64,000 nt of DNA from Candidatus Zixiibacteriota bacterium (lineage in GTDB: Bacteria; Desulfobacterota; Binatia; UBA9968). This document shows, one piece after another, positions 1-64,000 of the stretch. The position numbers were made by a program, and so were the translations under genes. Location: assembly GCA_035574315.1 (NCBI GenBank), contig DATLYW010000028.1:58654-122653 (forward strand), written 5' to 3'. Every line of letters begins with the position of its first letter. The stretch's first letter is position 1. The notes under the pieces were generated by a model. It was not told where the DNA came from. It saw only the letters and a program-made list of their open reading frames with translations, and made no database searches.

Positions 1-1050
1 CGGAAGCAGAGCGAACACCTCGAGCGCCGCCCAGAGGAGGCGCGGGGCCTCCGGATAGATCCAGCGGCTGAGGAAGAACGAGAGCAGGAACGCGACTGCG
101 ACCGGAGTCTTCAGGACCTGCCCGGCGCGTTCCGCTTCCCCCCCGGGGGCGAGCGCCGGCGAGAGGCGGCGGCGGACCCAGGCGAGAACGATCCAGAAGA
201 GCAAAAAGACGAGGACATGCCGGAAGAACTCCGCCCGTTGCCGTTCCGCATAGAGCCGGACGGCGGTCCATTGCGCTGCGAACGACGACCGGCTCTCCTC
301 CTGGAAGTCCTGTCCCGAGCGGGCAAACGCGTCCCGGCTCCAGATCGCGGCTCCGTCCCTGACCAGCAGGTGATCGAGGATCCGCCGGTGGGCCCGGTCC
401 ACGAGCGCCAGCGCCTCGCCGACGCGCGCGTCCTGCGACGCGATCCGACTTTGCACCGCCAGCGCCCGCGCCTGCTCCTTGACGATGGCTGCGCGGGCCT
501 CCCGGATTTCGCCCAGCGTCGTCTCGATGCGCTGGACGATCTCCGGCGGGCCGTTACCCTGCCTCGCGGCGGCGAGGGTCAGCTCCCAGACCTGACCGAG
601 CGCCTGCAGCTCCCCCAGTTCCCGCTCGAGCGCCTCCGCCCGGTCCGCCAGCTTCCGGGTCCACGCGGAAAGATTGCCGCGAACCCGGCGCCAGCTCGCG
701 TCCAAACTCCGCAGCGTCTCGAGCGAGGGACGGTGGGCCGCGACCTTCCGCGTCTCGCGCAGCCGAGCGTCGATCTCGCGGACGAGCGAGGGCAGCTGCT
801 CCTCCGCCGCGTCGTCGGCCGCGTCGGAAAGCAGCTCCGCCTGCCCGTCGCGCAGGCGCGCCGCGACGAATTCGGCTTCGAGCGCTACCTCGGAAAGCGG
901 GATCGGCTGCTGCGCCGGCCGCGCTTTCGCCGCGGGAGTCGCCGGCGCTTCCGCGAACGCCGCGCCGTAAAGGGCGCAGCACAACAGTGCTGCGAGCAAC
1001 GCAATCGCCGGGCGCGGCGCCTGTGGTGCGCAAATCTCGTGTGCGGTCAT
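1..1050 (-). CDS. Mechanosensitive ion channel family protein, N-terminal part (runs off left edge)
   Basis: An open frame of 350 codons runs from an ATG at 1050 to base 1 without a stop, so the C-terminal channel domain lies outside the window. The N-terminus has a signal peptide (hydrophobic stretch at about residues 14-32, then AFAEA). A long, charged, helix-rich periplasmic region follows (about 50-270), then two predicted membrane helices at about 275-292 and 313-330. This layout matches large MscS/MscK-type channels with a DUF3772-like sensor domain, which release solutes on hypo-osmotic shock. The MscS pore itself is not visible, so the family call rests on architecture. It is divergent from the MlaC-like gene at 1209. 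Confidence 0.6.
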   Translation of the reverse strand, partial: MTAHEICAPQAPRPAIALLAALLCCALYGAAFAEAPATPAAKARPAQQPIPLSEVALEAEFVAARLRDGQAELLSDAADDAAEEQLPSLVREIDARLRETRKVAAHRPSLETLRSLDASWRRVRGNLSAWTRKLADRAEALERELGELQALGQVWELTLAAARQGNGPPEIVQRIETTLGEIREARAAIVKEQARALAVQSRIASQDARVGEALALVDRAHRRILDHLLVRDGAAIWSRDAFARSGQDFQEESRSSFAAQWTAVRLYAERQRAEFFRHVLVFLLFWIVLAWVRRRLSPALAPGGEAERAGQVLKTPVAVAFLLSFFLSRWIYPEAPRLLWAALEVFALLP

Positions 1051-1208
1051 GCTCGTCCAGTGTAATCCGCGCGGGCGCGGGGGCCAGCCCCGATCGGGTC
1101 GGGGCCCATTCTAGCATCGCCTCCGGCGGCGTTAAAGTTCGCGCGCGAAAAGCGATCCCCGTTGCGTCGCTTCGCGTTTCGTATAAGCTAGGAAGCTGCG
1201 AGGTGACC

Positions 1209-1808
1209 ATGAAAGGGACGTTCCCGGGGATTCGGGCCGCGCTTGTGGCGGCAGCACTGCTTGCCGGCGGCTTGCCGGCGGCAGCCGGCGAGCCGACCGA
1301 GGAGATCCGCGCGGCGATCAGCCAGGGTGTTGAGGTCCTGAAGAACGCCAAGCTCGGGGATGCGCAGTCGCGCGCGGCCGCCCTCGACCGCCTGCGCAGG
1401 ATCGTCTACCCGCTCTTCGATTTTCCGGAGATGGCCAGGCGCTCGCTGGGGACGCACTGGCGCCGGCTGGAGCCGCAGCAGCAAAAACGGTTCGTCACGG
1501 TCTTCACCGCGCTCCTGGAAGCGACCTACGCCGACAAGATCGATCTCTATGAAGGCCAGAAGGTGCTCTACGTCGGCGAGTCCATCGACCAGAACTACGC
1601 TCGCGTTCAGACCCGGGTCGTCGGCAAGGACGAACAGTCCTATTCGGTCGAGTATCGTCTGCACCGCCTCGACGGCCGCTGGCGAATCTACGATGTCGTC
1701 GCGGAGAATATCAGCCTGGTCAACAATTACCGCTCGCAGTTTCAGCGCGTGCTCGCCAGGTCGTCGTTCGACGAGCTGATCAAGCGGATGGAGCAGAAGT
1801 CGGGCTGA
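1209..1808 (+). CDS. mlaC: MlaC/Ttg2D-family phospholipid-binding protein
   Basis: This 199-residue protein has a signal peptide (MKGTFPGIR followed by an Ala/Leu-rich core, cleaved near AAAGEP). It then has the typical MlaC body: an YPLFDFPEMARRSLG-like segment near residue 75, a central LLEATYADKIDLYEGQKV segment, and VEYRL...GRWRIYDVVAENISLVNNYRSQF near the C-terminus. MlaC proteins carry phospholipid across the periplasm between outer-membrane and inner-membrane Mla complexes. The ATG at 1209 was chosen over the longer upstream frame because it begins the signal peptide and has GAGGTG just upstream. No mlaA, B, D, E or F genes are present here, so it is an orphan in this window. Confidence 0.85.
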   Translation: MKGTFPGIRAALVAAALLAGGLPAAAGEPTEEIRAAISQGVEVLKNAKLGDAQSRAAALDRLRRIVYPLFDFPEMARRSLGTHWRRLEPQQQKRFVTVFTALLEATYADKIDLYEGQKVLYVGESIDQNYARVQTRVVGKDEQSYSVEYRLHRLDGRWRIYDVVAENISLVNNYRSQFQRVLARSSFDELIKRMEQKSG

Positions 1809-1858
1809 GACCGTTCGGGTCCGGCGGCCGCCGTCCGGAGCACGGCGAGCGATCCGTC

Positions 1859-2635
1859 ATGAAGATCGCCACCTGGAACGTCAACGGCATTCGCGCGCGC
1901 GAAGCCCAATTTCTCGAATGGCTCGAGCGGGAACTCCCCGACGTCGTCTGCCTCCAGGAAATCAAGTCTCCGCCGTCCAAGATCCCGCCCGCCCTTTGCG
2001 AGCTCCGGGGCTATCACTGCTACTGGCACGGTGAGCGCGCCTACTCGGGGGTGGGCTTGCACATCCGGCGCGAGGCGTTCGCCGCGGAGCCGCGCTTTTT
2101 CCACCCTCCTTTCGACTGCGAAACCCGCATCGTGGCGGCCGAGATCGGCGCGCTCACGGTGGCGTCGGTCTACGTTCCGAACGGCGGCAAGGATTTCCCG
2201 GCCAAGATGCGCTTCCTCGAGGAACTGGAACGTTACGCGGCTGCGGTCTGCGGTCGCGGCGCCGACCTGATCATTTGCGGCGACATAAACATCACCCGCA
2301 CGGACAGGGACGTCCACCCCAAGGAACGAAACCCCATGCTCTACGGGCAGCGGCCGGACGAAAGGGAGATGTTCGAGCGCATCCTGGCGTGCGGTCTGGT
2401 CGACGTCGGCCGCGCCCTCGATCCCGAGAACGAAAACCTTTTCACCTGGTGGCCGCCGTGGCGCCGGCTGCGTGAGCGCAACATCGGCTGGCGGCTCGAC
2501 TACATCCTGGCGAGCCCGAGGCTCGCCGCCAGGGCGAAAACCTGCGTGGTCCAGCGTGAGTTCGGGACGAGCGATCACGCGCCGGTCGTCGCCGTCTTCG
2601 ATCTGGAGGCCGCTTCAGCGGCGGCCGCACCGTGA
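1859..2635 (+). CDS. xth: Exodeoxyribonuclease III (AP endonuclease)
   Basis: This 258-residue protein has the full exonuclease III fold of the endonuclease/exonuclease/phosphatase superfamily. It starts MKIATWNVNGIRAR (Asn7), has the metal-binding Glu34 in CLQEIK, a CGDINI motif with catalytic Asp and Asn near residue 140, and the C-terminal GTSDHAPV motif with the catalytic Asp-His pair. It would cut DNA at abasic sites and remove 3'-blocking groups during base-excision repair. Its TGA overlaps the GTG start of the LigD-phosphoesterase gene (GTGA), so the two repair genes are probably translated together. Length is normal for the family. Confidence 0.95.
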   Translation: MKIATWNVNGIRAREAQFLEWLERELPDVVCLQEIKSPPSKIPPALCELRGYHCYWHGERAYSGVGLHIRREAFAAEPRFFHPPFDCETRIVAAEIGALTVASVYVPNGGKDFPAKMRFLEELERYAAAVCGRGADLIICGDINITRTDRDVHPKERNPMLYGQRPDEREMFERILACGLVDVGRALDPENENLFTWWPPWRRLRERNIGWRLDYILASPRLAARAKTCVVQREFGTSDHAPVVAVFDLEAASAAAAP

Positions 2636-3324
2636 AAGCGGGCTCGCGTCGGTCGCCCGGCGGCCCGGAGCGGCTTTCGGAGTACCGCAGCAGGCGGCGC
2701 TTCGACGTCACGCCCGAGCCGGAGGGCGGGAGCCGGCGGTCCTCCGGACGGCGTGAGTTCGTGGTGCAAAAGCACTGCGCCGGTCATCTCCACTACGATT
2801 TTCGTCTCGAGCACGACGGAGTCATGCTGTCCTGGGCGGTACCCAAGGGGCCGGCGCTCGATCCGGCGGTCAAACGCCTTGCGATGCAGACCGAGGATCA
2901 CCCGATCGAATACAACCGCTTCGAAGGCGTCATTCCCGAGGGCGAATACGGCGCCGGCACGGTGATGGTGTGGGACCGGGGCGTATGGGAGCCTGAAACC
3001 GCGGACGTGGACGCCGCGCTGGAGAAGGGAGAAATCAAGTTCACGCTTTACGGCGAGAAGCTGAAGGGCTCCTGGGCCATGGTGCGGATGCGCGACCGCC
3101 AGTGGCTCCTGATCAAGCACCGGGACGAGCAGGCCTCGACGACCGATATCACCGCAACCGAGCCCCGTTCCGTGCTTTCCGGTAGAACGCTGGCCGAGAT
3201 CGCGGAGGCGGAGGGAGCGTCCCCGCGCCAGATCGCCCGAGCCCGCGCCGCCGACGCGCAACACGCCGCTCTCCGCTCCGGCGCAACCCGCGGCGGAGCG
3301 CCCGGAGCCCGGCGACGCCGCTGA
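2632..3324 (+). CDS. Stand-alone DNA ligase D 3'-phosphoesterase domain protein
   Basis: This 230-residue protein corresponds to the PE domain of LigD alone. FVVQKHCAGHLHYDFRLE (about residues 42-59) contains the conserved His-x-His and Asp-Arg residues. LSWAVPKGP, DHPIEYNRFEGVIPEGEYGAGTV and the late WLLIKHRDE motif are also present. PE domains trim 3'-phosphates and ribonucleotides at DNA breaks. No ligase or polymerase domain and no Ku gene is found nearby. The GTG start overlaps the stop of xth by four bases, placing it in a two-gene repair operon. The last ~50 residues are low-complexity, rich in Ala, Arg and Gly. Confidence 0.88.
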   Translation: MKAGSRRSPGGPERLSEYRSRRRFDVTPEPEGGSRRSSGRREFVVQKHCAGHLHYDFRLEHDGVMLSWAVPKGPALDPAVKRLAMQTEDHPIEYNRFEGVIPEGEYGAGTVMVWDRGVWEPETADVDAALEKGEIKFTLYGEKLKGSWAMVRMRDRQWLLIKHRDEQASTTDITATEPRSVLSGRTLAEIAEAEGASPRQIARARAADAQHAALRSGATRGGAPGARRRR

Positions 3325-3359
3325 CATCCCCTTCGCAGGCGGCGGGGTGAATTCCGACG

Positions 3360-3392
3360 AACGCGGCCGGCGTTCGAAGCCTCGGCCGCGTT
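3360..3392. terminator. Possible shared hairpin terminator between convergent genes
   Basis: A perfect 10-bp inverted repeat (AACGCGGCCG at 3360-3369 and its complement at 3383-3392) with a 13-nt loop lies between the convergent LigD-PE and flavoprotein genes. There is no T-run on either side, so intrinsic termination is only suggested by position. Confidence 0.3.
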
Positions 3393-3420
3393 GGAGAAGG
3401 GCCCGGCGAAGGAGACTCGA

Positions 3421-4767
3421 TCAGTTCGCGACGGCTTTGGGCGCGGAGATGATCGCCAGCATCTCCTCGTCCGTTGCGAACTTGTATTCCCAGGTGTTGC
3501 GCTTGCGGGCTTCGGCTCGTTCCGCCGCTTCCAGGATTTCGATGTCTTCTTTCGTCACGAACGGGACCTTGTTTTCCTCGAGCTTGTCGAGCACCGCTTC
3601 GATCTTCTGCTCGACCAGCTCCGGCGGATAGCCTTCTTTCCCGGCGAGATACTGGTTGACGACCTTCATGCCGCGCTCGGCGTCCTGCTTGGCCACGCCG
3701 ACGAGCCCGACGCTCGCGTTGCGCGACCAGCCGATCACGAAAATTCCCTCGAGCACCTGCTTCGTCTGAGGGTCGTAGGGCTGGTACGGCGCGGCATTCG
3801 GATCGCTCGACGACTGCGCGGGGCTGGTGATGAAGGCGCCGCGCGCGAAGGGAAGCCCGAGTGAGGCGTCGACCTGGTCGCCGATCGCGTAGATCACGGA
3901 ATCCAGGTCGAGCCGGCTGCACCGCCCCGTTCCTTTCGCCACCGTCCGGCCGTTTTCCACCGCCAGAATGTTATGCTCCACCTCGAGCCCGGCGACCCTG
4001 CCCTCCGGCGTGGGGAGCACCCGCACCGGCGAGCAGAGGTAGCGAAAGCGCAATTTCTGGCCCGGCGGGGGCGTGCTGTCCTTGACGAAGGCACGGATGA
4101 TTTCATCGACGTTCTGCCCGACCTTTTCGAGATCCGGGCGGATCCGCTCGATCTCGCCGCGCAGATCGGCGTTGTCCAGATATTTCTCGATCACCTCGAA
4201 CTCGCTATCGTCGTAGGCCTTTTCCTTCGGGCCGCGCCGGGCGACCACCGTCACCTCGGCGACCCGCTGATAGTTGAGCAGCCAGTTGGCGACGTCCACC
4301 ATCACGTTTCCCATCCCGATGATGGCGACGCGCGACCCGAGCTCGTACCGTCGCTGGCTGAACGGCGGGAGCTTGTTGTAGTGATAGACGACGTCCTTGG
4401 CGTGATAGACGCCGGCGAGATCCTCGCCCGGAAGGCCGAGCTTCTTGGTGCCCTGGGCCCCTGCCGCCACGACGATCGCGCTGAAGCCGGTGTCGCGAAG
4501 GTCCTGCAAAGTGAGCGCCTGATCCTCGCCCACGGTCACATGGCCAAGATAGAAAACTCTCGGGTCCGCCAGGATCCTCTTGAACTGCTTGCGCAGCCCT
4601 TCCTTCATTTTCTGCTTGTCGAAGAAGATACCGTACTCGGCCAGGCCGCCCGGCTTGATGTCCCGATTGATCAGCAGAACGCGATGGCCGGCCTCGACCA
4701 GCTTCCGCGTGCCGTAGATCCCGGCCGGACCGGCGCCGATGACCGCGACGAGATGCTGCTTGCTCAT
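3421..4767 (-). CDS. Ferredoxin-NADP+ reductase-like FAD/NAD(P) oxidoreductase (FprA/GltD type)
   Basis: This 448-residue flavoprotein has an N-terminal FAD-binding GAGPAGIYG motif (residues 11-19), the PGGLAEYGI segment typical of adrenodoxin-reductase/GltD-type enzymes, and an internal nucleotide-binding GMGNVMVDVANWLL motif (about 150-165). VVARRGPKEKAYDD and SVIYAIGDQVD follow, the latter being the second FAD contact. These enzymes pass electrons between NAD(P)H and ferredoxin or another iron-sulfur partner. The C-terminal ~100 residues are longer than in basic FprA proteins and include an ELVEQKIEAVLDKLEENKVPFVTKEDI segment of unknown role. It is followed upstream on the same strand by a small conserved gene and may be co-transcribed with it. 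Confidence 0.85.
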   Translation of the reverse strand: MSKQHLVAVIGAGPAGIYGTRKLVEAGHRVLLINRDIKPGGLAEYGIFFDKQKMKEGLRKQFKRILADPRVFYLGHVTVGEDQALTLQDLRDTGFSAIVVAAGAQGTKKLGLPGEDLAGVYHAKDVVYHYNKLPPFSQRRYELGSRVAIIGMGNVMVDVANWLLNYQRVAEVTVVARRGPKEKAYDDSEFEVIEKYLDNADLRGEIERIRPDLEKVGQNVDEIIRAFVKDSTPPPGQKLRFRYLCSPVRVLPTPEGRVAGLEVEHNILAVENGRTVAKGTGRCSRLDLDSVIYAIGDQVDASLGLPFARGAFITSPAQSSSDPNAAPYQPYDPQTKQVLEGIFVIGWSRNASVGLVGVAKQDAERGMKVVNQYLAGKEGYPPELVEQKIEAVLDKLEENKVPFVTKEDIEILEAAERAEARKRNTWEYKFATDEEMLAIISAPKAVAN

Positions 4768-4847
4768 CGATTCACTTCCTGTTCCTGCCTGCGATGGACG
4801 CTGAAACGGCCGGCCGGGCCGAAGCGAGACCGGGGGCGTGTCGCGGC

Positions 4848-5117
4848 TTACTGGAGTTCCCTTTTGCCCTCGAACTCGAGCTCGGTGCCGCGCGAGTCCT
4901 TGTGGGTAAACGAGACCAGCTCCCAGCTGCCGTCGCCCAGAGGTCCCTTGAGAATGTAGGAGTTGTCGTCGTCCCCCAGCACCCGGAAATAACAGGAGTG
5001 CTCTCCGAACCAGCGATCCACGACCGCCGCGACCTGGACCGCCCGGCTGCCGAGCAAAAAACGAGACGGGCTTTCGTGTCCCTTGGCGTCGGAAAAGGAT
5101 TCGACCTTGATCTTCAC
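4848..5117 (-). CDS. Small conserved hypothetical protein
   Basis: This is an 89-residue soluble protein starting at GTG 5117, with GGGAG just upstream. A longer reading frame extends to 5255, but that extension has no protein-like character and overlaps the presumed promoter region shared with the divergent aldolase gene. The sequence shows PSRFLLGSRAVQVAAVVDRW followed by a YFRVLGDDDNSYILKG beta-rich segment, a pattern I associate with short single-domain bacterial proteins of unknown function. It has no cysteine cluster, signal peptide or membrane helix. It lies 80 bp upstream of the flavoprotein on the same strand. No function can be assigned. Confidence 0.6.
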   Translation of the reverse strand: MKIKVESFSDAKGHESPSRFLLGSRAVQVAAVVDRWFGEHSCYFRVLGDDDNSYILKGPLGDGSWELVSFTHKDSRGTELEFEGKRELQ

Positions 5118-5332
5118 ACGGCTCCCTTTTCTCCCGAGAGGCGAAACGTTACTATAGCCCAAATCCCGCCAAATAACAAAGGAGCGTGATCCCCAGCGGG
5201 TCTCCTCGTTCCCGGACACCTTCAACGTCCATGTCGACACACCCGGAAACCCCACCTGCTGCGGCGGCGCAGCTTATTGAAAGGGATTCATTGACAGGTA
5301 GGCACTACACTGACTTGACAGGAGGACCCTTT

Positions 5333-6019
5333 ATGGAAACGGAGATTCGCCGGCTCAAGGACGACATCGTCTGTGCCTGTCGGATTCTCGACCGGGAGCG
5401 GCTCATCCAGGGCTTCGGTCACGTAAGCTGCAGGATTCCGGGGACCGACCGGTTCCTGCTCACTCCGAGGGTGAGCCTGGCGCTCGTCGGAGCGGAGGAC
5501 CTTCTCACGATCGACCTGACGGGAAAAGTGGTCGAGGGGCGCCACGCGCCCCCCTTCGAGGCGCCCCTCCATCTAGCGATCTTCCAGACGATGCCGCGTG
5601 TCGGGGCCATCGCGCGCGTTCACGCCCGCGTGGCCAACATGTTCTCGGTGACGGACCGGCCGCTAGTGCCCGTCCACAACCATGGAAGCTTTTTCTCTGG
5701 CGGAGTGCCGGTCTTTCCCAAGCCGGATTTGATCTCGACGCCGCAGCTCGGGCGCGAGGTCGCGGAAGCTCTGGGCGACCGCCCTGCCGTGCTGCTGCGC
5801 GGCAACGGTCAGGTAACCGTCGGGGCGACCGTTCCCGAAGCGGTCATGATGGCGATCTATCTCGAAGAAGCGGCGGAAATTCTCTTCGGCGCCCTGCAGA
5901 TCGGCGCTCCGGCGCGGCTCACCGGAGACGAGGCCGCGGCACGCCGGGTCGAGGCCCTGCCGCCCGTCGACCTCGAGCGCGCGTGGAACTACTTCAAGCA
6001 CCGCTCGGGCTGCTCCTGA
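5333..6019 (+). CDS. Class II aldolase/adducin family protein with an altered metal site
   Basis: This 228-residue protein starts at an ATG seven bases after a perfect AGGAGG (5320-5325). It has the class II aldolase fold: GFGHVSCRIPG, a VHARVANMFS segment and VHNHGSFF. Members are zinc-dependent aldolases, epimerases or decarboxylases acting on small sugar phosphates or hydroxy acids. The third zinc ligand normally sits in an HG motif of the form RGHGxVxVG, but here the sequence reads LLRGNGQVTVG, with Asn in place of His. Metal binding may therefore be altered, and the substrate cannot be predicted. It is transcribed alone, convergent with the bc-complex operon. Confidence 0.8.
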   Translation: METEIRRLKDDIVCACRILDRERLIQGFGHVSCRIPGTDRFLLTPRVSLALVGAEDLLTIDLTGKVVEGRHAPPFEAPLHLAIFQTMPRVGAIARVHARVANMFSVTDRPLVPVHNHGSFFSGGVPVFPKPDLISTPQLGREVAEALGDRPAVLLRGNGQVTVGATVPEAVMMAIYLEEAAEILFGALQIGAPARLTGDEAAARRVEALPPVDLERAWNYFKHRSGCS

Positions 6020-6023
6020 GCCC

Positions 6024-6054
6024 AAAAAAGCACGGCGCCGAAACGGCGCCGTGC
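6024..6054 (-). terminator. Intrinsic terminator of the bc-complex operon
   Basis: A perfect 11-bp stem (GCACGGCGCCG, 6030-6040, pairing with 6044-6054) has an AAA loop. On the minus strand it is followed by six T residues (6029-6024). It sits 24 bp after the stop of the cupredoxin gene, the last gene of the operon. It may also hinder read-through from the aldolase gene on the plus strand, although that side lacks a T-run. Confidence 0.85.
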
Positions 6055-6078
6055 AGACTGCGGGCGGCGGCCTGTGGC

Positions 6079-6789
6079 TTACTTGCCGGCCATCTCGAAT
6101 GTCACCTTGGCGTCTTCCTTGGCCTTGACGGTGACCTTCTGGCTGGTCTTGCCGAGCTTTTCGTGCCAGACCTCGACGGTGTAGGTCCCCGGCGGCACGT
6201 CGGTGAGCTTGAACGCGCCGGAATTATCCGTGACCGCCACGTAGGGTGACTCCGTCGCCACCAGCCATCCCTGCATCCAGCCGTGAACGTCGCATTTCAC
6301 CTCGATCACTTCGGGCTTGGCGATCTTGACTTCCATGCTCTTCTTGAACTTGGGTTGCGCGAGGTTGAACGGGCTGTTCACCTTGCTGTACGAGTGGACG
6401 TTGTGAAGGATGCCGTCGGGATTGAGGATCTGGACCGTGGTGCCCGCCGGAAAAGCCAGCACGTGCGGCTGGTATTCGCAGCCCTTCTGGTCGAGCGTGA
6501 CCTTTTGCGTGGTGATCTTTTTTCCCTTCTTTATATCGGTAATCGTCACGACGGCGTTGACCAGATTACCGCCGTTCACCACCAGCGACTGGTCGACCTT
6601 GGGCGTCTTGCCGCAGACTTCCTTATCCTTGCTGACCTCCAGTTTCTTCGGCGCGGGAGCGGTGCCCTTGAACTTCACCGTCCCCGAGATCGTGCCGCCG
6701 TCCTTGACGTCGACGCCCTCGTAAGCTCCCGCTGCCGCCGGTCCGGCGAGCAGCGCCGCGGATAAAACAATCGATCCCAATTTCCTCAT
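6079..6789 (-). CDS. Secreted cupredoxin (plastocyanin-like) with C-terminal carboxypeptidase-regulatory-like domain
   Basis: This 236-residue protein starts at ATG 6789, with AGGAGG seven bases upstream; a longer frame to 6825 lacks this signal. It has a signal peptide (about 1-20). The blue-copper ligand set is visible: His129/His132 in LHNVHS and Cys166-x-x-His169-x-x-Met172 in KCDVHGWM, giving a type 1 copper site. The last ~60 residues (GAFKLTDVPPGTYTVEVWHEKLG) form a beta-sandwich like the carboxypeptidase regulatory domain. As the last gene of the b/Rieske operon it probably accepts electrons from the multiheme cytochrome in the periplasm. That role is inferred from position. Confidence 0.85.
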   Translation of the reverse strand: MRKLGSIVLSAALLAGPAAAGAYEGVDVKDGGTISGTVKFKGTAPAPKKLEVSKDKEVCGKTPKVDQSLVVNGGNLVNAVVTITDIKKGKKITTQKVTLDQKGCEYQPHVLAFPAGTTVQILNPDGILHNVHSYSKVNSPFNLAQPKFKKSMEVKIAKPEVIEVKCDVHGWMQGWLVATESPYVAVTDNSGAFKLTDVPPGTYTVEVWHEKLGKTSQKVTVKAKEDAKVTFEMAGK

Positions 6790-6860
6790 AATAGAAACCT
6801 CCTTCGCTCGTTGACTCATGGACACCCCCTCCTTTTGGACGCTCCCGCCAGGGTGTCTAT

Positions 6861-9548
6861 TCAGCGCCGCGCCGCCGCTCTGGCTCCCGGCGCGGCAGGG
6901 GCGGCGGGCCGGCTCCCGTTTCCGCCGAGCGTCATCACGTAATCGCGCAGGGCTTCAATCTGCCTGTCGTCTTTGCCCCCCAGGATATTGTCCGGCCCTC
7001 CCGGGTAGAACGACGGCATCTTGGTACCCGGCTGGATCTTCTGCGGATCCTGCAACCATTTGAGAATCCAGGCCGGGTTGAGCCGCTGACGCGCCAGCGC
7101 CAGATCCGGCGCCCAGCCTTCCGGCGGCCCTTCCGGAGTCTTGCCGCCCTGCTGGTGGCAGCTGAAGCAGTTGAAATAGTCCCTGGAGGCGAGCACGCGG
7201 GCCGCTTCCAGATTCTCCCGTGGAATTTTCGTATCGTCAACCCAGGCGAAAGGAATTTCCACTTTGGACAACCCGTTGAAGTAGCTCACCAGCAGGTTCG
7301 CCTGAGGATCCGTGAAGCCGAACGTCGGCATCCTGATCTGGAGCCAGGGACGCAGCGGGACCGGCGACTTCAGGAACCCGAACAGCCAGTTCGACTGGAC
7401 CTTCTCGCCTTCGCCGTTGAGCGGCGGCGGCGCCGCCTCGGGAGCCTCGTAGTACTTCTTCACGAAGCCCCCGCGCTTCTCGATCTCGTGGCAGCCCACG
7501 CAATTGTAGAGCTGCACCAGCCGGCGGCCTTCGACCACCTGCACCACCCGCTGGCTCTGGTCCGCCAGGTAGCGCTCGCCGACCTTCTTTTCGCGGAATC
7601 CGGCGAGCAAAATCCGCAGCGCCCGGATGTCCTCGTCGGCGAGATTGAACTGCGGCATCACCTGCTCCACGCGCTCGGTGGCGTAGATGCGCGGCGTCTT
7701 GAGCTTGTTGTACGTCCAGTCGTCCCAGGTCGGCTTGATGTCGGTGCGGTTGCCGAAGAACAGCTCTTCGAGGGGCTTGGAGCCGAAGGTGGTGAGCTCG
7801 ACGCCGATGCGCGATTCCTTCTCCATTCCCTCGATGTCGTGGCAGCCGAAGCAGCCGTACTTGCGCACCAGCGACTCGCCGCGCTTGATGTTCCTGGCGT
7901 CGCTCAGCTGCTGCTCGATTCCGGGAATCGGCTCGGCCTTGCTGCCGAGGGTCGCAAGGTAGCTCGTGATCGCCAGCGCCTCGTCGTCCGTCAAGCGCAG
8001 GCTCGGCATCGCGGTGTCGGGCGCGAAGTCCTTGGGATTCTTGATCCAGTGGTAAATCCACCGCGGGTTGGTCTTCGACGCGATGTCCTTGAGATTGGGG
8101 ACCAGGTCTTTCTCCTTGCCGACGACGGTGGTGAACTCCCCTTCGGCGAATCCGTGGCAGCCCTTGCAGCCCACGGTCTCCACGAGCTTCTTGCCGCGCG
8201 CCGCCGCTGCGGCGTCGCCTTCACGGAAGGCGGCGGGCAGCGGATGCTGCTGCAGCCAGCTCTCCCCGTCGTCCTTCGACAGCGACCACAAGAACGCCGC
8301 GATCGCCACCGCCTCGTCGCGCTTGAGGTCGAAGTTCGGCATCCGGGTTCGCCGCCGGAACTTGTGCGGGTTTTCGATCCATCCCACCATCCAGCTCGGG
8401 TCGACCTTGGCGCTGATCCGTCGCAGGCTCGGGCCGATCTTGGGGATGTTCTCGTAGCCCTTGACCAGGTGGCATCCGGTGCAGCCGATCTGCTCGAAGA
8501 TCCTCTGCCCCTGAGCGAGCAGCGGAGCTTCCTGCTCGAACTTCTGCACGTCGAGATGGCAGGAAACGCAGCTCGACTGGGCTTTGGCGCCGCGCAAGAG
8601 CGGAAATTCCCAGAGCGGCACCTCGCCGTGGGCCTGCTTGACGCTGTTCACCGCCACGCCCTGCCCTTCGTGGCAGGAGGTGCACCCGAACTTTTCCGGG
8701 GGATGCGCGTTGTCGCCGAGCAGCGTCTCGCGCTTCGGGTGCGTCTTGAAGGGGTTCGGCTGGTCTTCGAAGCCGGGACGGTTGATCGCCAGGTGGCAGG
8801 TCTGGCAGCGGTCCACGCGCGCGATCGGCTGGTCGAAGCGGTTACGGTCGAATTCATCGAGCGAGACCTGCAGGATCTTCGGAATCCGGTAAAAGGAAAC
8901 CGGGCCCAGCTGGAAGGTGGCGTTCTCCATCACCCGCCGCCATTTGTCGCGTTCCGCGCTGAGCTTGGCGAGCTCGTCCTCCAGCTCCTTGACGCCCGCG
9001 TGGATCTTCTTGATCTCCTCCTTGATCCGCTCCCGCTTCGCTCGAGCCGCCGCCAGCTGCGGCTCGAGCTTCTGCTGCTCCTTTTCCAGCTCCCGAATCA
9101 CCTCGAGGTAGGGCTTGGGATTGCGCCGTTGCTGTACCGCGTGGTCGTGCTCGTACCAGGCCTCCTCCAGCTCGCTTTTGATGAACTTGACCTCCTGATC
9201 GATCTCCCGGAAGCGCACGTCGGCTTCCTTCTCCTGGCGCTCCAGGGCGGCGAGCCGCTCGGCCATCTGCCCCCGGGACAGGCTCGCCCTGGCCGCCGCG
9301 AGCTTCCTGGAAAGCTCCTGATACTTCGGCTCGGCCCGCAGCTTCTTGTCTTCCTCGTCGTAGGCCGCCTTTGCCTTGGCGTAATCGAGGCGGTAGAAAC
9401 GCGCCTGAAAAGCCTTCCACGGACGCCGCGTGATGTTGTCGTCCCAGAACGCCCAGAACGACAGCGCCACGAGCATGGCCACGCCGAGCACGAAGACGCT
9501 GCCGTACGATTTCTTTTCTTCCTGTGGATCGATCCCTCGTTCCGCCAT
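6861..9548 (-). CDS. Membrane-anchored octaheme cytochrome c with long coiled coil
   Basis: This 895-residue protein has one N-terminal membrane anchor (VFVLGVAMLVALSFWAFW, about 18-35). A charged heptad-rich coiled coil follows (about 60-215), then eight CxxCH heme c sites whose first Cys is at residues 248, 289, 327, 356, 461, 566, 683 and 794. The last five sites lie about 105-118 residues apart, each in a mono-heme cytochrome c-like domain carrying a candidate axial Met in an MPxF/MPSL-type motif. It occupies the place of cytochrome f or c1 in the operon, directly after the b subunits, so it is the likely electron outlet of the complex. The coiled coil between anchor and hemes is unusual. 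It may hold the heme string away from the membrane or mediate oligomers (inference). Confidence 0.9.
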   Translation of the reverse strand: MAERGIDPQEEKKSYGSVFVLGVAMLVALSFWAFWDDNITRRPWKAFQARFYRLDYAKAKAAYDEEDKKLRAEPKYQELSRKLAAARASLSRGQMAERLAALERQEKEADVRFREIDQEVKFIKSELEEAWYEHDHAVQQRRNPKPYLEVIRELEKEQQKLEPQLAAARAKRERIKEEIKKIHAGVKELEDELAKLSAERDKWRRVMENATFQLGPVSFYRIPKILQVSLDEFDRNRFDQPIARVDRCQTCHLAINRPGFEDQPNPFKTHPKRETLLGDNAHPPEKFGCTSCHEGQGVAVNSVKQAHGEVPLWEFPLLRGAKAQSSCVSCHLDVQKFEQEAPLLAQGQRIFEQIGCTGCHLVKGYENIPKIGPSLRRISAKVDPSWMVGWIENPHKFRRRTRMPNFDLKRDEAVAIAAFLWSLSKDDGESWLQQHPLPAAFREGDAAAAARGKKLVETVGCKGCHGFAEGEFTTVVGKEKDLVPNLKDIASKTNPRWIYHWIKNPKDFAPDTAMPSLRLTDDEALAITSYLATLGSKAEPIPGIEQQLSDARNIKRGESLVRKYGCFGCHDIEGMEKESRIGVELTTFGSKPLEELFFGNRTDIKPTWDDWTYNKLKTPRIYATERVEQVMPQFNLADEDIRALRILLAGFREKKVGERYLADQSQRVVQVVEGRRLVQLYNCVGCHEIEKRGGFVKKYYEAPEAAPPPLNGEGEKVQSNWLFGFLKSPVPLRPWLQIRMPTFGFTDPQANLLVSYFNGLSKVEIPFAWVDDTKIPRENLEAARVLASRDYFNCFSCHQQGGKTPEGPPEGWAPDLALARQRLNPAWILKWLQDPQKIQPGTKMPSFYPGGPDNILGGKDDRQIEALRDYVMTLGGNGSRPAAPAAPGARAAARR

Positions 9549-9557
9549 GCCCCCACC

Positions 9558-9725
9558 TCACGCCGCCCTGCGTTCGAGGGCGCGGCCCAAGGAAAAGACC
9601 CCGAGACCGATCAAGGTCAATACGATTTCTTCCGCCATCGAGAAATTCTTCATGACTCCCACGAACAGGGCGTAGCCGACGTCGGCGAGCCCCACGGCCT
9701 GCAAAATCTTGGCGAGGTAGAACAT
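9558..9725 (-). CDS. 55-residue membrane protein of the bc complex operon
   Basis: This short gene has an ATG at 9725 whose A is the last base of the preceding TGA (TGATG), and its stop lies 9 bp before the octaheme cytochrome start. The product begins MFYLAKILQAVGLADVGYAL and contains one or two hydrophobic segments (about 7-25 and 32-46), ending ERRAA. Its placement without gaps inside the operon, translational coupling and hydrophobic character argue that it is real. It could be a small structural subunit like the single-helix Pet proteins of cytochrome b6f, but no sequence family is recognised. Confidence 0.7.
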   Translation of the reverse strand: MFYLAKILQAVGLADVGYALFVGVMKNFSMAEEIVLTLIGLGVFSLGRALERRAA

Positions 9726-10492
9726 CAGATGTTAAGCCACGGCGTGACCAGGATGTACTTGACGTTGAAGGCCAGGCGCAGGAACATCTTGGCCGGCAGC
9801 GAAAGCATCAGGACGAACAGCACTGCGGTGATCGTGAAGCGCACCATGCCCCAGCGCTCGAGGAACTCCCGCCCCTTGACCCGCAGCACCCACCAATAGA
9901 AAAGCGCGATCCCGACGGCGAAGTAAACGGCGATCACGAACAGCCCGAACGCCGCCGACCACCAGTAGTCGCGGAACCCGAAGAGGTAGGGGAGATCGAC
10001 GTTGGTGAGCGCCACCACCTTGTGCGGGTCCCACCGCTGCCAGGGCCAGAAGAGGTTCCAGCCCGGACCGCGGAAAAACGTCCCGATGATGATCATCGTC
10101 ACCCAGAGCACATGGAAGCCGAAGACGAACGTGAGGATCTCGTACTTGCGCTCCTTGAAGCAGTAGTAGCCGTTGCCCTTGGGGTTGATGTCGATGAAGG
10201 GAATCACCATGAGACCGACGATGATCAGGCTCGGCAGCACGACGCCCGCGTGCCAGGGATCGAAATAGACCAGCATCTCCTGCAGCCCCAGGAAGTACCA
10301 CGGGGCCTTGGAGGGGTTGGGCGTGCGGGTGGGGTTCGCCGGCTCCTCGAGCGGCGCGTCGACCGTCATGGCCCACAGTGCGAGCACCACCATGACGAAC
10401 AGCGCCACGAGAAACTCCATCCGCACCAGGTGGGGCCAGGTGTGAATCTTGTCGTCGACGGGCAATCTTCTTTCGCGCGTGACCTCAGCCAT
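9725..10492 (-). CDS. Cytochrome b subunit IV-like protein (C-terminal half of cytochrome b)
   Basis: This 255-residue polytopic protein corresponds to petD/subunit IV and the C-terminal half of cytochrome b. It has TWPHLVRMEFLVALF (helix E region), the quinol-site motif as APWYFLGLQEMLVYFDPW in place of PEWY, and GLMVIPFIDINP. Two or three extra helices follow beyond the 160-residue plant-type subunit IV (LPYLFGFRDYWWSAAFGLF and after). It would form the quinol-oxidising pocket together with the b6 and Rieske subunits. It starts 22 bp after the b6 gene and overlaps the 55-residue gene by one base. Confidence 0.9.
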   Translation of the reverse strand: MAEVTRERRLPVDDKIHTWPHLVRMEFLVALFVMVVLALWAMTVDAPLEEPANPTRTPNPSKAPWYFLGLQEMLVYFDPWHAGVVLPSLIIVGLMVIPFIDINPKGNGYYCFKERKYEILTFVFGFHVLWVTMIIIGTFFRGPGWNLFWPWQRWDPHKVVALTNVDLPYLFGFRDYWWSAAFGLFVIAVYFAVGIALFYWWVLRVKGREFLERWGMVRFTITAVLFVLMLSLPAKMFLRLAFNVKYILVTPWLNI

Positions 10493-10514
10493 CGTCCTTT
10501 TCCTCGCGCCGGGG

Positions 10515-11285
10515 CTACAGAGGCGGCCCGGAGAATCCGTCCCTGCGAATGCGCCAGAAATGGACCGCCATCAGGATGCTGGCGACCAGCGGAATGAAAA
10601 TGCAGTGCAGGATGTAGAAGCGCAACAGCGTATGCGGCCCGATCTCGCCGCCCCCGAAGAGAAACGCCCGGGCGTCGTAGATCGGGTTGACGCCCACGAA
10701 CTCGGCGAACGGCCCCTCGTAGCCCAGCAGCGGCGTCGCCCGCGCCATATTGGAGCCGACGGTCACCGCCCAGATCGCGAGCTGGTCCCACGGCAGGAGA
10801 TAGCCCGTGAAGCTCAACAGGAGCGTGAGCACGAGCAGCAGCACGCCGACCACCCAGTTGAACTCGCGCGGCGGCTTGTAGGACCCGGTGAGAAACACCC
10901 GGAACATGTGGAGCCAGACGAACACCACCATCGCGTGCGCCGCCCAGCGGTGCATGTTGCGCATCAACATGCCGAAAGGCATGTCGAACTCGAGGTATTT
11001 CATGTCGGCGTAGGCGTACTCGGCGACCGGGCGGTAGTAGAACATCAGATAGATGCCGGTGACCACGGTGACGAGGAACATGAGAAACGTCAGCCCCCCC
11101 ATACACCAGGTGAATCGCATTCTCACCGCGTGGCGGCGGACCTTGGCGGGATGGAGGTGGAGAAAGACGTTGGAGGTCACCATCATGACGCGGTTGCGAG
11201 GCGTATCCTCGTAGCCGTGGCGAAAGATGGATTTCCACACCTGGCTCTCGACGACGTCGTTCTTGATCTTGTCAAAAATACCCAT
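10515..11285 (-). CDS. Cytochrome b6-type subunit (N-terminal half of split cytochrome b)
   Basis: This 256-residue protein has four membrane helices with two pairs of heme b ligands: MHRWAAHAMVVFVWLHMF (helix B) and a matching pair of His in LRFYILHCIFIPLVASILMAVHF (helix D). SFTGYLLPWDQLAIWAVTVG is a classic b6/b motif. FTWCMGGLTF aligns with the FYCLGG region of cytochrome b6, whose Cys35 binds the extra heme c(i). This suggests a b6f-like rather than bc1-like core. It sits between the Rieske and subunit IV genes in the conserved order. Confidence 0.93.
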   Translation of the reverse strand: MGIFDKIKNDVVESQVWKSIFRHGYEDTPRNRVMMVTSNVFLHLHPAKVRRHAVRMRFTWCMGGLTFLMFLVTVVTGIYLMFYYRPVAEYAYADMKYLEFDMPFGMLMRNMHRWAAHAMVVFVWLHMFRVFLTGSYKPPREFNWVVGVLLLVLTLLLSFTGYLLPWDQLAIWAVTVGSNMARATPLLGYEGPFAEFVGVNPIYDARAFLFGGGEIGPHTLLRFYILHCIFIPLVASILMAVHFWRIRRDGFSGPPL

Positions 11286-11295
11286 GGGTGTACCG

Positions 11296-11811
11296 TCAAA
11301 CCTTGAGGATGCTGTCGGCGTGCTGCTCGTCGGGCTCGACGCCGGGATTCATCTTGAAAACCTTGCTCTTGTCGACCACGAGCTGCCCGTCCTCGCCGAT
11401 GGTGACCTTGAAGCGATCGAGCGGCCGCGGTGCCGGCCCTTCGAAGTTCAGGCCCGATTTGAAAAAGCCGCTGCCGTGGCAGGGGCACTTGAACTTGTTT
11501 TCCGCCGCCAGCCAGCGGGGGGTGCAGCCGAGGTGGGTGCACTTGGCGAAGATGGCGTAGATCCCGGATTCCTCGCGAACGATCCAGACCCGCTGCTCCT
11601 GCTTGTATTTCTCGCTCACCTCCCCGATGGCGTAGTCCGAGGGGAACCCCGCCTTGAACGTGCTCGGCGGCTGGAAGAGAACCCGCGGAAAAGCGGAGCG
11701 AACGAAACCCAGCAGGCTCAACCCTCCGAAGACTCCGAATCCGCCCCAACCGAGCCGCGTGAAGAAATCCCGCCGAGACCAGATACCGCGCTTGACCTTT
11801 TCCTCTGCCAT
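11296..11811 (-). CDS. Rieske [2Fe-2S] iron-sulfur protein
   Basis: This 171-residue protein has an N-terminal twin-arginine-like segment (SRRDFFTRLGWGGFGVFGGLSLLGF) that can act as Tat signal and membrane anchor. The Rieske cluster site follows: Cys91-Thr-His93 in CTHLGC, and Cys109 with His112 in CPCHGS. The remaining cysteines, Cys96 and Cys111, form the usual disulfide. It takes one electron from quinol and passes it to the cytochrome c partner. Spacing is 10 bp to the b6 gene and 6 bp from the upstream small membrane protein gene. Confidence 0.95.
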   Translation of the reverse strand: MAEEKVKRGIWSRRDFFTRLGWGGFGVFGGLSLLGFVRSAFPRVLFQPPSTFKAGFPSDYAIGEVSEKYKQEQRVWIVREESGIYAIFAKCTHLGCTPRWLAAENKFKCPCHGSGFFKSGLNFEGPAPRPLDRFKVTIGEDGQLVVDKSKVFKMNPGVEPDEQHADSILKV

Positions 11812-11817
11812 GAACGC

Positions 11818-12165
11818 TTACCTTTTGAGCCAGCTAATCAACGCTCCCCAAACGACGAAAAAGACGCCGCCGGCCATCAACATGAGGCCGACCGGCCCGA
11901 AAACGAACGACAGACCCGCCCCCAGACAAAAGATCAAGACCCCTGTACCCAGCGGATTGAACGGAGCCGGCGCTGTTCCCGCGACGCTTCCGCCACCCTC
12001 GGGTTCGTGAATCAGCTCCTCGCGGATGAGGGTGAACGCCAGCTCCTTGAGATCTTCCCGCCGTCGCGGATCACCGCGTTGAATCAGGCGGCCGATCTCC
12101 TGAGCGAGCTTTTCAATCTCTTGTTCACGCGCTTGCTGCGCGAGGTCGGGAGGGTCGGGTGCCAC
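11818..12165 (-). CDS. Small two-helix membrane protein, first gene of the bc operon
   Basis: This 115-residue protein (GTG start at 12165) has an acidic/basic helical N-terminus (about 1-50, EIEKLAQEIGRLIQRGDPRR) and two membrane helices (about 70-90 and 92-112) ending WLKR. It is not a family I recognise. It lies 6 bp upstream of the Rieske gene and downstream of a plausible promoter, so it probably belongs to the complex or assists its assembly. Confidence that it is a gene is good; the function is unknown. Confidence 0.65.
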   Translation of the reverse strand: MAPDPPDLAQQAREQEIEKLAQEIGRLIQRGDPRRREDLKELAFTLIREELIHEPEGGGSVAGTAPAPFNPLGTGVLIFCLGAGLSFVFGPVGLMLMAGGVFFVVWGALISWLKR

Positions 12166-12182
12166 TCAGATTAAATTTGGTG

Positions 12183-12209
12183 ATTATTATAGAAACAGCC
12201 CTTTGTCAA
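12183..12209 (-). promoter_or_regulatory. Putative sigma-70-like promoter of the bc-complex operon
   Basis: In an AT-rich patch that stands out from its surroundings, the minus strand has TTGACA (12209-12204) and TATAAT (12191-12186). The spacer between those exact hexamers is only 12 bp; a shifted -10 (AATAAT, 12188-12183) gives 15 bp. It lies 20-45 bp upstream of the GTG at 12165. Confidence 0.4.
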
Positions 12210-12234
12210 CCACCGGTCCCCCGCATAACCTGCT

Positions 12235-12717
12235 TCATTTGCTCAATAAAACCACTGCGAAGGCGGCCATCCCCTTGCCCGCGCCGAGCGCGCCGAGCTT
12301 TTCCGGCGTGGCGGCCTTGAGGTTGACCGCGCCCGGCCGCGTCCCGAGCAAGGCCGCGATTTTCTTCCTCATCGCCGGATAGTACGGCGCCAGCCGCGGT
12401 CCCTGGGCGAGCACCGTCACGTCCAGGTTGACCACCCGAAACCGCTTCCGCTTCATCATCGAGGTAACGGATCTCAGCAGCTCGGTGCTCGCGATTCCCT
12501 CGGTCCGGGAATCGCTGTCCGGAAAATGGAGGCCGATGTCGCCTTCCCCCATCGCGCCCAGCACCGCGTTCATGACCGCGTGCAGCACCACGTCGGCGTC
12601 GGAGTGGCCTGAAAGCCCCCGCGGATAGGGAATCTCGACGCCGCCCAGAACCAGCCGGCGCCGCGGCGCGAAGCGGTGGACGTCGACGCCGTGCCCGATA
12701 CGAAGCTGAAGCGTCAT
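12235..12717 (-). CDS. ispF: 2-C-methyl-D-erythritol 2,4-cyclodiphosphate synthase
   Basis: This 160-residue enzyme of the MEP isoprenoid pathway converts CDP-methylerythritol 2-phosphate to the cyclodiphosphate with release of CMP. Visible motifs are RIGHGVDVHRF with the metal ligands Asp and His, GHSDADVVLHAVMNAVLGA, GDIGLHFPD and the C-terminal KAATPEKLGALGAGKG. The open frame extends to 13569, but everything upstream of the ATG at 12717 is antisense to the DUF3750 gene, and family alignment fixes this start. No ispD is visible beside it. Confidence 0.95.
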   Translation of the reverse strand: MTLQLRIGHGVDVHRFAPRRRLVLGGVEIPYPRGLSGHSDADVVLHAVMNAVLGAMGEGDIGLHFPDSDSRTEGIASTELLRSVTSMMKRKRFRVVNLDVTVLAQGPRLAPYYPAMRKKIAALLGTRPGAVNLKAATPEKLGALGAGKGMAAFAVVLLSK

Positions 12718-12825
12718 GCCCGATCTCGCGAATAGCTCATCATTGCCCGAACCGCGCCGACAATCAACGCCCCGGGACCCGGTGCTCTGGCAACAGGGTC
12801 GGCGCTCGGCTATAATCCGCTCGCG

Positions 12826-13572
12826 ATGGGCTCCCGGATCGTCCTGCTGGCTCTGGTTTTTCTGCTGGCGCTGCCGCTCTTCGTGATCTTCTCGGGAGCC
12901 GCTCAGCTCGGCCGGGACTACCGCCGCGCCGACCGCTCGAGCGCGGGGATCGCCCCGCCCCCGGAAGCCGCCCCCGAGGCCGTGGTCCAGGTTTACGCCG
13001 CCCGGGCCCTCAACTGGCGCGGCATCTTCGGCGTGCACTCCTGGATCGCCACCAAGCCGAAGAACGGCGATCACTACACCGTGCACCACGTGATCGGCTG
13101 GCGGCAGTACCGCAACCTCCCCGTGGTCGTCTCCGCCCCGGGAACTCCGGACGGAAAGTGGTTCGGCAATCTGCCCGAGCTGCTCGCCGAGCTGAGGGGC
13201 GAGGAAGCGGAGCGCGCGATCGAGAAGATCGAGCGCGCGGTTGCGACTTATCCTTATGCCGGCGAGTACCAGCTCTGGCCGGGACCGAACAGCAACACCT
13301 TCGTTGCCTACGTCGCCCGGCAGGTGCCCGAGCTGCGGCTCGAGCTGCCCGTCACCGCGATCGGCAAGGATTTCCCGATCAACGGCTCGTTGATCGATCA
13401 CGCCCCGAGCGGCACGGGATATCAGGCCTCGGTGTACGGGCTGTTCGGCGTGATGCTGTCGCGCGAGGAAGGGATCGAGCTTAACCTTTTGGGCCTGAGT
13501 TTCGGCCTCGACCTGGCCCGTCCGGCCCTGAAGCTCCCCTTCGTCGGGCGCGTCGGCCTCTCCAACCACTGA
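12826..13572 (+). CDS. DUF3750 family protein
   Basis: This 248-residue protein has an N-terminal signal/anchor helix (IVLLALVFLLALPLFVIF). A conserved core follows: VQVYAARALNWRGIFGVHSWIA, YTVHHVIGWR and WPGPNSNTFVAYVARQVPEL, then LPVTAIGKDF. These are hallmarks of DUF3750, whose His, Cys-less core and NSNTF motif resemble NlpC/P60-like or transglutaminase-like hydrolases. The biochemical role is not known. It is divergent from ispF (108 bp) and convergent with the ABC ATPase. Confidence 0.85.
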   Translation: MGSRIVLLALVFLLALPLFVIFSGAAQLGRDYRRADRSSAGIAPPPEAAPEAVVQVYAARALNWRGIFGVHSWIATKPKNGDHYTVHHVIGWRQYRNLPVVVSAPGTPDGKWFGNLPELLAELRGEEAERAIEKIERAVATYPYAGEYQLWPGPNSNTFVAYVARQVPELRLELPVTAIGKDFPINGSLIDHAPSGTGYQASVYGLFGVMLSREEGIELNLLGLSFGLDLARPALKLPFVGRVGLSNH

Positions 13573-13584
13573 AACAATCGCGAC

Positions 13585-14409
13585 TCACCCGACGATCGGC
13601 CAGTAGCGTCCCCCGGCGCGGATCACGCGAAGAGAGACGCCGTAGATCCGCTCGAGGACGGCGGGCGTCAGCGCATCGGGCGTCGGGCCCGCGTAGAGCA
13701 CCATCCCGTCTTTCAGCACCAGGGTCTTGCGAAACAGCGGCAGGATCTCCTCGACGTGGTGCGTCACGTAGAGGAGCGAAGGGAACCGTTTCTCGCGGGC
13801 GAGCTTCTGCAGGCTCGCCAGGAACGCCTCGCGCGCCCCGGGGTCCATGCCGGCGCAGGGCTCGTCCAGAATGATCAGGTACGGCCGCGTCATGCGGGCC
13901 CGCGCGATCAGGACCTTTTGCTGCTCGCCCTGCGAGAGCGTTCCGAACTCCTGTTCGCTCAAATGATCGGAGCCGATCTCCTTCAGGTAGCGTCGGGCGG
14001 CCCGATAATCGCCCGCTACGGCGGGCCCTGCGAAAGCCTCGATGTAGCCGATCTGCGCAAAGCGGCCGGAGATCACGGTACGAATCACCTTTTCGCGCGG
14101 CGGGATTTGCGCCGCGAGCGTGGACGTCACCCAGCCGACGCTGCGCCGCAGCCGCGGCAGATTGACGCGCTCGCGACCCCGCCGCAGGACCTTCCCGCCG
14201 TCGTTGGGCCAAAGATAGCCGAACGCGACCTTGAGGAGCGTGGTCTTCCCCGAGCCGTTGGGTCCCAGGATGGCCCAGTGCTCTCCCGGCAGCACCGTCC
14301 AGTCGATGGAGTCGAGGATTCTCCGTCCCGCCACGCGGTAGGAGACTCCCCGCAGCTCGAGCGCGGGGACGCGCCGGGCGGCGCGAGGTCGTCTGATTCG
14401 GGCGCGCAT
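13585..14409 (-). CDS. ABC transporter ATP-binding protein
   Basis: This 274-residue single-domain ATPase has Walker A GPNGSGKTT (about residues 49-57), a Q-loop region, the signature LSQGEQQKVLIARA, Walker B LIILDEPCAGMDP, and the H-loop in YVTHHVEEI. It resembles the ModF/YlmA-type soluble ATPases that occur without dedicated permease genes. No membrane subunit is adjacent: the next gene on the same strand is an MFS transporter 54 bp upstream. The transported substrate, or a non-transport role, cannot be told from sequence. Confidence 0.9.
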   Translation of the reverse strand: MRARIRRPRAARRVPALELRGVSYRVAGRRILDSIDWTVLPGEHWAILGPNGSGKTTLLKVAFGYLWPNDGGKVLRRGRERVNLPRLRRSVGWVTSTLAAQIPPREKVIRTVISGRFAQIGYIEAFAGPAVAGDYRAARRYLKEIGSDHLSEQEFGTLSQGEQQKVLIARARMTRPYLIILDEPCAGMDPGAREAFLASLQKLAREKRFPSLLYVTHHVEEILPLFRKTLVLKDGMVLYAGPTPDALTPAVLERIYGVSLRVIRAGGRYWPIVG

Positions 14410-14463
14410 GGTAGTCCTGCGAGGCGATGTTTCCGAGGAGAAAAGAAGAAAAAGACCTCGAAG

Positions 14464-15756
14464 TCAAGCCGCGCCGCTCGAAAGCCGCGGTCGGACGGGA
14501 GGCTTCAAGAGCAGGCTCAGGAAAGCGGATGTGATCAGGGCGCAGCCGAAGATCGCGAACGACAGGCCGTAGCCTTTCGTCCAGTCGTACAGAAAACCGA
14601 AAAACGGCGGCCCGAACGCCGCCATGCCATGGCTCGCGAGCAGCCCCAGGCCCCGCACCCTGCCGAGCGAGCGGCGACCGAAATAGTTGGCCCAGAGAAT
14701 CTCCGGCAGCACCATGTTGCCCCCCAGGCCGATGCCGTACAGGAAGAAGCCCGCGTACAGGAAGACGACGTCGCTCGTCGTAATCGCGAGCCCGAGGCCC
14801 AGCGCCTGGACCACGAACCTGAGCATCGCGGCGATTCGCACATCCACCCGCTCGGCGAGAAGCCCCCACGCGAGGGGCGAAGCGAGTTGCGTGGAGGCGA
14901 TCACGCTCATCACGGTGGCGGCGATTACCGGGGAGTAGCCGAGATCGGAAACGTAGGGATAGACGTGCAGATTGAGCCCCGTCACCCCGACGCTGGAGAT
15001 GCCGAAGGTCACGACCAGGAGCCAGAAGGCGCTCGTGCGCATCGCCTCGGCTCGGCTCCACACGGCGTCCTGATCGGTCGGGACGCGCTGGCTCCGGCCG
15101 CCGGCCTCGACCGGGCCCGTCCCGCCGTCGGGCAGGAGGCCGATCTCTTCCGGCGAGCGCCGGACAAGGAGTAGCGCCGGAGCGACGCTGAGAGCGATCG
15201 TGGCGGCGCCGAAAACCATCCAGGTTTCGCGCCAGTCGAGCCGCGTGAGCAGCCACGCGGCGACCACCGGCATGCAGACCTTGGCGAAGCCCACGCCCAT
15301 GCTGGAGACCGCCATCGCCCGCCCGCGCCGCGCGATGAACCAGCGGGCAAGGACCACGTTGACCACCATCGAGCTCATGAGGGCGTCGCCGGTCGTGACC
15401 AGGCCCAGGCGCACGGCGGCGAACTGGGAAAAATTCTCGACGCGCCCGAGCAGAAAGTAGCCCAGGCCGGCGATCGCAGCCCCGAGCGCGATCAACCAGC
15501 GGCCTCCGAAGCGGTCGACGAGCGTTCCGACGAGCGGCGCAACCACCGCGCCGATCAGTCCTTCGCCCGACCGCAGCAGCGAAAAGACGCCGCGCGAGAC
15601 CGCGAGATCGGCCGTCAGAGGCTTCAGGAAAATCCCGAGGGTGCTGGCGAGGGCGAACGAGGATGCGACGTTGGCGAGAAACCCGACGCCGACGATGACC
15701 CAGCCGTAGAAAAAACGCCGCTCCACCGAGTTGCGCGCCGTCGCCGTCGACTCCAC
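14464..15756 (-). CDS. MFS transporter (oxalate/formate or monocarboxylate-type)
   Basis: This 430-residue, 12-helix protein starts at GTG 15756. It has the loop 2-3 motif GTLVDRFGGRWLIALGA and a second copy-like segment after helix 8 (LAERVDVRIAAML). The central loop (RSPEEIGLLPDGGTG) is typical of the monocarboxylate/oxalate:formate antiporter-like MFS group that ends that loop with a PEEIG motif. The likely substrate is an organic anion, but this is inference. It is in tandem with the ABC ATPase gene and divergent from the SIMPL gene. Confidence 0.85.
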   Translation of the reverse strand: MESTATARNSVERRFFYGWVIVGVGFLANVASSFALASTLGIFLKPLTADLAVSRGVFSLLRSGEGLIGAVVAPLVGTLVDRFGGRWLIALGAAIAGLGYFLLGRVENFSQFAAVRLGLVTTGDALMSSMVVNVVLARWFIARRGRAMAVSSMGVGFAKVCMPVVAAWLLTRLDWRETWMVFGAATIALSVAPALLLVRRSPEEIGLLPDGGTGPVEAGGRSQRVPTDQDAVWSRAEAMRTSAFWLLVVTFGISSVGVTGLNLHVYPYVSDLGYSPVIAATVMSVIASTQLASPLAWGLLAERVDVRIAAMLRFVVQALGLGLAITTSDVVFLYAGFFLYGIGLGGNMVLPEILWANYFGRRSLGRVRGLGLLASHGMAAFGPPFFGFLYDWTKGYGLSFAIFGCALITSAFLSLLLKPPVRPRLSSGAA

Positions 15757-15864
15757 GCGCCAGCTTTAGCAGGGATTTGCCGCCGCACGCAATCGCTGCA
15801 GGGGTGGCGGGCGGGGCGCTTTTGCTGTAGCCTTCCGTGTGTGGCTCGAACGAGGAGGTTGTCC

Positions 15865-16584
15865 ATGCGCCAACCGAAGACCTTGCTCCTGGCGCTCCTT
15901 CTTGCCGGAAGGGTCGAGGCCCAACAGGTGGAGCGGTCGGTCACGCCGCCTGCCGTTACCGCCAACGCCGAGGCGATCATCGCCGCTGAGCCGGACCAGG
16001 CGGAGATCGACATCGGCGTCATCACGCAGGCCCGCACCGCTCCCGACGCGGCGCGGGAAAACGCGGAAAAGCTCACGCGCGTCAGGACCGAGATCAAGAA
16101 GCTTCTCGACAGGGACGACGAGCTGAGGACCGTGGGCTACTCGCTGAACCCCAACTATCGCTACCCGCGCGAGGGAGGCAGGCCCGAGATCACGGGGTAC
16201 ACCGCGGCCAATACGGTGCGCATTCGGACCGCCAACCTGCAGAAGGTGGGCAGGCTGATCGATGCGGCGATGCAGGCGGGCGCGAACGCGATCAACCGCC
16301 TGGCCTTCACCTTGAAGGACGAGCAGGGCGCTCAGCTGCGCGCGCTGCGGCTGGCTGCGCAGAAGGCCAGGGCCAAAGCCGAGGAGATGGCCTCCGCTCT
16401 CGGCTTGAAGATCGTAAGGGTCCTTTCCGTCACCGAGGTCGAGCGCGGCATGCGCCCGGTGATCCCGCAGGCGCGGGGCGTGCAGGTCGATGTCATGGCT
16501 GCCCAGGCGCCCACGCCGATCGAGGCGGGAACGGTCGAGGTCCGCTCTACCGTTCAGCTCAAGGCGGAAATCGCGCCGCGCTAA
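15865..16584 (+). CDS. SIMPL (DUF541) domain-containing periplasmic protein
   Basis: This 239-residue protein starts at ATG 15865, six bases after AGGAGG (15853-15858); an upstream GTG in frame lacks such a site. A signal peptide (LLLALLLAGRVEA) precedes the SIMPL domain: VTANAEAIIAAEPDQAEIDIGV, LRTVGYSLNPNYRYPR..ITGYTAANTVRIRT, and AQLRALRLAAQKARAKAEEMASALGL. SIMPL proteins are oligomeric envelope proteins of unclear function linked to stress tolerance. It stands alone between a divergent MFS gene and an intergenic repeat. Confidence 0.85.
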   Translation: MRQPKTLLLALLLAGRVEAQQVERSVTPPAVTANAEAIIAAEPDQAEIDIGVITQARTAPDAARENAEKLTRVRTEIKKLLDRDDELRTVGYSLNPNYRYPREGGRPEITGYTAANTVRIRTANLQKVGRLIDAAMQAGANAINRLAFTLKDEQGAQLRALRLAAQKARAKAEEMASALGLKIVRVLSVTEVERGMRPVIPQARGVQVDVMAAQAPTPIEAGTVEVRSTVQLKAEIAPR

Positions 16585-16654
16585 CGTCCGGTGGATCAGG
16601 TTGAACGACCGCCGGGAGGGGGCCGGCTTTTCTCCAACCCTCGGCCCGCCGTCT

Positions 16655-16704
16655 CGCACGGCTTGAACGGAGCGACGCGGTTGAACTGTTTGGACCGTTC
16701 GAGC
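16655..16704 (+). repeat. Copy of a dispersed intergenic repeat (TTGAAC-type module)
   Basis: The core CGGCTTGAACGGAGCGACG followed by CGGTTGAAC matches copies at 17.9, 34.1, 40.5, 49.3 and 50.9 kb. It fills the gap between the SIMPL gene and threonine synthase. Confidence 0.6.
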
Positions 16705-16719
16705 GATCATTGATCAATC

Positions 16720-17892
16720 ATGACCTTCGCCACTGAGATCGCCTGCGCTCGTTGCGACAAGCGTTTCGCCCGCTCCCGCCTGCTCAACCTCTGCGACTGC
16801 GGCTCGCCGCTGCTCGTGAGCTACGATCTCGAGAAGGCAAAAGCCGCTCTCGCCCGGAGCGTCTTCGAAAATCGCGCGCCGTCGCTCTGGCGGTACCGCG
16901 AGCTGCTGCCGCTCGAGGACGACGCCCACCTGGTCTCACTGGGCGAAGGTTTTACGCCGCTCCTCGAAGCGAGGCAGCTCGCCCGCGCCCTGGGCCTCCG
17001 GCGCCTGTTGATCAAGGACGAGGCCCGCAACCCCACGGGCTCCTTCAAGGATCGGGGGCTTTCCGTGGCGATCTCGCGCGCCAAGGAGCTGGGCGTGACC
17101 AAAGCGGCGATTCCTTCGGCCGGAAACGCGGGAGGCTCTCTCGCCGCTTACGCGGCGCGCGCGGGGATCGAGGCTTACATTTTCATGCCCAGGGACGCAC
17201 CGCCGGCCAACCGGACCGAGGCAGTCCACTACGGCGCCCGCCTGACCCTGGTCGACGGTCTGATCAGCGATTGCGGACGGCTGATCGCGGAAAAGAAGGC
17301 GGCGGAGGGATGGTTCGACGTTTCGACCCTCAAGGAGCCGTACCGCGTCGAAGGCAAGAAAACCATGGGTTACGAAATCGCCGAGCAGCTCGGGTGGCGG
17401 CTGCCCGACGTGATCATCTATCCGACTGGCGGCGGAACCGGGCTGATCGGCATGTGGAAGGCGTTTTCCGAGCTGGGCGAGCTGGGCTGGATCGGCGACA
17501 AGCGGCCGCGCATGGTGTCGGTCCAGGCCGGCGGCTGCGCGCCGATCGTCCGGGCCTTCGCCCGGCGCGAGGAGAGGGCGGAGCCCTGGGCGGGCGCCAA
17601 GACGATCGCGGCGGGACTGCGCGTGCCCCAGGCCGTGGCCGATTTCCTGATCCTGCGGGCGATCTACGCCAGCAACGGAACGGCGTTGAGCGTCGGCGAC
17701 GAGGAGATGCTGTCGGAAATTGCGCGCGCCGGGCGGACCGAAGGAATCTTCTTCTGTCCCGAGGGAGCCGCCTGCATAGCGGCGCTTCGCCGCCTGCTCG
17801 AGCAAGGTTGGATCGCGCCGGACGAAGAGGTCTTGATCTTCAACACTGCCTCCGGGCTCAAGTACCTCGACGTCCTGCCGGAGGCGCGGTGA
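16720..17892 (+). CDS. thrC: Threonine synthase
   Basis: This 390-residue PLP enzyme converts O-phosphohomoserine to threonine. An N-terminal zinc-ribbon-like segment (CARCDKRF...LCDCG) is followed by SLGEGFTPL, then the PLP-lysine motif NPTGSFKDRG (about residue 110), SAGNAGGSLAAYAARAG and the phosphate-binding YPTGGGTGLIGMWK. This layout is the class with the Cys-rich N-terminus seen in many bacteria and archaea. It is not adjacent to other threonine pathway genes, as hom and thrB are absent from the window. Confidence 0.92.
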   Translation: MTFATEIACARCDKRFARSRLLNLCDCGSPLLVSYDLEKAKAALARSVFENRAPSLWRYRELLPLEDDAHLVSLGEGFTPLLEARQLARALGLRRLLIKDEARNPTGSFKDRGLSVAISRAKELGVTKAAIPSAGNAGGSLAAYAARAGIEAYIFMPRDAPPANRTEAVHYGARLTLVDGLISDCGRLIAEKKAAEGWFDVSTLKEPYRVEGKKTMGYEIAEQLGWRLPDVIIYPTGGGTGLIGMWKAFSELGELGWIGDKRPRMVSVQAGGCAPIVRAFARREERAEPWAGAKTIAAGLRVPQAVADFLILRAIYASNGTALSVGDEEMLSEIARAGRTEGIFFCPEGAACIAALRRLLEQGWIAPDEEVLIFNTASGLKYLDVLPEAR

Positions 17893-17898
17893 CAAGAT

Positions 17899-17997
17899 CG
17901 TTCAAGCCGTTCAATCGCTTCGCTCCGTTCCGGCAGCGGCCGCGCGGAACGCGGGCCTTTCAAGTCGTGCTTCGAACCTCGAATCTCGAACTGTTTC
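17899..17997 (-). repeat. Copy of the dispersed intergenic repeat
   Basis: Read on the minus strand, the module GGAACGGAGCGAAGCGATTG AACGGCTTGAACG-type core is preceded by a TTCGAGATTCGAGGTTCGAA segment. It lies directly after thrC and before the truncated dehydrogenase. Confidence 0.6.
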
Positions 17998-18024
17998 ATA
18001 AACGCGACACGAAAGAGTAGATCG

Positions 18025-18195
18025 ATGGTGCAGCCGAGACGGAGAAAAGTCGCTGTTCTCGGAGCCCGTTTCGGCGACCTCGACGTGGAGCGGCGGCTGC
18101 TCGCTCCGCTCGGTGCGACGCTGGTCGAGGGGCACGGGCTGACGGAAGAAAGCGTCGTCGAGGCCGCCGACGGCGCGGAGGTCATCCTCTGTGCC
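18025..18195 (+). pseudogene. N-terminal fragment of a CtBP-like D-2-hydroxyacid dehydrogenase
   Basis: The first ~57 residues (RRKVAVLGARFGDLDVERRL, then GLTEESVVEAADGAEVIL) match the N-terminal half of the first Rossmann-like domain of C-terminal-binding-protein-like 2-hydroxyacid dehydrogenases. After about 18190 the frame continues only as antisense of the deacetylase gene, up to a stop at 18468, and no NAD-binding domain is found. The gene therefore seems cut off at the 3' end of the convergent deacetylase, either by a deletion or by an assembly join. The family match of such a short piece is tentative. Confidence 0.45.
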
Positions 18196-19063
18196 GGCCG
18201 GGGTCCTCGTAGTAGTGCCTGTAATACCAGTCGGCGATCTCCCAGCCGGTGGCGCGCCATACGCCTTCGTGTGAACAGATGTATTCGAGCGCCCTGTCGA
18301 GGTATTGGATGCGGTGGGGGATGCCGATCACGAACGGATGGAGCGGCAGGCAGAGAACCCGCCCGCCGTTCCGGCTGTCGCGGTAGAGCGTGTCGAACTG
18401 GTCGCAAACCATGCGACAGTACTCCTCCGCGCTTCGGTTCTCGCGCAGAAAGACGCGGATGTCGTTGATCCCGAGCTCGTAGGGAACCACGATCATCCGG
18501 CCGCTCTTGACCCGCATCGGCACCGGCTGCTCGTCGCAGCCCCAGTCGCAGACGTACTCGAACCCCTCGGCTGCCAGATGATCCGGGGTATCGAACGTCT
18601 CGCCCAGTCCGGGGCCGAGCCAGCCCTTCGGCGGTTTCCCGGTGGCGGACGCGATGATCTCCTTGACCCGATGGATGACCTCGCGTTCCTGGTCGGCGGG
18701 ATAATCGGCCATCGAGACGCTGTTCGTGAGGCCGTGTCCGAGCCATTCCCATCCCCGCCTGTTCCCCTGCTCGATGATCGGGGGATGGCGCTCGCAGACC
18801 TCGGCGTTCAGGAGCACGCTCGCGCGGATCCCGTGCCGATCGAGCACCTCCATGATGCGGAACACGCCGACGCGCGAGCCGTAGTCCCGCAGCGTGTAGC
18901 CCGGAACGTCCGGCACGCGGGCGCTTCCCGAGCCGCGAATCGGCATGTCGAAGTGGAAATACTCGATGTTGGGCGCGACCCAGAGGGCGATGCGCGCGCC
19001 CCCGGGCCATTCGATCTTCGGTCGAGCGAAGATCGGCGAATAGTCGTATCGGCGATGGTCCAT
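18182..19063 (-). CDS. Polysaccharide deacetylase (NodB homology) family protein
   Basis: This 293-residue protein is of the PuuE/allantoinase-like deacetylase group: GARIALWVAPNIEYFHFD, DYGSRVGVFRIMEVLDRHGIRASVLLNAEV, GWEWLGHGLTNS and GWLGPGLGETFDTPDHLAAEGFEYVCDWGCDEQPVP. In this group the metal site is partly degenerate compared with chitin deacetylases: HG is kept in GHG, while the canonical THP motif is absent. It has no signal peptide, so it acts in the cytoplasm. Substrates of relatives are N-formyl/amide compounds and cyclic ureides. It ends convergently against the truncated dehydrogenase. Confidence 0.85.
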   Translation of the reverse strand: MDHRRYDYSPIFARPKIEWPGGARIALWVAPNIEYFHFDMPIRGSGSARVPDVPGYTLRDYGSRVGVFRIMEVLDRHGIRASVLLNAEVCERHPPIIEQGNRRGWEWLGHGLTNSVSMADYPADQEREVIHRVKEIIASATGKPPKGWLGPGLGETFDTPDHLAAEGFEYVCDWGCDEQPVPMRVKSGRMIVVPYELGINDIRVFLRENRSAEEYCRMVCDQFDTLYRDSRNGGRVLCLPLHPFVIGIPHRIQYLDRALEYICSHEGVWRATGWEIADWYYRHYYEDPGRHRG

Positions 19064-19138
19064 CTTTCCACGTCTCCTTTCCGCGGCCGCGGTTTTCCCA
19101 GCTTACGGCACCGCGTGAAAAAGGGTCAAGCCCGGCTC

Positions 19139-19174
19139 AAAAAAAGGCCCGATCCGGACGCCGGATCGGGCCTT
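19139..19174 (-). terminator. Intrinsic terminator after the peroxiredoxin-glutaredoxin operon
   Basis: A perfect 14-bp stem (AAGGCCCGATCCGG at 19144-19157 and its complement at 19161-19174) with a three-base loop is followed on the minus strand by a run of seven T residues (19145-19139). It lies 28 bp after the glutaredoxin stop. Confidence 0.88.
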
Positions 19175-19201
19175 CGACTCGCACACGGTTCGTGGCGGCG
19201 G

Positions 19202-19441
19202 CTAGAGGAACTTTTCCACGAGATAGCGGTTGATCTCTTCCGCGCCGGCGAGCGGCTTGCCGTCGATCACCAGCACGGGAACGGTTTTTGCGCCGGTCAG
19301 CGCAACCAGCTCCTTTTCGAATTCCGGGTTCTCACGAATGTTCTTCTTGACGACCCGGTCCTCGATCCTCAAGTTCGTGACGCAGTTCAAAACGCTTTGA
19401 GAAAAGCCGCACTCGGGGTAGAAGTAAAGTTCCAGTGCCAC
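19202..19441 (-). CDS. Monothiol glutaredoxin-like protein (CGFS)
   Basis: This 79-residue thioredoxin-fold protein has ELYFYPECGFSQSVLNCV (active site Cys11-Gly-Phe-Ser), the cis-Pro motif TVPVLVIDG and a C-terminal LAGAEEINRYL helix. The GTG start follows immediately after the TAG stop of the peroxiredoxin gene, so the pair is one operon. It could reduce the oxidised peroxiredoxin, as glutaredoxin-Prx pairs do elsewhere. The CGFS motif is more usual in iron-sulfur carriers, but the protein is shorter than GrxD and resembles NrdH/Grx-like redox partners. The functional link is inferred from context. Confidence 0.85.
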   Translation of the reverse strand: MALELYFYPECGFSQSVLNCVTNLRIEDRVVKKNIRENPEFEKELVALTGAKTVPVLVIDGKPLAGAEEINRYLVEKFL

Positions 19442-19918
19442 CTACTTGCTCGACGCGTTGATCTTTTGGCACTCCGCGAGAAGCTCTTTCGGATTCCGCT
19501 CGCCCGCCGGCGTAACCGATACCGCGTAGCGCACGATTCCTTGCTTGTCGATGATGACCGTGGCCCGGTCGGCGATGCCCTTGTCCTCGAGATAAACGCC
19601 GTATTTCTTCGCTACTTCGCCTTTGGGATGAAAATCCTGCAGCAGCGGGAACGAAACTCCGCCGAGGGATTTGGCCCAGTTGTCGTGGGAGAACCGGCTG
19701 TCGACGCTCACACCCAAGACTTGGGTGTCACAGGCCTTGAACTCGTCCAGCAGGGACTGCAGGCCCGGGATCTCCCGGCTTCAGGTGGGCGTCCAGTCCA
19801 GCGGGTAGAACACGAGCATGACGTTTTTCTGCCCTTTGAACTGGCTGAGCGTGAACTTGGTTCCCCCGAGATGGCTTACCAGCTCAAAATCGGGCGCGGG
19901 TTTTCCGACTTCGATCAT
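19442..19918 (-). CDS. Selenocysteine-containing peroxiredoxin (in-frame TGA at the peroxidatic position)
   Basis: Two open pieces (19918-19784 and 19780-19442) are in the same frame, separated only by one TGA at 19783-19781. Read through, they make a complete 158-residue BCP/AhpC-TSA peroxiredoxin. The TGA is codon 46 and falls exactly on the peroxidatic cysteine of the universal P-x-x-x-T-x-x-C motif (PLDWTPT then TGA, then SREIPGLQSLLDEF). The conserved VLGVSVDS and DRATVIIDKQG motifs follow with no other damage. This is the pattern of selenocysteine peroxiredoxins, which reduce hydroperoxides. The ATG at 19918 has AGGAGG nine bases upstream. A strictly standard reading would give a truncated 45-residue peptide. 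Confidence 0.85.
19745..19780 (-). promoter_or_regulatory. Candidate bacterial SECIS region downstream of the TGA
   Basis: The 36 nt after the TGA are GC-rich and can fold. A CCGGG/CCCGG hairpin with an AGAU loop spans nt 4-16. GGG/CCC (nt 15-17 with 26-28) can enclose an 8-nt loop at nt 18-25, which is in the distance range known for bacterial SECIS apical loops. The exact fold is uncertain by eye. Confidence 0.35.
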
Positions 19919-20304
19919 GACGATCGTTCCTCCTTGTACCATGGGATCTCGAACGAACTCCTGAAAAGTTTCCCTTGCCGACTTCCGCCGCACCGGCCCG
20001 TCTGCGGCTCCCGGCGCGGTCAGCGGCGCCCGGCATTCAACGTCCGACCGCTCGCACCACTGCCGGACGACGTGGGCAGGCCAGCGTCCGGAGTCCGGCG
20101 TCCAATGTCCGATGTCTCTTGTTCGTGCCGGCCTCCGGTCCTCGGTCTTCGGTCATTCCATCTCGAACCGCCGCGGCGCTGCAGCCCGAGCAACCGTGAT
20201 GCGGCATCTGCATGAGCTCGCTGACGGCGTGTTCACTATAACCAAAAGCCGGCGGTTTTCAAACATCGCCCGCGCATCGAGAAGATTTCTTTCCGCCGGG
20301 CCGG
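19919..20304. other. Non-coding gap with degenerate GTCCG-type repeats
   Basis: There is no convincing gene in this stretch between the peroxiredoxin start and the Nudix gene. Between about 20030 and 20160 short imperfect units recur (AACGTCCGA, GCGTCCGGAGTCCGGCGTCC, AATGTCCGATGTC, CGGTCCTCGGTCTTCGGTC). The part next to 19919 must hold the peroxiredoxin promoter, but no clear -35/-10 pair is visible. Confidence 0.4.
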
Positions 20305-21000
20305 CTAACGCAGGCGGTAGCGCGAACGAATTTCGGCCCAGGTGAGCCGGGAGATCTCCTGCAGCACGGTGGTCGTCGGCGGCAGCAAGGGAAAATCGTG
20401 CCGGCGCGCCCTCGCGAGGGCCTCTTTCGGATCGATCCAGAGACTGCCGGCCACCTCTTCCGACCGCTCCAGCGCCGTCTGGTTCTCCGGCAGCGCCGCC
20501 AGGTAGAAGCGCGTGTCGAACCGGGTCGGGTAGAACTCCGGCGTCACCCGGTGGAAGAAGTACGCGAGGCGGCCGAGATCGCAGTAGAGATCCTCCGATT
20601 CCAGGAACTCGCCGAATTCCAGCTCGTCGCGCGCCAGCGCCCGCCGTTTCGCCTCGAGCCGTCCGGCGCCGTCGGAGCCCGGCGTGCTCCCGTCCCCGTT
20701 CACGCAGAGCAGCACGCCCACCTCCTCGAAAAGCTCGCGCGCGGCGGCGACCCAGTGAGCCAGCGCGGTCTCCGCGCTGTGAGCGCCCCCGAGCAGGCGG
20801 CGCGCCTGCGCGCCTTCGACGCCGAGGCAACGTCCGAGGGTCCTCGGCGCGCCGTCGCTTTCGCGCACGGCGCCGCCGGGAAAGACGTAGTAGCCCCCGA
20901 GAAATTTCATTTGCTGCGGCCGGCGGGTGAGCAGCACCTCGAAGCCCGCTTCGCGCGGCTTCAACAGAACCACCGTCGAGGCGAGACGCGCGCGGACCAA
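20305..21000 (-). CDS. Nudix hydrolase (NUDT19-like)
   Basis: This 231-residue protein has a Nudix box in the form WVAAARELFEEVGVLLCV (RE-x-x-EE-x-G). It is preceded by FLGGYYVFPGGAV and separated from it by an insert of about 45 residues, as in the NUDT7/8/19 group that acts on CoA derivatives or other nucleoside diphosphates. The C-terminal half contains YCDLGRLAYFFHRVTPEFYPTRFDTRFYLA. The start is TTG at 21000, immediately after the stop of the binding-protein gene on the same strand, so it is probably the last gene of that operon. The substrate is not predictable. Confidence 0.85.
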   Translation of the reverse strand: MVRARLASTVVLLKPREAGFEVLLTRRPQQMKFLGGYYVFPGGAVRESDGAPRTLGRCLGVEGAQARRLLGGAHSAETALAHWVAAARELFEEVGVLLCVNGDGSTPGSDGAGRLEAKRRALARDELEFGEFLESEDLYCDLGRLAYFFHRVTPEFYPTRFDTRFYLAALPENQTALERSEEVAGSLWIDPKEALARARRHDFPLLPPTTTVLQEISRLTWAEIRSRYRLR

Positions 21001-22050
21001 TTACTTCTTACCGAGGTCCCGCAGCAGCTTCTCCCAGCGGACGTTTTCCTTTTCGTACTGTTCGACGCTCTTGCCCTGCTCGGGATACCAGCGCTTGAAG
21101 GCGGGTTTGTTGACCGGGCTGTCGAGACCGAATTTTTCCAGCAGCTTCTGCCCCTCGGGGCTCAACAGATAATCGGCGAAGAGCAGCGCGGCGTGAGGGT
21201 GCGGCGCGTTGGCCGGGAAAGCCACGCCGCCCGCGTTGGTCGGCACGACGTCCAGGGGCACCCACTGGATCGGCGCGCCCTTGGAAACGGACACGCGGGA
21301 ATGGCTGAGGAAAACGGTGGGCGAGGCGCCGAGCTCGCCGGAGATGACCATGTCGAGGATCGCCCGGCCCGAAACCGCATGGAGCGTGATCTCTTGCGAT
21401 TTCAGCCGCGCGAGATACGGCTGCCCTTTGACGGCGAGCATCGCGCCCACCATGCGGTTCCCTGTGTCGCTCGTGGCGAAGCCGATCTTGCCTTTCAGGC
21501 CCGGATGGAGCAGATCGTCGAAGGACTTCGGCGCCGCGGCGCCGGAGACGACCGAGGTGTTGTAGGCGAGCCCGATGTACGATTCGCGATCGGTCGCCCA
21601 GTAGACGAGATCCTTCCCCGCCGCTTCCTGGACCTCCTTGGGATAACGCGCCAGCTGGGGAGAGAAATAAGGCGCAAGGAGCTTGAGGTCCCTCATGACC
21701 TTGAGCACCGGAAAGGTGGTCTCGATCACGTCGGCGAGGTACCGTTTCGCTTCCGCTTCCTGGAGAACCCTGGCCGCCAGATCTTCGCTCGACGCGCGAT
21801 AGACCTCCACCTTGATGCCCGGATATTTCGCCTCGAACGCTTTCGGCACCGCCTGATTCGGCCCGCCGGTGAGCGAAGTGTACCAGAGCACCTTGCCTTC
21901 CTTTTGCGCCCCTTCGAGCAGCACCTTTTCGCGGTCCGGCCGGTTGTAGGCGGCCAGCTCCGACGTCGAGCGCGCCTGGCCGGCCGCCGCTGTTCCAGGG
22001 GGAACGGCCAATACGACGATCGAAAGCAAAAACCCGAGAAGCCTCGTCAT
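21001..22050 (-). CDS. Iron(III)/small-molecule ABC-type extracellular substrate-binding protein (family 1)
   Basis: This 349-residue periplasmic protein starts at ATG 22050 with a GAGGAG upstream; the longer frame to 22227 is antisense-like. A signal peptide (LLGFLLSIVVLAVPPGTAAA) is followed by EGKVLWYTSLTGGPNQAVPKAFEAKYPGIKVEVYR, which is typical of Fbp/PotD-like binding proteins. LAPYFSP, YIGLAYNTSVV, KIGFATSDTG and AGGVAFPANAPHPHAALLFADYLLSPEGQKLL follow. No ABC permease or ATPase is nearby. Its ATG overlaps the stop of the BNR-repeat gene (ATGA), implying coupled translation. Confidence 0.85.
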   Translation of the reverse strand: MTRLLGFLLSIVVLAVPPGTAAAGQARSTSELAAYNRPDREKVLLEGAQKEGKVLWYTSLTGGPNQAVPKAFEAKYPGIKVEVYRASSEDLAARVLQEAEAKRYLADVIETTFPVLKVMRDLKLLAPYFSPQLARYPKEVQEAAGKDLVYWATDRESYIGLAYNTSVVSGAAAPKSFDDLLHPGLKGKIGFATSDTGNRMVGAMLAVKGQPYLARLKSQEITLHAVSGRAILDMVISGELGASPTVFLSHSRVSVSKGAPIQWVPLDVVPTNAGGVAFPANAPHPHAALLFADYLLSPEGQKLLEKFGLDSPVNKPAFKRWYPEQGKSVEQYEKENVRWEKLLRDLGKK

Positions 22051-23174
22051 CCTGCAGATCTCCTCGACTCCTCTTCCTGCGATCCGCCGGCAAGGTTGTG
22101 ATGGTGGTGTGACTTGGAGACGGCGCCGATGCCGCTTGCGATCCTCTGCCAGTGTTCGCCCTCGTCGTCGCTGTAGTAAACGTCCCCGTCCGTGGTGCCG
22201 AGAAAGAGCGCGTAACCGCCGCTCCACGTGTCCATCGCCATGGCTTCGATGCTCGCGCGGATGTGGTCGGGCAGTCCCCCGTTGAGCACTTCCCAGCTCT
22301 TTCCGCCGTCCCGGCTGCGGGCAATGCGAGCGTCCGCGGTGTGGAGCTTGCGCCAGGTGCCCGGGCCGGTCTTTGCACCCGCGACGAACAGGAGGTCGGG
22401 ATCGGCGGGATGGACGAAGAAAGGATCGACGTAGCCGATCCTGAACTCTCTAGGAGTCAGACTCGTCCAGCTCCGCCCGCCGTCGTCGCTGCGGCACACT
22501 CCCGCGGTCACCTCCGGCCCGCAGTTGGTCGTCGGCATCACGAGATAGATCCGCTCCGGGTCGTTTACCGGAGCAAAGACGCGGTGCGCGTCCGGATTCA
22601 AGCCCGGCGCGATCGTCCAGCTCCGCCCGCCGTCTCTGCTCTTCAGGAAGCCGCCCACCTCCACCGCAACGTAAATGACGTCGGGATTGTCCGGATGAAA
22701 GGCGATATCCTTGACATGGGCCTGATGGGGCGGTGCGGGAAAGGTCCACTTCTCGACGCCGGGCACCTCCCGCAGGGCCGGCAGCTCCGTCCAGCGTTCC
22801 CCGAGATCGTCGCTGTAAAACAGGTGGGCCGGCTGCGTCCCGGCGTACAAGCGAGCGCGCCCCCGGATCGCGCGGCTCGCGAGCGAGTAGATTTCGCGTC
22901 CTCCCAGCCCGCTGTTCCGCGATATCCAGCTTTTCCCCAGATCCCCGCTCGCGTACAGGGCGCCGCCGTAACTGCCCGCGAAAAGCGTCCCGGTGATCGG
23001 CTCGAAGTGGATCGCGCTGATATGCTCTCCGGCGAGCATTGTTTCCTGCCGGTTCCAGACCCCGCCCTGTTTGGCGAAGGAGAAAATACCGTCGACGGTG
23101 CCGACGAGGAGCCGTTCCCGGGGCGTTTCCCCGACGGTCAACCCCTGTCCTCCGGGCGACAGACAGACGAACAT
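22047..23174 (-). CDS. BNR/Asp-box beta-propeller protein
   Basis: This 375-residue protein starts at ATG 23174 and has no signal peptide. It carries six Asp-box motifs (S-x-D-x-G-x-x-W form): SGDLGKSW, SDDLGERW, SRDGGRSW, SDDGGRSW, SRDGGKSW and SDDEGEHW. These mark the blades of a sialidase- or Vps10-like beta-propeller. Such proteins are often annotated as exo-alpha-sialidase or glycosyl hydrolase, but catalytic residues of sialidases are not evident, so it is more likely a binding or scaffold propeller. It overlaps the binding-protein gene by four bases. The C-terminus (SKSHHHHNLAGG) has a natural His cluster. Confidence 0.8.
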   Translation of the reverse strand: MFVCLSPGGQGLTVGETPRERLLVGTVDGIFSFAKQGGVWNRQETMLAGEHISAIHFEPITGTLFAGSYGGALYASGDLGKSWISRNSGLGGREIYSLASRAIRGRARLYAGTQPAHLFYSDDLGERWTELPALREVPGVEKWTFPAPPHQAHVKDIAFHPDNPDVIYVAVEVGGFLKSRDGGRSWTIAPGLNPDAHRVFAPVNDPERIYLVMPTTNCGPEVTAGVCRSDDGGRSWTSLTPREFRIGYVDPFFVHPADPDLLFVAGAKTGPGTWRKLHTADARIARSRDGGKSWEVLNGGLPDHIRASIEAMAMDTWSGGYALFLGTTDGDVYYSDDEGEHWQRIASGIGAVSKSHHHHNLAGGSQEEESRRSAG

Positions 23175-23455
23175 GGCCCTTTCTCCTTTCCGGCGCACGC
23201 CGTTTCGAGCGCGCGTTTCCGATTTGGCAAGGCATTCATCGCCGCGTTACCCACTGACGAACTAATATGTGAAAGCGCCGGGACAGTCAAACCTGCGGGA
23301 GACTCGGGGTTGACATAGTCGGCGCGCGGAACGTATTCGTATTTTACGGCGGGTCGGCAAGAGAAGGCCCGGGGAAGGATAGAAAGGTCAGGCGTCCGAC
23401 GCCCGTCCCGGTCTTCGGTCGGTTATCGAGAGGGCGCCCGGCGCAGGAGGCGAAG

Positions 23456-24445
23456 ATGAAAATTCGGGGCCGCGCTTTCAGCTTTTTCGGTCTCGCCGCG
23501 CTGTTTCTCGCCGCTCTCTTTCCGGGCGGCGCGACGGCGCAGGTGAAGACCCGCATTTCCATCGCCACGGGCGGAACCGGCGGCGTCTACTACCCGCTCG
23601 GCGGCGGACTTGCCGCAGTGATCTCGAAGTATCTTCCCGGCGTCGAAGCGACCGCCGAGGTGACCACCGCCTCGGTGGACAACATGAAGCTGCTGCACGC
23701 CAACCGCGTGGCTCTTGCCTTCACGCTTCCGGACACCGCGTGGGACGCCTACCAGGGAAAACTCAAAGGGCTCGGCGAGAAAGTGCAGGTGCGCGCGCTG
23801 GCTGCGCTCTATTCCAACTTCATGCACATCGTCGCCCTCGAAGGCGGCGGCATCAAGAGCGTCCCCGATCTCAAGGGCAAGCGGGTCTCGACGGGTGCGC
23901 CCGGCTCGGGCACGGAGGTCAAGGGCTTGCGTGTGATGGAGGCCTACGGTCTTACTCCCCGGGATCTCAAGAGCCAGGACCGGCTCGGCGTCGCCGAATC
24001 CGCCGCAGCGCTCAAGGACCGAAAGATCGACGCCTTCATCTGGGACGGCGGCCTGCCGACGGCCGCGATACTCGATCTCGCAGCCACCCCGGGAATCCGA
24101 ATTCACCTTGTGCCGCACGGCGACGCGGTCGCGAAGATGACCGCCAAATACGGCCCGCTCTACTTCGTCGGGACCATTCCGAAGGGGACGTATGCCGGAG
24201 TCGACACCAACGTTTCGGTGGCGGCCGTGACCAACCTGCTGCTCGCCCACGAGCGCATGGATGAAGAGCTCGCCTATCGGATCACTCGCGCGCTCCACGA
24301 GCACCAGCCGGAGCTCGTCGCCGTGCATCAGGCCGCCAAAGAGATTTCCTTGAAGAGCGCGGTGGTCGGTTCTCCCGTCCCGTTCCACCCGGGGGCGCTG
24401 CGTTTCTACAAGGAAAAAGGGATAGCGGTTCCGGGCGCAAGGTGA
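23456..24445 (+). CDS. TAXI-family TRAP transporter solute-binding protein
   Basis: This 329-residue protein has a signal peptide (about 1-28, ending GGATAQ). The TAXI hallmarks are ISIATGGTGGVYYPLGGGLAAVI, VTTASVDNMKLL, LYSNFMHIVAL, DLKGKRVSTGAPGSGTEV and DAFIWDGGLPTAAILDLA. It binds an organic acid or amino acid in the periplasm and delivers it to the fused TRAP permease encoded 530 bp downstream. Its stop overlaps the GTG of the DUF1850 gene (GTGA), so the three genes form one operon. Confidence 0.92.
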   Translation: MKIRGRAFSFFGLAALFLAALFPGGATAQVKTRISIATGGTGGVYYPLGGGLAAVISKYLPGVEATAEVTTASVDNMKLLHANRVALAFTLPDTAWDAYQGKLKGLGEKVQVRALAALYSNFMHIVALEGGGIKSVPDLKGKRVSTGAPGSGTEVKGLRVMEAYGLTPRDLKSQDRLGVAESAAALKDRKIDAFIWDGGLPTAAILDLAATPGIRIHLVPHGDAVAKMTAKYGPLYFVGTIPKGTYAGVDTNVSVAAVTNLLLAHERMDEELAYRITRALHEHQPELVAVHQAAKEISLKSAVVGSPVPFHPGALRFYKEKGIAVPGAR

Positions 24446-24981
24446 GAGCACGACAGTACGGCTGGCCGGCGGTCCTGATTCTCGTCGGCGTGCTCGCTCC
24501 AGGCGTCTCCAGCGCCGGCGGCGTCTGCGTCCTCGTGAAATCCCGGGAGGGCGCCGACGGCTACCGTGTGGCGCCGGGAGGCCGCCTGCGTTTGCGCTTC
24601 ACCAATTCCGTCTACGGTTCCAGGGTAGAGGAGACCTTTGCCGTCGATCCCCGCGGCTTGCGGCTGCTGTCGGCGCGCTACTCCGAGGCGCGGCTCGCCG
24701 AGTTCTACGGCTACGAGACGGCGAGGCCGGTGGACGGGTGGTGGGCGGTCGAGCCGCCGCCGCGCCGGCTCTCCGTTTTGGATCTGCGCGCGACCGCCGA
24801 CGATCTCATAGATCTCGCACTGGACGGACGAACGATCCCGTTGAACGGCGCGCGGCCGGCGGACGGGATCCGGCTTGCCGTCGGCGAGTGTCCGGACGGC
24901 CCGTTCCTCGGCCGCGCGAGAAAAAACGCCGACGAGCGCCGCAGCGGTGTGCCGGCCGGGGACGAGCACGATGTCCGATGA
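24442..24981 (+). CDS. DUF1850 protein of the TRAP-TAXI operon
   Basis: This 179-residue protein has an N-terminal hydrophobic signal/anchor (WPAVLILVGVLAPGVSSA) and the DUF1850 core: LRLRFTNSVYGSRVEETFAVDPRGLRLLSARYSEARLAEFYGYE. DUF1850 proteins are commonly found beside TAXI-TRAP systems and may help assembly or stability, but no biochemical role is established. The GTG start overlaps the TAXI gene by four bases, and the gene end overlaps the permease start by 11 bases. Confidence 0.85.
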   Translation: MRARQYGWPAVLILVGVLAPGVSSAGGVCVLVKSREGADGYRVAPGGRLRLRFTNSVYGSRVEETFAVDPRGLRLLSARYSEARLAEFYGYETARPVDGWWAVEPPPRRLSVLDLRATADDLIDLALDGRTIPLNGARPADGIRLAVGECPDGPFLGRARKNADERRSGVPAGDEHDVR

Positions 24982-26896
24982 GGTCATCGACCGCGCGCGC
25001 CTGGATGCCGCCAGGGAGATCGCCGAGCGGGAAGAAGGGCCGCGAAGGCGCTTGTCGGGCGCGGCCGGCCGGATCGCTTCCGCTCTCGCCGTCGCCATGT
25101 CGCTTCTGTTTCTCTACTGGGCATGGGCGACGGTCACCACCCAGATCTTGCGGCTGGTCTTCCTCGCTTTTTCGCTCGTTCTCACGTTTCTCTTTTATCC
25201 CGCCCGCCGAAGAGCGCGCCCCGCTCGCCTCTCTTCGATCGATCTCGCCTTGATCCTGGCGAGCGTCCTGACGGTCGGCTACGCGCTCTGGGACTTCGAG
25301 GAGTTCATCTACCGTGCGGCCTTGCCCAGCGAACTCGATCAGCTTTTCGGCGCGCTCTGCATCGTCCTGGTGCTCGAAGCGGGGCGCCGGACCTCCGGCT
25401 GGATTCTCCCGGCCGTCGCCGTCGGCTTCCTCGCTTATGCGGTCTTCGGCGCCTGGCTGCCGCCTCCCTGGACGCACCAGGGCTATGGCATCGACCGGCT
25501 CGTCGGCCATATGTACATGACGCTCGAGGGAATCTTCGGCGTGCCGCTCGACGTGGCGGCGACCTTCATCATCCTGTTCATCATCTTCGGCGCGGTCCTG
25601 GAGCATTCCCGGGCCGGCGAGTTCTACGTGAATTTCGCGCTTGCGGCGACCGGCGGCAAGCCAGCGGGAGCGGGCCGGACCGTCACGCTGGCGTCGTTCC
25701 TCCTGGGAGGCCCCTCGGGCTCGGGAGTGGCGACCACGATCACGCTGGGATCGGTGGCATGGCCGCTGCTCTCCAGGGCCGGCTACGATCGCGATTCCGC
25801 CGGCGGCCTGCTCTCGGCCGGCGGAATCGGCGCTATCATCTCGCCGCCCGTTCTCGGCGCCGCGGCTTTCTTGATCGCCGAGTTCCTGAAGATCTCGTAT
25901 CTCGAAGTGATCGCGATGGCGGCGATTCCGACGCTTCTCTATTACTGGTCGATCTTCACGATGGTCGAGCTGGACGCGAACAAATTCGGCGCGCGCCCGG
26001 TGGCCGTCGAAGGCGAAAGCGTCTGGTCGCTCACGCGCAAGTACGGCTACCATTTCATCTCGCTGTTCGCGATCGTGGCTTTCATGGTTTGGGGCTTTAC
26101 CGCCATCCTGTCCGTTTTCTACGCGACCCTCCTGGCGGCGGCGCTGAGCTATCTCAGAAAGGAGACGGCCCTCACGCCGGCCCGCTTGTGGCAGGTTCTC
26201 GAAGACGGCGGAACCGGCGTCCTCTCGGTCGCGGCCACCTGCGCCGTGGCCGGAATCATCGTCGGTGTGGTTACGCTCACCGGTCTCGGCCTCAAGTTCT
26301 CCATGATCATTCTCGACCTGGCGGGCAGCAATCTGTTCCTGACCGTGGCTTATACCGGGATCGCGCTCTGGATCCTCGGCCTGGCGATGCCCGTCACGGC
26401 TTCTTACATCATCGCCGCGGTGATCACCGCTCCCGCGATGACCAAGCTGGGAATACCCGACTACGCGGCCCACATGTTCATCTTTTACTACGCCGTGCTT
26501 TCCGAAGTTTCCCCGCCGACCGCGCTCTCGCCGTTCGCCGCCGCGGCCATCACCGGGGGCAACCCGTACCGCACCACCATGATGGCGTGGAAGTACACCC
26601 TGCCGGCCTTCCTCGTGCCTTTCATGTTCACCCTCCATCCGAACGGAGTGGGGCTGCTGCTCAAAGGAGACTGGACCAACATCGTCTGGACGACGATCAC
26701 CGCCGCCGCCGGGCTCACCGCGCTCGGCGCCGGATTCACCGGCTGGCTCCTGACCGCGATGCCGCTTCTCGAGCGGGCGCTCTTTTGCGCTGCGGGCCTC
26801 GTTCTCGTCTACCCGGGATGGCTGCAAGATGCGATCGGCTTCGGCTTGTTCGCGGTCGGCCTCGTCATTCAATTTCTCCGCCGCCGCACGGCTTGA
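24971..26896 (+). CDS. TRAP transporter permease, 4TM/12TM fusion
   Basis: This 641-residue integral membrane protein fuses the small (DctQ-like) and large (DctM-like) TRAP subunits, as is typical for TAXI systems. Motifs include LYWAWATVTTQ in the first helix, IVLVLEAGRRTSGWILP, GIFGVPLDVAATFIILFIIFGAVL, FLLGGPSGSGVATTITLGS, GGIGAIISPPVLGAAAFLIAEFL and LSEVSPPTALSPFAAAAITGG. It imports the TAXI ligand with sodium or protons. The ATG at 24971 was chosen because it gives the normal short cytoplasmic N-terminus and the tight overlap with the DUF1850 gene. Confidence 0.92.
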   Translation: MSDEVIDRARLDAAREIAEREEGPRRRLSGAAGRIASALAVAMSLLFLYWAWATVTTQILRLVFLAFSLVLTFLFYPARRRARPARLSSIDLALILASVLTVGYALWDFEEFIYRAALPSELDQLFGALCIVLVLEAGRRTSGWILPAVAVGFLAYAVFGAWLPPPWTHQGYGIDRLVGHMYMTLEGIFGVPLDVAATFIILFIIFGAVLEHSRAGEFYVNFALAATGGKPAGAGRTVTLASFLLGGPSGSGVATTITLGSVAWPLLSRAGYDRDSAGGLLSAGGIGAIISPPVLGAAAFLIAEFLKISYLEVIAMAAIPTLLYYWSIFTMVELDANKFGARPVAVEGESVWSLTRKYGYHFISLFAIVAFMVWGFTAILSVFYATLLAAALSYLRKETALTPARLWQVLEDGGTGVLSVAATCAVAGIIVGVVTLTGLGLKFSMIILDLAGSNLFLTVAYTGIALWILGLAMPVTASYIIAAVITAPAMTKLGIPDYAAHMFIFYYAVLSEVSPPTALSPFAAAAITGGNPYRTTMMAWKYTLPAFLVPFMFTLHPNGVGLLLKGDWTNIVWTTITAAAGLTALGAGFTGWLLTAMPLLERALFCAAGLVLVYPGWLQDAIGFGLFAVGLVIQFLRRRTA

Positions 26897-26898
26897 AC

Positions 26899-26917
26899 GA
26901 CCGCCCGCCGGGCGGTC
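26899..26917 (+). terminator. Hairpin after the TRAP permease gene
   Basis: GACCGCCC (26899-26906) pairs perfectly with 26910-26917 across a three-base loop, two bases after the permease stop. It lacks a T-run. The flanking CGGCTTGAACG and CTCAT match the end of the intergenic repeat at 40.6 kb. Confidence 0.45.
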
Positions 26918-26985
26918 TCATACCTTGACGCCGCCGCGGTAAACGCCTACACTCCGGCCTTGCGCTCGATTCGAGGCCCTGGCAA

Positions 26986-27705
26986 TTGAAGCACTTTCTG
27001 GCACTCTCGACCGCTGCCCTCCTCGTCCTGTCGTGGGTTGCGCTCAGCGGAACGCGCGCTGAGCCGACCGGTCGCTCCGGGCCCCCTTCCGCCGAGCCGG
27101 CTTCAGCGGGCGTTCCGGCAGACGACCGCGCGCTCCTGGATTCGTACGAGCGCGAGCAGTCGCTCTTGCGGCAGCAGGTGATCGACCGCCGCCGTCTTCA
27201 TCGAGAGGGCAAAATCTCGGAGGCCGAGGTGCGGGAGGCGGAGCAAGCCCTGATTGCGTCGCTGAGGCGCGTCTACGAGGCGAGGGGAGCCGTCCTGCGT
27301 CGCGAGGTGGCGCTCACGGGAGCCCGGGACGATCTTCTGCCGCCGCCCCCGTCGCTGACGCCGGCCTCGCGCTCCCGGCCCGGGGCGCCGGCCTTCCGTT
27401 TCAGCGGCACCCGCTGGTCGGTGAGCGATGCCGCCGCGGTCCGCGAGTTCTACGCCCAACGCTTCGGCCGCAGCCTGCCGGTTACGGCCTACGGCCAGAC
27501 GCCCACACACAGACAGATGCGCTTCGATCACCGAAACGCCATCGACGTCGCGGTCCACCCCGACAGCCCCGAGGGAAAAGCGCTGACCGAATATTTGCGC
27601 CGCTCGGGCATCCCTCACGTCGCCTTCCGCGGACGTGTCGCCGGCGCGTCGACCGGGGCGCACATCCACATCGGTCCGCCTTCGCAGCGACGCGCCGCCG
27701 ACTAG
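26986..27705 (+). CDS. Secreted protein with a possible M15-like zinc peptidase site
   Basis: This 239-residue protein uses a TTG start at 26986 and has a signal peptide (FLALSTAALLVLSWVALSGTRA). A helical charged segment (DDRALLDSYEREQSLLRQQV to about residue 110) precedes a Pro-rich linker. The C-terminal part has RFDHRNAIDVAVHPDSPEG and GAHIHIGPPS. The spacing of His, Asp and the late HxH resembles the metal site of M15/VanY-type D,D-peptidases, although the first motif is shorter than the M15 consensus. Its role may be cell-wall related. The call is tentative; that it is a real secreted protein is likely. Confidence 0.6.
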   Translation: MKHFLALSTAALLVLSWVALSGTRAEPTGRSGPPSAEPASAGVPADDRALLDSYEREQSLLRQQVIDRRRLHREGKISEAEVREAEQALIASLRRVYEARGAVLRREVALTGARDDLLPPPPSLTPASRSRPGAPAFRFSGTRWSVSDAAAVREFYAQRFGRSLPVTAYGQTPTHRQMRFDHRNAIDVAVHPDSPEGKALTEYLRRSGIPHVAFRGRVAGASTGAHIHIGPPSQRRAAD

Positions 27706-27756
27706 CGGCACCCCCCGCTCCGCTTTTGTAGCCTGCCGTGGGGCGGGCCGGCCCGC

Positions 27757-28236
27757 TTACAGCCCCAACCGGAGCTGTATCAGCCCGGACTCGAACTGGA
27801 GGTGGACGATTCGCTGGAAGAGCGCGTAAAAAAAGCCCCACGTGATGGCCGTAAGGACAAAGGAGCTGCGCCAACTCGTCCGGCTTTGCAGCTTCAGAAA
27901 AAGGAAGAGAAACAGCGGCACCGCAACCGGGAAGCTCGCCAGATAAACCATGGCGATGAACCCCGCCATCCAGCCAAAGATCGTCACCGCTCTGCGCCGC
28001 GCCACCTCGGGGGGGACCTCGGCGGAGAACTCCGCCTCGACCGCCGCACCGGCGGCGGCTTCGGGCTTGCCGTAAAGCTGCAACAACAGATGCGCCAGAG
28101 CCAGGATCAGGAGAGGAATCGCCGCGGCCAGGGGAAAAAAACCTGCCTTGAACGGCCACTGCGAGGCGGAATGAATGGCGTACCCGGCGACGAAGATCAG
28201 AAACAGGCTCAAATAGATGTGGCCCCGCCGGTTCAT
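27757..28236 (-). CDS. tctB: Tripartite tricarboxylate transporter small subunit TctB
   Basis: This 159-residue, four-helix membrane protein begins MNRRGHIYLSLFLIFVAGYAI and contains WPFKAGFFPLAAAIPLLILALAHL, the pattern of TctB subunits. It cooperates with TctA to import organic acids bound by a TctC protein. The ATG at 28236 has GGAGAG upstream and lies one base after the TctA stop; an in-frame GTG at 28248 is less likely. Gene order here is TctC, TctA, TctB rather than the common C-B-A. Confidence 0.85.
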   Translation of the reverse strand: MNRRGHIYLSLFLIFVAGYAIHSASQWPFKAGFFPLAAAIPLLILALAHLLLQLYGKPEAAAGAAVEAEFSAEVPPEVARRRAVTIFGWMAGFIAMVYLASFPVAVPLFLFLFLKLQSRTSWRSSFVLTAITWGFFYALFQRIVHLQFESGLIQLRLGL

Positions 28237-28237
28237 A

Positions 28238-29743
28238 TCACTCTCCACCGCCAGCCCGCGCGGCCCTCTCGCGCACGAAGGGATAAACGATAACGATCAC
28301 CAGCAGGACGATCAGCAGGACCACGATCGGATGAGCCAGCCAGGCGAAGCCGTAGCGGGAAACCGATATGAAAAGGTAGGTCTCGACGAGCTTCCCGAGA
28401 ACGAAGCCCAGCACCAGGGGCGGCCTGGGCCAGCCCCAAAGCACCATCAGATATCCCAGAACGCCGAAGCAGAAAGTGACGATGAGATCGGCGATCTGTC
28501 CGTTCGCCGTATAGCTGCCGACGAAAACCAGCAGCAGGATGAAAGGAATGATCAATCCGCCCCGGACATAGGTCACTTTTGCAAGGTGGTTGAGAACCGC
28601 CAGCGAGAGCGCGACCGTAATGATGTTTGCGAGCACCAGAGTCCAGACCATGGAATAAGTCACGGCCAGGTGTTTGCTCAGCATGTCGGGACCCGGGACC
28701 AGACCCATGATCATGAAGGCCCCGAGCAAAATTGCCATCGCGCCGCTTCCCGGAACGCCGAAGGCGACGGTCGGCACCAGATCCCCCCCTTCCTTCGAAT
28801 TGTTCGCGGCGCCGGGCCCGAGCACTCCGCGCACATCCCCCTTGCCGAAGCGCTCTCGATCCCTGGCATCCCGGGAGCTTTGCACCGCATGGGCATAGGC
28901 CATCCACTGCGCCACGCCTCCGCCTGCACCGGGCATGATGCCGACGAACACTCCGATTGCGGAGCAGCGGACGACCAGCCAAAAATGACGGAACGTGTCC
29001 CGGATTCCTTCCATGACCCCTTCATTGAGATTTTCGGCGGGCCGGTCGCCCGCGATCGAGGTGCCCCGCACCGCCAGGTCCACGATCTCGGGAATCGCGA
29101 AAATTCCCACGAGCACCGGCACGAGGTCGAGCCCCTCCCAAAGGTACATGAGTCCCATGTCGAACCTGAGCGATCCCGACTGTCGCTCCTGCCCGATCGT
29201 CGAGAGCAGAAGACCGAACAGACCCATCGCAAAACCGCGAATCTGGCCCCGGAGAGTCAGCCCGCTCAGCGATGTGATACAGGCGATTCCGATCATCGAC
29301 AGCAGGAAAAGCTCCGGTGAGCCGAAAGTAAGGACCAGCGGCCGTACGATGGGAATGGCCAGCGCCAGCGTCGCAGCGCCGATTAACGCGCCGACGAGCG
29401 AGCTCATCAACGCCGCTCCGAGCGCCCGGCCGGCCTCGCCTCTTTTGGCCATCGGATAACCGTCCACGACCGTGGCGGCGGAAAGGCCTTCCCCGGGAAC
29501 CCCGAAAAGGATCGACGTGATATCCCCGGTGGTCGCCGCCACCGAGTGCATCCCCAAAAGGAATGCGAACGCCTCGACCGGGCTCATCTTGAAAACGAAC
29601 GGGATCATCAACGCGAGCGTGGCCGCTCCGCCGATGCCGGGGAGCAATCCGACGCAGAAGCCCAGGCCCATGCCGACGAGCATCAGGCTCAGGGCCTTCC
29701 ACTGCAAAATCAGAGAAAGACCCTCGACGAAGGCTTCGAACAT
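28238..29743 (-). CDS. tctA: Tripartite tricarboxylate transporter large permease TctA
   Basis: This 501-residue protein with about 11-12 membrane helices carries the TctA signatures GLGFCVGLLPGIGGAATLALMIPF, HSVAATTGDITSILFGVPGEGLSAATVVDGYPMAKRGEAGRALGAAL, GIMPGAGGGVAQWMAYAHA and KEGGDLVPTVAFGVPGSGAMAILLGAF. It forms the secondary-transport channel for tricarboxylates or related acids. A one-base gap separates it from TctB. The presumed binding protein gene is 343 bp upstream on the same strand. Confidence 0.95.
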   Translation of the reverse strand: MFEAFVEGLSLILQWKALSLMLVGMGLGFCVGLLPGIGGAATLALMIPFVFKMSPVEAFAFLLGMHSVAATTGDITSILFGVPGEGLSAATVVDGYPMAKRGEAGRALGAALMSSLVGALIGAATLALAIPIVRPLVLTFGSPELFLLSMIGIACITSLSGLTLRGQIRGFAMGLFGLLLSTIGQERQSGSLRFDMGLMYLWEGLDLVPVLVGIFAIPEIVDLAVRGTSIAGDRPAENLNEGVMEGIRDTFRHFWLVVRCSAIGVFVGIMPGAGGGVAQWMAYAHAVQSSRDARDRERFGKGDVRGVLGPGAANNSKEGGDLVPTVAFGVPGSGAMAILLGAFMIMGLVPGPDMLSKHLAVTYSMVWTLVLANIITVALSLAVLNHLAKVTYVRGGLIIPFILLLVFVGSYTANGQIADLIVTFCFGVLGYLMVLWGWPRPPLVLGFVLGKLVETYLFISVSRYGFAWLAHPIVVLLIVLLVIVIVYPFVRERAARAGGGE

Positions 29744-30086
29744 CGTTTCGCCGTCCGCGTTACCGGAAATCGATGAGCCTGCCCGGCAAACCGGGCGCGA
29801 CTATATGAGATCGAAAAACGACGTGTCAAGAAAGCGAGCCGGAGGTTCGCGGACGTTGCGGTTCCTTCGAGTCGTTCGGTGGACCGGCGGCTCCGCCCGC
29901 AGGTCTCGCTTTGCCCGCAGAGGTCCGATCCGTCGAAGCTGAAAGAGCGTCCGGGCCCGCTCAAAGCCGGCACGCGGCCGCGAAGCGTCCGACCCCCCTG
30001 CCGGCGGCTCGACCTTGCGGCAAGCGAAGGATGCCGGCGAGGCGCGCGCCGGGAGGCGCAGAGCGGCGGAGCCCCCCGGCGCTCGA
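29744..30086. other. Non-coding gap between tctC-like and tctA genes
   Basis: I see no credible gene in this stretch. It is GC-rich, with short runs such as GGCGGCTCCGCCCGC and no recognisable promoter. It may hold a leader or processing site that uncouples the binding protein from the permease genes. Confidence 0.35.
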
Positions 30087-31088
30087 TCACCCTTCCGCCT
30101 TGATGTACTTCCCCATCTCCCTCAACGTCTCGGGCGTCTGGTTCATGAGGGCGGTAAAATCCCGCAAGACCTGCTCGTGCGGGATGTAGGAGAAAAGGAT
30201 CTTGGCTTTTTTCCCTTCAGCCAGGAACTCCGGGTCCTTCAACGCCTTGGCGAACGCTTCGCGGAGCATGGCGAGACGATCCGCGGGCGTGCCCGGCGCG
30301 GCCGCGAACGCTCGCCCGACCGCCATCGGAATCGCCTTGATGGCCATCAGCGATTTGCCCACCTGGCTGGTCGCCAGATCCTCGTCGACCGGCAGGTTCT
30401 CGAAACCCGGCATGGCCACGCGGCCACGAACCAGAGGCCGGACCACTCCCCGATCCGCGGCCAGCTTGACGGTCGTGGCGAGCGCCGACCATGAATCGAC
30501 CTCCTTGCGCTCCAGAGCGAGCAAGACGTCGCTGTTGGCCGGATATCCGGAGACGAGCTTCAGCTTGAGCCCGGCGAATTCCTTGAGGAGCAGGGGAAAA
30601 TCGTGGGCGTTCGACCCCGGTCCGGTGGTCCCGGCGATCAACTCGCGATTGGCTTTCTTCAATTCCTCGAAGGTGCGATATGGAAGGTCCGCCCTGATCG
30701 AGAACGCCACGCCGTCGGCGCCGGAGGAACCGAGCCACTGAAACTTTCGCACGTCGAAGCGCACCTGCTCCACCTTGGAAAGCTGCGCGATGGCGACGTT
30801 GGGATTGGCGGCGAGAATGGTCAGTCCGTCCGGCTTCGCGATGTTGAACACATGATTCGTCGCGAGCAGATGGGCCGCGCCGGGCATGTGTTGAACGACC
30901 ACGGCCGGCTTCCCGGGCAGGTACTTGCCCAGGTGGTGGGCGACGATCTGGGCGCCGATGGCGAGGCTTCCGCTCTTGGCGCCGATCAAGACCGTGACGG
31001 TTTTGCCGGCGTAGAAGTCCGCCTGCGCCCAGAGAGGTCCCGCATACAGCACCAGGAAAGCGACGCTCAGTACCCCAGCCTTCTTCAT
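30087..31088 (-). CDS. tctC: TctC/Bug-family tricarboxylate-type solute-binding protein
   Basis: This 333-residue protein starts at ATG 31088 with AAGGAGGAAGCC just upstream; a longer frame to 31115 lacks a ribosome site. It has a signal peptide (AGVLSVAFLVLYAGPLWAQA). The Bug motifs FYAGKTVTVLIGAKSGS, HHLGKYLPGKPAVVVQHMPGAAHLLATNHVFNIAKPDGLTI and GFENLPVDEDLA are present. The binding-loop regions differ from the sister protein at 42 kb, so a different acid ligand is likely. It lies upstream of tctA and tctB and downstream of a 2-hydroxyacid dehydrogenase gene on the same strand. Confidence 0.9.
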   Translation of the reverse strand: MKKAGVLSVAFLVLYAGPLWAQADFYAGKTVTVLIGAKSGSLAIGAQIVAHHLGKYLPGKPAVVVQHMPGAAHLLATNHVFNIAKPDGLTILAANPNVAIAQLSKVEQVRFDVRKFQWLGSSGADGVAFSIRADLPYRTFEELKKANRELIAGTTGPGSNAHDFPLLLKEFAGLKLKLVSGYPANSDVLLALERKEVDSWSALATTVKLAADRGVVRPLVRGRVAMPGFENLPVDEDLATSQVGKSLMAIKAIPMAVGRAFAAAPGTPADRLAMLREAFAKALKDPEFLAEGKKAKILFSYIPHEQVLRDFTALMNQTPETLREMGKYIKAEG

Positions 31089-31292
31089 GGCTTCCTCCTT
31101 ACTCATGGTTTGCAACCGCCCCGGCTACGACATACCCGCACTTCTCCTTTTGAAAACGGTCGAAGGTTATTGGAATCGGCGCCCGGGAGTCAAGAGGCGC
31201 CCGGAGCCCTGGTCGGTACGCGCCGGCGCCGTGTCCCGATGCCCCCGCGCGTGAGCTGCAGAAGACCAAAACACGCCCGCGCCGTCTCCCCG

Positions 31293-32384
31293 TTACACTG
31301 CGCGCGACAGATTGACCAGGATCTCCTCGATGTCGTCGAGCGAATTGGAGCGGGGCGATCCGCCGAGACGCGGCGTGACGATGACGTTGGGAAGCCGGAG
31401 CAGCGGATCGTCCGGCCCGGCCGGCTCTTCGTAGAACCCGTCCATCGCGAACCCGCCCAGCCTCCCCGACGACAGCGCCTCGAGCAGCGCCTCGCGGTCG
31501 ACGTGGGCGGGCTGTGAGACGTTGACGAGCAGCGCGGCAGGCTTGATCAGCCGCAACTCGGCGCGCCCGATGAATCCCCGGGTTTCGGCGCTCCGCGGCA
31601 AATGGAGGCTCACGCAGTCGGAGGTTTCGAGCAGCTCGGCGAGGGAACAGTGGACCGCCCCGTACCTCTCCTCCTCCGCGGCCGCAAGGCGACGGCGCTG
31701 CGTGTAAGCGATCTCCATCCCGAAAGCCAGGGCCCGCTGGGCGACTTCCCGCCCGATCTCGCCCAGCCCGATAATGCCGAGCCGCCGGCCGTAAAGCGTC
31801 CGCAACCCGCCGATCCGCGCCCAGTTGCCGTTCGGCGTGTGGGCGCGATCGAAGCGCGTTGGTTCGAAGCCCCCGTCCTCGAGCTGCTCGACGCTCACCC
31901 GGTTCGCCACCGCTGGGAGCTTGCGGGCGAGCGCGAGCATCAGCGCCAGGGCTTGCTCCGCGGCAGAGACGTTGGCGCGCCGCCGAAGCGTAAGCACCCG
32001 CACCCCCGCGCGATCGCAGGCGCTGAGCTCGATCCGCGACGTGATCGTGCCGTATTTCTGAACGAGCGCCAGAGCGCCGCCCGCCGCCGCAATCTCGTCG
32101 GCGCCGACGGCAAGCGCCTCGACCACGGCGCCCACGGCTCCCGAAAGACTCGCGCGGAGATCGGCCTGGCTGCGTGCCAGCCTGACCTCCGCCGGATAGA
32201 GCCGGCCGACGCGGCTTCGTACCCGCTCGCGCCAGGCCGGAAAATCGAGATCGTGGGCGCAGAAGTGAGTGAACGCCGCGGCGAGCGCGGCCGGCGCGGC
32301 CGGATCGAGAACGACCTTGATGACGCGGAGAAACGAATCGTCCTCCACGACGAAAACGGGTCGGCGCTGCGAGGTTGCGATCAT
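31293..32384 (-). CDS. D-2-hydroxyacid dehydrogenase homologue with altered catalytic residues
   Basis: This 363-residue protein has the two-domain fold. The NAD-binding motif GIIGLGEIGREVAQRA sits at about 205-220, followed by YTQRRR. In the catalytic triad region the usual NTSRG reads NVSQPAHVD, so Arg is replaced by Gln. The usual TPHxGG reads TPRLGG, so His is replaced by Arg. DGFYEEP keeps the Glu. Such changes should impair hydride/proton transfer on normal 2-keto acids, hinting at a different reaction or a binding role. It is a clear paralogue of the protein at 48098, which keeps the His. Confidence 0.85.
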   Translation of the reverse strand: MIATSQRRPVFVVEDDSFLRVIKVVLDPAAPAALAAAFTHFCAHDLDFPAWRERVRSRVGRLYPAEVRLARSQADLRASLSGAVGAVVEALAVGADEIAAAGGALALVQKYGTITSRIELSACDRAGVRVLTLRRRANVSAAEQALALMLALARKLPAVANRVSVEQLEDGGFEPTRFDRAHTPNGNWARIGGLRTLYGRRLGIIGLGEIGREVAQRALAFGMEIAYTQRRRLAAAEEERYGAVHCSLAELLETSDCVSLHLPRSAETRGFIGRAELRLIKPAALLVNVSQPAHVDREALLEALSSGRLGGFAMDGFYEEPAGPDDPLLRLPNVIVTPRLGGSPRSNSLDDIEEILVNLSRAV

Positions 32385-32517
32385 GACGAAACCCGGCCCG
32401 GGCGAGCCGTCCTTTCCACCCTATGTCACTTCGCCCAGAACAGGCAAACGGTCCCGGGACGTCCCGGAGGCGCGGTTGCGCAGCTTCGGCTTTTGCGCTA
32501 TAGGACGGCGACAGGCC

Positions 32518-32988
32518 ATGCCTCCTTCCGAAAAATATTCCGCCGCGCTGCGCTGCATCGGGCAGGCGCTGGAGCAAAAAGGGATCGACATCTTCGACCT
32601 GGTCTGCTCCGGCGACGAGTTTCTCCTGCAGTGCGGCGATCCGGAGCCTCCCCATCTTGCGCTTCTCGAGCTTCGCTATTCCCGCGATGACATCCAGGAG
32701 CTCGAAAGTCAGGGCCAGGCGAAGCGCGGCCGATCCTTCAAAACCGTGAACTTCGAGGGTTTGCCGGAGACGCTGCGGGCGCTCGGCCAGCGAATCGACT
32801 CCGTGGGCGGAACGCTGAGGCGGATTTGCAGCGAAGAAACCGCCGATTCCGGGGACGCGCTGCGACTCGAGTATCAGACCCGCGACCGCAACTTTCGAGT
32901 CGAACGGCTTACTCCAGCGGCGCTTTACCAGCACTGCGTCCGCATGTACAAGGAGCGCTCCCGCACCACTGCCCGCGACCGCATTTGA
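32518..32988 (+). CDS. Hypothetical protein
   Basis: This 156-residue soluble protein starts at ATG 32518; the longer frame to 32269 is antisense to the dehydrogenase. It has YSAALRCIGQALEQKGIDIFDLVC at the N-terminus, then LLQCGDPEPPHLALLELRYS, and a basic C-terminus (YKERSRTTARDRI). It has no signal peptide, membrane helix or recognised motif. Codon use looks like that of real genes around it (third positions rich in G and C). It is divergent from the dehydrogenase and convergent with the binding-protein gene. The function is unknown. Confidence 0.65.
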   Translation: MPPSEKYSAALRCIGQALEQKGIDIFDLVCSGDEFLLQCGDPEPPHLALLELRYSRDDIQELESQGQAKRGRSFKTVNFEGLPETLRALGQRIDSVGGTLRRICSEETADSGDALRLEYQTRDRNFRVERLTPAALYQHCVRMYKERSRTTARDRI

Positions 32989-33009
32989 TTTTTCTCCCGG
33001 GGCCGCCCT

Positions 33010-34017
33010 TTACTTCTGGCGCTGGAGCGCGCGGATGAATCCGCTCTGCTCGATCCGGCGCACGTACGACGGCTCGATGATCGAGGCCGGGTCGACCTGC
33101 TTTGCCTGCGGGTATTGGTGCGATAAGATCTCCAGAGCCGCCTTGATTACTTCCACGGAAGGAAGCGGAACGTCCTCGATGTTCGGGCGCGTGTAGCGAT
33201 AGGTTTCTTCGAGGATCTCGCCGCTCGCCCCGCGCATGTACTTCCCCATCACGGAGAGGCTCTTCTGCTTGCTCGCCTTGAAGACGTGGATGCCTTCGAT
33301 CAGCGTCTTGAGCAGCCTTTCCGCGAGATCCGGGTTTTTCTCGGGCGTGCGCCGCAGCGTGGTCACGGTATTGTACGGATAGACGACGCCCGCTCTGTCG
33401 TAGTCGATCAGCTCGCGGTAACCCATCTTCTTCGCCACGAGCGTATACGGCATGGTCAGGGAAGCAGCCTCCACGATGCCGCGCTCGAGAGCCGGAAAGG
33501 TCAAGGCCGCCTCGCCGACCGGCAGAAGCCTGACATCGCGGTCCGGCACGAGCCCCAGCTTGGCGCGCAGCACGTACCGTACCATGGTATCCGCGAAAGC
33601 TCCGGGGCGCCCGGTGGCGATGGTCTTGCCGCGCAGATCCTCAGCGCTCCTGATCTCGGCCCGTGTGAAGAGCCCCGAGCCCACCTTGTTGATGAACGTG
33701 AGAATAATGGCCTGGTCTTTGACGCCGAGCACGTGTGAGGTGAGCGCTCCGGTCCCCGTTGCAACGACGTAAGGCACCTCGCCGCTGGCGAGCAGCTGCT
33801 GAGGACGAATCCTGCCCGCATAGATCGCTTTGAGGTCCAGGCCGTGCTTGATCCCGAGCCGCTCTTCCACCGCCATCCAGAGAGGAACGTAAGCGCCCGA
33901 GAAAGACGAATAGCCGATGGTCAGGGTTTCGAGCTCCGGCGCGGCGAGCGCCGGCCGCCCGGCGGCGAGCGAAACGAACAACGTGCACAACCAGACCGGA
34001 AAGCAGACGCGGATCAT
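33010..34017 (-). CDS. NMT1/SsuA-type ABC transporter substrate-binding protein
   Basis: This 335-residue protein starts at ATG 34017 behind GGAGGCC. It has a signal peptide (about 1-25, LFVSLAAGRPALAAP). The periplasmic-binding motifs are LTIGYSSFSGAYVPLWMAVEERLGIKHGLDLKAIY, DLRGKTIATGRPGAFADTMVRYVL and a late YPQAKQVDPASIIEPSYVRRIEQSGFI. Relatives bind thiamine precursors, sulfonates or aromatic acids. No ABC permease or ATPase lies nearby, so the partner is elsewhere or absent. The next gene on the same strand is the GlmL-like ATPase, 276 bp upstream. Confidence 0.88.
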   Translation of the reverse strand: MIRVCFPVWLCTLFVSLAAGRPALAAPELETLTIGYSSFSGAYVPLWMAVEERLGIKHGLDLKAIYAGRIRPQQLLASGEVPYVVATGTGALTSHVLGVKDQAIILTFINKVGSGLFTRAEIRSAEDLRGKTIATGRPGAFADTMVRYVLRAKLGLVPDRDVRLLPVGEAALTFPALERGIVEAASLTMPYTLVAKKMGYRELIDYDRAGVVYPYNTVTTLRRTPEKNPDLAERLLKTLIEGIHVFKASKQKSLSVMGKYMRGASGEILEETYRYTRPNIEDVPLPSVEVIKAALEILSHQYPQAKQVDPASIIEPSYVRRIEQSGFIRALQRQK

Positions 34018-34069
34018 GGGGGCCTCCTGCTGCGGCCTATCGGCCGCGCGCCGTCCAGGAAAAAGTCGC

Positions 34070-34210
34070 TACGCTTCCGTTCAAAACGTTCAACCGCCTC
34101 GCTCCGTTCAGGCCGTTGCCGCGCGGAGCGCGACAGAAACGCGAGGTTCGGGACCGTGGAAGCAGGACGCCGTGAAACCGGACCAGGCCGGGCGTTCTCG
34201 GCGCGCTAAC
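34070..34210 (-). repeat. Copy of the dispersed intergenic repeat (long form)
   Basis: Read on the minus strand this ~140-bp stretch aligns with 40435-40594 on the plus strand. It has GCGCGCCGAGAACGCC then CCTGGTCCGGTTTC, then CGCGTTT, then the CTGAACGGAGCGAGGCGGTT core. Many substitutions and small length differences show that the copies are old. Confidence 0.7.
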
Positions 34211-34293
34211 GCCTTTCTGCTCACTGTTGACCGCTCGCCCTTCCCGAACTTCGAACCTCGAACCGGAAACCAGAAACCCCGGCTTTTCGCAAT

Positions 34294-35736
34294 TCACAAG
34301 CCGGCTTGTAAAGGGGCCAGCCGCTTCGTCGAGCTCAAAAAGATCCTCGAAGCCGCCTCGGGGTGGCTTTGCGAGAGCAGGCCCGCGGCGTAGAGAAGGT
34401 ACGACGAATCGGCGTAGAGCTCCGGATTCGCCGGACGCAGCACCTGAGCGCGGCGGCTTCGGTCCGGAGCCCCGCCGAGAATATAGGCTGCGTATGGATT
34501 GTAAACGAAGATCCCGCCGGTGCCGACGACCGTGCGCGTCTCGCTCAAGTCCTTGCCGTAGTAGGCCCACGCTTCGCCTTCCCGAGCGACGATCCGCTCC
34601 CGCCGGCCCGCGTGGCGCTCGACCGCGAGATCGACCGCTGCGCGCGCCAGACCGGCATCCACCGCCTCTTGCCATGGCTCCTCGGGGAGCCGCGCGGTCT
34701 CGCGGCTGACGCCATCCACGTAGGCGGCAAGCCGCTCCCGCGACCACGGGTATTGCGGAAAAGCGGCCCGGAGCATGCCCTCGAAATCCGCCCATCCCAC
34801 GCGCTCGACGATCGTCCGGGCGTTACACCGAATCCCGAGGTCGCCTTCGACGGTGCGCTTGGCGAACGGCTCCGGCAGAGCCGCTTCGACCAGCCCCGGC
34901 CCGGGGGCCTTGCCCCAGCCGACGGAGTGAACATCGGTCGTAGCGCCGCCGACGTCGACGACGAGCAGCTCGCCGCGTCCGATCGCTTCGGCGGCGATTC
35001 TCGCCCCTTCGAGGACCGCCATCGGTGTCGGCGTCACGGAGGAAATCCACGGACGGATCCGGTCGAGCCCCTTCGCCCGGATGATGTGTTCCATGAAGAG
35101 ACGCCGGATTTCCTGCCGTGCCGGCTCGACGTCGAGCATGCCCGGACGCGGCATCACGTTGGCCACGACCCGGACTTCTTTCCCGACGCTCTCGAATGCG
35201 CTGCGGACCTCGCCCGCGGCGGCGCGATTTCCCGCCAGGACCACCGGGGCGGTGAGCGAAGAGCGGGCGAGGAGGCGAGCGTTGTGAACGATCGTCGCTG
35301 AATCGCCCCCGTCGGTGCCTCCGGTGAGCAGGATCATATCGGGGCGCCGGCTCTCGATCTCGGCGAGCGCTGCCTCATCGAGCTTGAACGACCAGGCTCC
35401 GATCAGCCTGGCGCCCGCGCCGAGCGCCGCCGCGCGTGCCGCCTCGACGGTCAGTCCCGGAACCAGACCGACGACGGCCATTTTCAAGCCGCCCGCCGCG
35501 CTGCTCGACGCGAGCGCCGAACATTCTTCCAGGACCTCGAGGCTGTCGGGCCTGCGTGAAAAGACGCCGTGGCGTTCGTGCAAGAGGCTGAGCGCTTCAA
35601 CAAGTCCCTCGCCCACGTCGCTTTCGACGGTGGAGGGGACCCGGCTTTCGCCGAGCACGGCAGCGGTTTTCGGGTCCACGGCGACCGCCTTCGTATAGGT
35701 GCTGCCGAAATCGATGAGGAGGACCGGTGATTTCAA
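34294..35736 (-). CDS. GlmL/MutL-like ATPase (methylaspartate mutase accessory family)
   Basis: This ~480-residue protein belongs to the actin-like ATPase superfamily. SPVLLIDFGSTYTKAVAVD is the phosphate-1 loop; LTGGTDGGDSATIVHNARLL, GNRAAAGEV and LLVVDVGGATTDVHSVG (phosphate-2) follow, then TVEGDLGIRCNA and VVGTGGIFVYNP. GlmL reactivates or assembles adenosylcobalamin-dependent glutamate mutase, but no mutase subunits are in this window. The start is uncertain: TTG 35736 puts the first residue where the family's Met normally lies, and another TTG at 35781 extends the frame by 15 residues. It is flanked on both sides by NMT1-like binding-protein genes. Confidence 0.85.
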   Translation of the reverse strand: MKSPVLLIDFGSTYTKAVAVDPKTAAVLGESRVPSTVESDVGEGLVEALSLLHERHGVFSRRPDSLEVLEECSALASSSAAGGLKMAVVGLVPGLTVEAARAAALGAGARLIGAWSFKLDEAALAEIESRRPDMILLTGGTDGGDSATIVHNARLLARSSLTAPVVLAGNRAAAGEVRSAFESVGKEVRVVANVMPRPGMLDVEPARQEIRRLFMEHIIRAKGLDRIRPWISSVTPTPMAVLEGARIAAEAIGRGELLVVDVGGATTDVHSVGWGKAPGPGLVEAALPEPFAKRTVEGDLGIRCNARTIVERVGWADFEGMLRAAFPQYPWSRERLAAYVDGVSRETARLPEEPWQEAVDAGLARAAVDLAVERHAGRRERIVAREGEAWAYYGKDLSETRTVVGTGGIFVYNPYAAYILGGAPDRSRRAQVLRPANPELYADSSYLLYAAGLLSQSHPEAASRIFLSSTKRLAPLQAGL

Positions 35737-35865
35737 GAATTCGGGTCTGGGGTCCGGCGTCCCGAGTTTCGAGCCGCGCAAGCTTTCAAACCGGGAGCTT
35801 GAGCACCGGGCTCTCGCACCGAGGGCGCTGGACCGGCGACCTGGGACGTCGAAGTTCGGGCGGCG

Positions 35866-36909
35866 TCAGTACCCCCATTTTTCCGCGACGGCGCGCGCGC
35901 GGCGGTATTCCGCTTCGAGCTCCTTGCGCTCCGCCAGCTCACGAAAGGCCTCGCTCACCAGGTCCTGAGCGCAAACCTCCCGGATCGGCGGAACGTCGTA
36001 GTTCAGCTCTCCGAGCCGTTCTTCTTCCTGCAGCATTTCCTCGAACCCGGTGGCCTTCCCGTCGATCGGGAACGGCATCGCCTCGAGGTCCACGGCGGTG
36101 CGCGCGGGGCGGTCGACATCGCGCTCCTCGGGATCGGGGCTCGAAAGGCGAAGCCTCTTTTCGAGCAGCGTCACGTACTCGTGGTTGCGCGGCATGTCGC
36201 GGATGAACCAGTAGGAGCGGATCATGCCCTTGAGAAAGCTCTTGACCATGTCCGGCCGCTGCTCGAGGATCCGCCCCGTCGCGGCGATGACCCGCTCGGG
36301 CCGGCCCCGGGGATACTGGTCCGCCGGCGCGACGAGAACGTTGCAACCGTCCCGCCGGAGCTCCTCGGCGCGCCAGGTCGGCACCGGGGCGCACTCGACA
36401 CGCCCGCTGCGGATCGCCTCCATGTGCAGCACGGGAGCGACCCCGATCCGTACCCACTCGACGTCGCGCTCCGGGTCGAGCCCGGCTTTCTTCAGCTGAA
36501 TCTGGATCGCCCAGTGGCGAATGCTGTTGAAGTCGCTGATGCCGACGCGCTTTCCCTTGAGATCGGCGAGGGAGCGGATGCCCGGCGGGGCGATCCAGAC
36601 GTTGGTGTGCTGGTTTCTCCAGCCCGCGATGATGTAGAGATCGGCGCCCCGAGCACGCTGGAAAAAAACAGTGCGCGACTGAACGTCGAGCGCGATGTCG
36701 ACCGACTTCTCTTTCATCGCTTGCGAGATGCCGAGCTTTTCCAGGCCGAAAGGAACGATCGAGTCGTGCAGCAGCTCGTAGGCGGGCCCGCCCTCGGCGT
36801 CGTGCAACCCCTCGTCGTAAAGATAGCTCATCTCGTGCGCGACGCTCACCGGCACCTGGTGAAGGACGTGATAGCAGGTAGGGGCGATGCGGAGCTTTCC
36901 GTTCAGCAC
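35866..36909 (-). CDS. NMT1-like solute-binding-fold protein lacking a signal peptide
   Basis: This 347-residue protein starts at GTG 36909 and begins directly with the mature fold (GKLRIAPTCYHVLHQVPVSVAHE). It contains IVPFGLEKLGISQAMKEKSVDIALDVQSRTVFF, NVWIAPPGIRSLADLKGKRVGISDFNSIRHWAIQIQLKKAGLDPERDVEWV and ERVIAATGRILEQRPDMVKSFLKG. This resembles the periplasmic-binding-protein-like group that includes dihydroxyphthalate decarboxylase-like proteins. Without an export signal it would act in the cytoplasm as an enzyme or sensor. A missed upstream start was looked for, and none with a hydrophobic N-terminus was seen. Confidence 0.8.
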   Translation of the reverse strand: MLNGKLRIAPTCYHVLHQVPVSVAHEMSYLYDEGLHDAEGGPAYELLHDSIVPFGLEKLGISQAMKEKSVDIALDVQSRTVFFQRARGADLYIIAGWRNQHTNVWIAPPGIRSLADLKGKRVGISDFNSIRHWAIQIQLKKAGLDPERDVEWVRIGVAPVLHMEAIRSGRVECAPVPTWRAEELRRDGCNVLVAPADQYPRGRPERVIAATGRILEQRPDMVKSFLKGMIRSYWFIRDMPRNHEYVTLLEKRLRLSSPDPEERDVDRPARTAVDLEAMPFPIDGKATGFEEMLQEEERLGELNYDVPPIREVCAQDLVSEAFRELAERKELEAEYRRARAVAEKWGY

Positions 36910-37067
36910 GATCGGCTCTCCCGCGCCGCGGGGCGCGCGAGCGGTCTCGCGCCCCTATAGCAGGCCCGTGCCCCGCTCGTCAAGAAAGCTTCGCGCCTTG
37001 ACACGGTCGCTCGATCCGAGTAACAGTGGCGGCACCGATTCGCCGGCAAGCCCGGCGCGAGCCGCCG

Positions 37068-38282
37068 ATGACCGATCTCGAGCAGACAGCTCCTCCGTTG
37101 ACCGGCTATCGAGTTCTCGATCTCGCGGGCCCGCTCGGCTTCCATTGCGGCAAGCTGCTCGCGGACATGGGCGCCGACGTGATCAAGGTCGAGCCGCCGG
37201 GCGGCGACGAGGCGCGGCGTATCCCCCCCTTCAAGGACGGCGTGCCTCATCCCGAAAAGAGCCTCTACTTTCTCCACTACAACACCAACAAGCGCGGCAT
37301 CACGCTGGACGTCGCGCATCCGGACGGGCGGGCCATCTTCTTGGAGCTCGCGCGCCGCGCCGACGTGGTCCTGGAGACGCTCCGTCCGGCGCGCTGCGCC
37401 GAGCTGGGCCTTACGTACGCCGAGCTCAGCGCGGTCAATCCCGGTCTCGTCGTCGCCTCGATCACGCCGTTCGGGCAGAGCGGCCCCTGGCGCGACTACA
37501 AGGCCAACGACATCGCCGGCCTGGCGCTGGGCAACCTGCTCTATCTCGCGGGCGAGCCCGGAGAGCCGCCCCTGCAGCCGCCCGGCGAGATCGCCTACGG
37601 CATGGCTTCGACGTACGGCGCCTTCGGCATCGCGGTGGCGCTCTACCACCGGCTGGAAAGCGGCCGGGGGCAGCACGTCGACGTCTCGATGCACGAATGC
37701 GCGGCGCACATCGCCGGCTACTTCGTCCCCCACTACAGCCACAGCGGCGCCAAGCCGGCGCGCGCGTCGCGCAAGGGCGAGGAGACCGATCTCTACGATC
37801 CCTATCCGACCAAGAACGGCTACGCGCGCATCTTCATCATCCCCGTGGAGCAGTGGCGCCGTCTGGTCGACTGGATGGGCCGCCCGCCGTCGATTTCCGG
37901 GCCGGAATTCGAGAAGATGGCCTACCGGCGCAGGCACCCGGAGCCGGTGCACAAGGCGATCTCGGAATTCTGCCTGCGCCATACCAAGGAAGAGCTTTAC
38001 GAGGAAGGACAAAAGCGGCGCATCAGCGTCACGCCGATCAACACGGTCGGCGAGTTCATGAACAGCCCGCAGGTGAAGGCGCGCGGCATCTTTACCGAGA
38101 TGGCGCACCCGGCCGTGGGCAGGTACCTCCACTTCGGCCCGGTTCCGAGGCTGAGCGAGAGCCCGGGCCGCGTGACGCGGACCGCTCCGCTCGTCGGCGA
38201 GCACAACGAAGAGATCTACTGCGGCGAGCTGGGAATGAACAAGGAGGACTTGGTTGCCCTGCGGGCCGAGGGGGTGATCTGA
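37068..38282 (+). CDS. CaiB/BaiF (class III) CoA transferase, first copy
   Basis: This 404-residue protein has the N-terminal YRVLDLAGPLGFHCGKLLADMGADVIKVEPPGGDEAR. LHYNTNKRGITLDV, ADVVLETLRPARCAELGLTY and DYKANDIAGLALGNL follow; the last carries the Asp expected to form the aspartyl-CoA intermediate. VEIG-type RGQHVDVSMHEC is also present. These enzymes transfer CoA between organic acids to activate them for degradation. The ATG at 37068 was chosen from alignment with the family start. It is two bases upstream of the second CoA transferase and begins a three-gene operon with it and the hydratase. Confidence 0.9.
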   Translation: MTDLEQTAPPLTGYRVLDLAGPLGFHCGKLLADMGADVIKVEPPGGDEARRIPPFKDGVPHPEKSLYFLHYNTNKRGITLDVAHPDGRAIFLELARRADVVLETLRPARCAELGLTYAELSAVNPGLVVASITPFGQSGPWRDYKANDIAGLALGNLLYLAGEPGEPPLQPPGEIAYGMASTYGAFGIAVALYHRLESGRGQHVDVSMHECAAHIAGYFVPHYSHSGAKPARASRKGEETDLYDPYPTKNGYARIFIIPVEQWRRLVDWMGRPPSISGPEFEKMAYRRRHPEPVHKAISEFCLRHTKEELYEEGQKRRISVTPINTVGEFMNSPQVKARGIFTEMAHPAVGRYLHFGPVPRLSESPGRVTRTAPLVGEHNEEIYCGELGMNKEDLVALRAEGVI

Positions 38283-38284
38283 CG

Positions 38285-39493
38285 ATGACGCGACTGCCGC
38301 TCGAGGGAATTCGGGTCGTCGAGCTGACCACCGGGGCCGCCGGCCCGACGGTTGCGCGCGTACTGTGCGAGTTCGGCGCCGAGGTGATCCGCTGCGAAAC
38401 CCGTCTCCGGGGGGACGGCCACCGCGGGGAGGACCCGGCGCTCTGGAACAAGAAGCCGGATTTCATCAAGCTCCAGCGCGGCAAGAAATCGTTCACCGTC
38501 AACATGCAGACCGAAAAGGGGCGCGAGCTGGTGCGCGAGCTTCTGCGGAAGGCGGACGTGCTGGTGGAAAACTTCGGCCTGGGTGTTCTCGAGAAATGGG
38601 GACTCGATTATCCGCGGCTGAGGGAGATCAACCCGCGCTGCATCCTGATCCGGGTCAAGGGCATGGGTTGCACCGGGCCGCACGCCGCCGACCTCACGTA
38701 CGGCCCCAACGTCGGCAACACGATGGGAACCACCTACCTGTGGAACTACCCCGGCGCGACAACCGCGACCGCGGAGCCGCGCACACAGCACCCCGATTTC
38801 ATGGGGGGCGTCACCGGCGCGTTCGCCGTCGTGCTCGCCCTCATCCACCGCAAGAAGACCGGGCGCGGCCAGTGGATCGACAGCGCGCAGGTCGAGATCG
38901 GCGCGTCGCTGCTCGGGCCCCGCTACCTCGAATACTCGGTCAACGGGACCGAGCCGCGGCCCACGGGCAACCACAGCCTCGTCGCGGCGCCCTACGGCGC
39001 CTACCGCTGCGCGGGAAACGATCGCTGGTGCGTGATTTCGGTCGAGCGCGAGGACGAGTGGCAACGGTTCGCCGCGCTTCTCGAACGAGCCGGGCTCGAG
39101 CCCGACCCGAGATTCGCGACCCACCTCGGGCGCGTGCGCCACAGGGACGATCTCGACCGCTGGGTAACCTCGTGGACGAGTCGGCACGATCCCTATCACG
39201 TGATGGAGACGCTGCAAGCGATCGGCGTCTGCGCCGCGGTCGTGCAGGACGTCGAGGATCAGTTCGAGCGCGACCCGCAGTACCGCGCGACCGGGTTCCT
39301 CGTGGCGTTGAACGAGCCGGAAGCCGGCAAGGTCGTAACCGAAGGCGTCCCCGTTCGCCTGTCGGAAACACCGGGCCGGGTGCGCGGCCCGGCGCCGCTC
39401 ATGGGCGAGCATACGCGCGAGATCGCGAGGAATCTGCTGGGGCTGAGCGACGCGGAGATCGCCCGGCTCGAAGAGGAAAGAGTGCTCTACTGA
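38285..39493 (+). CDS. CaiB/BaiF (class III) CoA transferase, second copy
   Basis: This 402-residue paralogue has GIRVVELTTGAAGPTVARVLCEFGAEVIRCE, then FIKLQRGKKSFTVNMQTEKGRELVRELLRKADVLVENFGLGVLEKWGLDYPRLREINPRCI. HPDFMGGVTGAFAVVLALIHRKKTGRGQWIDSAQVE provides the likely catalytic Asp in PDF. The two copies differ strongly, so they may form a heteromer, as in some succinyl-CoA:benzylsuccinate transferases, or act on two acids. That pairing is inference from gene order and the two-base spacing. Confidence 0.9.
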   Translation: MTRLPLEGIRVVELTTGAAGPTVARVLCEFGAEVIRCETRLRGDGHRGEDPALWNKKPDFIKLQRGKKSFTVNMQTEKGRELVRELLRKADVLVENFGLGVLEKWGLDYPRLREINPRCILIRVKGMGCTGPHAADLTYGPNVGNTMGTTYLWNYPGATTATAEPRTQHPDFMGGVTGAFAVVLALIHRKKTGRGQWIDSAQVEIGASLLGPRYLEYSVNGTEPRPTGNHSLVAAPYGAYRCAGNDRWCVISVEREDEWQRFAALLERAGLEPDPRFATHLGRVRHRDDLDRWVTSWTSRHDPYHVMETLQAIGVCAAVVQDVEDQFERDPQYRATGFLVALNEPEAGKVVTEGVPVRLSETPGRVRGPAPLMGEHTREIARNLLGLSDAEIARLEEERVLY

Positions 39494-39544
39494 ACCGGCG
39501 CGCGCGGCGCGGCGATCGCGCCGGGGCCTGCACGAGGAGGAGTC

Positions 39545-40363
39545 ATGTCCGAACCGATCGTCGTCTACGAAAAACGGGAGCCGCACACCGCGCTCATCCG
39601 CCTCAACCGGCCGGAGAAGAAGAACGCGATCGGCCGCGACCTCTACTGGGCGCTCGACGACGCCTGGAAGCGGGCCAGGGAGGATGACGACGTGTGGACG
39701 ATCATCCTCACGGGGACGGCCGATTCGTTTTGCGTCGGCGGCGACTTGAAGGAAAACCTCGCGTTCGCGCGCGGCGAGATGAAGGGACCGCGCTCGGGAC
39801 CGCGCCAGTACGCCAACCTGCGCGCCCTGGAGATGCACAAACCGATCGTCGCGGCGATCAACGGCTACGCCGTGGGCGGAGGCTTCAATCTCGCGCTCGC
39901 CTGCGACATCCGCTACTGCGTCCCGTCGGCCCGGTTCGGCTGCTCGGAGGTCCGCTGGTCCCACATGGCCGCGTGGCCGAGCTACGTCTGCCAGTTGCCG
40001 ACCGGCTGGGCTTTCTGGTTCGCGCTCACCGGGCAGATGATCGACGCCGAAACCGCTTTCCGGCTGGGCCTGGTGCAAAAAATCTGCGAGCCCGACCGCC
40101 TGATCGATGACTGTCTGGAGCTGTGCGCGACGATCAACCGCAACGGCCGGCTCATCGCGGCCCATACCAAGGAGTACATCTACAAGCTGCTCTACGAAAT
40201 TCAGGGCTGGGAAAAGGGGTTCGAGCTGCACCGCCAGTTCTACCAGCACCTGCGCCAGAGCAAGGACTACGACGAGGGCTCCGCGGCTTTCACCGAAAAG
40301 CGCCAGCCGCAGTTCACGCAGGAATACTACGATCCCAAGGACAAGCCTCCGGGGGTACCGTAA
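39545..40363 (+). CDS. Enoyl-CoA hydratase/isomerase family protein
   Basis: This 272-residue crotonase-fold protein starts at ATG 39545 with GAGGAGGAG upstream. It shows LIRLNRPEKKNAIGRDL, the oxyanion-hole segment IILTGTADSFCVGGDLKENLAF and GYAVGGGFNLALACDIRYC. The second catalytic region reads GCSEVRWSHMAAWPS. It probably hydrates or isomerises the CoA ester made by the upstream CoA transferases. It has a C-terminal SAAFTEKRQPQF motif typical of the family and is the last gene of the operon. Confidence 0.9.
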   Translation: MSEPIVVYEKREPHTALIRLNRPEKKNAIGRDLYWALDDAWKRAREDDDVWTIILTGTADSFCVGGDLKENLAFARGEMKGPRSGPRQYANLRALEMHKPIVAAINGYAVGGGFNLALACDIRYCVPSARFGCSEVRWSHMAAWPSYVCQLPTGWAFWFALTGQMIDAETAFRLGLVQKICEPDRLIDDCLELCATINRNGRLIAAHTKEYIYKLLYEIQGWEKGFELHRQFYQHLRQSKDYDEGSAAFTEKRQPQFTQEYYDPKDKPPGVP

Positions 40364-40434
40364 GTTTCCGGTTTCCGTCGAAGGTCGAGGCTCGAGGCCC
40401 TCGGCGTCAGCGCGAGCCGTGACCAGAAAAACCT

Positions 40435-40594
40435 CAGCGCGCCAAGAACGCCGGGCCTGGTCCGGTTTCGCCGGCGTCCCGAGTCCAGGGGGTCCGGAGT
40501 CTCGCGTTTCCGCCGCGCCCTTCGCGCCAAGGGCTTGAACGGAGCGAAGCGATTGAATGGCTCGAACGGCTTGAACGGCCGCCGAAGGCGGTTC
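40435..40594 (+). repeat. Copy of the dispersed intergenic repeat (long form)
   Basis: It starts CAGCGCGCCAAGAACGCC, continues through GGCCTGGTCCGGTTTCG, and ends with the core GGGCTTGAACGGAGCGAAGC, GATTGAATGG, CTCGAACGGCTTGAACGGCC and a GCCGCC...GGCGGTT hairpin. It fills the convergent gap between the hydratase and histidine kinase genes. Confidence 0.7.
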
Positions 40595-41863
40595 TCATGC
40601 GGACGGCGGGGCCGACAGGGGAAGAGCGATGGTAAAGGCCGAGCCGCGCTGCGGATGGCTTTCCAACCGGATGGTTCCGCCCAGGAGATCGGTAAACACC
40701 TTTACGATGTGAAGCCCGAGCCCGACTCCCGAGCGGGTGCGCGTGGAAGACGGGTCGAGCTGGCGGAACTTGTCGAAGATCCATCGGTGGGCTTCCCTGG
40801 GGATGCCGATCCCGGTGTCTCTGACCTCGATCTCCACCTGCCCCCTGTCCCGGTCGTGGCGCGCGAAAACCCAGACGTTGCCTGCGTCGGTGAACTTGAT
40901 CGCGTTGTTGATCAGGTTCTGCAGGATCACCGTCAGCTTGGCCCGGTCGGAGCGAATGGTCGGGAGATCGGGCGGGATCGACCACGTCAACAGGATCGGC
41001 TTGGAAAGCGGCACCTCGTAGGCGACCTTCATCTCGTTCAGGTATTCCGCCAGCGGGATCTCTTCCGGCTGCACCGAAAGCTCGCCGGCTTCCAGGCGCG
41101 CCAGCTCGAGGATGCTGTTCACCATGTAGAGCAGGTTATCGGACTGACGGAGAATCTTGGCGAGCGCCTCGGCTTGCTCGGAATTGACCGGGCCCAGCGT
41201 GCCGCGCTTCAGCGCCTGCGCGTACCCGCTGATCAGATTGAGCGGCGTTCGAAACTCGTGCGACACGATGTCGAGCGCCTCCTTCTTTCCCTGGTCGCGC
41301 TTTTCCGCCTCCTCCTTGAGCGCCCTTTGCGCGCGGACCAGCTGCGTGAAATAGCCGTAAAAAAGCGCCACGATGAACAGGAACGGCAGCCGCAGAAAAA
41401 CGTCGGGCTGGAAATCCCGGGGCGAACGAAACAGCAGAAACATGTAGACCGCCGGCGCCAGAACGGAAATCGCGGCGAGGATCTTGGGGTCCTCGAAGAT
41501 GCAGCAGATGATGATGAGCAAGAAATAGGTGAGGTAGAACTCGGCTTCGACGTTGCCGTTGATGACCAGCGACAACGTGAGCAACGCGGTGTCCGCGATC
41601 ACCAGAGGCGAGTAGAACGCGGCCTGCTCGAAGCGGCGCTCCGACACGAAATAGAGCGCCACGTTGGAAGCGATGTAGGCGACGATGAAGCCGTAGAGGG
41701 CGGCCTCGGGAATTCGCGGCGTCGCCGGATAGAGAACCAGGTAACAGCAGACGATCACCACCGGCCACCGGATCAAGATGACGGTGGGTTTGACCGGCAT
41801 GCCGAAGCGCGCCGCGACCACCTCCGCGGTAAACGGAAAGAGATCGATTCTCGCGTCGTTCAT
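40595..41863 (-). CDS. Orphan membrane sensor histidine kinase
   Basis: This 422-residue protein starts at ATG 41863; the longer frame to 42001 is not gene-like. About six membrane helices occupy residues 25-190, followed by a short linker coiled coil (RAQRALKEEAEKRDQGKK). The phospho-acceptor His is in DIVSHEFRTPLNLISGYAQ. The HATPase domain has LTVILQNLINNAIKF (N box), VRDTGIGIP (G1), FDKFRQLDPSSTRTRSGVGLGLHIVKVFTDLLGG (F and G2) and GSAFTIALPL. No response regulator gene is adjacent, so its partner and signal are unknown. Confidence 0.92.
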   Translation of the reverse strand: MNDARIDLFPFTAEVVAARFGMPVKPTVILIRWPVVIVCCYLVLYPATPRIPEAALYGFIVAYIASNVALYFVSERRFEQAAFYSPLVIADTALLTLSLVINGNVEAEFYLTYFLLIIICCIFEDPKILAAISVLAPAVYMFLLFRSPRDFQPDVFLRLPFLFIVALFYGYFTQLVRAQRALKEEAEKRDQGKKEALDIVSHEFRTPLNLISGYAQALKRGTLGPVNSEQAEALAKILRQSDNLLYMVNSILELARLEAGELSVQPEEIPLAEYLNEMKVAYEVPLSKPILLTWSIPPDLPTIRSDRAKLTVILQNLINNAIKFTDAGNVWVFARHDRDRGQVEIEVRDTGIGIPREAHRWIFDKFRQLDPSSTRTRSGVGLGLHIVKVFTDLLGGTIRLESHPQRGSAFTIALPLSAPPSA

Positions 41864-42020
41864 CGAACGTAGATCTCGTCCTGCGTGGCGCGGTGAAGCT
41901 CCCGGAAGGCGCTGCCCGTCGCGGCCCGCGTCAATGCGAGACTGACTGCGGAATCCGGGTTGAACAGGGTGGACCGCGGCTCCGCGGCAGGCCTCCCCCA
42001 CCGCGCCGAATCCCAGCGCG

Positions 42021-43055
42021 TCAGCGGCCCATGAGCTTTTTCATCCGCTCGACCACGTCCGCCGGCTGGGAGCTCACTTCCCGCGCCAGCTCCTCCAGCT
42101 CTTCTCCCGCAACGGGCCGCAGCTCCCATCCCCGCTTCTTCGCCTCCTCGGCCAGCTCTCGGTCCTGCAGCGTCCTGGCGTAAGCATCGCGCAGCATCTT
42201 CACCCTGTCCGGAGGAAGGCCCGGCGTAGAGACGACCGGCCACGAGCCGAAACCGCCCGCGCCGAGCGCAATCGTCGCCAGCCGGCGCGCGCCGTCGCCC
42301 GTCTTCTCCTTTTCCATATGCTCCCAGAGCGTCGGCACGTCGGGAATCTTCGGATGGCGCTTGCGCGACGTTTGAATCAAGATGCGCACGAACCCTCTCT
42401 TGTGCCAGCCGATGAACGGCTCGCGCCCGAAGAAGGCGGCCACGGTGATCGCGCGGCACTGCACTTCGCCGCGCTCCAGCGCCAGATCCTGCTCCGCACC
42501 CCCCGGGTAGCCGGTGACGAGCTGAAACTTGAGGCCGAGCGTCTCCTCCAGCAGGCGCGGGATCAGGTGACCGCTCGTGCCCACCCCCGTCGCCGAACAC
42601 TTGGGCGGCTCCTTGCCTCTGCGGATGTCCTCGATGGACCGGTAGGGCGCGTCGGCGCGCATGAACAACAGGGTTCCGTTGTGCTCCGGGGTGCCGATCC
42701 AGGTGAACCTGCCCCAGTCGAACTTCACTTCCCTGTTGCCCGTGATCTGCGCCAGGTAGAGCCCCGGCGCGATCAGCCCCATGGTCAGGCCGTCGGGTTT
42801 CGCCACGTTGTAGATGTGGTTGGCGGCGACCATGGAGCCCGCGCCCGGCATGTTCTGCACGACGAAATCGGGACTGCCGGGCAGATATTTTCCCATGTAG
42901 CGAGAATAGGTCCGCGCCCAGAGATCGTGCGTATCCCCGGCTTGATAGCCGACGACGATCCGGATGGTCCTGCCCTGGTAATAAGGAGTCTGGGCCTCGG
43001 CGGCCGCCGCCAGCGCCGCCGCGAGCAGCGCAACAATCCACGTTCCGGCGCTCAT
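42021..43055 (-). CDS. TctC/Bug-family solute-binding protein, orphan
   Basis: This 344-residue protein starts at ATG 43055; an in-frame start at 43079 is possible. A signal peptide (GTWIVALLAAALAAAAEAQ) precedes the Bug fold: YYQGRTIRIVVGYQAGDTHDLWARTYSRYMGKYLPGSPDFVVQNMPGAGSMVAANHIYNVAKPDGLTMGL, then YPGGAEQDLALERGEVQC and LGAGGFGSWPVVSTPGLPPDRVKMLRDAYARTL. The conserved Asp of the carboxylate-binding loop is in AGDTHD. It has no tctA or tctB genes beside it and must share or lack a permease. Confidence 0.9.
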   Translation of the reverse strand: MSAGTWIVALLAAALAAAAEAQTPYYQGRTIRIVVGYQAGDTHDLWARTYSRYMGKYLPGSPDFVVQNMPGAGSMVAANHIYNVAKPDGLTMGLIAPGLYLAQITGNREVKFDWGRFTWIGTPEHNGTLLFMRADAPYRSIEDIRRGKEPPKCSATGVGTSGHLIPRLLEETLGLKFQLVTGYPGGAEQDLALERGEVQCRAITVAAFFGREPFIGWHKRGFVRILIQTSRKRHPKIPDVPTLWEHMEKEKTGDGARRLATIALGAGGFGSWPVVSTPGLPPDRVKMLRDAYARTLQDRELAEEAKKRGWELRPVAGEELEELAREVSSQPADVVERMKKLMGR

Positions 43056-43169
43056 CGCTTTTCCCCCCGCCCGGATCAACCGGTCCTGCCGTGCCTCAAC
43101 CGCACGCCGCGCCGAGCGTAACCGATGGGCTTTGCCGGTGTCAACGGCAGAGTTCAGCGGTGTGGCAGT

Positions 43170-43874
43170 TCAGCGGGACCGCGCGAGCACCGCGGCGATC
43201 CAGGACGCGGTCTTGGCGGCGGCCGTATCGAGCGCCTCTTCGTCGGATCGCCCGGCGCTTTTTGGCATGCGAAAGGAGTGGTCCCCGCCTTCGAGAACGA
43301 ACAACTCGGCTCGCTTTCCCAGGCCCGCGCAAACCGGCTGGAGCAGCTTCAGATCCGCGAGCGCGTCACGCGAGCCCTGCAGGAAAAGCATCGGCGTTTG
43401 GATCTCCGACAGGTGGCGGCTCCGGTCGCCGGACGGTCTTCCCGCGCGGTGCAAGGGATAGCCGAAGAAGATCAGCCCGCGCACGTCCTCCGGTCGGTCG
43501 CGCGCGGCCACGAGCGAAGCCATGCGACCCCCCATCGACTTGCCGCCGGCGAAGAGCGGCAGCCCCCCCGAGCACTTGCGCCCGGTGGTTATTGCGGCGC
43601 GCACCGTGTCCAGCAGCACGGATTCCGGATCGGGCCGCTTGGCGCGCCTTTCCATGTAGGGAAACTGATACCGGAGGACGGCGATCCCGCGCGCGGCCAG
43701 TCGGCGCGTCATGCCCTCCATGAACTTGTGGCGCATCCCTGCGCCCGCTCCGTGCGCGAGAACGAGCAGCGAGCTTGCGCCGTCCGGCTTCAGGAGAAGC
43801 CCCGACACCGCGCCCGCCGCTTCGCTGACGATGAACTGGATTTCTTTTCCTGCCGAACGATCTGCAGCGTTCAC
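43170..43874 (-). CDS. Alpha/beta hydrolase (KANL3/Tex30-like dienelactone hydrolase group)
   Basis: This 234-residue protein has VLAHGAGAGMRHKFMEGMTRRLAARGIAVLRYQFPYME, the nucleophile elbow GGKSMGGRMAS, FFGYPLH, then TPMLFLQGSRDALADL with the acid residue and GGDHSFR with the catalytic His. The Ser is in GKSMGG (about residue 112). This is the small Tex30/KANL3-like hydrolase class, of unknown substrate. The start is GTG at 43874. It has no signal peptide. Confidence 0.85.
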   Translation of the reverse strand: MNAADRSAGKEIQFIVSEAAGAVSGLLLKPDGASSLLVLAHGAGAGMRHKFMEGMTRRLAARGIAVLRYQFPYMERRAKRPDPESVLLDTVRAAITTGRKCSGGLPLFAGGKSMGGRMASLVAARDRPEDVRGLIFFGYPLHRAGRPSGDRSRHLSEIQTPMLFLQGSRDALADLKLLQPVCAGLGKRAELFVLEGGDHSFRMPKSAGRSDEEALDTAAAKTASWIAAVLARSR

Positions 43875-44345
43875 GGCTCGAGAGCCCCGCGCGTTCGCGT
43901 TTCGCTCCAGCGATCTCCTCGGCGCATCCTCTTGGCAAGGCCAGCGCTGCTTCCGTCGTCCGAACCGCCGACTCTCTCACGACGTTCCATCCGCCGGCGG
44001 ATCGCGGCCGCCCCGACGTCCCTCCGGGAACATCGCGGTCAGGCAGCTTGAATCTAGTCGATCCTGCGCGGCGGTTCAACAATTGTTTCTTATCTTGACA
44101 TCCCGGCGGCCCTTGGCTATTGAGCCCAGGATGCCCCATGCCCTCGGAGCGGGCGGCCGGCATGAGCATTCTCACACTGAAAGTGGCCGCGGCCTGGAAA
44201 ATAACGATTTCCGTCTTTCGGTTCCCGGTTTCCGGTTTTCACATCGAACCCCGGAACTTTTGAACATTTGAACCCGATGAAGCGGGTCTCGGCCACGAGC
44301 CGCTACGATACGTCGTCTCCATAGTCACAGACACACGAATGAGCC
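43875..44345 (+). repeat. Intergenic gap holding a copy of the dispersed repeat (TGGTTTTCACAT-type module, about 44187-44324)
   Basis: Within this gene-free stretch, 44187-44324 contains ATAACGATTTCCG, CCGGTTTCCGGTTTTCACAT, GAACCCCGGAACTTTTGAAC and CGGGTCTCGGCCACGAGCCG. These modules are shared in the same order with 52129-52252. The rest (43875-44186) has no recognisable gene and must contain the divergent promoters of the hydrolase and MFS genes. Confidence 0.6.
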
Positions 44346-45527
44346 ATGCCGGCGAGATCTTCCGAATCGATCTGGACGGCTGCCTTTGCGCTTCTCTGCC
44401 TCGCGCAGATCTTCGGCTATGCGCAGCACTTCACGCTGCTGCCGACCTTGCCGCTCTACATCACCCATCTGGGAGGGACCCCCTTCACCGTCGGGCTCGT
44501 GCTCGCGTCGTTCGCCGTTACCAGCGTTGTCGTCCGACCCCTGATGGGCCACTGGGCGGATCGCCGGGGTGAGGCGCGCGTCATCGTCGGCGGAAACCTG
44601 CTCCAGACCGCGAGCGTACTCCTCTGCCTCGTGCCTTTTGTCGCCGTCACGATGCTCGCGAACGGCCTGCGCGGAATCGGCTGGGCCGGGCTCAATGCCG
44701 GAGGCTACTCGTTGCTCGCGCGGGCGGCACCGCGCTCCCGGCGGGCCGAGGCGTCGGGTTATTACAGCGGCGTGCAGAACAGCGCCGCCGTGCTCTTTCC
44801 GGCGGCCGCGCTGTGGTTGCTCGACGCTCCGTTCGGCGGCTTCCGGGCGGTTTTCATCGGAGCCGCCGCCCTCGCGGCCGTCTCCGCCGGCTGCGGAGCC
44901 CTGCTCCGGCGCCATGTCGGCTCCGGAAAGCCGGAGACGCAAGCCGATGAAATCGAGCCCGGGCCGCGGGCGCTGCTCGGACTCGTCGAGCGCGACGTGC
45001 TGCTGCCGTCGGCGCTGCACTTCTGCCTTCAGCTGACGATGCCGGCGATCAACAGCTTCATCGTTCTCTATGCGCGCGAGATCGGCCTCGGATCGATCGG
45101 CTTCTTCTACGTGGTGAGCGGGACCGCGAGCATGCTCTCGCGTCCGCTGCTCGGCCGCCTCTCCGACCGCATCGGCCGGAGCACGGCCCTCTTCTCGGCT
45201 TTCATTCTTCAGATCCTCGCCTTCCTCCTGGTCGTGAGCGCTTCCAGCCTCGCGGGGCTGCTGATCAGCGGAATTCTCTACATCCTCGGCGTGGCGATCG
45301 GCAGCTCGACGACGCTCGCCTTCGCGATGGAACGCGCCAACCCGCGCCATCGCGGCCGCTCCATGGCGAGTTTTTCCATCGCCTATCCGCTGAGCTACGG
45401 CGCAGGCGGCTTCATAGCGGGGGCGGCGGTCGAGACCCTGGGTTACGCCCGCATGTATCTGCTCATGGCCGGCTTCGCCCTCGCGGGACTGGGGGTGGCG
45501 ATCGCCAACTGGCGCAGCCTGAAGTGA
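44346..45527 (+). CDS. MFS transporter
   Basis: This 393-residue, 12-helix protein has the loop 2-3 signature RPLMGHWADRRGEARVIVGGN and its second-half counterpart RPLLGRLSDRIGRSTALFSA. GIGWAGLNAGGYSLLARAAPRSRRAEASGYYSGVQNSAAVL occurs in helix 4-5. It resembles small-molecule exporters or sugar/drug-type MFS members. It is the first gene of a five-gene plus-strand series with a binding protein, a hydrolase, a CMD protein and a 2-hydroxyacid dehydrogenase, so it may move a substrate or product of that pathway. Confidence 0.88.
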   Translation: MPARSSESIWTAAFALLCLAQIFGYAQHFTLLPTLPLYITHLGGTPFTVGLVLASFAVTSVVVRPLMGHWADRRGEARVIVGGNLLQTASVLLCLVPFVAVTMLANGLRGIGWAGLNAGGYSLLARAAPRSRRAEASGYYSGVQNSAAVLFPAAALWLLDAPFGGFRAVFIGAAALAAVSAGCGALLRRHVGSGKPETQADEIEPGPRALLGLVERDVLLPSALHFCLQLTMPAINSFIVLYAREIGLGSIGFFYVVSGTASMLSRPLLGRLSDRIGRSTALFSAFILQILAFLLVVSASSLAGLLISGILYILGVAIGSSTTLAFAMERANPRHRGRSMASFSIAYPLSYGAGGFIAGAAVETLGYARMYLLMAGFALAGLGVAIANWRSLK

Positions 45528-45619
45528 GGAGGCGTGGCTGGAAAAGCCTTGTTGCGCGGTTCGAGATGCGATAAGGATCGGCTGGACTCGGTTCGCGGCA
45601 CCGGAAAGGAGGAGCGGAA

Positions 45620-46612
45620 ATGAGATTCAGGCTCGTGTCGTGGTGCGTGGTTGCGGCGCTCGTGCTCGGTTCGGCCAGGCCCCCCGGCGCCGAGGCTAAG
45701 ACCTACATCGCCTACATCTCGGACTCCACGAGCTCGTCGGTGATCTACTGGCTCGCGAAGGAGGCGGGGATCTTCAAGAAGCACGGTCTGGATCTGGACC
45801 TCGTCTTCATCAACGGCAGCGTGCGCGGCATCCAGAGCCTCATCGCCGGCGACCTCGGCTATAGCGGCGCGGTGGGGACCGCCGTGATCAACGCCAGACT
45901 GGCCGGCGCCGAGATCGCGATCATCCAGAGCCAGATGAACACCCTGCCCTACTTCATCGTCGGGAGCGCGAGCATCCGCTCCCCGGAAGACCTCAAAGGG
46001 CGATCGGCGGCGGTCCATATCCCGGGCACCTCGGCGGATTTCGCCCTGCGGCTGGCCCTGATGAAGGTCGGGATTCCCTACAACAGCATCAAGGCCGTGA
46101 CCGTCGGCGGGGCGCCGGCCCGCCTCGCCGCCGTGCTGAACGGCCAGACCGACTTCACCGTCGTCACCGACGGCGAGCGCATCCAGGCGGAGAAGGCCGG
46201 CCTCAAGGTCATCATCGATATGGCCAAACTGAAGGTTCCGTTCCAGTTCAACTGCAGCGTGACCACCCGGCAAAGGATCCGCGAGAAACCCGACGAGGTG
46301 CGCCGGGTGGTGCGAGCGCTCGCGGAATCCGGCCACTACTACAAGACCCACAAGGAAGAGTCGATCCGCGTCATGCAAAAGTACACCAGGGGACTCGGCC
46401 GCGAGGTGCTCGAAGGGGCCTACGCGGCCAACGTCCAGCTGCTGGTCGACGATACCTACCCGACCGTGGAGGGGCTCAGAAACACTCTCGAGATCCAGGC
46501 GCTCGCCGACCCGCGCGCCGGCAAGGCGAAAGCCGAGGATCTCGTCGACCTCCGCTTCGTCGACGAGATGCGCAAGAGCGGCTTCATCGACAAGCTCTAC
46601 GGGCGGCGCTAG
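45620..46612 (+). CDS. NMT1/SsuA-type substrate-binding protein
   Basis: This 330-residue protein starts at ATG 45620 after AAAGGAGGAGCGGAA. The signal peptide (about 1-25, ends PPGAEA) is followed by KTYIAYISDSTSSSVIYWLAKEAGIFKKHGLDLDLVFINGSVRGIQSLIAGDLGYSGAVGTAV, DLKGRSAAVHIPGTSADFALRLALMKVGI and FIDKLYGRR at the end. These features are those of ABC binding proteins for aromatic, sulfonate or thiazole-like ligands. No ABC partner genes are adjacent. It shares a strand and short spacing with the hydrolase that follows, suggesting joint expression. Confidence 0.9.
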   Translation: MRFRLVSWCVVAALVLGSARPPGAEAKTYIAYISDSTSSSVIYWLAKEAGIFKKHGLDLDLVFINGSVRGIQSLIAGDLGYSGAVGTAVINARLAGAEIAIIQSQMNTLPYFIVGSASIRSPEDLKGRSAAVHIPGTSADFALRLALMKVGIPYNSIKAVTVGGAPARLAAVLNGQTDFTVVTDGERIQAEKAGLKVIIDMAKLKVPFQFNCSVTTRQRIREKPDEVRRVVRALAESGHYYKTHKEESIRVMQKYTRGLGREVLEGAYAANVQLLVDDTYPTVEGLRNTLEIQALADPRAGKAKAEDLVDLRFVDEMRKSGFIDKLYGRR

Positions 46613-46670
46613 CGACGGGGAAACAGGCGTGAGCGTTCGCGAGTTCGCAGATTCGAAAGCGAGGGGAGCC

Positions 46671-47519
46671 ATGGCGGCGAGCTACGATCCGGCAGGGCGA
46701 TTCGAGGTCAAAACGTGGGACGTCGAGTTCCGGCGCTGTCCTTCGCGGGTGCTGATGGCGCGCATCTACCAGCCGCAGGGTGCCGGGCCTTTCCCCGTGC
46801 TGATCGATCTGCACGGCGGCGCGTGGAACGACCAGGACCGCACCGCGAACCAGCCCATGGACGAGCGGCTGGCCGCGAGCGGCATCCTGGTCGTGGCGAT
46901 CGACCTGCGTCTGGCCGACGAAGCGCCCTATCCCGCTTCGGTCGCCGACGCTCACTACGGCATCCGCTGGCTCAAGGCGAAGGCCGCCGGGTGGAACGGC
47001 GATCCGGCCACGCTCGGCGGCCTGGGGAGCTCGAGCGGCGGACACGTGATCGAGCTTTGCGCCATGCGGCCGCGCCACCCGGCCTACGCGGCGCTGCCGC
47101 TGCCGGAAGCCCCGGCCATGGATGCGACGCTGAGATACGCGGTGGCGCGTTCTCCGATCAGCGATCCGCTCGCGCGCTACGAGCAGGCGAAGAAGATGCA
47201 GCGCGAGAACCTGATCCGGAACAGCGAAATCTATTTCAACCCCTGGGAGACGATCCTGGACGGCAATCCCCAGAAGATCCTCGAACGCGGAGAAGCCGTC
47301 GCGCTGCCGCCCATGCTCATCATGCAGGGAGAGCTGGACGACAACGTGCTGCCGGAGGTTCAGGAGCGCTTCGTCGCCGCCTACCGCAAGGCCGGCGGCG
47401 AGATCGAATACGAGCTGTTCCTCGGCTGCGAGCATCGCTGGGTCGCCAGGCCCGGGCCGCAAACCGACCGCGCCGTCGAGGTCGTCAAGAACTTCATCGC
47501 CCGCCGGTTGGGTGCCTGA
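46671..47519 (+). CDS. Alpha/beta hydrolase, HSL/acetyl-esterase type
   Basis: This 282-residue carboxylesterase has the oxyanion motif LIDLHGGAWNDQD and the nucleophile elbow GGLGSSSGGHVIELC (Ser in GSSSGG). PMLIMQGELDDNVLPE carries the catalytic Asp and GCEHRWVARPG the catalytic His. It would cleave an ester or lactone. ATG 46671 with AGGGGAGCC upstream is preferred; a GTG at 46629 is possible. It lies between the binding protein and the CMD gene in the operon. Confidence 0.88.
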   Translation: MAASYDPAGRFEVKTWDVEFRRCPSRVLMARIYQPQGAGPFPVLIDLHGGAWNDQDRTANQPMDERLAASGILVVAIDLRLADEAPYPASVADAHYGIRWLKAKAAGWNGDPATLGGLGSSSGGHVIELCAMRPRHPAYAALPLPEAPAMDATLRYAVARSPISDPLARYEQAKKMQRENLIRNSEIYFNPWETILDGNPQKILERGEAVALPPMLIMQGELDDNVLPEVQERFVAAYRKAGGEIEYELFLGCEHRWVARPGPQTDRAVEVVKNFIARRLGA

Positions 47520-47546
47520 AGAGGGCGGGTTTCGAGGCAGGGACCG

Positions 47547-48086
47547 ATGGCGCGCGTTTCCTCGATCGACGAACGGAGTCGTCCCGAGCTGGCCGGGCTC
47601 ATCGACAAGATCCGCGGCGCACGCGGCGGGAGGCTGATCAACATCTACCGCTTGATGCTTCACAGCCCGGCGCTCGCGGAGGCCTGGTTCGAGCTCAACC
47701 AGGCGGTGCGGTGGCGCACCGAGATCGACGGCCGGTGCCGCGAGCTGGCGGTGATCCGGATCGCGCTGCTCAACAAGGTCGACTACGTCGTGCGCGCCCA
47801 CGCGCCGGCGTACGCCCTGCGGGAGGGTCTGACGCCTCGACAGGTCGAGGGGCTCGCGGACTGGGAGAGATCGCCGTCGCTCTACAGCGAGCGGGAGCGC
47901 GCGCTGCTCGCCTACGTCGACGCGATGACCACCACGGTAGAGGTCCCCGACGAAGTGTTCGCCCGGCTCCGGGCGCACTTCACCGAGCGCCAGATCGTCG
48001 AGCTGACGATGCTCGTCGGCGCCTACAACATGCTCACCCGATTTTTGAAGGCGCTCGAAGTCGATCCCGAGCCCGGACGCGAGTAG
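47547..48086 (+). CDS. Carboxymuconolactone decarboxylase-family protein lacking the CxxC
   Basis: This 179-residue all-helical protein has RELAVIRIALLNKVDYVVRAHAPAYALREGLTPRQVEGLADW, which matches the CMD/AhpD core. The redox CxxC of AhpD is replaced here: the region reads VDYVVRAHAPA, keeping only the His. It is therefore unlikely to be a peroxidase reductase and is closer to CMD-like decarboxylases or proteins of unknown activity. It starts 27 bp after the hydrolase and ends 11 bp before the dehydrogenase. Confidence 0.85.
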   Translation: MARVSSIDERSRPELAGLIDKIRGARGGRLINIYRLMLHSPALAEAWFELNQAVRWRTEIDGRCRELAVIRIALLNKVDYVVRAHAPAYALREGLTPRQVEGLADWERSPSLYSERERALLAYVDAMTTTVEVPDEVFARLRAHFTERQIVELTMLVGAYNMLTRFLKALEVDPEPGRE

Positions 48087-48097
48087 CGCTCGACCCC

Positions 48098-49198
48098 ATG
48101 GCTCAGCCGCCGCGCCCGATTCTGGCCGTCGAGGACGACCCTTTCCTGCGCCTCCTTCAGGTGATCCTCGATCCGCTTGCCCCGCCAGAGCGGGTGGCGG
48201 CCTTCGCCCATTTCATGGAGCACGACGAGCCCGACTTCGCCGGCTGGTGCGAGCGGTTGCGACGCCGTGTGACGCCGCTCTATCCGGCCGAGGTTCGGCT
48301 GGCGCGCGATCCCGACGAGCTCCGCGCCGGTCTTCCCGGCGCGGCGGTGATCGTCGTCGAAGGGCTGCCCGTCGGCGCCGCGGAAATCCAGGCAGCGGGC
48401 GGGACACTGAAGCTGATCCAGAAATATGGCACGCTCACCCGCGGCATCGATCGCGCCGCGTGCGAGCAGACCGGCGTGAGAGTGCTCACGATCCGCCGGC
48501 GCGCCAACATCGCCACGGCCGAGCATGCGTTCGCGCTGCTCCTCGCCCTCGCCCGCAAGATCCCCGAGACCGCGAACCGGGTGAGCGACGAGCAGCTGCG
48601 CGCGGCGGGATACTCCCCGACTCGCTACGACCGCGCCCACACGCCCAACGGAAACTGGGGCCGGATCACGGGACTGAAGACGCTTTACGGTCGCGTGCTG
48701 GGGATCGTCGGATTCGGCGAGATTGGCCGGGAGGTCGCCGCGCGCGCGGCGGCTTTCGGCATGCGCATTTTGTACACCCAGCGCCGGCGCGCGGATGCCG
48801 ACGACGAGGAGCGGCTTCAGGCGCGCTATTGCAACCTGCGCGAACTGCTGGCCGAGAGCGATTTCGTCACCCTGCACCTGCCTGGAGGGCCCGAGACCCG
48901 CGGCATCATCGGCCGGCGCGAGCTCGAGGCGATGAAGCCCGGAGCGCTGCTGGTCAACGTCTCGCAGCCGCACCTCGTCGACCGCCGGGCGCTGATCGAA
49001 GCGCTCGCCTCGGGCAGGCTCGGCGGGTTCGGGCTCGATACGCACTACGAGGAGCCCGGTCGGGCCGACGACCCGCTGCTCGCTCTGCGCAACGTCATCG
49101 TGACGCCCCACCTGGGAGGATCGCCACGCGCCAACGCGCTGGCGGACTTCGAAGAGATGCTCACGCGCCTGGCGCGGGCACTGCAGGAAGCTTATTAG
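48098..49198 (+). CDS. D-2-hydroxyacid dehydrogenase family protein (Arg replaced by Gln)
   Basis: This 366-residue protein is translated from ATG 48098; the same frame runs open back to 46715, but that part only shadows the hydrolase and CMD genes. It has LGIVGFGEIGREVAARAAAFGMRILYTQRRR for NAD binding, DTHYEEP with the catalytic Glu and TPHLGGSPRAN with the catalytic His. The usual NxSRG is NVSQPHLVD, so the substrate-binding Arg is absent. HTPNGNW and QKYGTLTRGID are shared with the paralogue at 31293. It is the last gene of the catabolic-looking operon. Confidence 0.87.
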   Translation: MAQPPRPILAVEDDPFLRLLQVILDPLAPPERVAAFAHFMEHDEPDFAGWCERLRRRVTPLYPAEVRLARDPDELRAGLPGAAVIVVEGLPVGAAEIQAAGGTLKLIQKYGTLTRGIDRAACEQTGVRVLTIRRRANIATAEHAFALLLALARKIPETANRVSDEQLRAAGYSPTRYDRAHTPNGNWGRITGLKTLYGRVLGIVGFGEIGREVAARAAAFGMRILYTQRRRADADDEERLQARYCNLRELLAESDFVTLHLPGGPETRGIIGRRELEAMKPGALLVNVSQPHLVDRRALIEALASGRLGGFGLDTHYEEPGRADDPLLALRNVIVTPHLGGSPRANALADFEEMLTRLARALQEAY

Positions 49199-49265
49199 CG
49201 ACTCTGGAAGTATTGAGATGTCGCATCGTGTCGGCTCGCGGCCGGGACCTTGGCGGGGTTCAGAT

Positions 49266-49410
49266 GTTCAAGTAAGTTCAAACCGCTCAAGCCGTTCAAT
49301 CGCTTCGCTGCGGTTCAAACCGAGATGCCAGGAGCTCCGGGGTTCTATGTGGAAACCAGGAACCGGAAACCGCTATTCTCCAGGTCTCGGCCTGCTTTCG
49401 ATGGATATCT
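49266..49410 (-). repeat. Copy of the dispersed intergenic repeat, joining both modules
   Basis: On the minus strand it reads ATCCATCGAAAGCAGGCC, CTGGAGAATAGCGGTTTCC, TGGTTTCCACATAGAACC, then GCGAAGCGATTGAACGGC. This copy joins the TGGTTT-CACAT module (44.2, 52.2 kb) to the TTGAAC module (17.9, 40.5 kb). Confidence 0.7.
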
Positions 49411-49440
49411 ACCTGCCGATGAGATCGTAGCAGCGGCGCG

Positions 49441-50586
49441 TTACGGCTCGCGCTCCGCCGAACCGCGCAGCTGGCGGTTGAGCCGGACCATCGCCGCGTG
49501 AAGGCTCGAGCGAATGCGCTCGAGCGACTGCGCAAGATCGCCGATTTCGTCGGCCGACTGCACGCCCACCGGTTCGTCGAACTCTCCCCGGCTGATCCGA
49601 TCGGCCCCGGCCTTGAGCGCCACAATGGGCCGCGCGATGCGCCGGGCGAGCAGCGCCGCCAGGAGGATGCCGGCGGCAAAGAGCGCCAGCACCAGCGCGA
49701 TGATCGGCCAGAGCGTGCTGCGAATGGCACGAGTGACTGCGCTTCGCCGGACCCCGTAATAGAGAATGCCCAGCTGTCCGCCGCCGATCATCGCGCGCGA
49801 CTCGATCACCGATTCGCCCCTGAAATCGACCGCGCTCTGCGGCGAGGGGAAAACCGGCATGACCCGGGCGAACTCCTGCGGGGTCTCCGCCAGGTTATGC
49901 GCCAGGATGTCGCCGTTCGGATCCGCGATCACGATGTAGGCCACCTCGTTGCCGATACCGTACCTGCCGACGAGCGCGCTCAGGGCGAGGCGGTCCTTCG
50001 CCGCGATCTGGGGAGCGGCAACGTCCGCGAGAGTGCGCGCCGTGATCAACGCACGCCCGGTGACCTGCGCCTCGATCGCTTCCGACACCCGGTAGGAGAC
50101 CGCGCCGATGACGAGCAGTCCCACCACCGCGAGCAACGTCGCCAGCGAACGGGCGATCCTGAACGCGAGGGAGGCGCCCAGCAGCTGTCTGCCGATTCGG
50201 GAGGGCGCCCCCGCTTCCGCGACGGCCGCCTTCTCCGTCGCGGCGGCGGCGCTGCTCTTCGGCAGCTCGCGCGCCAGCTGAATCGCCTTCCACGTGGAGA
50301 TGCCCGCGATCGCCGCGGCGACCGTCGTCAGCGCGCCGAAGACGATCAGCTTCCAGTTGAAGACCACGGCCACGAGCGCTTCGGCCTGGCTTCGAAAGTC
50401 GTTCCACGGAGAGGGCAACGGCGTCCGCGAGCCGATAGGCTTCTTGCTCGCGAGAAGGTCCAGGAGCGATACCAGGTCGAGCGAGCTCGCGAGCAACGCC
50501 GCGGTCATCAGGAGGGGGAAAAGGAGGAGGACGAAAAAGGGGGCTCTGGGCCTACGCACGGCTATTTTCCCCGACGCCGGAACCAT
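49441..50586 (-). CDS. HAMP-domain membrane sensor protein without output domain
   Basis: This 381-residue protein (ATG 50586; a GTG at 50631 is possible) has several membrane helices: about 17-37, 72-95, 148-170 and, before the HAMP domain, 280-305. The extracytoplasmic region between them (VTGRALITARTLADVAAPQIAAKDRLALSALVGRY...AYIVIADPNGDILAHN) looks like a single Cache-type sensor. A HAMP domain follows (LARRIARPIVALKAGADRISRGEFDEPVGVQSADEIGDLAQSLERI), and the protein then ends with no kinase, cyclase or chemotaxis module. It may act with a separate signalling protein. Confidence 0.8.
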   Translation of the reverse strand: MVPASGKIAVRRPRAPFFVLLLFPLLMTAALLASSLDLVSLLDLLASKKPIGSRTPLPSPWNDFRSQAEALVAVVFNWKLIVFGALTTVAAAIAGISTWKAIQLARELPKSSAAAATEKAAVAEAGAPSRIGRQLLGASLAFRIARSLATLLAVVGLLVIGAVSYRVSEAIEAQVTGRALITARTLADVAAPQIAAKDRLALSALVGRYGIGNEVAYIVIADPNGDILAHNLAETPQEFARVMPVFPSPQSAVDFRGESVIESRAMIGGGQLGILYYGVRRSAVTRAIRSTLWPIIALVLALFAAGILLAALLARRIARPIVALKAGADRISRGEFDEPVGVQSADEIGDLAQSLERIRSSLHAAMVRLNRQLRGSAEREP

Positions 50587-51003
50587 TTGCCCGATCACGA
50601 GCAAGTGGTGTGCCAGCTTTGAACAACGCACAGAATAGGGGCATTTTCAGCGCGGGTCAAGCATGACGCGCGCACACAAACGGGCGCATTTACCCGACCG
50701 AACGGCTCGCCGGGCAAACGGGCACGCACGTGTCCCCTCCAGCCGTCCAACCCCTCGCACGCCTCGCGTTTCGCCGCCCGTATCTCGCATCCAAAACGGC
50801 TCGACGTTCGCGGCTCGAGGTTCGAAGAGGACCGAAGACCGGGGCTGCAACGACTTGCGAGCTTCTGCCGCGCTTTGCGCGGCACGGCCTGAACGAAGCG
50901 AAGCGGTTGAACGCTTTGCACGGCTTGAACATGGACCTGTCTGTAGCCAGGGTCTCGGCCCTTGTTGGCCGACGCTTACGTCCCGACGAGCTGCTTTTAC
51001 TTG
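50587..51003 (+). repeat. Gene-free gap with a copy of the dispersed intergenic repeat (about 50806-50960)
   Basis: The stretch carries CTCGAGGTTCGAAGAGGACC, GACCGGGGCTGC, then CTGAACGAAGCGAAGCGGTT, GAACG and CGGCTTGAACATGG followed by AGGGTCTCGGCC. These match the 34, 40, 44 and 49 kb copies. No gene is seen in the remainder. Confidence 0.6.
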
Positions 51004-51831
51004 CTATCGGTGGCGCTCGACCCATTCCCGGATCATTGCGTTGGTTTCTTCCGGGGCTTGCCAGAAAAACCCGTGCGACTGGCCGTGAAGGATCCGCAGC
51101 TCCGCGCCCGGAATTCTCTGCTGCAGGACGGCCGATTGCGCCACGTGGTCGCTTCCTCCCGTGTCCTGGTCTCCGACCACCACGAGAGCGGGCGCCTTCA
51201 CGTCGCCGAGCCGGTGGGTTCCCTCCCAATTGTGACGCGCAATGCAGAGACGAATGAACTCGGGCAGCTTTGCGTGAGTCGCCCAGGCCCGGCGGTAGAA
51301 CTCCTGGACCCTTTCGGGGAAACGAGTCCGGTACGTCTTCGTGAAAAACGTGTCCGACTCGCAGATCTCCTCGTAGACGAACTTCTCGAACCCTTTTTCA
51401 ACGAGCTCCAGCACCCAGCGGTGCGGCAGCCCGGGGATGCAATCCGAGCCCGCGCGACCCGCCGGCCCCGATCCGGTCGCCGCCAGGATCAGGCTCTTTA
51501 CCCGGCCGGGAAAGTTCTGCGCCAGGGAGAGGGCGATCCGGCCGCCCATCGAGTGGCCGAGAACGTGCGCCGCGGGAATCTGCAGGTGCTCCATCAGCGC
51601 GGCCACGTCCGCCGCCATCTGCTCGATCGTGTAGATCGCTTGCGCCGCGACCGAGCGTCCGCAGCCGCGGGGATCGTGAAGCACCAGCCGCAGCGTTTCG
51701 GCGAGCGGCATTTGCGACGGTTTCCAGACCTCCGCTGAGTAAGCGGTCGAGGGGATCAAGATCAACGGCTCCCCGCTGCCGTGGGACTCGTAGTAAAGGT
51801 CGACGCCCGTGAAAAGCTGAGCGATGGGCAT
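51004..51831 (-). CDS. Alpha/beta hydrolase (PcaD/3-oxoadipate enol-lactonase-like)
   Basis: This 275-residue protein starts at ATG 51831 behind AAGGAGGTCCC. It has YYESHGSGEPLILIPSTAYSAEVWKPSQMPL, LHDPRGCGRS, the nucleophile elbow VLGHSMGGRIALSLAQNFPGRVKSLILA, VVVGDQDTGG with the acid and LHGQSHGFFWQAPEETNAMI with the catalytic His. This is the classic enol-lactonase/haloperoxidase-like fold. Its substrate is probably a small ester or lactone, in line with other degradative genes nearby. It appears monocistronic. Confidence 0.88.
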   Translation of the reverse strand: MPIAQLFTGVDLYYESHGSGEPLILIPSTAYSAEVWKPSQMPLAETLRLVLHDPRGCGRSVAAQAIYTIEQMAADVAALMEHLQIPAAHVLGHSMGGRIALSLAQNFPGRVKSLILAATGSGPAGRAGSDCIPGLPHRWVLELVEKGFEKFVYEEICESDTFFTKTYRTRFPERVQEFYRRAWATHAKLPEFIRLCIARHNWEGTHRLGDVKAPALVVVGDQDTGGSDHVAQSAVLQQRIPGAELRILHGQSHGFFWQAPEETNAMIREWVERHR

Positions 51832-52532
51832 GGGACCTCCTTCCTCCTTTTACGTGCCGCTTCGGGTCATCGCCGCGTCGGTGAATGTTCCGGGTGATCG
51901 GCAACGACCGATACCGCCGAAAATTTCGCTCCGCAGCGGGTCACGGCGTGCTCCTTCCGAGTCTCTCTGGAGACCCCCGCCAGGAGAAACCCGTATCGAG
52001 AGAGCCGATCTTAGGCTGCAGGCGCGCCGTCGATCAAGCAAAATCTCGAGGATGTCGTCGGAACGCTGGGGGGCCGGAGCCTCGCAACTCACCAAGGAGA
52101 TCATTGGTAGACGGACATCCATCGAACGCGGGCCGGGAGCTGGAGAATAACGATTTCCGATTTCTGGTTTTCACATTGAACCTTGGAACTTTTGAACACT
52201 TGAACCCGACGAAGCGGGCCTCGGCCACGAGCCGCCACGTACGCCGTCTACATACTTGAAACTCACTGATGCGGCGGTCGATTCCGCCCGGCCGGTCGAA
52301 AATTGTCCGGCGCGGGGTCGTCGGCGACCCTTCTCGTCTGGCGGCAGTCGAACCGCAACGGACAATTGCGTCGCGAAATCCGCGGCGCGAGGCTTTTGCC
52401 GGGATCTAAAAGGCTCTCGCGCTCCCCAATGCGTTTCCAAAGCCGGGGAATTCCCTTCTGCGAGCGCGCCTTCGGCTCCTGGCGGTACGGTAGTTGCTTC
52501 GTTCGCGAGGGACGTCGCATCGGAGGTACAAC
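51832..52532 (+). repeat. Long gene-free gap with a copy of the dispersed repeat (about 52107-52252)
   Basis: The repeat part reads ACATCCATCGAACGCGGGCC, GGGAGCTGGAGAATAACG, TGGTTTTCACATTGAACC, TTGAACACTTGAACCCGACG and CGGGCCTCGGCCACGAGCCG. Further right a 9-bp inverted repeat (AATTGTCCG at 52301-52309, complement at 52369-52377) spans a 59-base loop. No convincing gene is seen. Confidence 0.6.
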
Positions 52533-53468
52533 ATGGCCGGACAACCCTGGTTTTCGAGCAAGCGCGTCACGATCGCGGTCGCGGCCGGCTTGTTCGGGCT
52601 CGCGCTGATCGCTCTCGCTTTCCGGATCGGCGTTGCGCCGCAGGAACCCGGTCCTCCTGCGGCCGGCTCGGAGCGGGAGGCTCCTCCGAAAAGGCAGCGA
52701 CCGACATGGAACGTCGCCCTGGGAAACGTCGTCTACCTCGCCAGAGAGCTTGGCCTCGACGTTCGAGCGGTGAAGGGCGATCCTCCCGACATCGAAAAGA
52801 TCGCCGCCCGGATCGAAAGTCAGCTGATGAGGCTGCGCGAGATCTACCGGGAGGAAGGGGAGAAAAACCCGATCTTGATGGGCAGTCTCGTGCTCCAGCT
52901 GCGGGTGGGCGCGGACGGCGCGGTCGGCGCGGTCGAAGAAATCGCTTCCCGCCTCTCCGACACCCGGTTCAAGCGTGCGGCGATCGCGGAGGTTTCCGGA
53001 TGGAACTTCGCTGAGATCGTAACCGAGCCCGCGGTGATTCGCTGCCCGCTGATGTTCGTCCGCGAAGGGATGGAAATCGTGACGCTGGTGAGCTGGGAAA
53101 GGGCGCTCGCCCGGCCCGCCGGAGAGCAGGCCGCCGCAGCACCGGCGGGGAGCGCGCCCGCAAACCAGGCCGCGCTCCGCAAGGCCGCGCCGCAGCCGGT
53201 TCTCCCTGCGCCGGCCCAGCCGCAGCCCAGGGCCGTGCCCGCGGCAGGCGAAAGATCGAGGCCCGAGGCCCTCTACCAGATCAAGTACGCGACCCCTCTG
53301 CGCAAGGAGCCCAACTTCTCCTCCGAGTCGCTTACACGGCTCACCATCGGGACGAAGGTCACGCTGCTCAGGAGAACCGGCGACTGGGTGGAGGTCCGCT
53401 ACAACGACGGCGGCCTTACCGGCTACCTCAGGAAGGAGTTCGTCGTACCCGTCGACGCGAACCCGTGA
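52533..53468 (+). CDS. Membrane-anchored protein with AgmX/PglI-like and SH3 domains
   Basis: This 311-residue protein starts at ATG 52533 with CGGAGG upstream. One membrane anchor (VTIAVAAGLFGLALIALAF, about 11-30) is followed by a periplasmic part. The first domain (about 110-175, LVLQLRVGADGAVGAVEEIASRLSDTRFKRAAIAEVSGWNFAEIV) resembles the AgmX/PglI or TonB C-terminal fold. A Pro/Ala-rich linker (about 195-245) leads to a bacterial SH3 domain (about 250-308, YATPLRKEPNFSSESLTRLTIGTKVTLLRRTGDWVEVRYNDG). It probably binds the cell wall or an envelope partner. It stands alone and is convergent with the aminotransferase gene. Confidence 0.8.
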   Translation: MAGQPWFSSKRVTIAVAAGLFGLALIALAFRIGVAPQEPGPPAAGSEREAPPKRQRPTWNVALGNVVYLARELGLDVRAVKGDPPDIEKIAARIESQLMRLREIYREEGEKNPILMGSLVLQLRVGADGAVGAVEEIASRLSDTRFKRAAIAEVSGWNFAEIVTEPAVIRCPLMFVREGMEIVTLVSWERALARPAGEQAAAAPAGSAPANQAALRKAAPQPVLPAPAQPQPRAVPAAGERSRPEALYQIKYATPLRKEPNFSSESLTRLTIGTKVTLLRRTGDWVEVRYNDGGLTGYLRKEFVVPVDANP

Positions 53469-53550
53469 TTCGGCGTCTCGCTTCGCAGCACAGGCGCCGG
53501 GGGCGCGGACTCCGCGCCTCGGCAGCAAGGCAGGATTCAGCCGGTCGCCA

Positions 53551-54660
53551 TCACAGCACGCGTTTCAAGGCTTTCACCAACAGCTCGACATTTTCGGGGC
53601 GCGCCCCGTGGCCCATCAACCCGATCCGCCAGATCCTGCCTTTGAGCGGCCCGAGCCCAGCGCCGATCTCGATGTTGAACTCGTCGTAGAGTCGCCGGCG
53701 GATCCCGGCGTCGTCGGCGCCCTCCGGAATGCGGATGGCATTGATCATCGGCGCGCGAATCTTTGCGTCGACCGCAGGCTCGATCTCGATCTGCTGCATC
53801 TCGCGAATGAACAGCTCGTGCACTTCCCGGTGCCGCCGCCATGCCGCCTCCAACCCCTCTTCGAGGAGGAGCCGCAACGACTCGTGCAGGGCGTAGTTCA
53901 TCGAGATCGGCGCGGTGTGATGGTAGACCCGCTCCCCGCCCCAGTACTTTTCGATCATCGACAGGTCGAGATACCAGCTTCGCACCTTGGTCTTGCGCCG
54001 GCGCACCACCTCCATCGCCCGCTCGCTGAAAGTCACCGGCGCCAGCCCCGGGGGGCAGCTCAGGCACTTCTGCGTGCCGCTGTAGCACGCGTCGATTCCC
54101 AGCTCGTCGACCCGCACGGGCGCGCCGCCGAGCGAGGTCACGGCGTCGACCACGAGCAGCGCGCCGTGCTCGCGCACGACGCCGCTGATCTCGTCGAGCG
54201 GCTGGAGGACTCCGGTGGAGGTCTCGGCGTGGACCAGCGCCACGAGCTTGTAGGGTTTGGCTCTCAGGGCCGCGCGGAAAAGCTCGGGATCGAGCGCCGT
54301 TCCCCACTCCGCCTCGATCCGATCGACCCGGGCGCCGCAGCGTTCCGCCACGTCCGCCATTCGCGTCCCGAAGACCCCGTTGACGCCGATCAACACCGAA
54401 TCGCCCGGCTCGATGAGATTGACCAGGCAGGTTTCCATGCCGGCGCTTCCCGTGCCCGACATCGGCAAGGCGAGCCGGTTGCGGGTCTGAAAGACCTCCC
54501 GCAGCATCGCCATGCTTTCGTCCATGATCTGCAGAAACGCCGGATCGAGATGGCCGACGACCGGAAGGGAAAGGCTCTGGAGCACGCGCGGATGAATCGG
54601 GCTCGGCCCCGGCCCGAGCAGCGCGCGCGACGGCGGATTGGCTTTGGGAGCGGCCGGCAT
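53551..54660 (-). CDS. Class V aminotransferase (alanine/serine-glyoxylate aminotransferase-like)
   Basis: This 369-residue PLP enzyme starts at ATG 54660; the frame extends to 54813 only as shadow of the FAH gene. GPGPSPIHPRVLQSLSLPVVGHLDPAFLQIMDE is typical of AGXT/SGAT enzymes. MSGTGSAGMETCLVNLIEPGD, VHAETSTGV, VVDAVTSLGGAPVRVDELGID (Asp for the PLP ring) and YSGTQKCLSCPPGLAPVTFS (Schiff-base Lys) follow. It moves amino groups between glyoxylate and alanine or serine, or a related pair. It follows the FAH-family gene by 14 bp in one operon. Confidence 0.92.
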   Translation of the reverse strand: MPAAPKANPPSRALLGPGPSPIHPRVLQSLSLPVVGHLDPAFLQIMDESMAMLREVFQTRNRLALPMSGTGSAGMETCLVNLIEPGDSVLIGVNGVFGTRMADVAERCGARVDRIEAEWGTALDPELFRAALRAKPYKLVALVHAETSTGVLQPLDEISGVVREHGALLVVDAVTSLGGAPVRVDELGIDACYSGTQKCLSCPPGLAPVTFSERAMEVVRRRKTKVRSWYLDLSMIEKYWGGERVYHHTAPISMNYALHESLRLLLEEGLEAAWRRHREVHELFIREMQQIEIEPAVDAKIRAPMINAIRIPEGADDAGIRRRLYDEFNIEIGAGLGPLKGRIWRIGLMGHGARPENVELLVKALKRVL

Positions 54661-54674
54661 CGCGGTCTTTTCTC

Positions 54675-55562
54675 CTATTCTTCGGCCCTGACGTCGAGCT
54701 CCATCTCGCCGATCTTCTCGATGCTGCCCTTGAGGTGGTCGCCGTGACTGAGCTTGCTCACGCCGGCGGGCGTGCCGGTGGTGATGAGGTCTCCCGGGCG
54801 CAGCGTGAGGCACGAGGTGAGAAAACGAATGTGCTCGCGCAGGGTGCAGATCATGTCGCTGGTATGCGCCGTCATCGCCTCCCGGCCGTTCTGGAGCACG
54901 CGGATCGAGAGGTTTTGCGGGTCGTCGATCTCGTCGCGCGTGACGATCCAGGGCCCCAGGGCCGTGAACGTGTCGAAGCCCTTGCGGATGTTGCGCGTGT
55001 TCTGCATGCCTCTTCCCCAGGGGTCACGCTGGCTGATGTCCCAGCAGATGGTGTAGCCGAAAACGATGTCCAGCGCGTCGCTTTCGCTCACGCGCCGCGC
55101 GCGCTTGCCGATCACCGCGCACAGCTCGCATTCGAAGTCGACCAGCCTGGAAATCTTCGGCAGGATGACGGTGTCGCCCGGGCCGATGATCGAGGAGCTC
55201 GGCTTGAGGAAGAACTCCGCCATCAGCTCGTCCTTGGTCCTGTTTTCGCGGCCCGCGCTCCCCATCCGACCGACCATCTCGGCCTGATGAGCGCGGTAAT
55301 TGGCCGCTGCCGCCCAGAGCGAGCCCGGATTGGTGATCGGCGCCAGCAGCTTGACCGAACGCAGCGGCATCCCCCCGCCGCCGCGCGCCGCATCCCGCGC
55401 GCATTGCATGGCGTCCGGTCGATTTGCGAGGGCGTCGACGATCTCGACCATCGTGTAGCCGTCGCGCACCAGGCCGGCTTTGACCAGAGCGTCGCCGATC
55501 GGATAGACGGTATCGCCGACGACGGCTCCCGCCCGCTGGTCGTTGTAGTGACAGATCTTCAT
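54675..55562 (-). CDS. Fumarylacetoacetate hydrolase (FAH) family protein
   Basis: This 295-residue protein has the FAH core: APITNPGSLWAAAANYRAHQAEM, FLKPSSSIIGPGDTVILPKISRLVDFECELCAVIGKRARRV with the metal-binding Glu residues, GYTICWDISQRDPWGRGMQNTRNIRKGFDTFTALGPWIV and DLITTGTPAGVSKLSHGDHL. Members hydrolyse or decarboxylate acylpyruvates and related dioxo acids. With the aminotransferase it forms a two-gene operon, and the flavin-dependent oxidoreductase gene lies 154 bp upstream on the same strand. Confidence 0.92.
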   Translation of the reverse strand: MKICHYNDQRAGAVVGDTVYPIGDALVKAGLVRDGYTMVEIVDALANRPDAMQCARDAARGGGGMPLRSVKLLAPITNPGSLWAAAANYRAHQAEMVGRMGSAGRENRTKDELMAEFFLKPSSSIIGPGDTVILPKISRLVDFECELCAVIGKRARRVSESDALDIVFGYTICWDISQRDPWGRGMQNTRNIRKGFDTFTALGPWIVTRDEIDDPQNLSIRVLQNGREAMTAHTSDMICTLREHIRFLTSCLTLRPGDLITTGTPAGVSKLSHGDHLKGSIEKIGEMELDVRAEE

Positions 55563-55716
55563 GGAGACCTCCCCGTTCTCGAGACGGTTTTCTCGCTTGC
55601 ATACCTGAAGGACGCGACAAAGTCCAACAACACGGCGAAGACGAAGAAGCCCGGCGGCGTTCGCCGGTCAAGCGTCGTGAGGGTTTGCCGGTTCCAGCGC
55701 TGCCCGGGATTTCTCT

Positions 55717-56757
55717 CTACTTGAACTCCGGCATGACGCGCTCGGCGAACAGGCGGATGTTTTTCAGCGCCATCTCCTGGGGCATGCCGCCGAAGTGAAA
55801 GGTCCCCGAGATCGCGGTGAGCCCCACCTCGGAGCGCCACTTCTCGATCGTGTCGATACAGCGCTCCGGATCGCCGGCGATGACGAACCCCTCGGAGAGT
55901 TGCGTCCGCGGGTCGCGGACCGTGAGCAGGCCCGATTCCCTGCGCTGCGGATCCGCGGCCCGGTGCACGTCGACGTAGTTTTCCAGATACGGCCCCGCCT
56001 CCTGCACCGCCCGGTCGAGACTGCTCGAGACGTAGATGTGGAACTTTCCGAGCACCTCGGTGGCGGTGAAATCATGGCCCGCCCGGGCGAGCCCGTCGCG
56101 GTAGGCCCTGACGAACCGGGGCAGCGTCTGGGGATCCCGGTAAAGATAGGGCAGCGTCATCAGGTGAAACCCGTTCTCCCCGGCCCAGCGAAAGCTCTCC
56201 TCGCTGCGGGCGCAGCCGACCCAGATCGGCGGGTGCGGCCGCTGCACCGGCTTGGGCAGCACGGGCACGCCTTCGTAATGGAAGAACTCGCCCTTGAACT
56301 GGACGGGCTTGTCGGACCACGCCTGCCGCAGGATCTCCATCCCTTCGGTCATCCTCCCGGTGGCTTCCTGCTGGCTCACGCCGAATTTCTTGTACTCGTG
56401 CGATTCGCTCCCCTTGCCGACGCCGAAATCGAGCCGTCCGTTGGAGATCACGTCGACCATCGCATAGGTTTCGGCAACCTCCAGCGGATTGTGCAGCGGC
56501 AACACGTTGATCGCGACGCCCAGGCGGACGCGCTGCGTGGTGCGCGCGACCGCCGCGAGGAAGACCGGCGGCTGCGGCAGCGTGCCTCCGTACGTCGCGA
56601 AGTGGTGCTCGGTCACCCAGATGTGGTCGTAGCCGAGCCGATCCATTTCCTCCATCTGCACGAACATCCGCTGATAAAACTCCGCAACCGGCCCGTCGAG
56701 GTCGGGCACGTAGGTCGGAAGATAGTGTGCCCCGAATTTCATCCCGTTACGAGTCAT
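55717..56757 (-). CDS. LLM-class (luciferase-like) flavin-dependent oxidoreductase
   Basis: This 346-residue TIM-barrel protein has KFGAHYLPTYVPDL, YDHIWVTEHHFATYGGTLPQPPVFLAAVARTTQRVRLGVAINVLPLHNPLEVAETYAMVDVISNGRLDFGVGKGS and RPHPPIWVGCARSEESFRWAGENG. These are the typical segments of bacterial luciferase alpha-like monooxygenases, which use reduced flavin and oxygen to attack small organic substrates. EHHF and GVGKGS resemble the class LLM alkanal monooxygenase-like group. It probably acts with the FAH and aminotransferase genes downstream. Confidence 0.9.
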   Translation of the reverse strand: MTRNGMKFGAHYLPTYVPDLDGPVAEFYQRMFVQMEEMDRLGYDHIWVTEHHFATYGGTLPQPPVFLAAVARTTQRVRLGVAINVLPLHNPLEVAETYAMVDVISNGRLDFGVGKGSESHEYKKFGVSQQEATGRMTEGMEILRQAWSDKPVQFKGEFFHYEGVPVLPKPVQRPHPPIWVGCARSEESFRWAGENGFHLMTLPYLYRDPQTLPRFVRAYRDGLARAGHDFTATEVLGKFHIYVSSSLDRAVQEAGPYLENYVDVHRAADPQRRESGLLTVRDPRTQLSEGFVIAGDPERCIDTIEKWRSEVGLTAISGTFHFGGMPQEMALKNIRLFAERVMPEFK

Positions 56758-56879
56758 TCCTCAAAACCTCCCAGGTGCTTCCATCCAGAAATGGTCGACC
56801 TGTCTGAAAAAGTCAACGCGGCAGCGCACGCCTTTCCTGTAATGCCGGGGATCTCGGGGGCGGCGGACGCGCCGGCCGT

Positions 56880-57794
56880 TCACGCTACGGGGGGTTTTGC
56901 CGCGAGCCCGCAGCGCAGGTATTCCCACGCGTAGCGCAGGCTCCACTTTCTCAGGCGCATCGCTTCCCGGTAAGCGGCGCGGGCTTTTTCCCGCTCGCCG
57001 CGCCGCTCGTAGTAGAGCCCCAGGCGGAAATACTTCCGCCCGAGCTTCTTGTTGAACTCGGCCGCGCCGATGCGCCGGTAGACGTCGGGATAGTGATCGC
57101 GGATGTGCTCCAGCTCCTTGAGCCCGAACTCGTAATGCGGGTTGACCGCCGTGTTGTTCAGCGGGTGGACGCGCTTTCGAACGCCGACGTAATCCACGTA
57201 CCGCACGGGGAAATAGGCGGCGATCCGATAGAACCAGTGCAGGTCGCAGTTGAGGTAGATGTCCCCGTCGTAGCCGCCTACCCGCTCGAACGCCGATTTG
57301 CGCACGAGCGACGAAGGTCCGGTCATGATGTTTTCGCGGAAGATATGGCGCACCGTCAGGGGCGCCGAGGCGAGGCGGCCGGCCCGTTGCGGCGGCACGA
57401 TCGAGCCGAGGGTCCCGTCGGCGCCGAAGTACTCCGTGTTGTCGAACGCTCCACCCAGCGCCGGGTCCCCATCGAGCGCCTCGACGAGCACTTTCACGTG
57501 GTCCGGGGCGTAAACGTCGTCGCTGTTCCACGTACCCAGATAGCGCCCGCGAGCCTGTTTCATCTCATCGTTGGCTGCGAGCAGAAACGGCCGATCGCCC
57601 TGGGACGAGAGCATGCAGCGCGGGTCGTCCCGAAACGGCTCGACCGCCTGCTCCAGCTCGCGCGAGCCGTCGCCGAGCACGATCACCTCGAGCTCCCGGT
57701 ACGATTGGTTCAGAATCGAGCCCAGCGACTCGGGAATGAAGCCCGCGTAGGGGGCGTGGGCGAAGAGGATGATGGAAACCGCGGGCGGGCTCAT
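56880..57794 (-). CDS. Family 2 glycosyltransferase with C-terminal TPR-like helices
   Basis: This 304-residue GT-A protein has SIILFAHAPYAGFIPESLGSILNQSYRELEVIVLGDGS and LGTWNSDDVYAPDH; the latter holds the divalent-metal DxD equivalent as SDD. TGPSSLVRKSAFERVGGYDGDIYLNCDLHWFYRIA follows. The last ~60 residues (KKLGRKYFRLGLYYERRGEREKARAAYREAMRLRKWSLRYAW) form helical repeats like a TPR. It transfers a sugar to a surface glycan, with specificity unknown. It is divergent from the downstream FN3 gene by 596 bp. Confidence 0.88.
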   Translation of the reverse strand: MSPPAVSIILFAHAPYAGFIPESLGSILNQSYRELEVIVLGDGSRELEQAVEPFRDDPRCMLSSQGDRPFLLAANDEMKQARGRYLGTWNSDDVYAPDHVKVLVEALDGDPALGGAFDNTEYFGADGTLGSIVPPQRAGRLASAPLTVRHIFRENIMTGPSSLVRKSAFERVGGYDGDIYLNCDLHWFYRIAAYFPVRYVDYVGVRKRVHPLNNTAVNPHYEFGLKELEHIRDHYPDVYRRIGAAEFNKKLGRKYFRLGLYYERRGEREKARAAYREAMRLRKWSLRYAWEYLRCGLAAKPPVA

Positions 57795-58390
57795 GGGGAC
57801 AGCGTCGGGGGTCGTCGACCTTTCTCGAAAACTGCGGAACCGCTCATCGTTGTTGAAATCCGAGCCTGAGTCGTGGCCGGTCTTCCGGCGCAGCGGCCGA
57901 GAATCGACTCGCCCCGGTCACGCCTCGGATCTCGAAAACATCCCCCGGCCTGAAGCCGGGCTTCAGATCCCCGTGCCGGGCGTTGCGGCGCCGGATGCGG
58001 ACGAATTTCTCTTTCAATACGGGCGCATCTTACCCGATTCCCGCCGAAAATGATATCTCACCGGCGGACCGGCGACCGAGGACCGGAGACCGGCGCGAAC
58101 AAAAAGCGACGGCCGTGCTCACTCGGAAACGTTGTAATCGCCGTCGGCGTACGCGATTCGGAATGATGCTACGCCGTTGACTTCCGCCGCTTTTCCGCGA
58201 CCTCTTCGTCGAGCCGACGGGGCGCGAGCCGGGTAAGGCTCCGAAGGTCCAGAACCGTTACGACCGTTACAAATTCGTACGCTCGCTTGGACAACGGTGG
58301 ACGTTTTTGGATCATGAGGTGACAGGCGGTACTGGCATACGAGCTGCGTGACCATGGCCTCGAACCACCTTTCATTGCTCACGCACAAAC
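57795..58390. other. Long gene-free region upstream of the FN3/FG-GAP gene
   Basis: I see no credible gene in this 596-bp stretch. It contains CCGGCCTGAAGCCGGGCTTC (inverted GGCCTGAAG/GCTTC) around 57944 and a GGACCGGCGACCGAGGACCG-type stretch near 58070. The part close to 58391 (AT-richer, TGACCATGGCC) probably holds the promoter of that gene, but no clear hexamers are evident. Confidence 0.4.
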
Positions 58391-59299
58391 ATGGTTTTTC
58401 GCGCCAGACTTGGTTGGCCGGTGACGTTGGTGCTCCTCGTCCTGTTTTGGATACAGCCCGGCGTCGCCGCAGAGGTCAGATTGACATGGCGGGATAACTC
58501 CAATAACGAGACCGGCTTCAAGATCGAGAGACGGGCAGGAAGTGTCAGCGGATTTACTCTACTTGCGGTCGTCGGGGAGAACGCCACCTCTTACGTCGAC
58601 CGGTCTGCGGTCGACGGCGTGATGTATTGTTACCGTGTGCGGGCGTACAACAACGCCGGGGAGTCTTCGTTCGCGGAGGCTTGCATGAACCCGCCCGTTC
58701 CTCGTGCCCCGGTCGGGCGCGCAGAAGTGATCGTGGACCCCAAAGGCGGCGCCAGGTTGCTCATCGCACGGACGGACAACAGCTTTTGGGGCTCGCAGTC
58801 GACCGGCACGAGCTTTCTAACCCCCGAACGGTGGGCGCAACACGGGGGAGAATATCTCGGCGGCCGCGCAGCTCAGTACGCCGACGTCGACGGCGACGGA
58901 TACACCGATCTCATCTATCAGGGCTGGGATAACTCCTTCTGGGTCTCGCTCTCCAACGGCAGCGGCTTTACCGCCCCGGCCCTCTGGGCCCAACACGGCG
59001 GCACCTTCGTCGCAGGCCAGGCCCAGTACGCCGATGTCAACGGCGACGGCAAAGCTGACCTCGTCTTCCAGGGCTGGGATAACTCCTTCTGGGTCTCGCT
59101 CTCCAACGGCAGCGGCTTTACCACCCCGGCCCTCTGGGCCCGGCACGGCGGCACCTTCGTCGCAGGCCAGGCCCAGTACGCCGATGTCAACGGCGACGGC
59201 AAAGCTGACCTGACACTGCACGGCACCGATGATACGTTCTGGGTGAGCAGCTCGACGGGGAGCGGATTTCTGAGCCCACAGGTGTGGGTGCGATTTTAA
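58391..59299 (+). CDS. Secreted fibronectin type III / FG-GAP repeat protein
   Basis: This 302-residue protein has a signal peptide (about 1-27, WPVTLVLLVLFWIQPGVAA) and one FN3 domain (about 28-105, VRLTWRDNSNNETGFKIERRAG...YCYRVRAYNNAGESSF). About four units of 45-50 residues follow, built on FWVSLSNGSGFT.PALWAQHGG and AQYADVNGDGKADLVFQG. Those are FG-GAP/VCBS-like beta-propeller blades with calcium-binding DVNGDGKAD loops. Units two and three are nearly identical at DNA level. The C-terminus stops mid-pattern (VWVRF), which may indicate truncation. It is convergent with the protease gene, which ends in the same repeat. Confidence 0.85.
   Translation: MVFRARLGWPVTLVLLVLFWIQPGVAAEVRLTWRDNSNNETGFKIERRAGSVSGFTLLAVVGENATSYVDRSAVDGVMYCYRVRAYNNAGESSFAEACMNPPVPRAPVGRAEVIVDPKGGARLLIARTDNSFWGSQSTGTSFLTPERWAQHGGEYLGGRAAQYADVDGDGYTDLIYQGWDNSFWVSLSNGSGFTAPALWAQHGGTFVAGQAQYADVNGDGKADLVFQGWDNSFWVSLSNGSGFTTPALWARHGGTFVAGQAQYADVNGDGKADLTLHGTDDTFWVSSSTGSGFLSPQVWVRF
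58921..59211 (+). repeat. Nearly identical tandem 150-bp repeat inside the FG-GAP gene
   Basis: The segment from 58921 (GGGCTGGGATAACTCCTTCT) recurs from 59071. The period is 150 bp (50 codons), and only a few substitutions separate the two copies (for example GCC/ACC and CCCAA/CCCGG). The frame is kept. This points to recent in-frame duplication or gene conversion. Confidence 0.9.
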
Positions 59300-59387
59300 A
59301 CAGCCCTGCTTTTCAGCCCTGCGATTGCCTTCGACCAGCTGCGATTGGGTAATCCCCGCTGTTTGCGGTCAATAACCTGCCCCCCTT

Positions 59388-60734
59388 TCATGGGAGCCAA
59401 AGGACCGCATCCTCGAAGACCGCGCCGGTAGAGAGACTGAGCCACACACTTTTGCTGCGGAAAGTGTCGAAATACAGCCCGTCCGCCCTCCCGTCCCCGT
59501 CCACATCCGCGTACTGAATCTGACCGGCGGCTACGTTTTTCGGATAAATGACGTTGACTCCCGCGACATCATCGCTGTGGAGCGTTGCCCCACGGCCGTC
59601 GAAATGCGCGATCTCGAACATCGTCGCCGCTTCATTCTCCGAATGGCCGAGCCCCAGGACATGGCCGAGCTCGTGAGTCGCCGTCTCCGTAAGATTATTG
59701 AAGCTCTCGTAGAATCCGCAGCCCTCCCAGCCGTCGTTGAAAACCACATCGCCTTCGAGGATCCTGAAAAACGTCTGGCCGTTGACCGTCCGGGTTTCCT
59801 GCGTGCTGCGGAAAAACCCGCCGGCAGCCAAAACCCCGCTGCACTCCTCAGGCGGATCCAGCTGTCCCAGAGGGTCGCGGAACGAGACCGCATTGACCCC
59901 GTCGAACGCAAACCCCTGAGCCGACGTGAGGCCTCCATCCAGAAACCGGAATGTAGATCCAATGACCGTGCTCCAGGCCTGATACGCTGTCCGAACTTGC
60001 TGGAATCCGCCACTCGGTGCACTCGGTTCGCCGACGGAGTTGATGAAGACAGGCACGCTGGAATTTGTGTCGGGCTCGAACCAACGGGACGGTGTTCCGA
60101 GAAACGTGAAGTTGTCCCGGCTTTCGACGACTCCCGAAGTGCTCGGTTGGATGACCCACGGGGCACCCTGTCGACCCGTTGGCGGGCTTTGCTCCCGTGC
60201 CGCAGCAATGCTCGCCCTCCACTGTCGCAGGGGACGAACGCTGACACCAAACGTGCTAGCACGATCGCCTCGCAGTGCTCTCAAAAATCGAACCCCGCTC
60301 GGCGTAGCGTCTCGATAAGCAAACTCCTCGCCTGTCGTCCGGTCCGCTCGGATGGTAAACTTTCCTTCGAAGAGATTGAGCACGTGTAGCGTGCGATCTC
60401 GACGTGCTACCAAGAAAACGAGCACCCTCTCGCCGAGCGAAAGCTCCGGGTTGCCATCGATCCACGAGTGCACCCCTCCAACGGTTCCACCTATCTCTTT
60501 AATGACTATCTCGGTTGCGGGGATTCCGCCTTTTAACGTTTCCTCAATCGTGAGTCTGATATGCGTGTATACCTGCCTAGTCGTTGGGTCCCAGTAACTC
60601 TCAATCCCCCGAACATGCCCCGTTAAAATAGCGACAGCCCGACGAATCAGCACATTATCCGGGGTCGCCACGATGACGGTAGCGCTGACTCGGCCGCATA
60701 ACCCAAGAAGCACCACTATAAAGGTTGACAGCAA
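59388..60734 (-). CDS. Secreted matrixin-like zinc metalloprotease with C-terminal FG-GAP segment
   Basis: This 448-residue protein starts at TTG 60734 and has a signal peptide (FIVVLLGLCGRVSA). The N-terminal domain (about 20-115) is of unknown type. Residues ~230-400 form a matrixin/astacin-type protease with HELGHVLGLGHSENEAATMFE, that is HExxHxxGxxH followed by the Met-turn. The last ~45 residues (GQIQYADVDGDGRADGLYFDTFRSKSVWLSLSTG) are one unit of the repeat found in the convergent FN3 gene. It would degrade extracellular proteins. Its gene ends 88 bp from the FN3 gene. Confidence 0.85.
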   Translation of the reverse strand: MLSTFIVVLLGLCGRVSATVIVATPDNVLIRRAVAILTGHVRGIESYWDPTTRQVYTHIRLTIEETLKGGIPATEIVIKEIGGTVGGVHSWIDGNPELSLGERVLVFLVARRDRTLHVLNLFEGKFTIRADRTTGEEFAYRDATPSGVRFLRALRGDRASTFGVSVRPLRQWRASIAAAREQSPPTGRQGAPWVIQPSTSGVVESRDNFTFLGTPSRWFEPDTNSSVPVFINSVGEPSAPSGGFQQVRTAYQAWSTVIGSTFRFLDGGLTSAQGFAFDGVNAVSFRDPLGQLDPPEECSGVLAAGGFFRSTQETRTVNGQTFFRILEGDVVFNDGWEGCGFYESFNNLTETATHELGHVLGLGHSENEAATMFEIAHFDGRGATLHSDDVAGVNVIYPKNVAAGQIQYADVDGDGRADGLYFDTFRSKSVWLSLSTGAVFEDAVLWLP

Positions 60735-60901
60735 CTGCGGCTACTTTCTGCTGTCGCCGGGAGACAACCTTTGTACCGGCAGTGGCAACCGTACTGCTCA
60801 CCCTCCTGGTTTCAGATTCCGCCTTTATCCAGCTCCTGAGGCAAGCAGCGTTGTAGGTTGTCGCCACGAGACCGTCAAGAGGGAAGCCCCCTCGAGAACC
60901 G

Positions 60902-63058
60902 TCAATTTCCGCCTTTTTCCGCTTTCCGTCCTTCACTCCACCGACGCTCAGTCCCGCCGGTATTTCCCCCATTCGCTTTCCGAACAAAGATCACGGCTCC
61001 TTCGGGCTGACTTGACCTCCTGTACAGCTTCATCGTCGGCTCTATAACCTCCGTCAACACGAAATTCTCCGCCAAGTAGGTCCTGAAAGGGTCCTTCGTT
61101 CCTCCCCGTGGCCTCCCGATGCTCCTAACATCGTACAGGGACATGGCGATAACCTGAACCCCCGCTTTCTCGAGCTGTTCCACCGCCGCGCTTCGCCATA
61201 CGTACACCAGATGACCGCCACTCAAGACACCGGCACCAACGTCACCTGCAATCTTCATAACATCGTCGTACGACCACAACTTACCGAGATGAATTGTCAG
61301 GTTTTGGCCGGCAAAAACATCCCTGGATCCGTCGAAAAGCGGCAAAAACTTAAGGTAACGATGAGACAAAATCGCTTGCGGCCCGTTCCTGACGTTCGCT
61401 GGAATCGCGTTATGTACGACTTCCATGAAATCAAAAATGTCCCGTTCTATAAACACTCCCCCCAGCGACCCCTTGTTCATCGCCTTCAGCCGTCCGTTCG
61501 CAAGATCATCCCACTGCGTAGCAACGAGCAGGAAATAATTGCTCGCCACCGCGTACACGATAAAAAACATTCCAACGGACGTTTTGAACCGCGACACAAG
61601 TCGAGCATCACCCCAAAGCCTTCCCGCCACCGGCAACACGCACGACATAAACGCCGCCACAGCGAAAACACCGAGATAGAGCATATTGTAGCTGGGGAAA
61701 AACCGCACGAAGGTCGCGGGCAGAAGAAACACCAGGAACATCGCCGGCTCGGCCTTGTTCCGAGGCAATTCGTCCTTGCAATACAAGTAGCCCAGAATCC
61801 CAAGCAGCCCGACAAACATCAACGCCACGCCGTCTTGCCCGCCGCCAATCCTTCCCACCGAGGCATGATCGACAATAATATCAAAAGGAATTAAAAAAAA
61901 GGATAATTCATCTAGCGAATAACCTACCATCCCGCCTATAAGCAAAAATATAATCCCTACTCCAACAAACACACTGCAAACCAATCTACCCCTGGTGCGG
62001 GATTCCGATCGTACAACTACGTCTCGACCCACCGCTTCGGGGTCAGGCTCCCGCCCCACCTCGTCCTCGAGCTTTACCGGCCTCAAGGAATCGTCCCCGC
62101 TCCACGAGAAGTACCGATAGAGGCTAACGCTCGGCCACCAAGTACTCTTTTTTTGACGGCGCACCAGAACCAAACAAACAGCCACGAACGACAGTAACAA
62201 TACCCAGTCGATAATGTTCTTGAGGATCTCCCCGATCGACGCCCGGAGATCGTTCACGTCGACATACTCTATAAGGGTACGCTTATAAACCGCATTTCGA
62301 AGAAACAGCAAAACCCAACATCCACACGCTATAAACGCCAAAAGAAGTCCCGGTCTACCGTCGCGTGCCATTTTTGCCAAACGTGACCACCCGTCCGTTA
62401 GAACGCGCCCGCTTTTGTCGGCAATTTCAGCGCCCGCCAGATTCCAGACGATCTTCTTGTCCAGGAACCATGGAACACCGACCAACCCGACTGGCAGGAG
62501 AACGAGCAGGATTGAACTGTTCGGATGGCCCCGGGAGACAAAACCCAAACCCGCAAAGACCGCGCATGCCAAAGCGTCAAAAAACATCCGCCGCCGCAAG
62601 TATCGTACCCCGAAAAAGATTGCGTACGACACAAAGGCTCCCTCCACATAATATTCCGGCCTCGGATGAGGGAACGTGCTCAGCGAAAACGACAAGACTG
62701 TCAGCGAAAAGGCTAGAAACGGTTCGCACAACGCACGCAACGTCAAATAGATAGGCACCACCGAGCTTACCACCGCTGCCCCAACCAGTAAGCGAAATCC
62801 TAACAGCGAGTTGTTGAAAACGGCTGCCCCCCCGTAAAAAATGAAACCCGATAGCGGAGCATAAGGCCACCCGGTAGATTTGCCGATCAACCGTCCTTCC
62901 CGGAGGGCCTCCACAGCAGCAATGGCCTCGTAATCTTCTGTCGCTAGGTAGAAAAAACTCGAAAAATATAACAGCGACCCCAAATACAGCATAAACAGCA
63001 CGACGCATACAACGTCGATGCTGTGGCGGCTGACATTGTCTCTGTCCTCTATGTGCAT
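60902..63058 (-). CDS. Polytopic membrane glycosyltransferase-like protein (ArnT/PMT-type layout)
   Basis: This ~718-residue protein (ATG 63058; a GTG at 63067 is possible) has about 10-12 membrane helices in its first 530 residues. The first helix is followed by YLATEDYEAIAAVEALREGRLIGKSTGWPYAPLSGFIFYGGAAVF, where the acidic residues after the first helix recall the GT-C catalytic loop of ArnT-like enzymes. PHPRPEYYVEGAFV occurs further on. A soluble C-terminal part (about 560-718) lacks known motifs. The DNA is clearly AT-richer than most of the window, suggesting foreign origin. The exact activity is not certain. Confidence 0.7.
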   Translation of the reverse strand: MHIEDRDNVSRHSIDVVCVVLFMLYLGSLLYFSSFFYLATEDYEAIAAVEALREGRLIGKSTGWPYAPLSGFIFYGGAAVFNNSLLGFRLLVGAAVVSSVVPIYLTLRALCEPFLAFSLTVLSFSLSTFPHPRPEYYVEGAFVSYAIFFGVRYLRRRMFFDALACAVFAGLGFVSRGHPNSSILLVLLPVGLVGVPWFLDKKIVWNLAGAEIADKSGRVLTDGWSRLAKMARDGRPGLLLAFIACGCWVLLFLRNAVYKRTLIEYVDVNDLRASIGEILKNIIDWVLLLSFVAVCLVLVRRQKKSTWWPSVSLYRYFSWSGDDSLRPVKLEDEVGREPDPEAVGRDVVVRSESRTRGRLVCSVFVGVGIIFLLIGGMVGYSLDELSFFLIPFDIIVDHASVGRIGGGQDGVALMFVGLLGILGYLYCKDELPRNKAEPAMFLVFLLPATFVRFFPSYNMLYLGVFAVAAFMSCVLPVAGRLWGDARLVSRFKTSVGMFFIVYAVASNYFLLVATQWDDLANGRLKAMNKGSLGGVFIERDIFDFMEVVHNAIPANVRNGPQAILSHRYLKFLPLFDGSRDVFAGQNLTIHLGKLWSYDDVMKIAGDVGAGVLSGGHLVYVWRSAAVEQLEKAGVQVIAMSLYDVRSIGRPRGGTKDPFRTYLAENFVLTEVIEPTMKLYRRSSQPEGAVIFVRKANGGNTGGTERRWSEGRKAEKGGN

Positions 63059-63092
63059 GGCACACACTTACAGCATCACTGACCTGCCCCCT

Positions 63093-63950
63093 TTACTGGA
63101 CCACTTCTGATGTGAGTTCCTGGGGCTGATTGATTCGCCGTTGGCACTGCCCGATGAATTCCTCCGGGCTTAAATTGCCGAGAGAGCTGTGGGGTCTAGC
63201 GGTGTTGTAGTCAAGCCTCCACGTGTGGACTTTCTCCCTGGCATCCTGGAGATCCAAAAACCAGTGCTCGTTCAGACACTCATCCCGGAGCCTGCCGTTG
63301 AAGCTCTCAATAAAAGCATTCTCCACAGGCTTCCCCGGCCGGATGAAATCCAGCTTCACCTTGCGCTTGTAGGCCCAGCTATCGAGGGCCTTGCCCGTAA
63401 ACTCCGGACCGTTGTCTGTCACGATGAGCTCCGAAGCCCCTGCGCCTCAGCCAGCTGCTCTAGAACCTGAACCACCCTGGCCCCGGGAATCGAGGTATCT
63501 ACTTCAATCGCCGCGCAGTACCGAGTAAAGTCGTCCACCACTGTCAGAATCTTCAGTCTCCGCCCCTGAGCCGTAAAGTCATTCACAAAATCCATCGACC
63601 ACCTCTGATTCGGCCGCTCGGGTATGGGCAGAGGTGCCCTTAGTCCACTGGCCAGCTTTTTCCTCCTACGTAGCCTCAACGATAACCCCTCTTGCCGATA
63701 AAGCCGGTAGACTCGTTTGTGGTTGACCCTCAACCCTCCCGCCTGAGCAACACATAAAGCCTACGATACCCAAACCGCCTCCTCTGCTCGGCCAGGGCCT
63801 TGAGCCTCTCTCGAAGCCCCGCTGGATCCTGCCGCTGCCCTTCATACCGATAGCTCGATCGCCCTATCCCCATCAGCCTGCAACCCTTCCTCTCACTCAT
63901 CCCAAACCTCTCCACCACCCTCTCCACTGCCTCCCGCTTAGCCGCAGGCG
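63093..63950 (-). pseudogene. IS3 transposase OrfB (HTH_21 plus DDE integrase), two frameshifts
   Basis: Three overlapping frames together form one OrfB: MGIGRSSYRYEGQRQDPAGL (63927 on), NHKRVYRLYRQEGLSLRLRRRKKLASG with WSMDFVNDF (63733-63419), and [19 protein letters not shown] with [20 protein letters not shown] (63422-63093). The DDE Asp residues and the late Glu are visible. Each junction fits a single missing base: G in GAGGGTTG(G)AGGGTC near 63733, and C in CTTC(C)GGAGCTC near 63437. The gene is thus probably inactive, unless these are assembly errors. Confidence 0.85.
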
Positions 63951-64000
63951 TTAGAACTTTTTTCCCAGCACCTCCTTCAGCGCTCGGTTGTCTAACGTGA
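63951..64000 (-). CDS. IS3 OrfA C-terminus with programmed frameshift site
   Basis: The last 16 codons of OrfA (LDNRALKEVLGKKF then TAA at 63953-63951) enter at the right edge. The heptamer A AAA AAG (63963-63957, minus strand) lies just before the stop. A -1 shift there gives GKKVLTPAAKREAVERV, which joins the OrfB frame. This is the standard IS3-type arrangement for making the OrfAB fusion transposase. Confidence 0.75.
   Translation of the reverse strand, partial: TLDNRALKEVLGKKF

What the first reader, a model, noticed from the sequence alone, without database searches (positions are those of the whole stretch)
19442..19918. Peroxiredoxin with TGA at the peroxidatic cysteine: probable selenoprotein
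The frame is intact on both sides of a single TGA that sits at codon 46, exactly where the universal PxxxTxxC active site needs Cys. All other conserved motifs are present. A random nonsense mutation would rarely hit that one residue and leave everything else clean. If the host decodes UGA as Sec, the organism has a selenocysteine antioxidant enzyme paired with a CGFS glutaredoxin.
Basis: partly seen in the sequence, partly recalled or inferred. Interest (0 to 1): 0.75.

Follow-up and report, generated by a model that had tools for sequence, protein, structure and literature searches.

The report
Selenium peroxiredoxin with paired glutaredoxin-like protein
A peroxiredoxin gene in an unnamed bacterium carries a UGA codon exactly where its catalytic cysteine should be, and is predicted to make a selenium-containing, peroxide-removing enzyme that is likely recharged by the glutaredoxin-like protein encoded next to it.

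Summary
Confirmed. A 158-residue peroxiredoxin frame (19918-19442, minus strand) has one TGA, at codon 46, in the peroxidatic position. All 16 distinct orthologous loci examined keep this TGA, and codons after it are under purifying selection. mRNA structure at +15 to +53 from the UGA exceeds synonymous-codon shuffles in Sec genes (mean z -2.06, n=16), not in Cys homologues (+0.31, n=19). The window gene misses the strict bSECIS loop rule. Closest solved relative: the 1-Cys peroxiredoxin AhpE. A monothiol glutaredoxin-like gene follows; in 35 genomes of the order it occurs in 8, each time beside this Prx, and it is adjacent or fused in 13 of 16 loci. Sec-peroxiredoxins are a known selenoprotein family; the paired or fused partner is the less familiar part. 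Selenium insertion and the Grx reaction are inferred, not measured.

The parts
19442..19918 (-). Peroxiredoxin gene, predicted selenoprotein, 158 residues, AhpE-like
19781..19783 (-). UGA codon 46, predicted selenocysteine at the peroxidatic position (T43-P-T-U46)
19730..19768 (-). Predicted bSECIS-like hairpin; apical loop CUGCU 27 nt after the UGA; z -2.9 against synonymous-codon shuffles, but the 54-nt stretch from the UGA has z -0.38 against dinucleotide shuffles
19202..19441 (-). Glutaredoxin-like gene (GTG start, CGFS motif), predicted reductant of the peroxiredoxin
19147..19165 (-). Intrinsic-terminator-like stem with T run after the glutaredoxin-like gene, likely end of the two-gene unit
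   Evidence: consensus match only; 3 found in the region, 2.1 expected from shuffles
20235..20262 (-). Sigma-70-like promoter match (10 of 12) upstream of the peroxiredoxin gene
   Evidence: consensus match only; 1 found, 0.1 expected from shuffles

Best explanation
This is predicted to be a selenocysteine-containing, AhpE-like peroxiredoxin whose UGA codon 46 would be read as selenocysteine, and whose oxidised selenium is likely reduced by the glutaredoxin-like protein encoded directly after it. Shown: the UGA sits at the peroxidatic position; it is conserved in 16 of 16 orthologous loci; the sequence after it is under purifying selection; the genome carries selA, selB, selC (tRNA-Sec) and selD; the glutaredoxin-like gene is adjacent in 12 of those 16 loci and fused in one. 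Inferred: SelB and Sec-tRNA(Sec) would decode the UGA with help of a hairpin about 27 nt downstream; the selenolate would attack H2O2 or organic peroxides to give a selenenic acid. Because no cysteine other than position 46 is conserved in all orthologues, that acid would then be resolved from outside, by glutathione and the monothiol Grx-like protein, much as AhpE is resolved by mycothiol and mycoredoxin-1. The genome has genes for both steps of glutathione synthesis. Separate odds: selenoprotein 0.97; Grx-like protein as the main reductant about 0.65.
For: Machinery: SelB 399.5 bits over the cut-off; SelA 596 and SelD 390 bits over the cut-offs; SelD has its own UGA in KAAGUAAK; tRNA-Sec 77 bits with TCA anticodon. 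UGA is still a stop here: 8 of 13 ORFs that I picked by eye near the finding end in TGA. Conservation: 9 of 9 hits at E < 1e-70 among 35 genomes of the order, both hits at E <= 1e-50 among 395 genomes of the phylum (one of the two is the window itself), and 6 further loci, five labelled SAR324 and one Deltaproteobacteria, have TGA. In the protein collection, of the 120 relatives listed (of 1455 found) 43 have W at position 46 and 1 has G (UGA read by another code, inferred), 67 begin after it, 7 have Cys, 2 a gap. Structure excess at +15: mean z -2.06 (16 Sec genes) and -2.02 (18 Sec paralogues) against +0.31 (19 Cys homologues); z at or below -1.4 in 12 of 16 against 1 of 19; Mann-Whitney p 6e-6, and 0.007 with hand-picked representatives, 10 against 6. 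Fold: AlphaFold2 pLDDT 97; ranks 1-8 of the Foldseek PDB matches are all AhpE. Partner: Grx-like gene (E <= 1e-6) in 8 of 35 genomes, always beside the Prx, which is in 9 (Fisher p 3.8e-7, printed before that script failed; genomes are related, so the p is too small); adjacent or fused in 13 of 16 loci. Fusions: L110 (UGA), P0052, P0067, P0122. GshB and GCS2-type GshA present.
Against: No protein or selenium measurement exists. The window gene's hairpin breaks the G-in-first-two-loop-bases rule; the strict model was met in only 5 of 15 loci of this type. RNAalifold found no common structure for the 15 sequences or the 9 of the family. The window stretch is not stronger than dinucleotide shuffles (z -0.38). 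In 4 of 16 Sec genes (L030, L031, L032, L110) the z at +15 is above -1, and other offsets also dip (class A -1.24 at -33; class B -1.2 to -1.6 at +39 to +51). AhpE leads the fold search by a small margin: human Prx I follows at rank 9. Cys150 occurs in 12 of 16 orthologues, so an internal resolving cysteine is not excluded for most. 3 of 16 loci (L034, L063, L064) have no Grx-like gene in the fetched DNA; for L034's genome, G027, none was found genome-wide at E <= 1e-6.
Confidence: 0.88

Rival explanations
1. It is a selenoprotein, but it is recharged mainly by thioredoxin, with Cys150 as resolving residue, and the Grx-like gene has another task.
For: Cys150 is present in 12 of 16 orthologues; PrxU, the best NCBIfam hit, is named thioredoxin-dependent.
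Against: Cys150 is missing in L028, L029, L034 and L065, three of which (all but L034) keep the Grx-like gene. Co-occurrence and natural fusions with the Grx-like domain.
Confidence: 0.25
2. The TGA is a nonsense mutation or sequencing error in a pseudogene.
For: One in-frame TGA alone would look like this.
Against: The same TGA in 16 of 16 distinct loci and purifying selection after it.
Confidence: 0.01
3. UGA is reassigned, or read as tryptophan by suppression, in this organism.
For: Collections translate 43 of 120 listed relatives with W here.
Against: 8 of 13 ORFs checked end in TGA; the tRNA-Trp that came up has CCA (no genome-wide tRNA scan was run); tRNA-Sec and SelA, SelB, SelD are present; Trp would not be expected to catalyse at this site (general knowledge).
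Confidence: 0.01
4. The UGA is a selenium-dependent switch whose truncated product also matters.
For: UGA termination competes with Sec insertion in general (recalled, not tested).
Against: The 45-residue N-terminal piece lacks most of the fold; separate selection on it was not tested.
Confidence: 0.03

Closest known systems
Sec-containing peroxiredoxin (TxxU), a bacterial selenoprotein family characterised from Eubacterium acidaminophilum (reference title seen; the name PrxU for it is recalled)
   Same: Pfam AhpC-TSA fold, predicted Sec at the peroxidatic position, TxxU motif (T43-P-T-U46). 91 members in 78 organisms in a 2016 survey (PMC5029168, table passage) and 253 in ocean samples (PMC2398784, table passage).
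   Different: Scores 97 bits against the NCBIfam PrxU equivalog, cut-off 270; AhpE-like instead; has a paired glutaredoxin-like gene.
AhpE of Mycobacterium tuberculosis (1-Cys peroxiredoxin)
   Same: Best sequence match in the PDB (104 bits) and best fold match (top two: TM 0.91-0.94, rmsd 1.2-1.3 A); a glutaredoxin-like partner, mycoredoxin-1, reduces AhpE (PMC4360819, passage).
   Different: AhpE has Cys and uses mycothiol; here UGA, with glutathione synthesis genes in the genome, and the partner gene is adjacent. Human Prx I is almost as close in fold (rank 9).
Peroxiredoxin-glutaredoxin hybrid of Haemophilus influenzae
   Same: Prx and Grx domains in one chain, as in L110, P0052, P0067 and P0122.
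   Different: A Cys enzyme of another Prx subfamily (both recalled; only the search listing of PMC1361801 was seen).

Membership tests
Peroxiredoxin (AhpC/TSA) | Profile match over the curated cut-off and the PxxxTxxC/U plus Arg active site | tested here: met
   134 bits against 26; T43, position 46 and R118 invariant in 16 orthologues; Pro39 in 15 of 16
Bacterial selenoprotein | In-frame UGA aligned with the catalytic Cys of homologues | tested here: met
Bacterial selenoprotein | SelA, SelB, SelD and tRNA-Sec in the same genome | tested here: met
Bacterial selenoprotein | bSECIS by the published model (loop 3-9 nt, G in first two loop bases, 16-37 nt from UGA) | tested here: not met
   Window gene: loop length and distance fit, the G rule does not. 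The model was read in PMC13188914 section 5, which says that a subset of selenoprotein genes fails it
Bacterial selenoprotein | Excess mRNA structure just after the UGA, absent from Cys homologues | tested here: met
   (against dinucleotide shuffles the window stretch alone gives z -0.38)
Bacterial selenoprotein | Selenium in the protein | not testable with these tools
   needs labelling or mass spectrometry
PrxU (NF040737) | Score over the curated cut-off | tested here: not met
   97.3 against 270 bits
AhpE-type 1-Cys peroxiredoxin | Closest fold and sequence; no conserved resolving Cys | tested here: inconclusive
   Closest match yes, by a small margin in fold; no Cys invariant besides position 46, but Cys150 in 12 of 16; no AhpE model among the NCBIfam or Pfam hits
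Glutaredoxin fold (19202-19441) | Pfam Glutaredoxin over the cut-off | tested here: met
   38.7 against 22.9 bits
CGFS monothiol glutaredoxin (Grx4, TIGR00365) | Score over the curated cut-off | tested here: not met
   23.5 against 117.1 bits; the motif varies between loci: CGFS, CGFC, CAFS
Uxx-star glutaredoxin-like (seleno)protein (NF041212) | Score over the curated cut-off | tested here: not met
   23 against 66 bits

The most novel reading that the evidence does not exclude
A dedicated two-part selenium peroxidase: a one-selenocysteine AhpE-type peroxiredoxin with its own monothiol glutaredoxin-like reductase, inherited as a gene pair in this bacterial family and in some SAR324-labelled genomes and fused into a single chain in others, so that a Sec-peroxiredoxin carries its reductant with it.
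Probability: 0.5. Interest if true: 0.55.

Novelty: new variant of a known kind. Interest (0 to 1): 0.45.

Why it matters
It turns a UGA that public collections seem to read as a stop, as Trp or as Gly into a well-supported predicted selenoenzyme, in a genome where six AhpC/TSA-fold proteins carry a UGA at the active site. The linked and fused Grx-like partner makes directly testable how a one-selenocysteine peroxiredoxin is recycled.

Tried and rejected
Pseudogene or sequencing error: rejected by conservation and selection. UGA reassignment: rejected. Membership in PrxU, Grx4 or the Uxx-star family: below cut-offs. A common consensus structure by RNAalifold: none for the 15 sequences of this type or the 9 of the family; weak ones only in subsets and in the paralogous type. 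Rfam on the window: nothing at gathering scores. Strict bSECIS rule: 5 of 15 loci of this type and 10 of 20 other Sec loci (no Cys control was run for it). Naming the organism: not possible. Relatives in the same family have Prx translations identical to those of MAGs labelled Deltaproteobacteria, Candidatus Binatia and Syntrophobacter sp. SbD2; I could not check those labels.

Searches for prior reports of a Sec-Prx with a paired or fused glutaredoxin: (capped listings), and passages. I saw none. The ocean selenoprotein paper reports a Prx-PP2C phosphatase fusion. That library lacks most subscription papers, and supplements could not be read. No paper was read whole: PMC13188914 passages and section 5; PMC5029168, PMC9312934, PMC2398784, PMC1088965, PMC1794560, PMC9999580, PMC8366655 and PMC4360819 passages only; PMC1361801 listing only.

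Full report
What is there. On the minus strand, 19918-19442, an ATG...TAG frame encodes a 158-residue AhpC/TSA protein with one in-frame TGA at codon 46 (19783-19781), inside FYPLDWTPT-U-SREIPG. A Shine-Dalgarno-like AAGGAGG lies just upstream (seen in the sequence). The next gene, 19441-19202, starts on the base after the stop and encodes a 79-residue glutaredoxin-fold protein with CGFS. A terminator-like stem follows at 19165-19147, and a promoter-like match lies at 20262-20235 (consensus matches only).

Can the organism make selenocysteine? Yes, as far as genes tell. SelB scores 399.5 bits, SelA 596 and SelD 390, all over the curated cut-offs. The three genes lie in a row in L026, minus strand: SelD 7835 to about 8890 (start inferred), SelB 8908-10839, SelA 11003-12595. 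SelD itself has a UGA in KAAGUAAK, which I take as its catalytic position from general knowledge of SelD. A tRNA-Sec with TCA anticodon scores 77 bits against the gathering score of 47. UGA remains a stop: 8 of 13 ORFs that I picked by eye around the finding end in it.

Is the UGA conserved? 35 genomes of the order gave nine hits at E < 1e-70, and all nine have one TGA. 395 genomes drawn from the phylum gave two hits at E <= 1e-50, the window and G111, both with TGA. A scan of genome contigs gave 40 loci: 12 have U at the site (11 of this type, and L079), 28 have Cys (my count). After dropping five loci identical in translated sequence to loci already held (L056-L060), 16 distinct loci of this type remain: the window, eight of the order, G111 (L110), and six others labelled SAR324 (five) or Deltaproteobacteria (one). 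16 of 16 have TGA. Against eight orthologues, codons after the UGA show pS 0.56-0.76 and pN 0.09-0.18, so the downstream part is selected as protein. In the protein collection, of the 120 relatives listed (1455 were found at E <= 1e-20) 43 have Trp and one Gly at this position, which I read as UGA translated by other codes; 67 begin after it, seven have Cys, two a gap. So Cys forms exist; one, P0006, is 87% identical to the window protein over 73% of it.

Is there a SECIS? The published bacterial model asks for a 3-9 nt loop, G in its first two bases, 16-37 nt from the UGA, and says that a subset of genes does not fit (PMC13188914, section 5). The window gene folds into a hairpin at +15 to +53, counted from the first base of the UGA, with loop CUGCU 27 nt after the UGA: length and distance fit, the G is third. 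A strict scan passes 5 of 15 loci of this type (L110 was not in it). RNAalifold gives no common structure for the 15 sequences or the 9 of the family, and the window stretch is not stronger than dinucleotide shuffles (z -0.38). A better-controlled test kept protein and codon usage fixed: the 39-nt window at +15 has mean z -2.06 in the 16 Sec genes of this type (window gene -2.9), -2.02 in 18 Sec genes of a paralogous type (FTGG-U; three duplicates dropped, L020, L021 and L079 not included), and +0.31 in 19 Cys homologues (19 of the 28 Cys loci, those that fitted the active-site pattern). 12 of 16 against 1 of 19 lie at or below -1.4. Mann-Whitney p is 6e-6, or 0.007 for hand-picked representatives, 10 against 6. 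The loci are related, so the first p is too small. Four of the 16 (L030, L031, L032, L110) show no clear excess, and other offsets dip too: -1.24 at -33 in this type, -1.2 to -1.6 at +39 to +51 in the paralogous type. I take this as good evidence for a SelB-binding hairpin in the family, not proof for this gene.

What enzyme? AlphaFold2 gives pLDDT 97. Ranks 1-8 of the Foldseek PDB matches are AhpE of M. tuberculosis (TM up to 0.94), with human Prx I close behind at rank 9; AhpE also leads by sequence (104 bits). In 16 orthologues the only position with Cys (here UGA) throughout is 46; Cys150 is in 12, Cys63 in 7. So the protein is best read as a one-selenocysteine peroxiredoxin, though a role for Cys150 is not excluded. 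The best NCBIfam hit, PrxU, is far below its cut-off.

What recharges it? The Grx-like gene is found at E <= 1e-6 in 8 of 35 genomes of the order, on the same contig and strand within about 200 nt of the Prx each time; the Prx is in 9 (Fisher p 3.8e-7, without correction for relatedness). In the 16 loci it is adjacent in 12 and fused in one (L110), absent from the fetched DNA in L034, L063 and L064. The collection holds further fusions with a Pfam glutaredoxin domain: P0052 (CGFC), P0067 and P0122; P0048 and P0097 have Cys at position 46 and what looks by eye like a degenerate second domain. Across the Grx-like domains with the motif only its first Cys is kept (CGFS, CGFC, CAFS, CGPS, CGHS). 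GshB and a GCS2-type GshA are in the genome. AhpE is reduced by the glutaredoxin-like mycoredoxin-1 (PMC4360819, passage), so the same chemistry here is a reasonable inference.

Known or new? Sec-peroxiredoxin is an established family: 91 in 78 organisms (PMC5029168, table passage), 253 in ocean samples (PMC2398784, table passage), 43 in the Sargasso Sea (PMC1088965, passage). This gene is an AhpE-like branch of it. I saw no report of its coupling to a glutaredoxin-like partner in the searches named under Tried and rejected.

Noticed in passing
L098, L099, L100, L102, L104, L105 (window's own genome): 6 of the 12 AhpC/TSA-family matches over the cut-off carry a UGA, each at the active-site position (TPTU, TGGU, TFVU, SPTU, WUPKC, AULPC), so this genome is predicted to be rich in Sec redox proteins.
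   Followed up: partly
L026:7835-8890 (-): SelD is itself predicted to be a selenoprotein (KAAGUAAK); selA, selB and selD lie in a row, with tRNA-Sec about 17 kb from selD on the same contig.
   Followed up: yes
P0003-P0122: Of the 120 relatives listed from the public protein collection, 67 start after the UGA and 43 have Trp and 1 Gly at the Sec position, apparently an annotation artefact.
   Followed up: partly
L018, L035-L054: A second Sec-peroxiredoxin type (FYPLDFTGG-U) in the same order shows the same structure excess after the UGA (18 distinct loci) and an RNAalifold stem of 7 pairs.
   Followed up: partly
P0006: A relative 87% identical to the window protein over 73% of it has Cys at position 46, a candidate recent Sec/Cys exchange; its predicted start lies inside the motif, so the record may be faulty.
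   Followed up: no
L061, frame from 2336 (+): A second Grx-like frame lies upstream of this SAR324-labelled peroxiredoxin.
   Followed up: no
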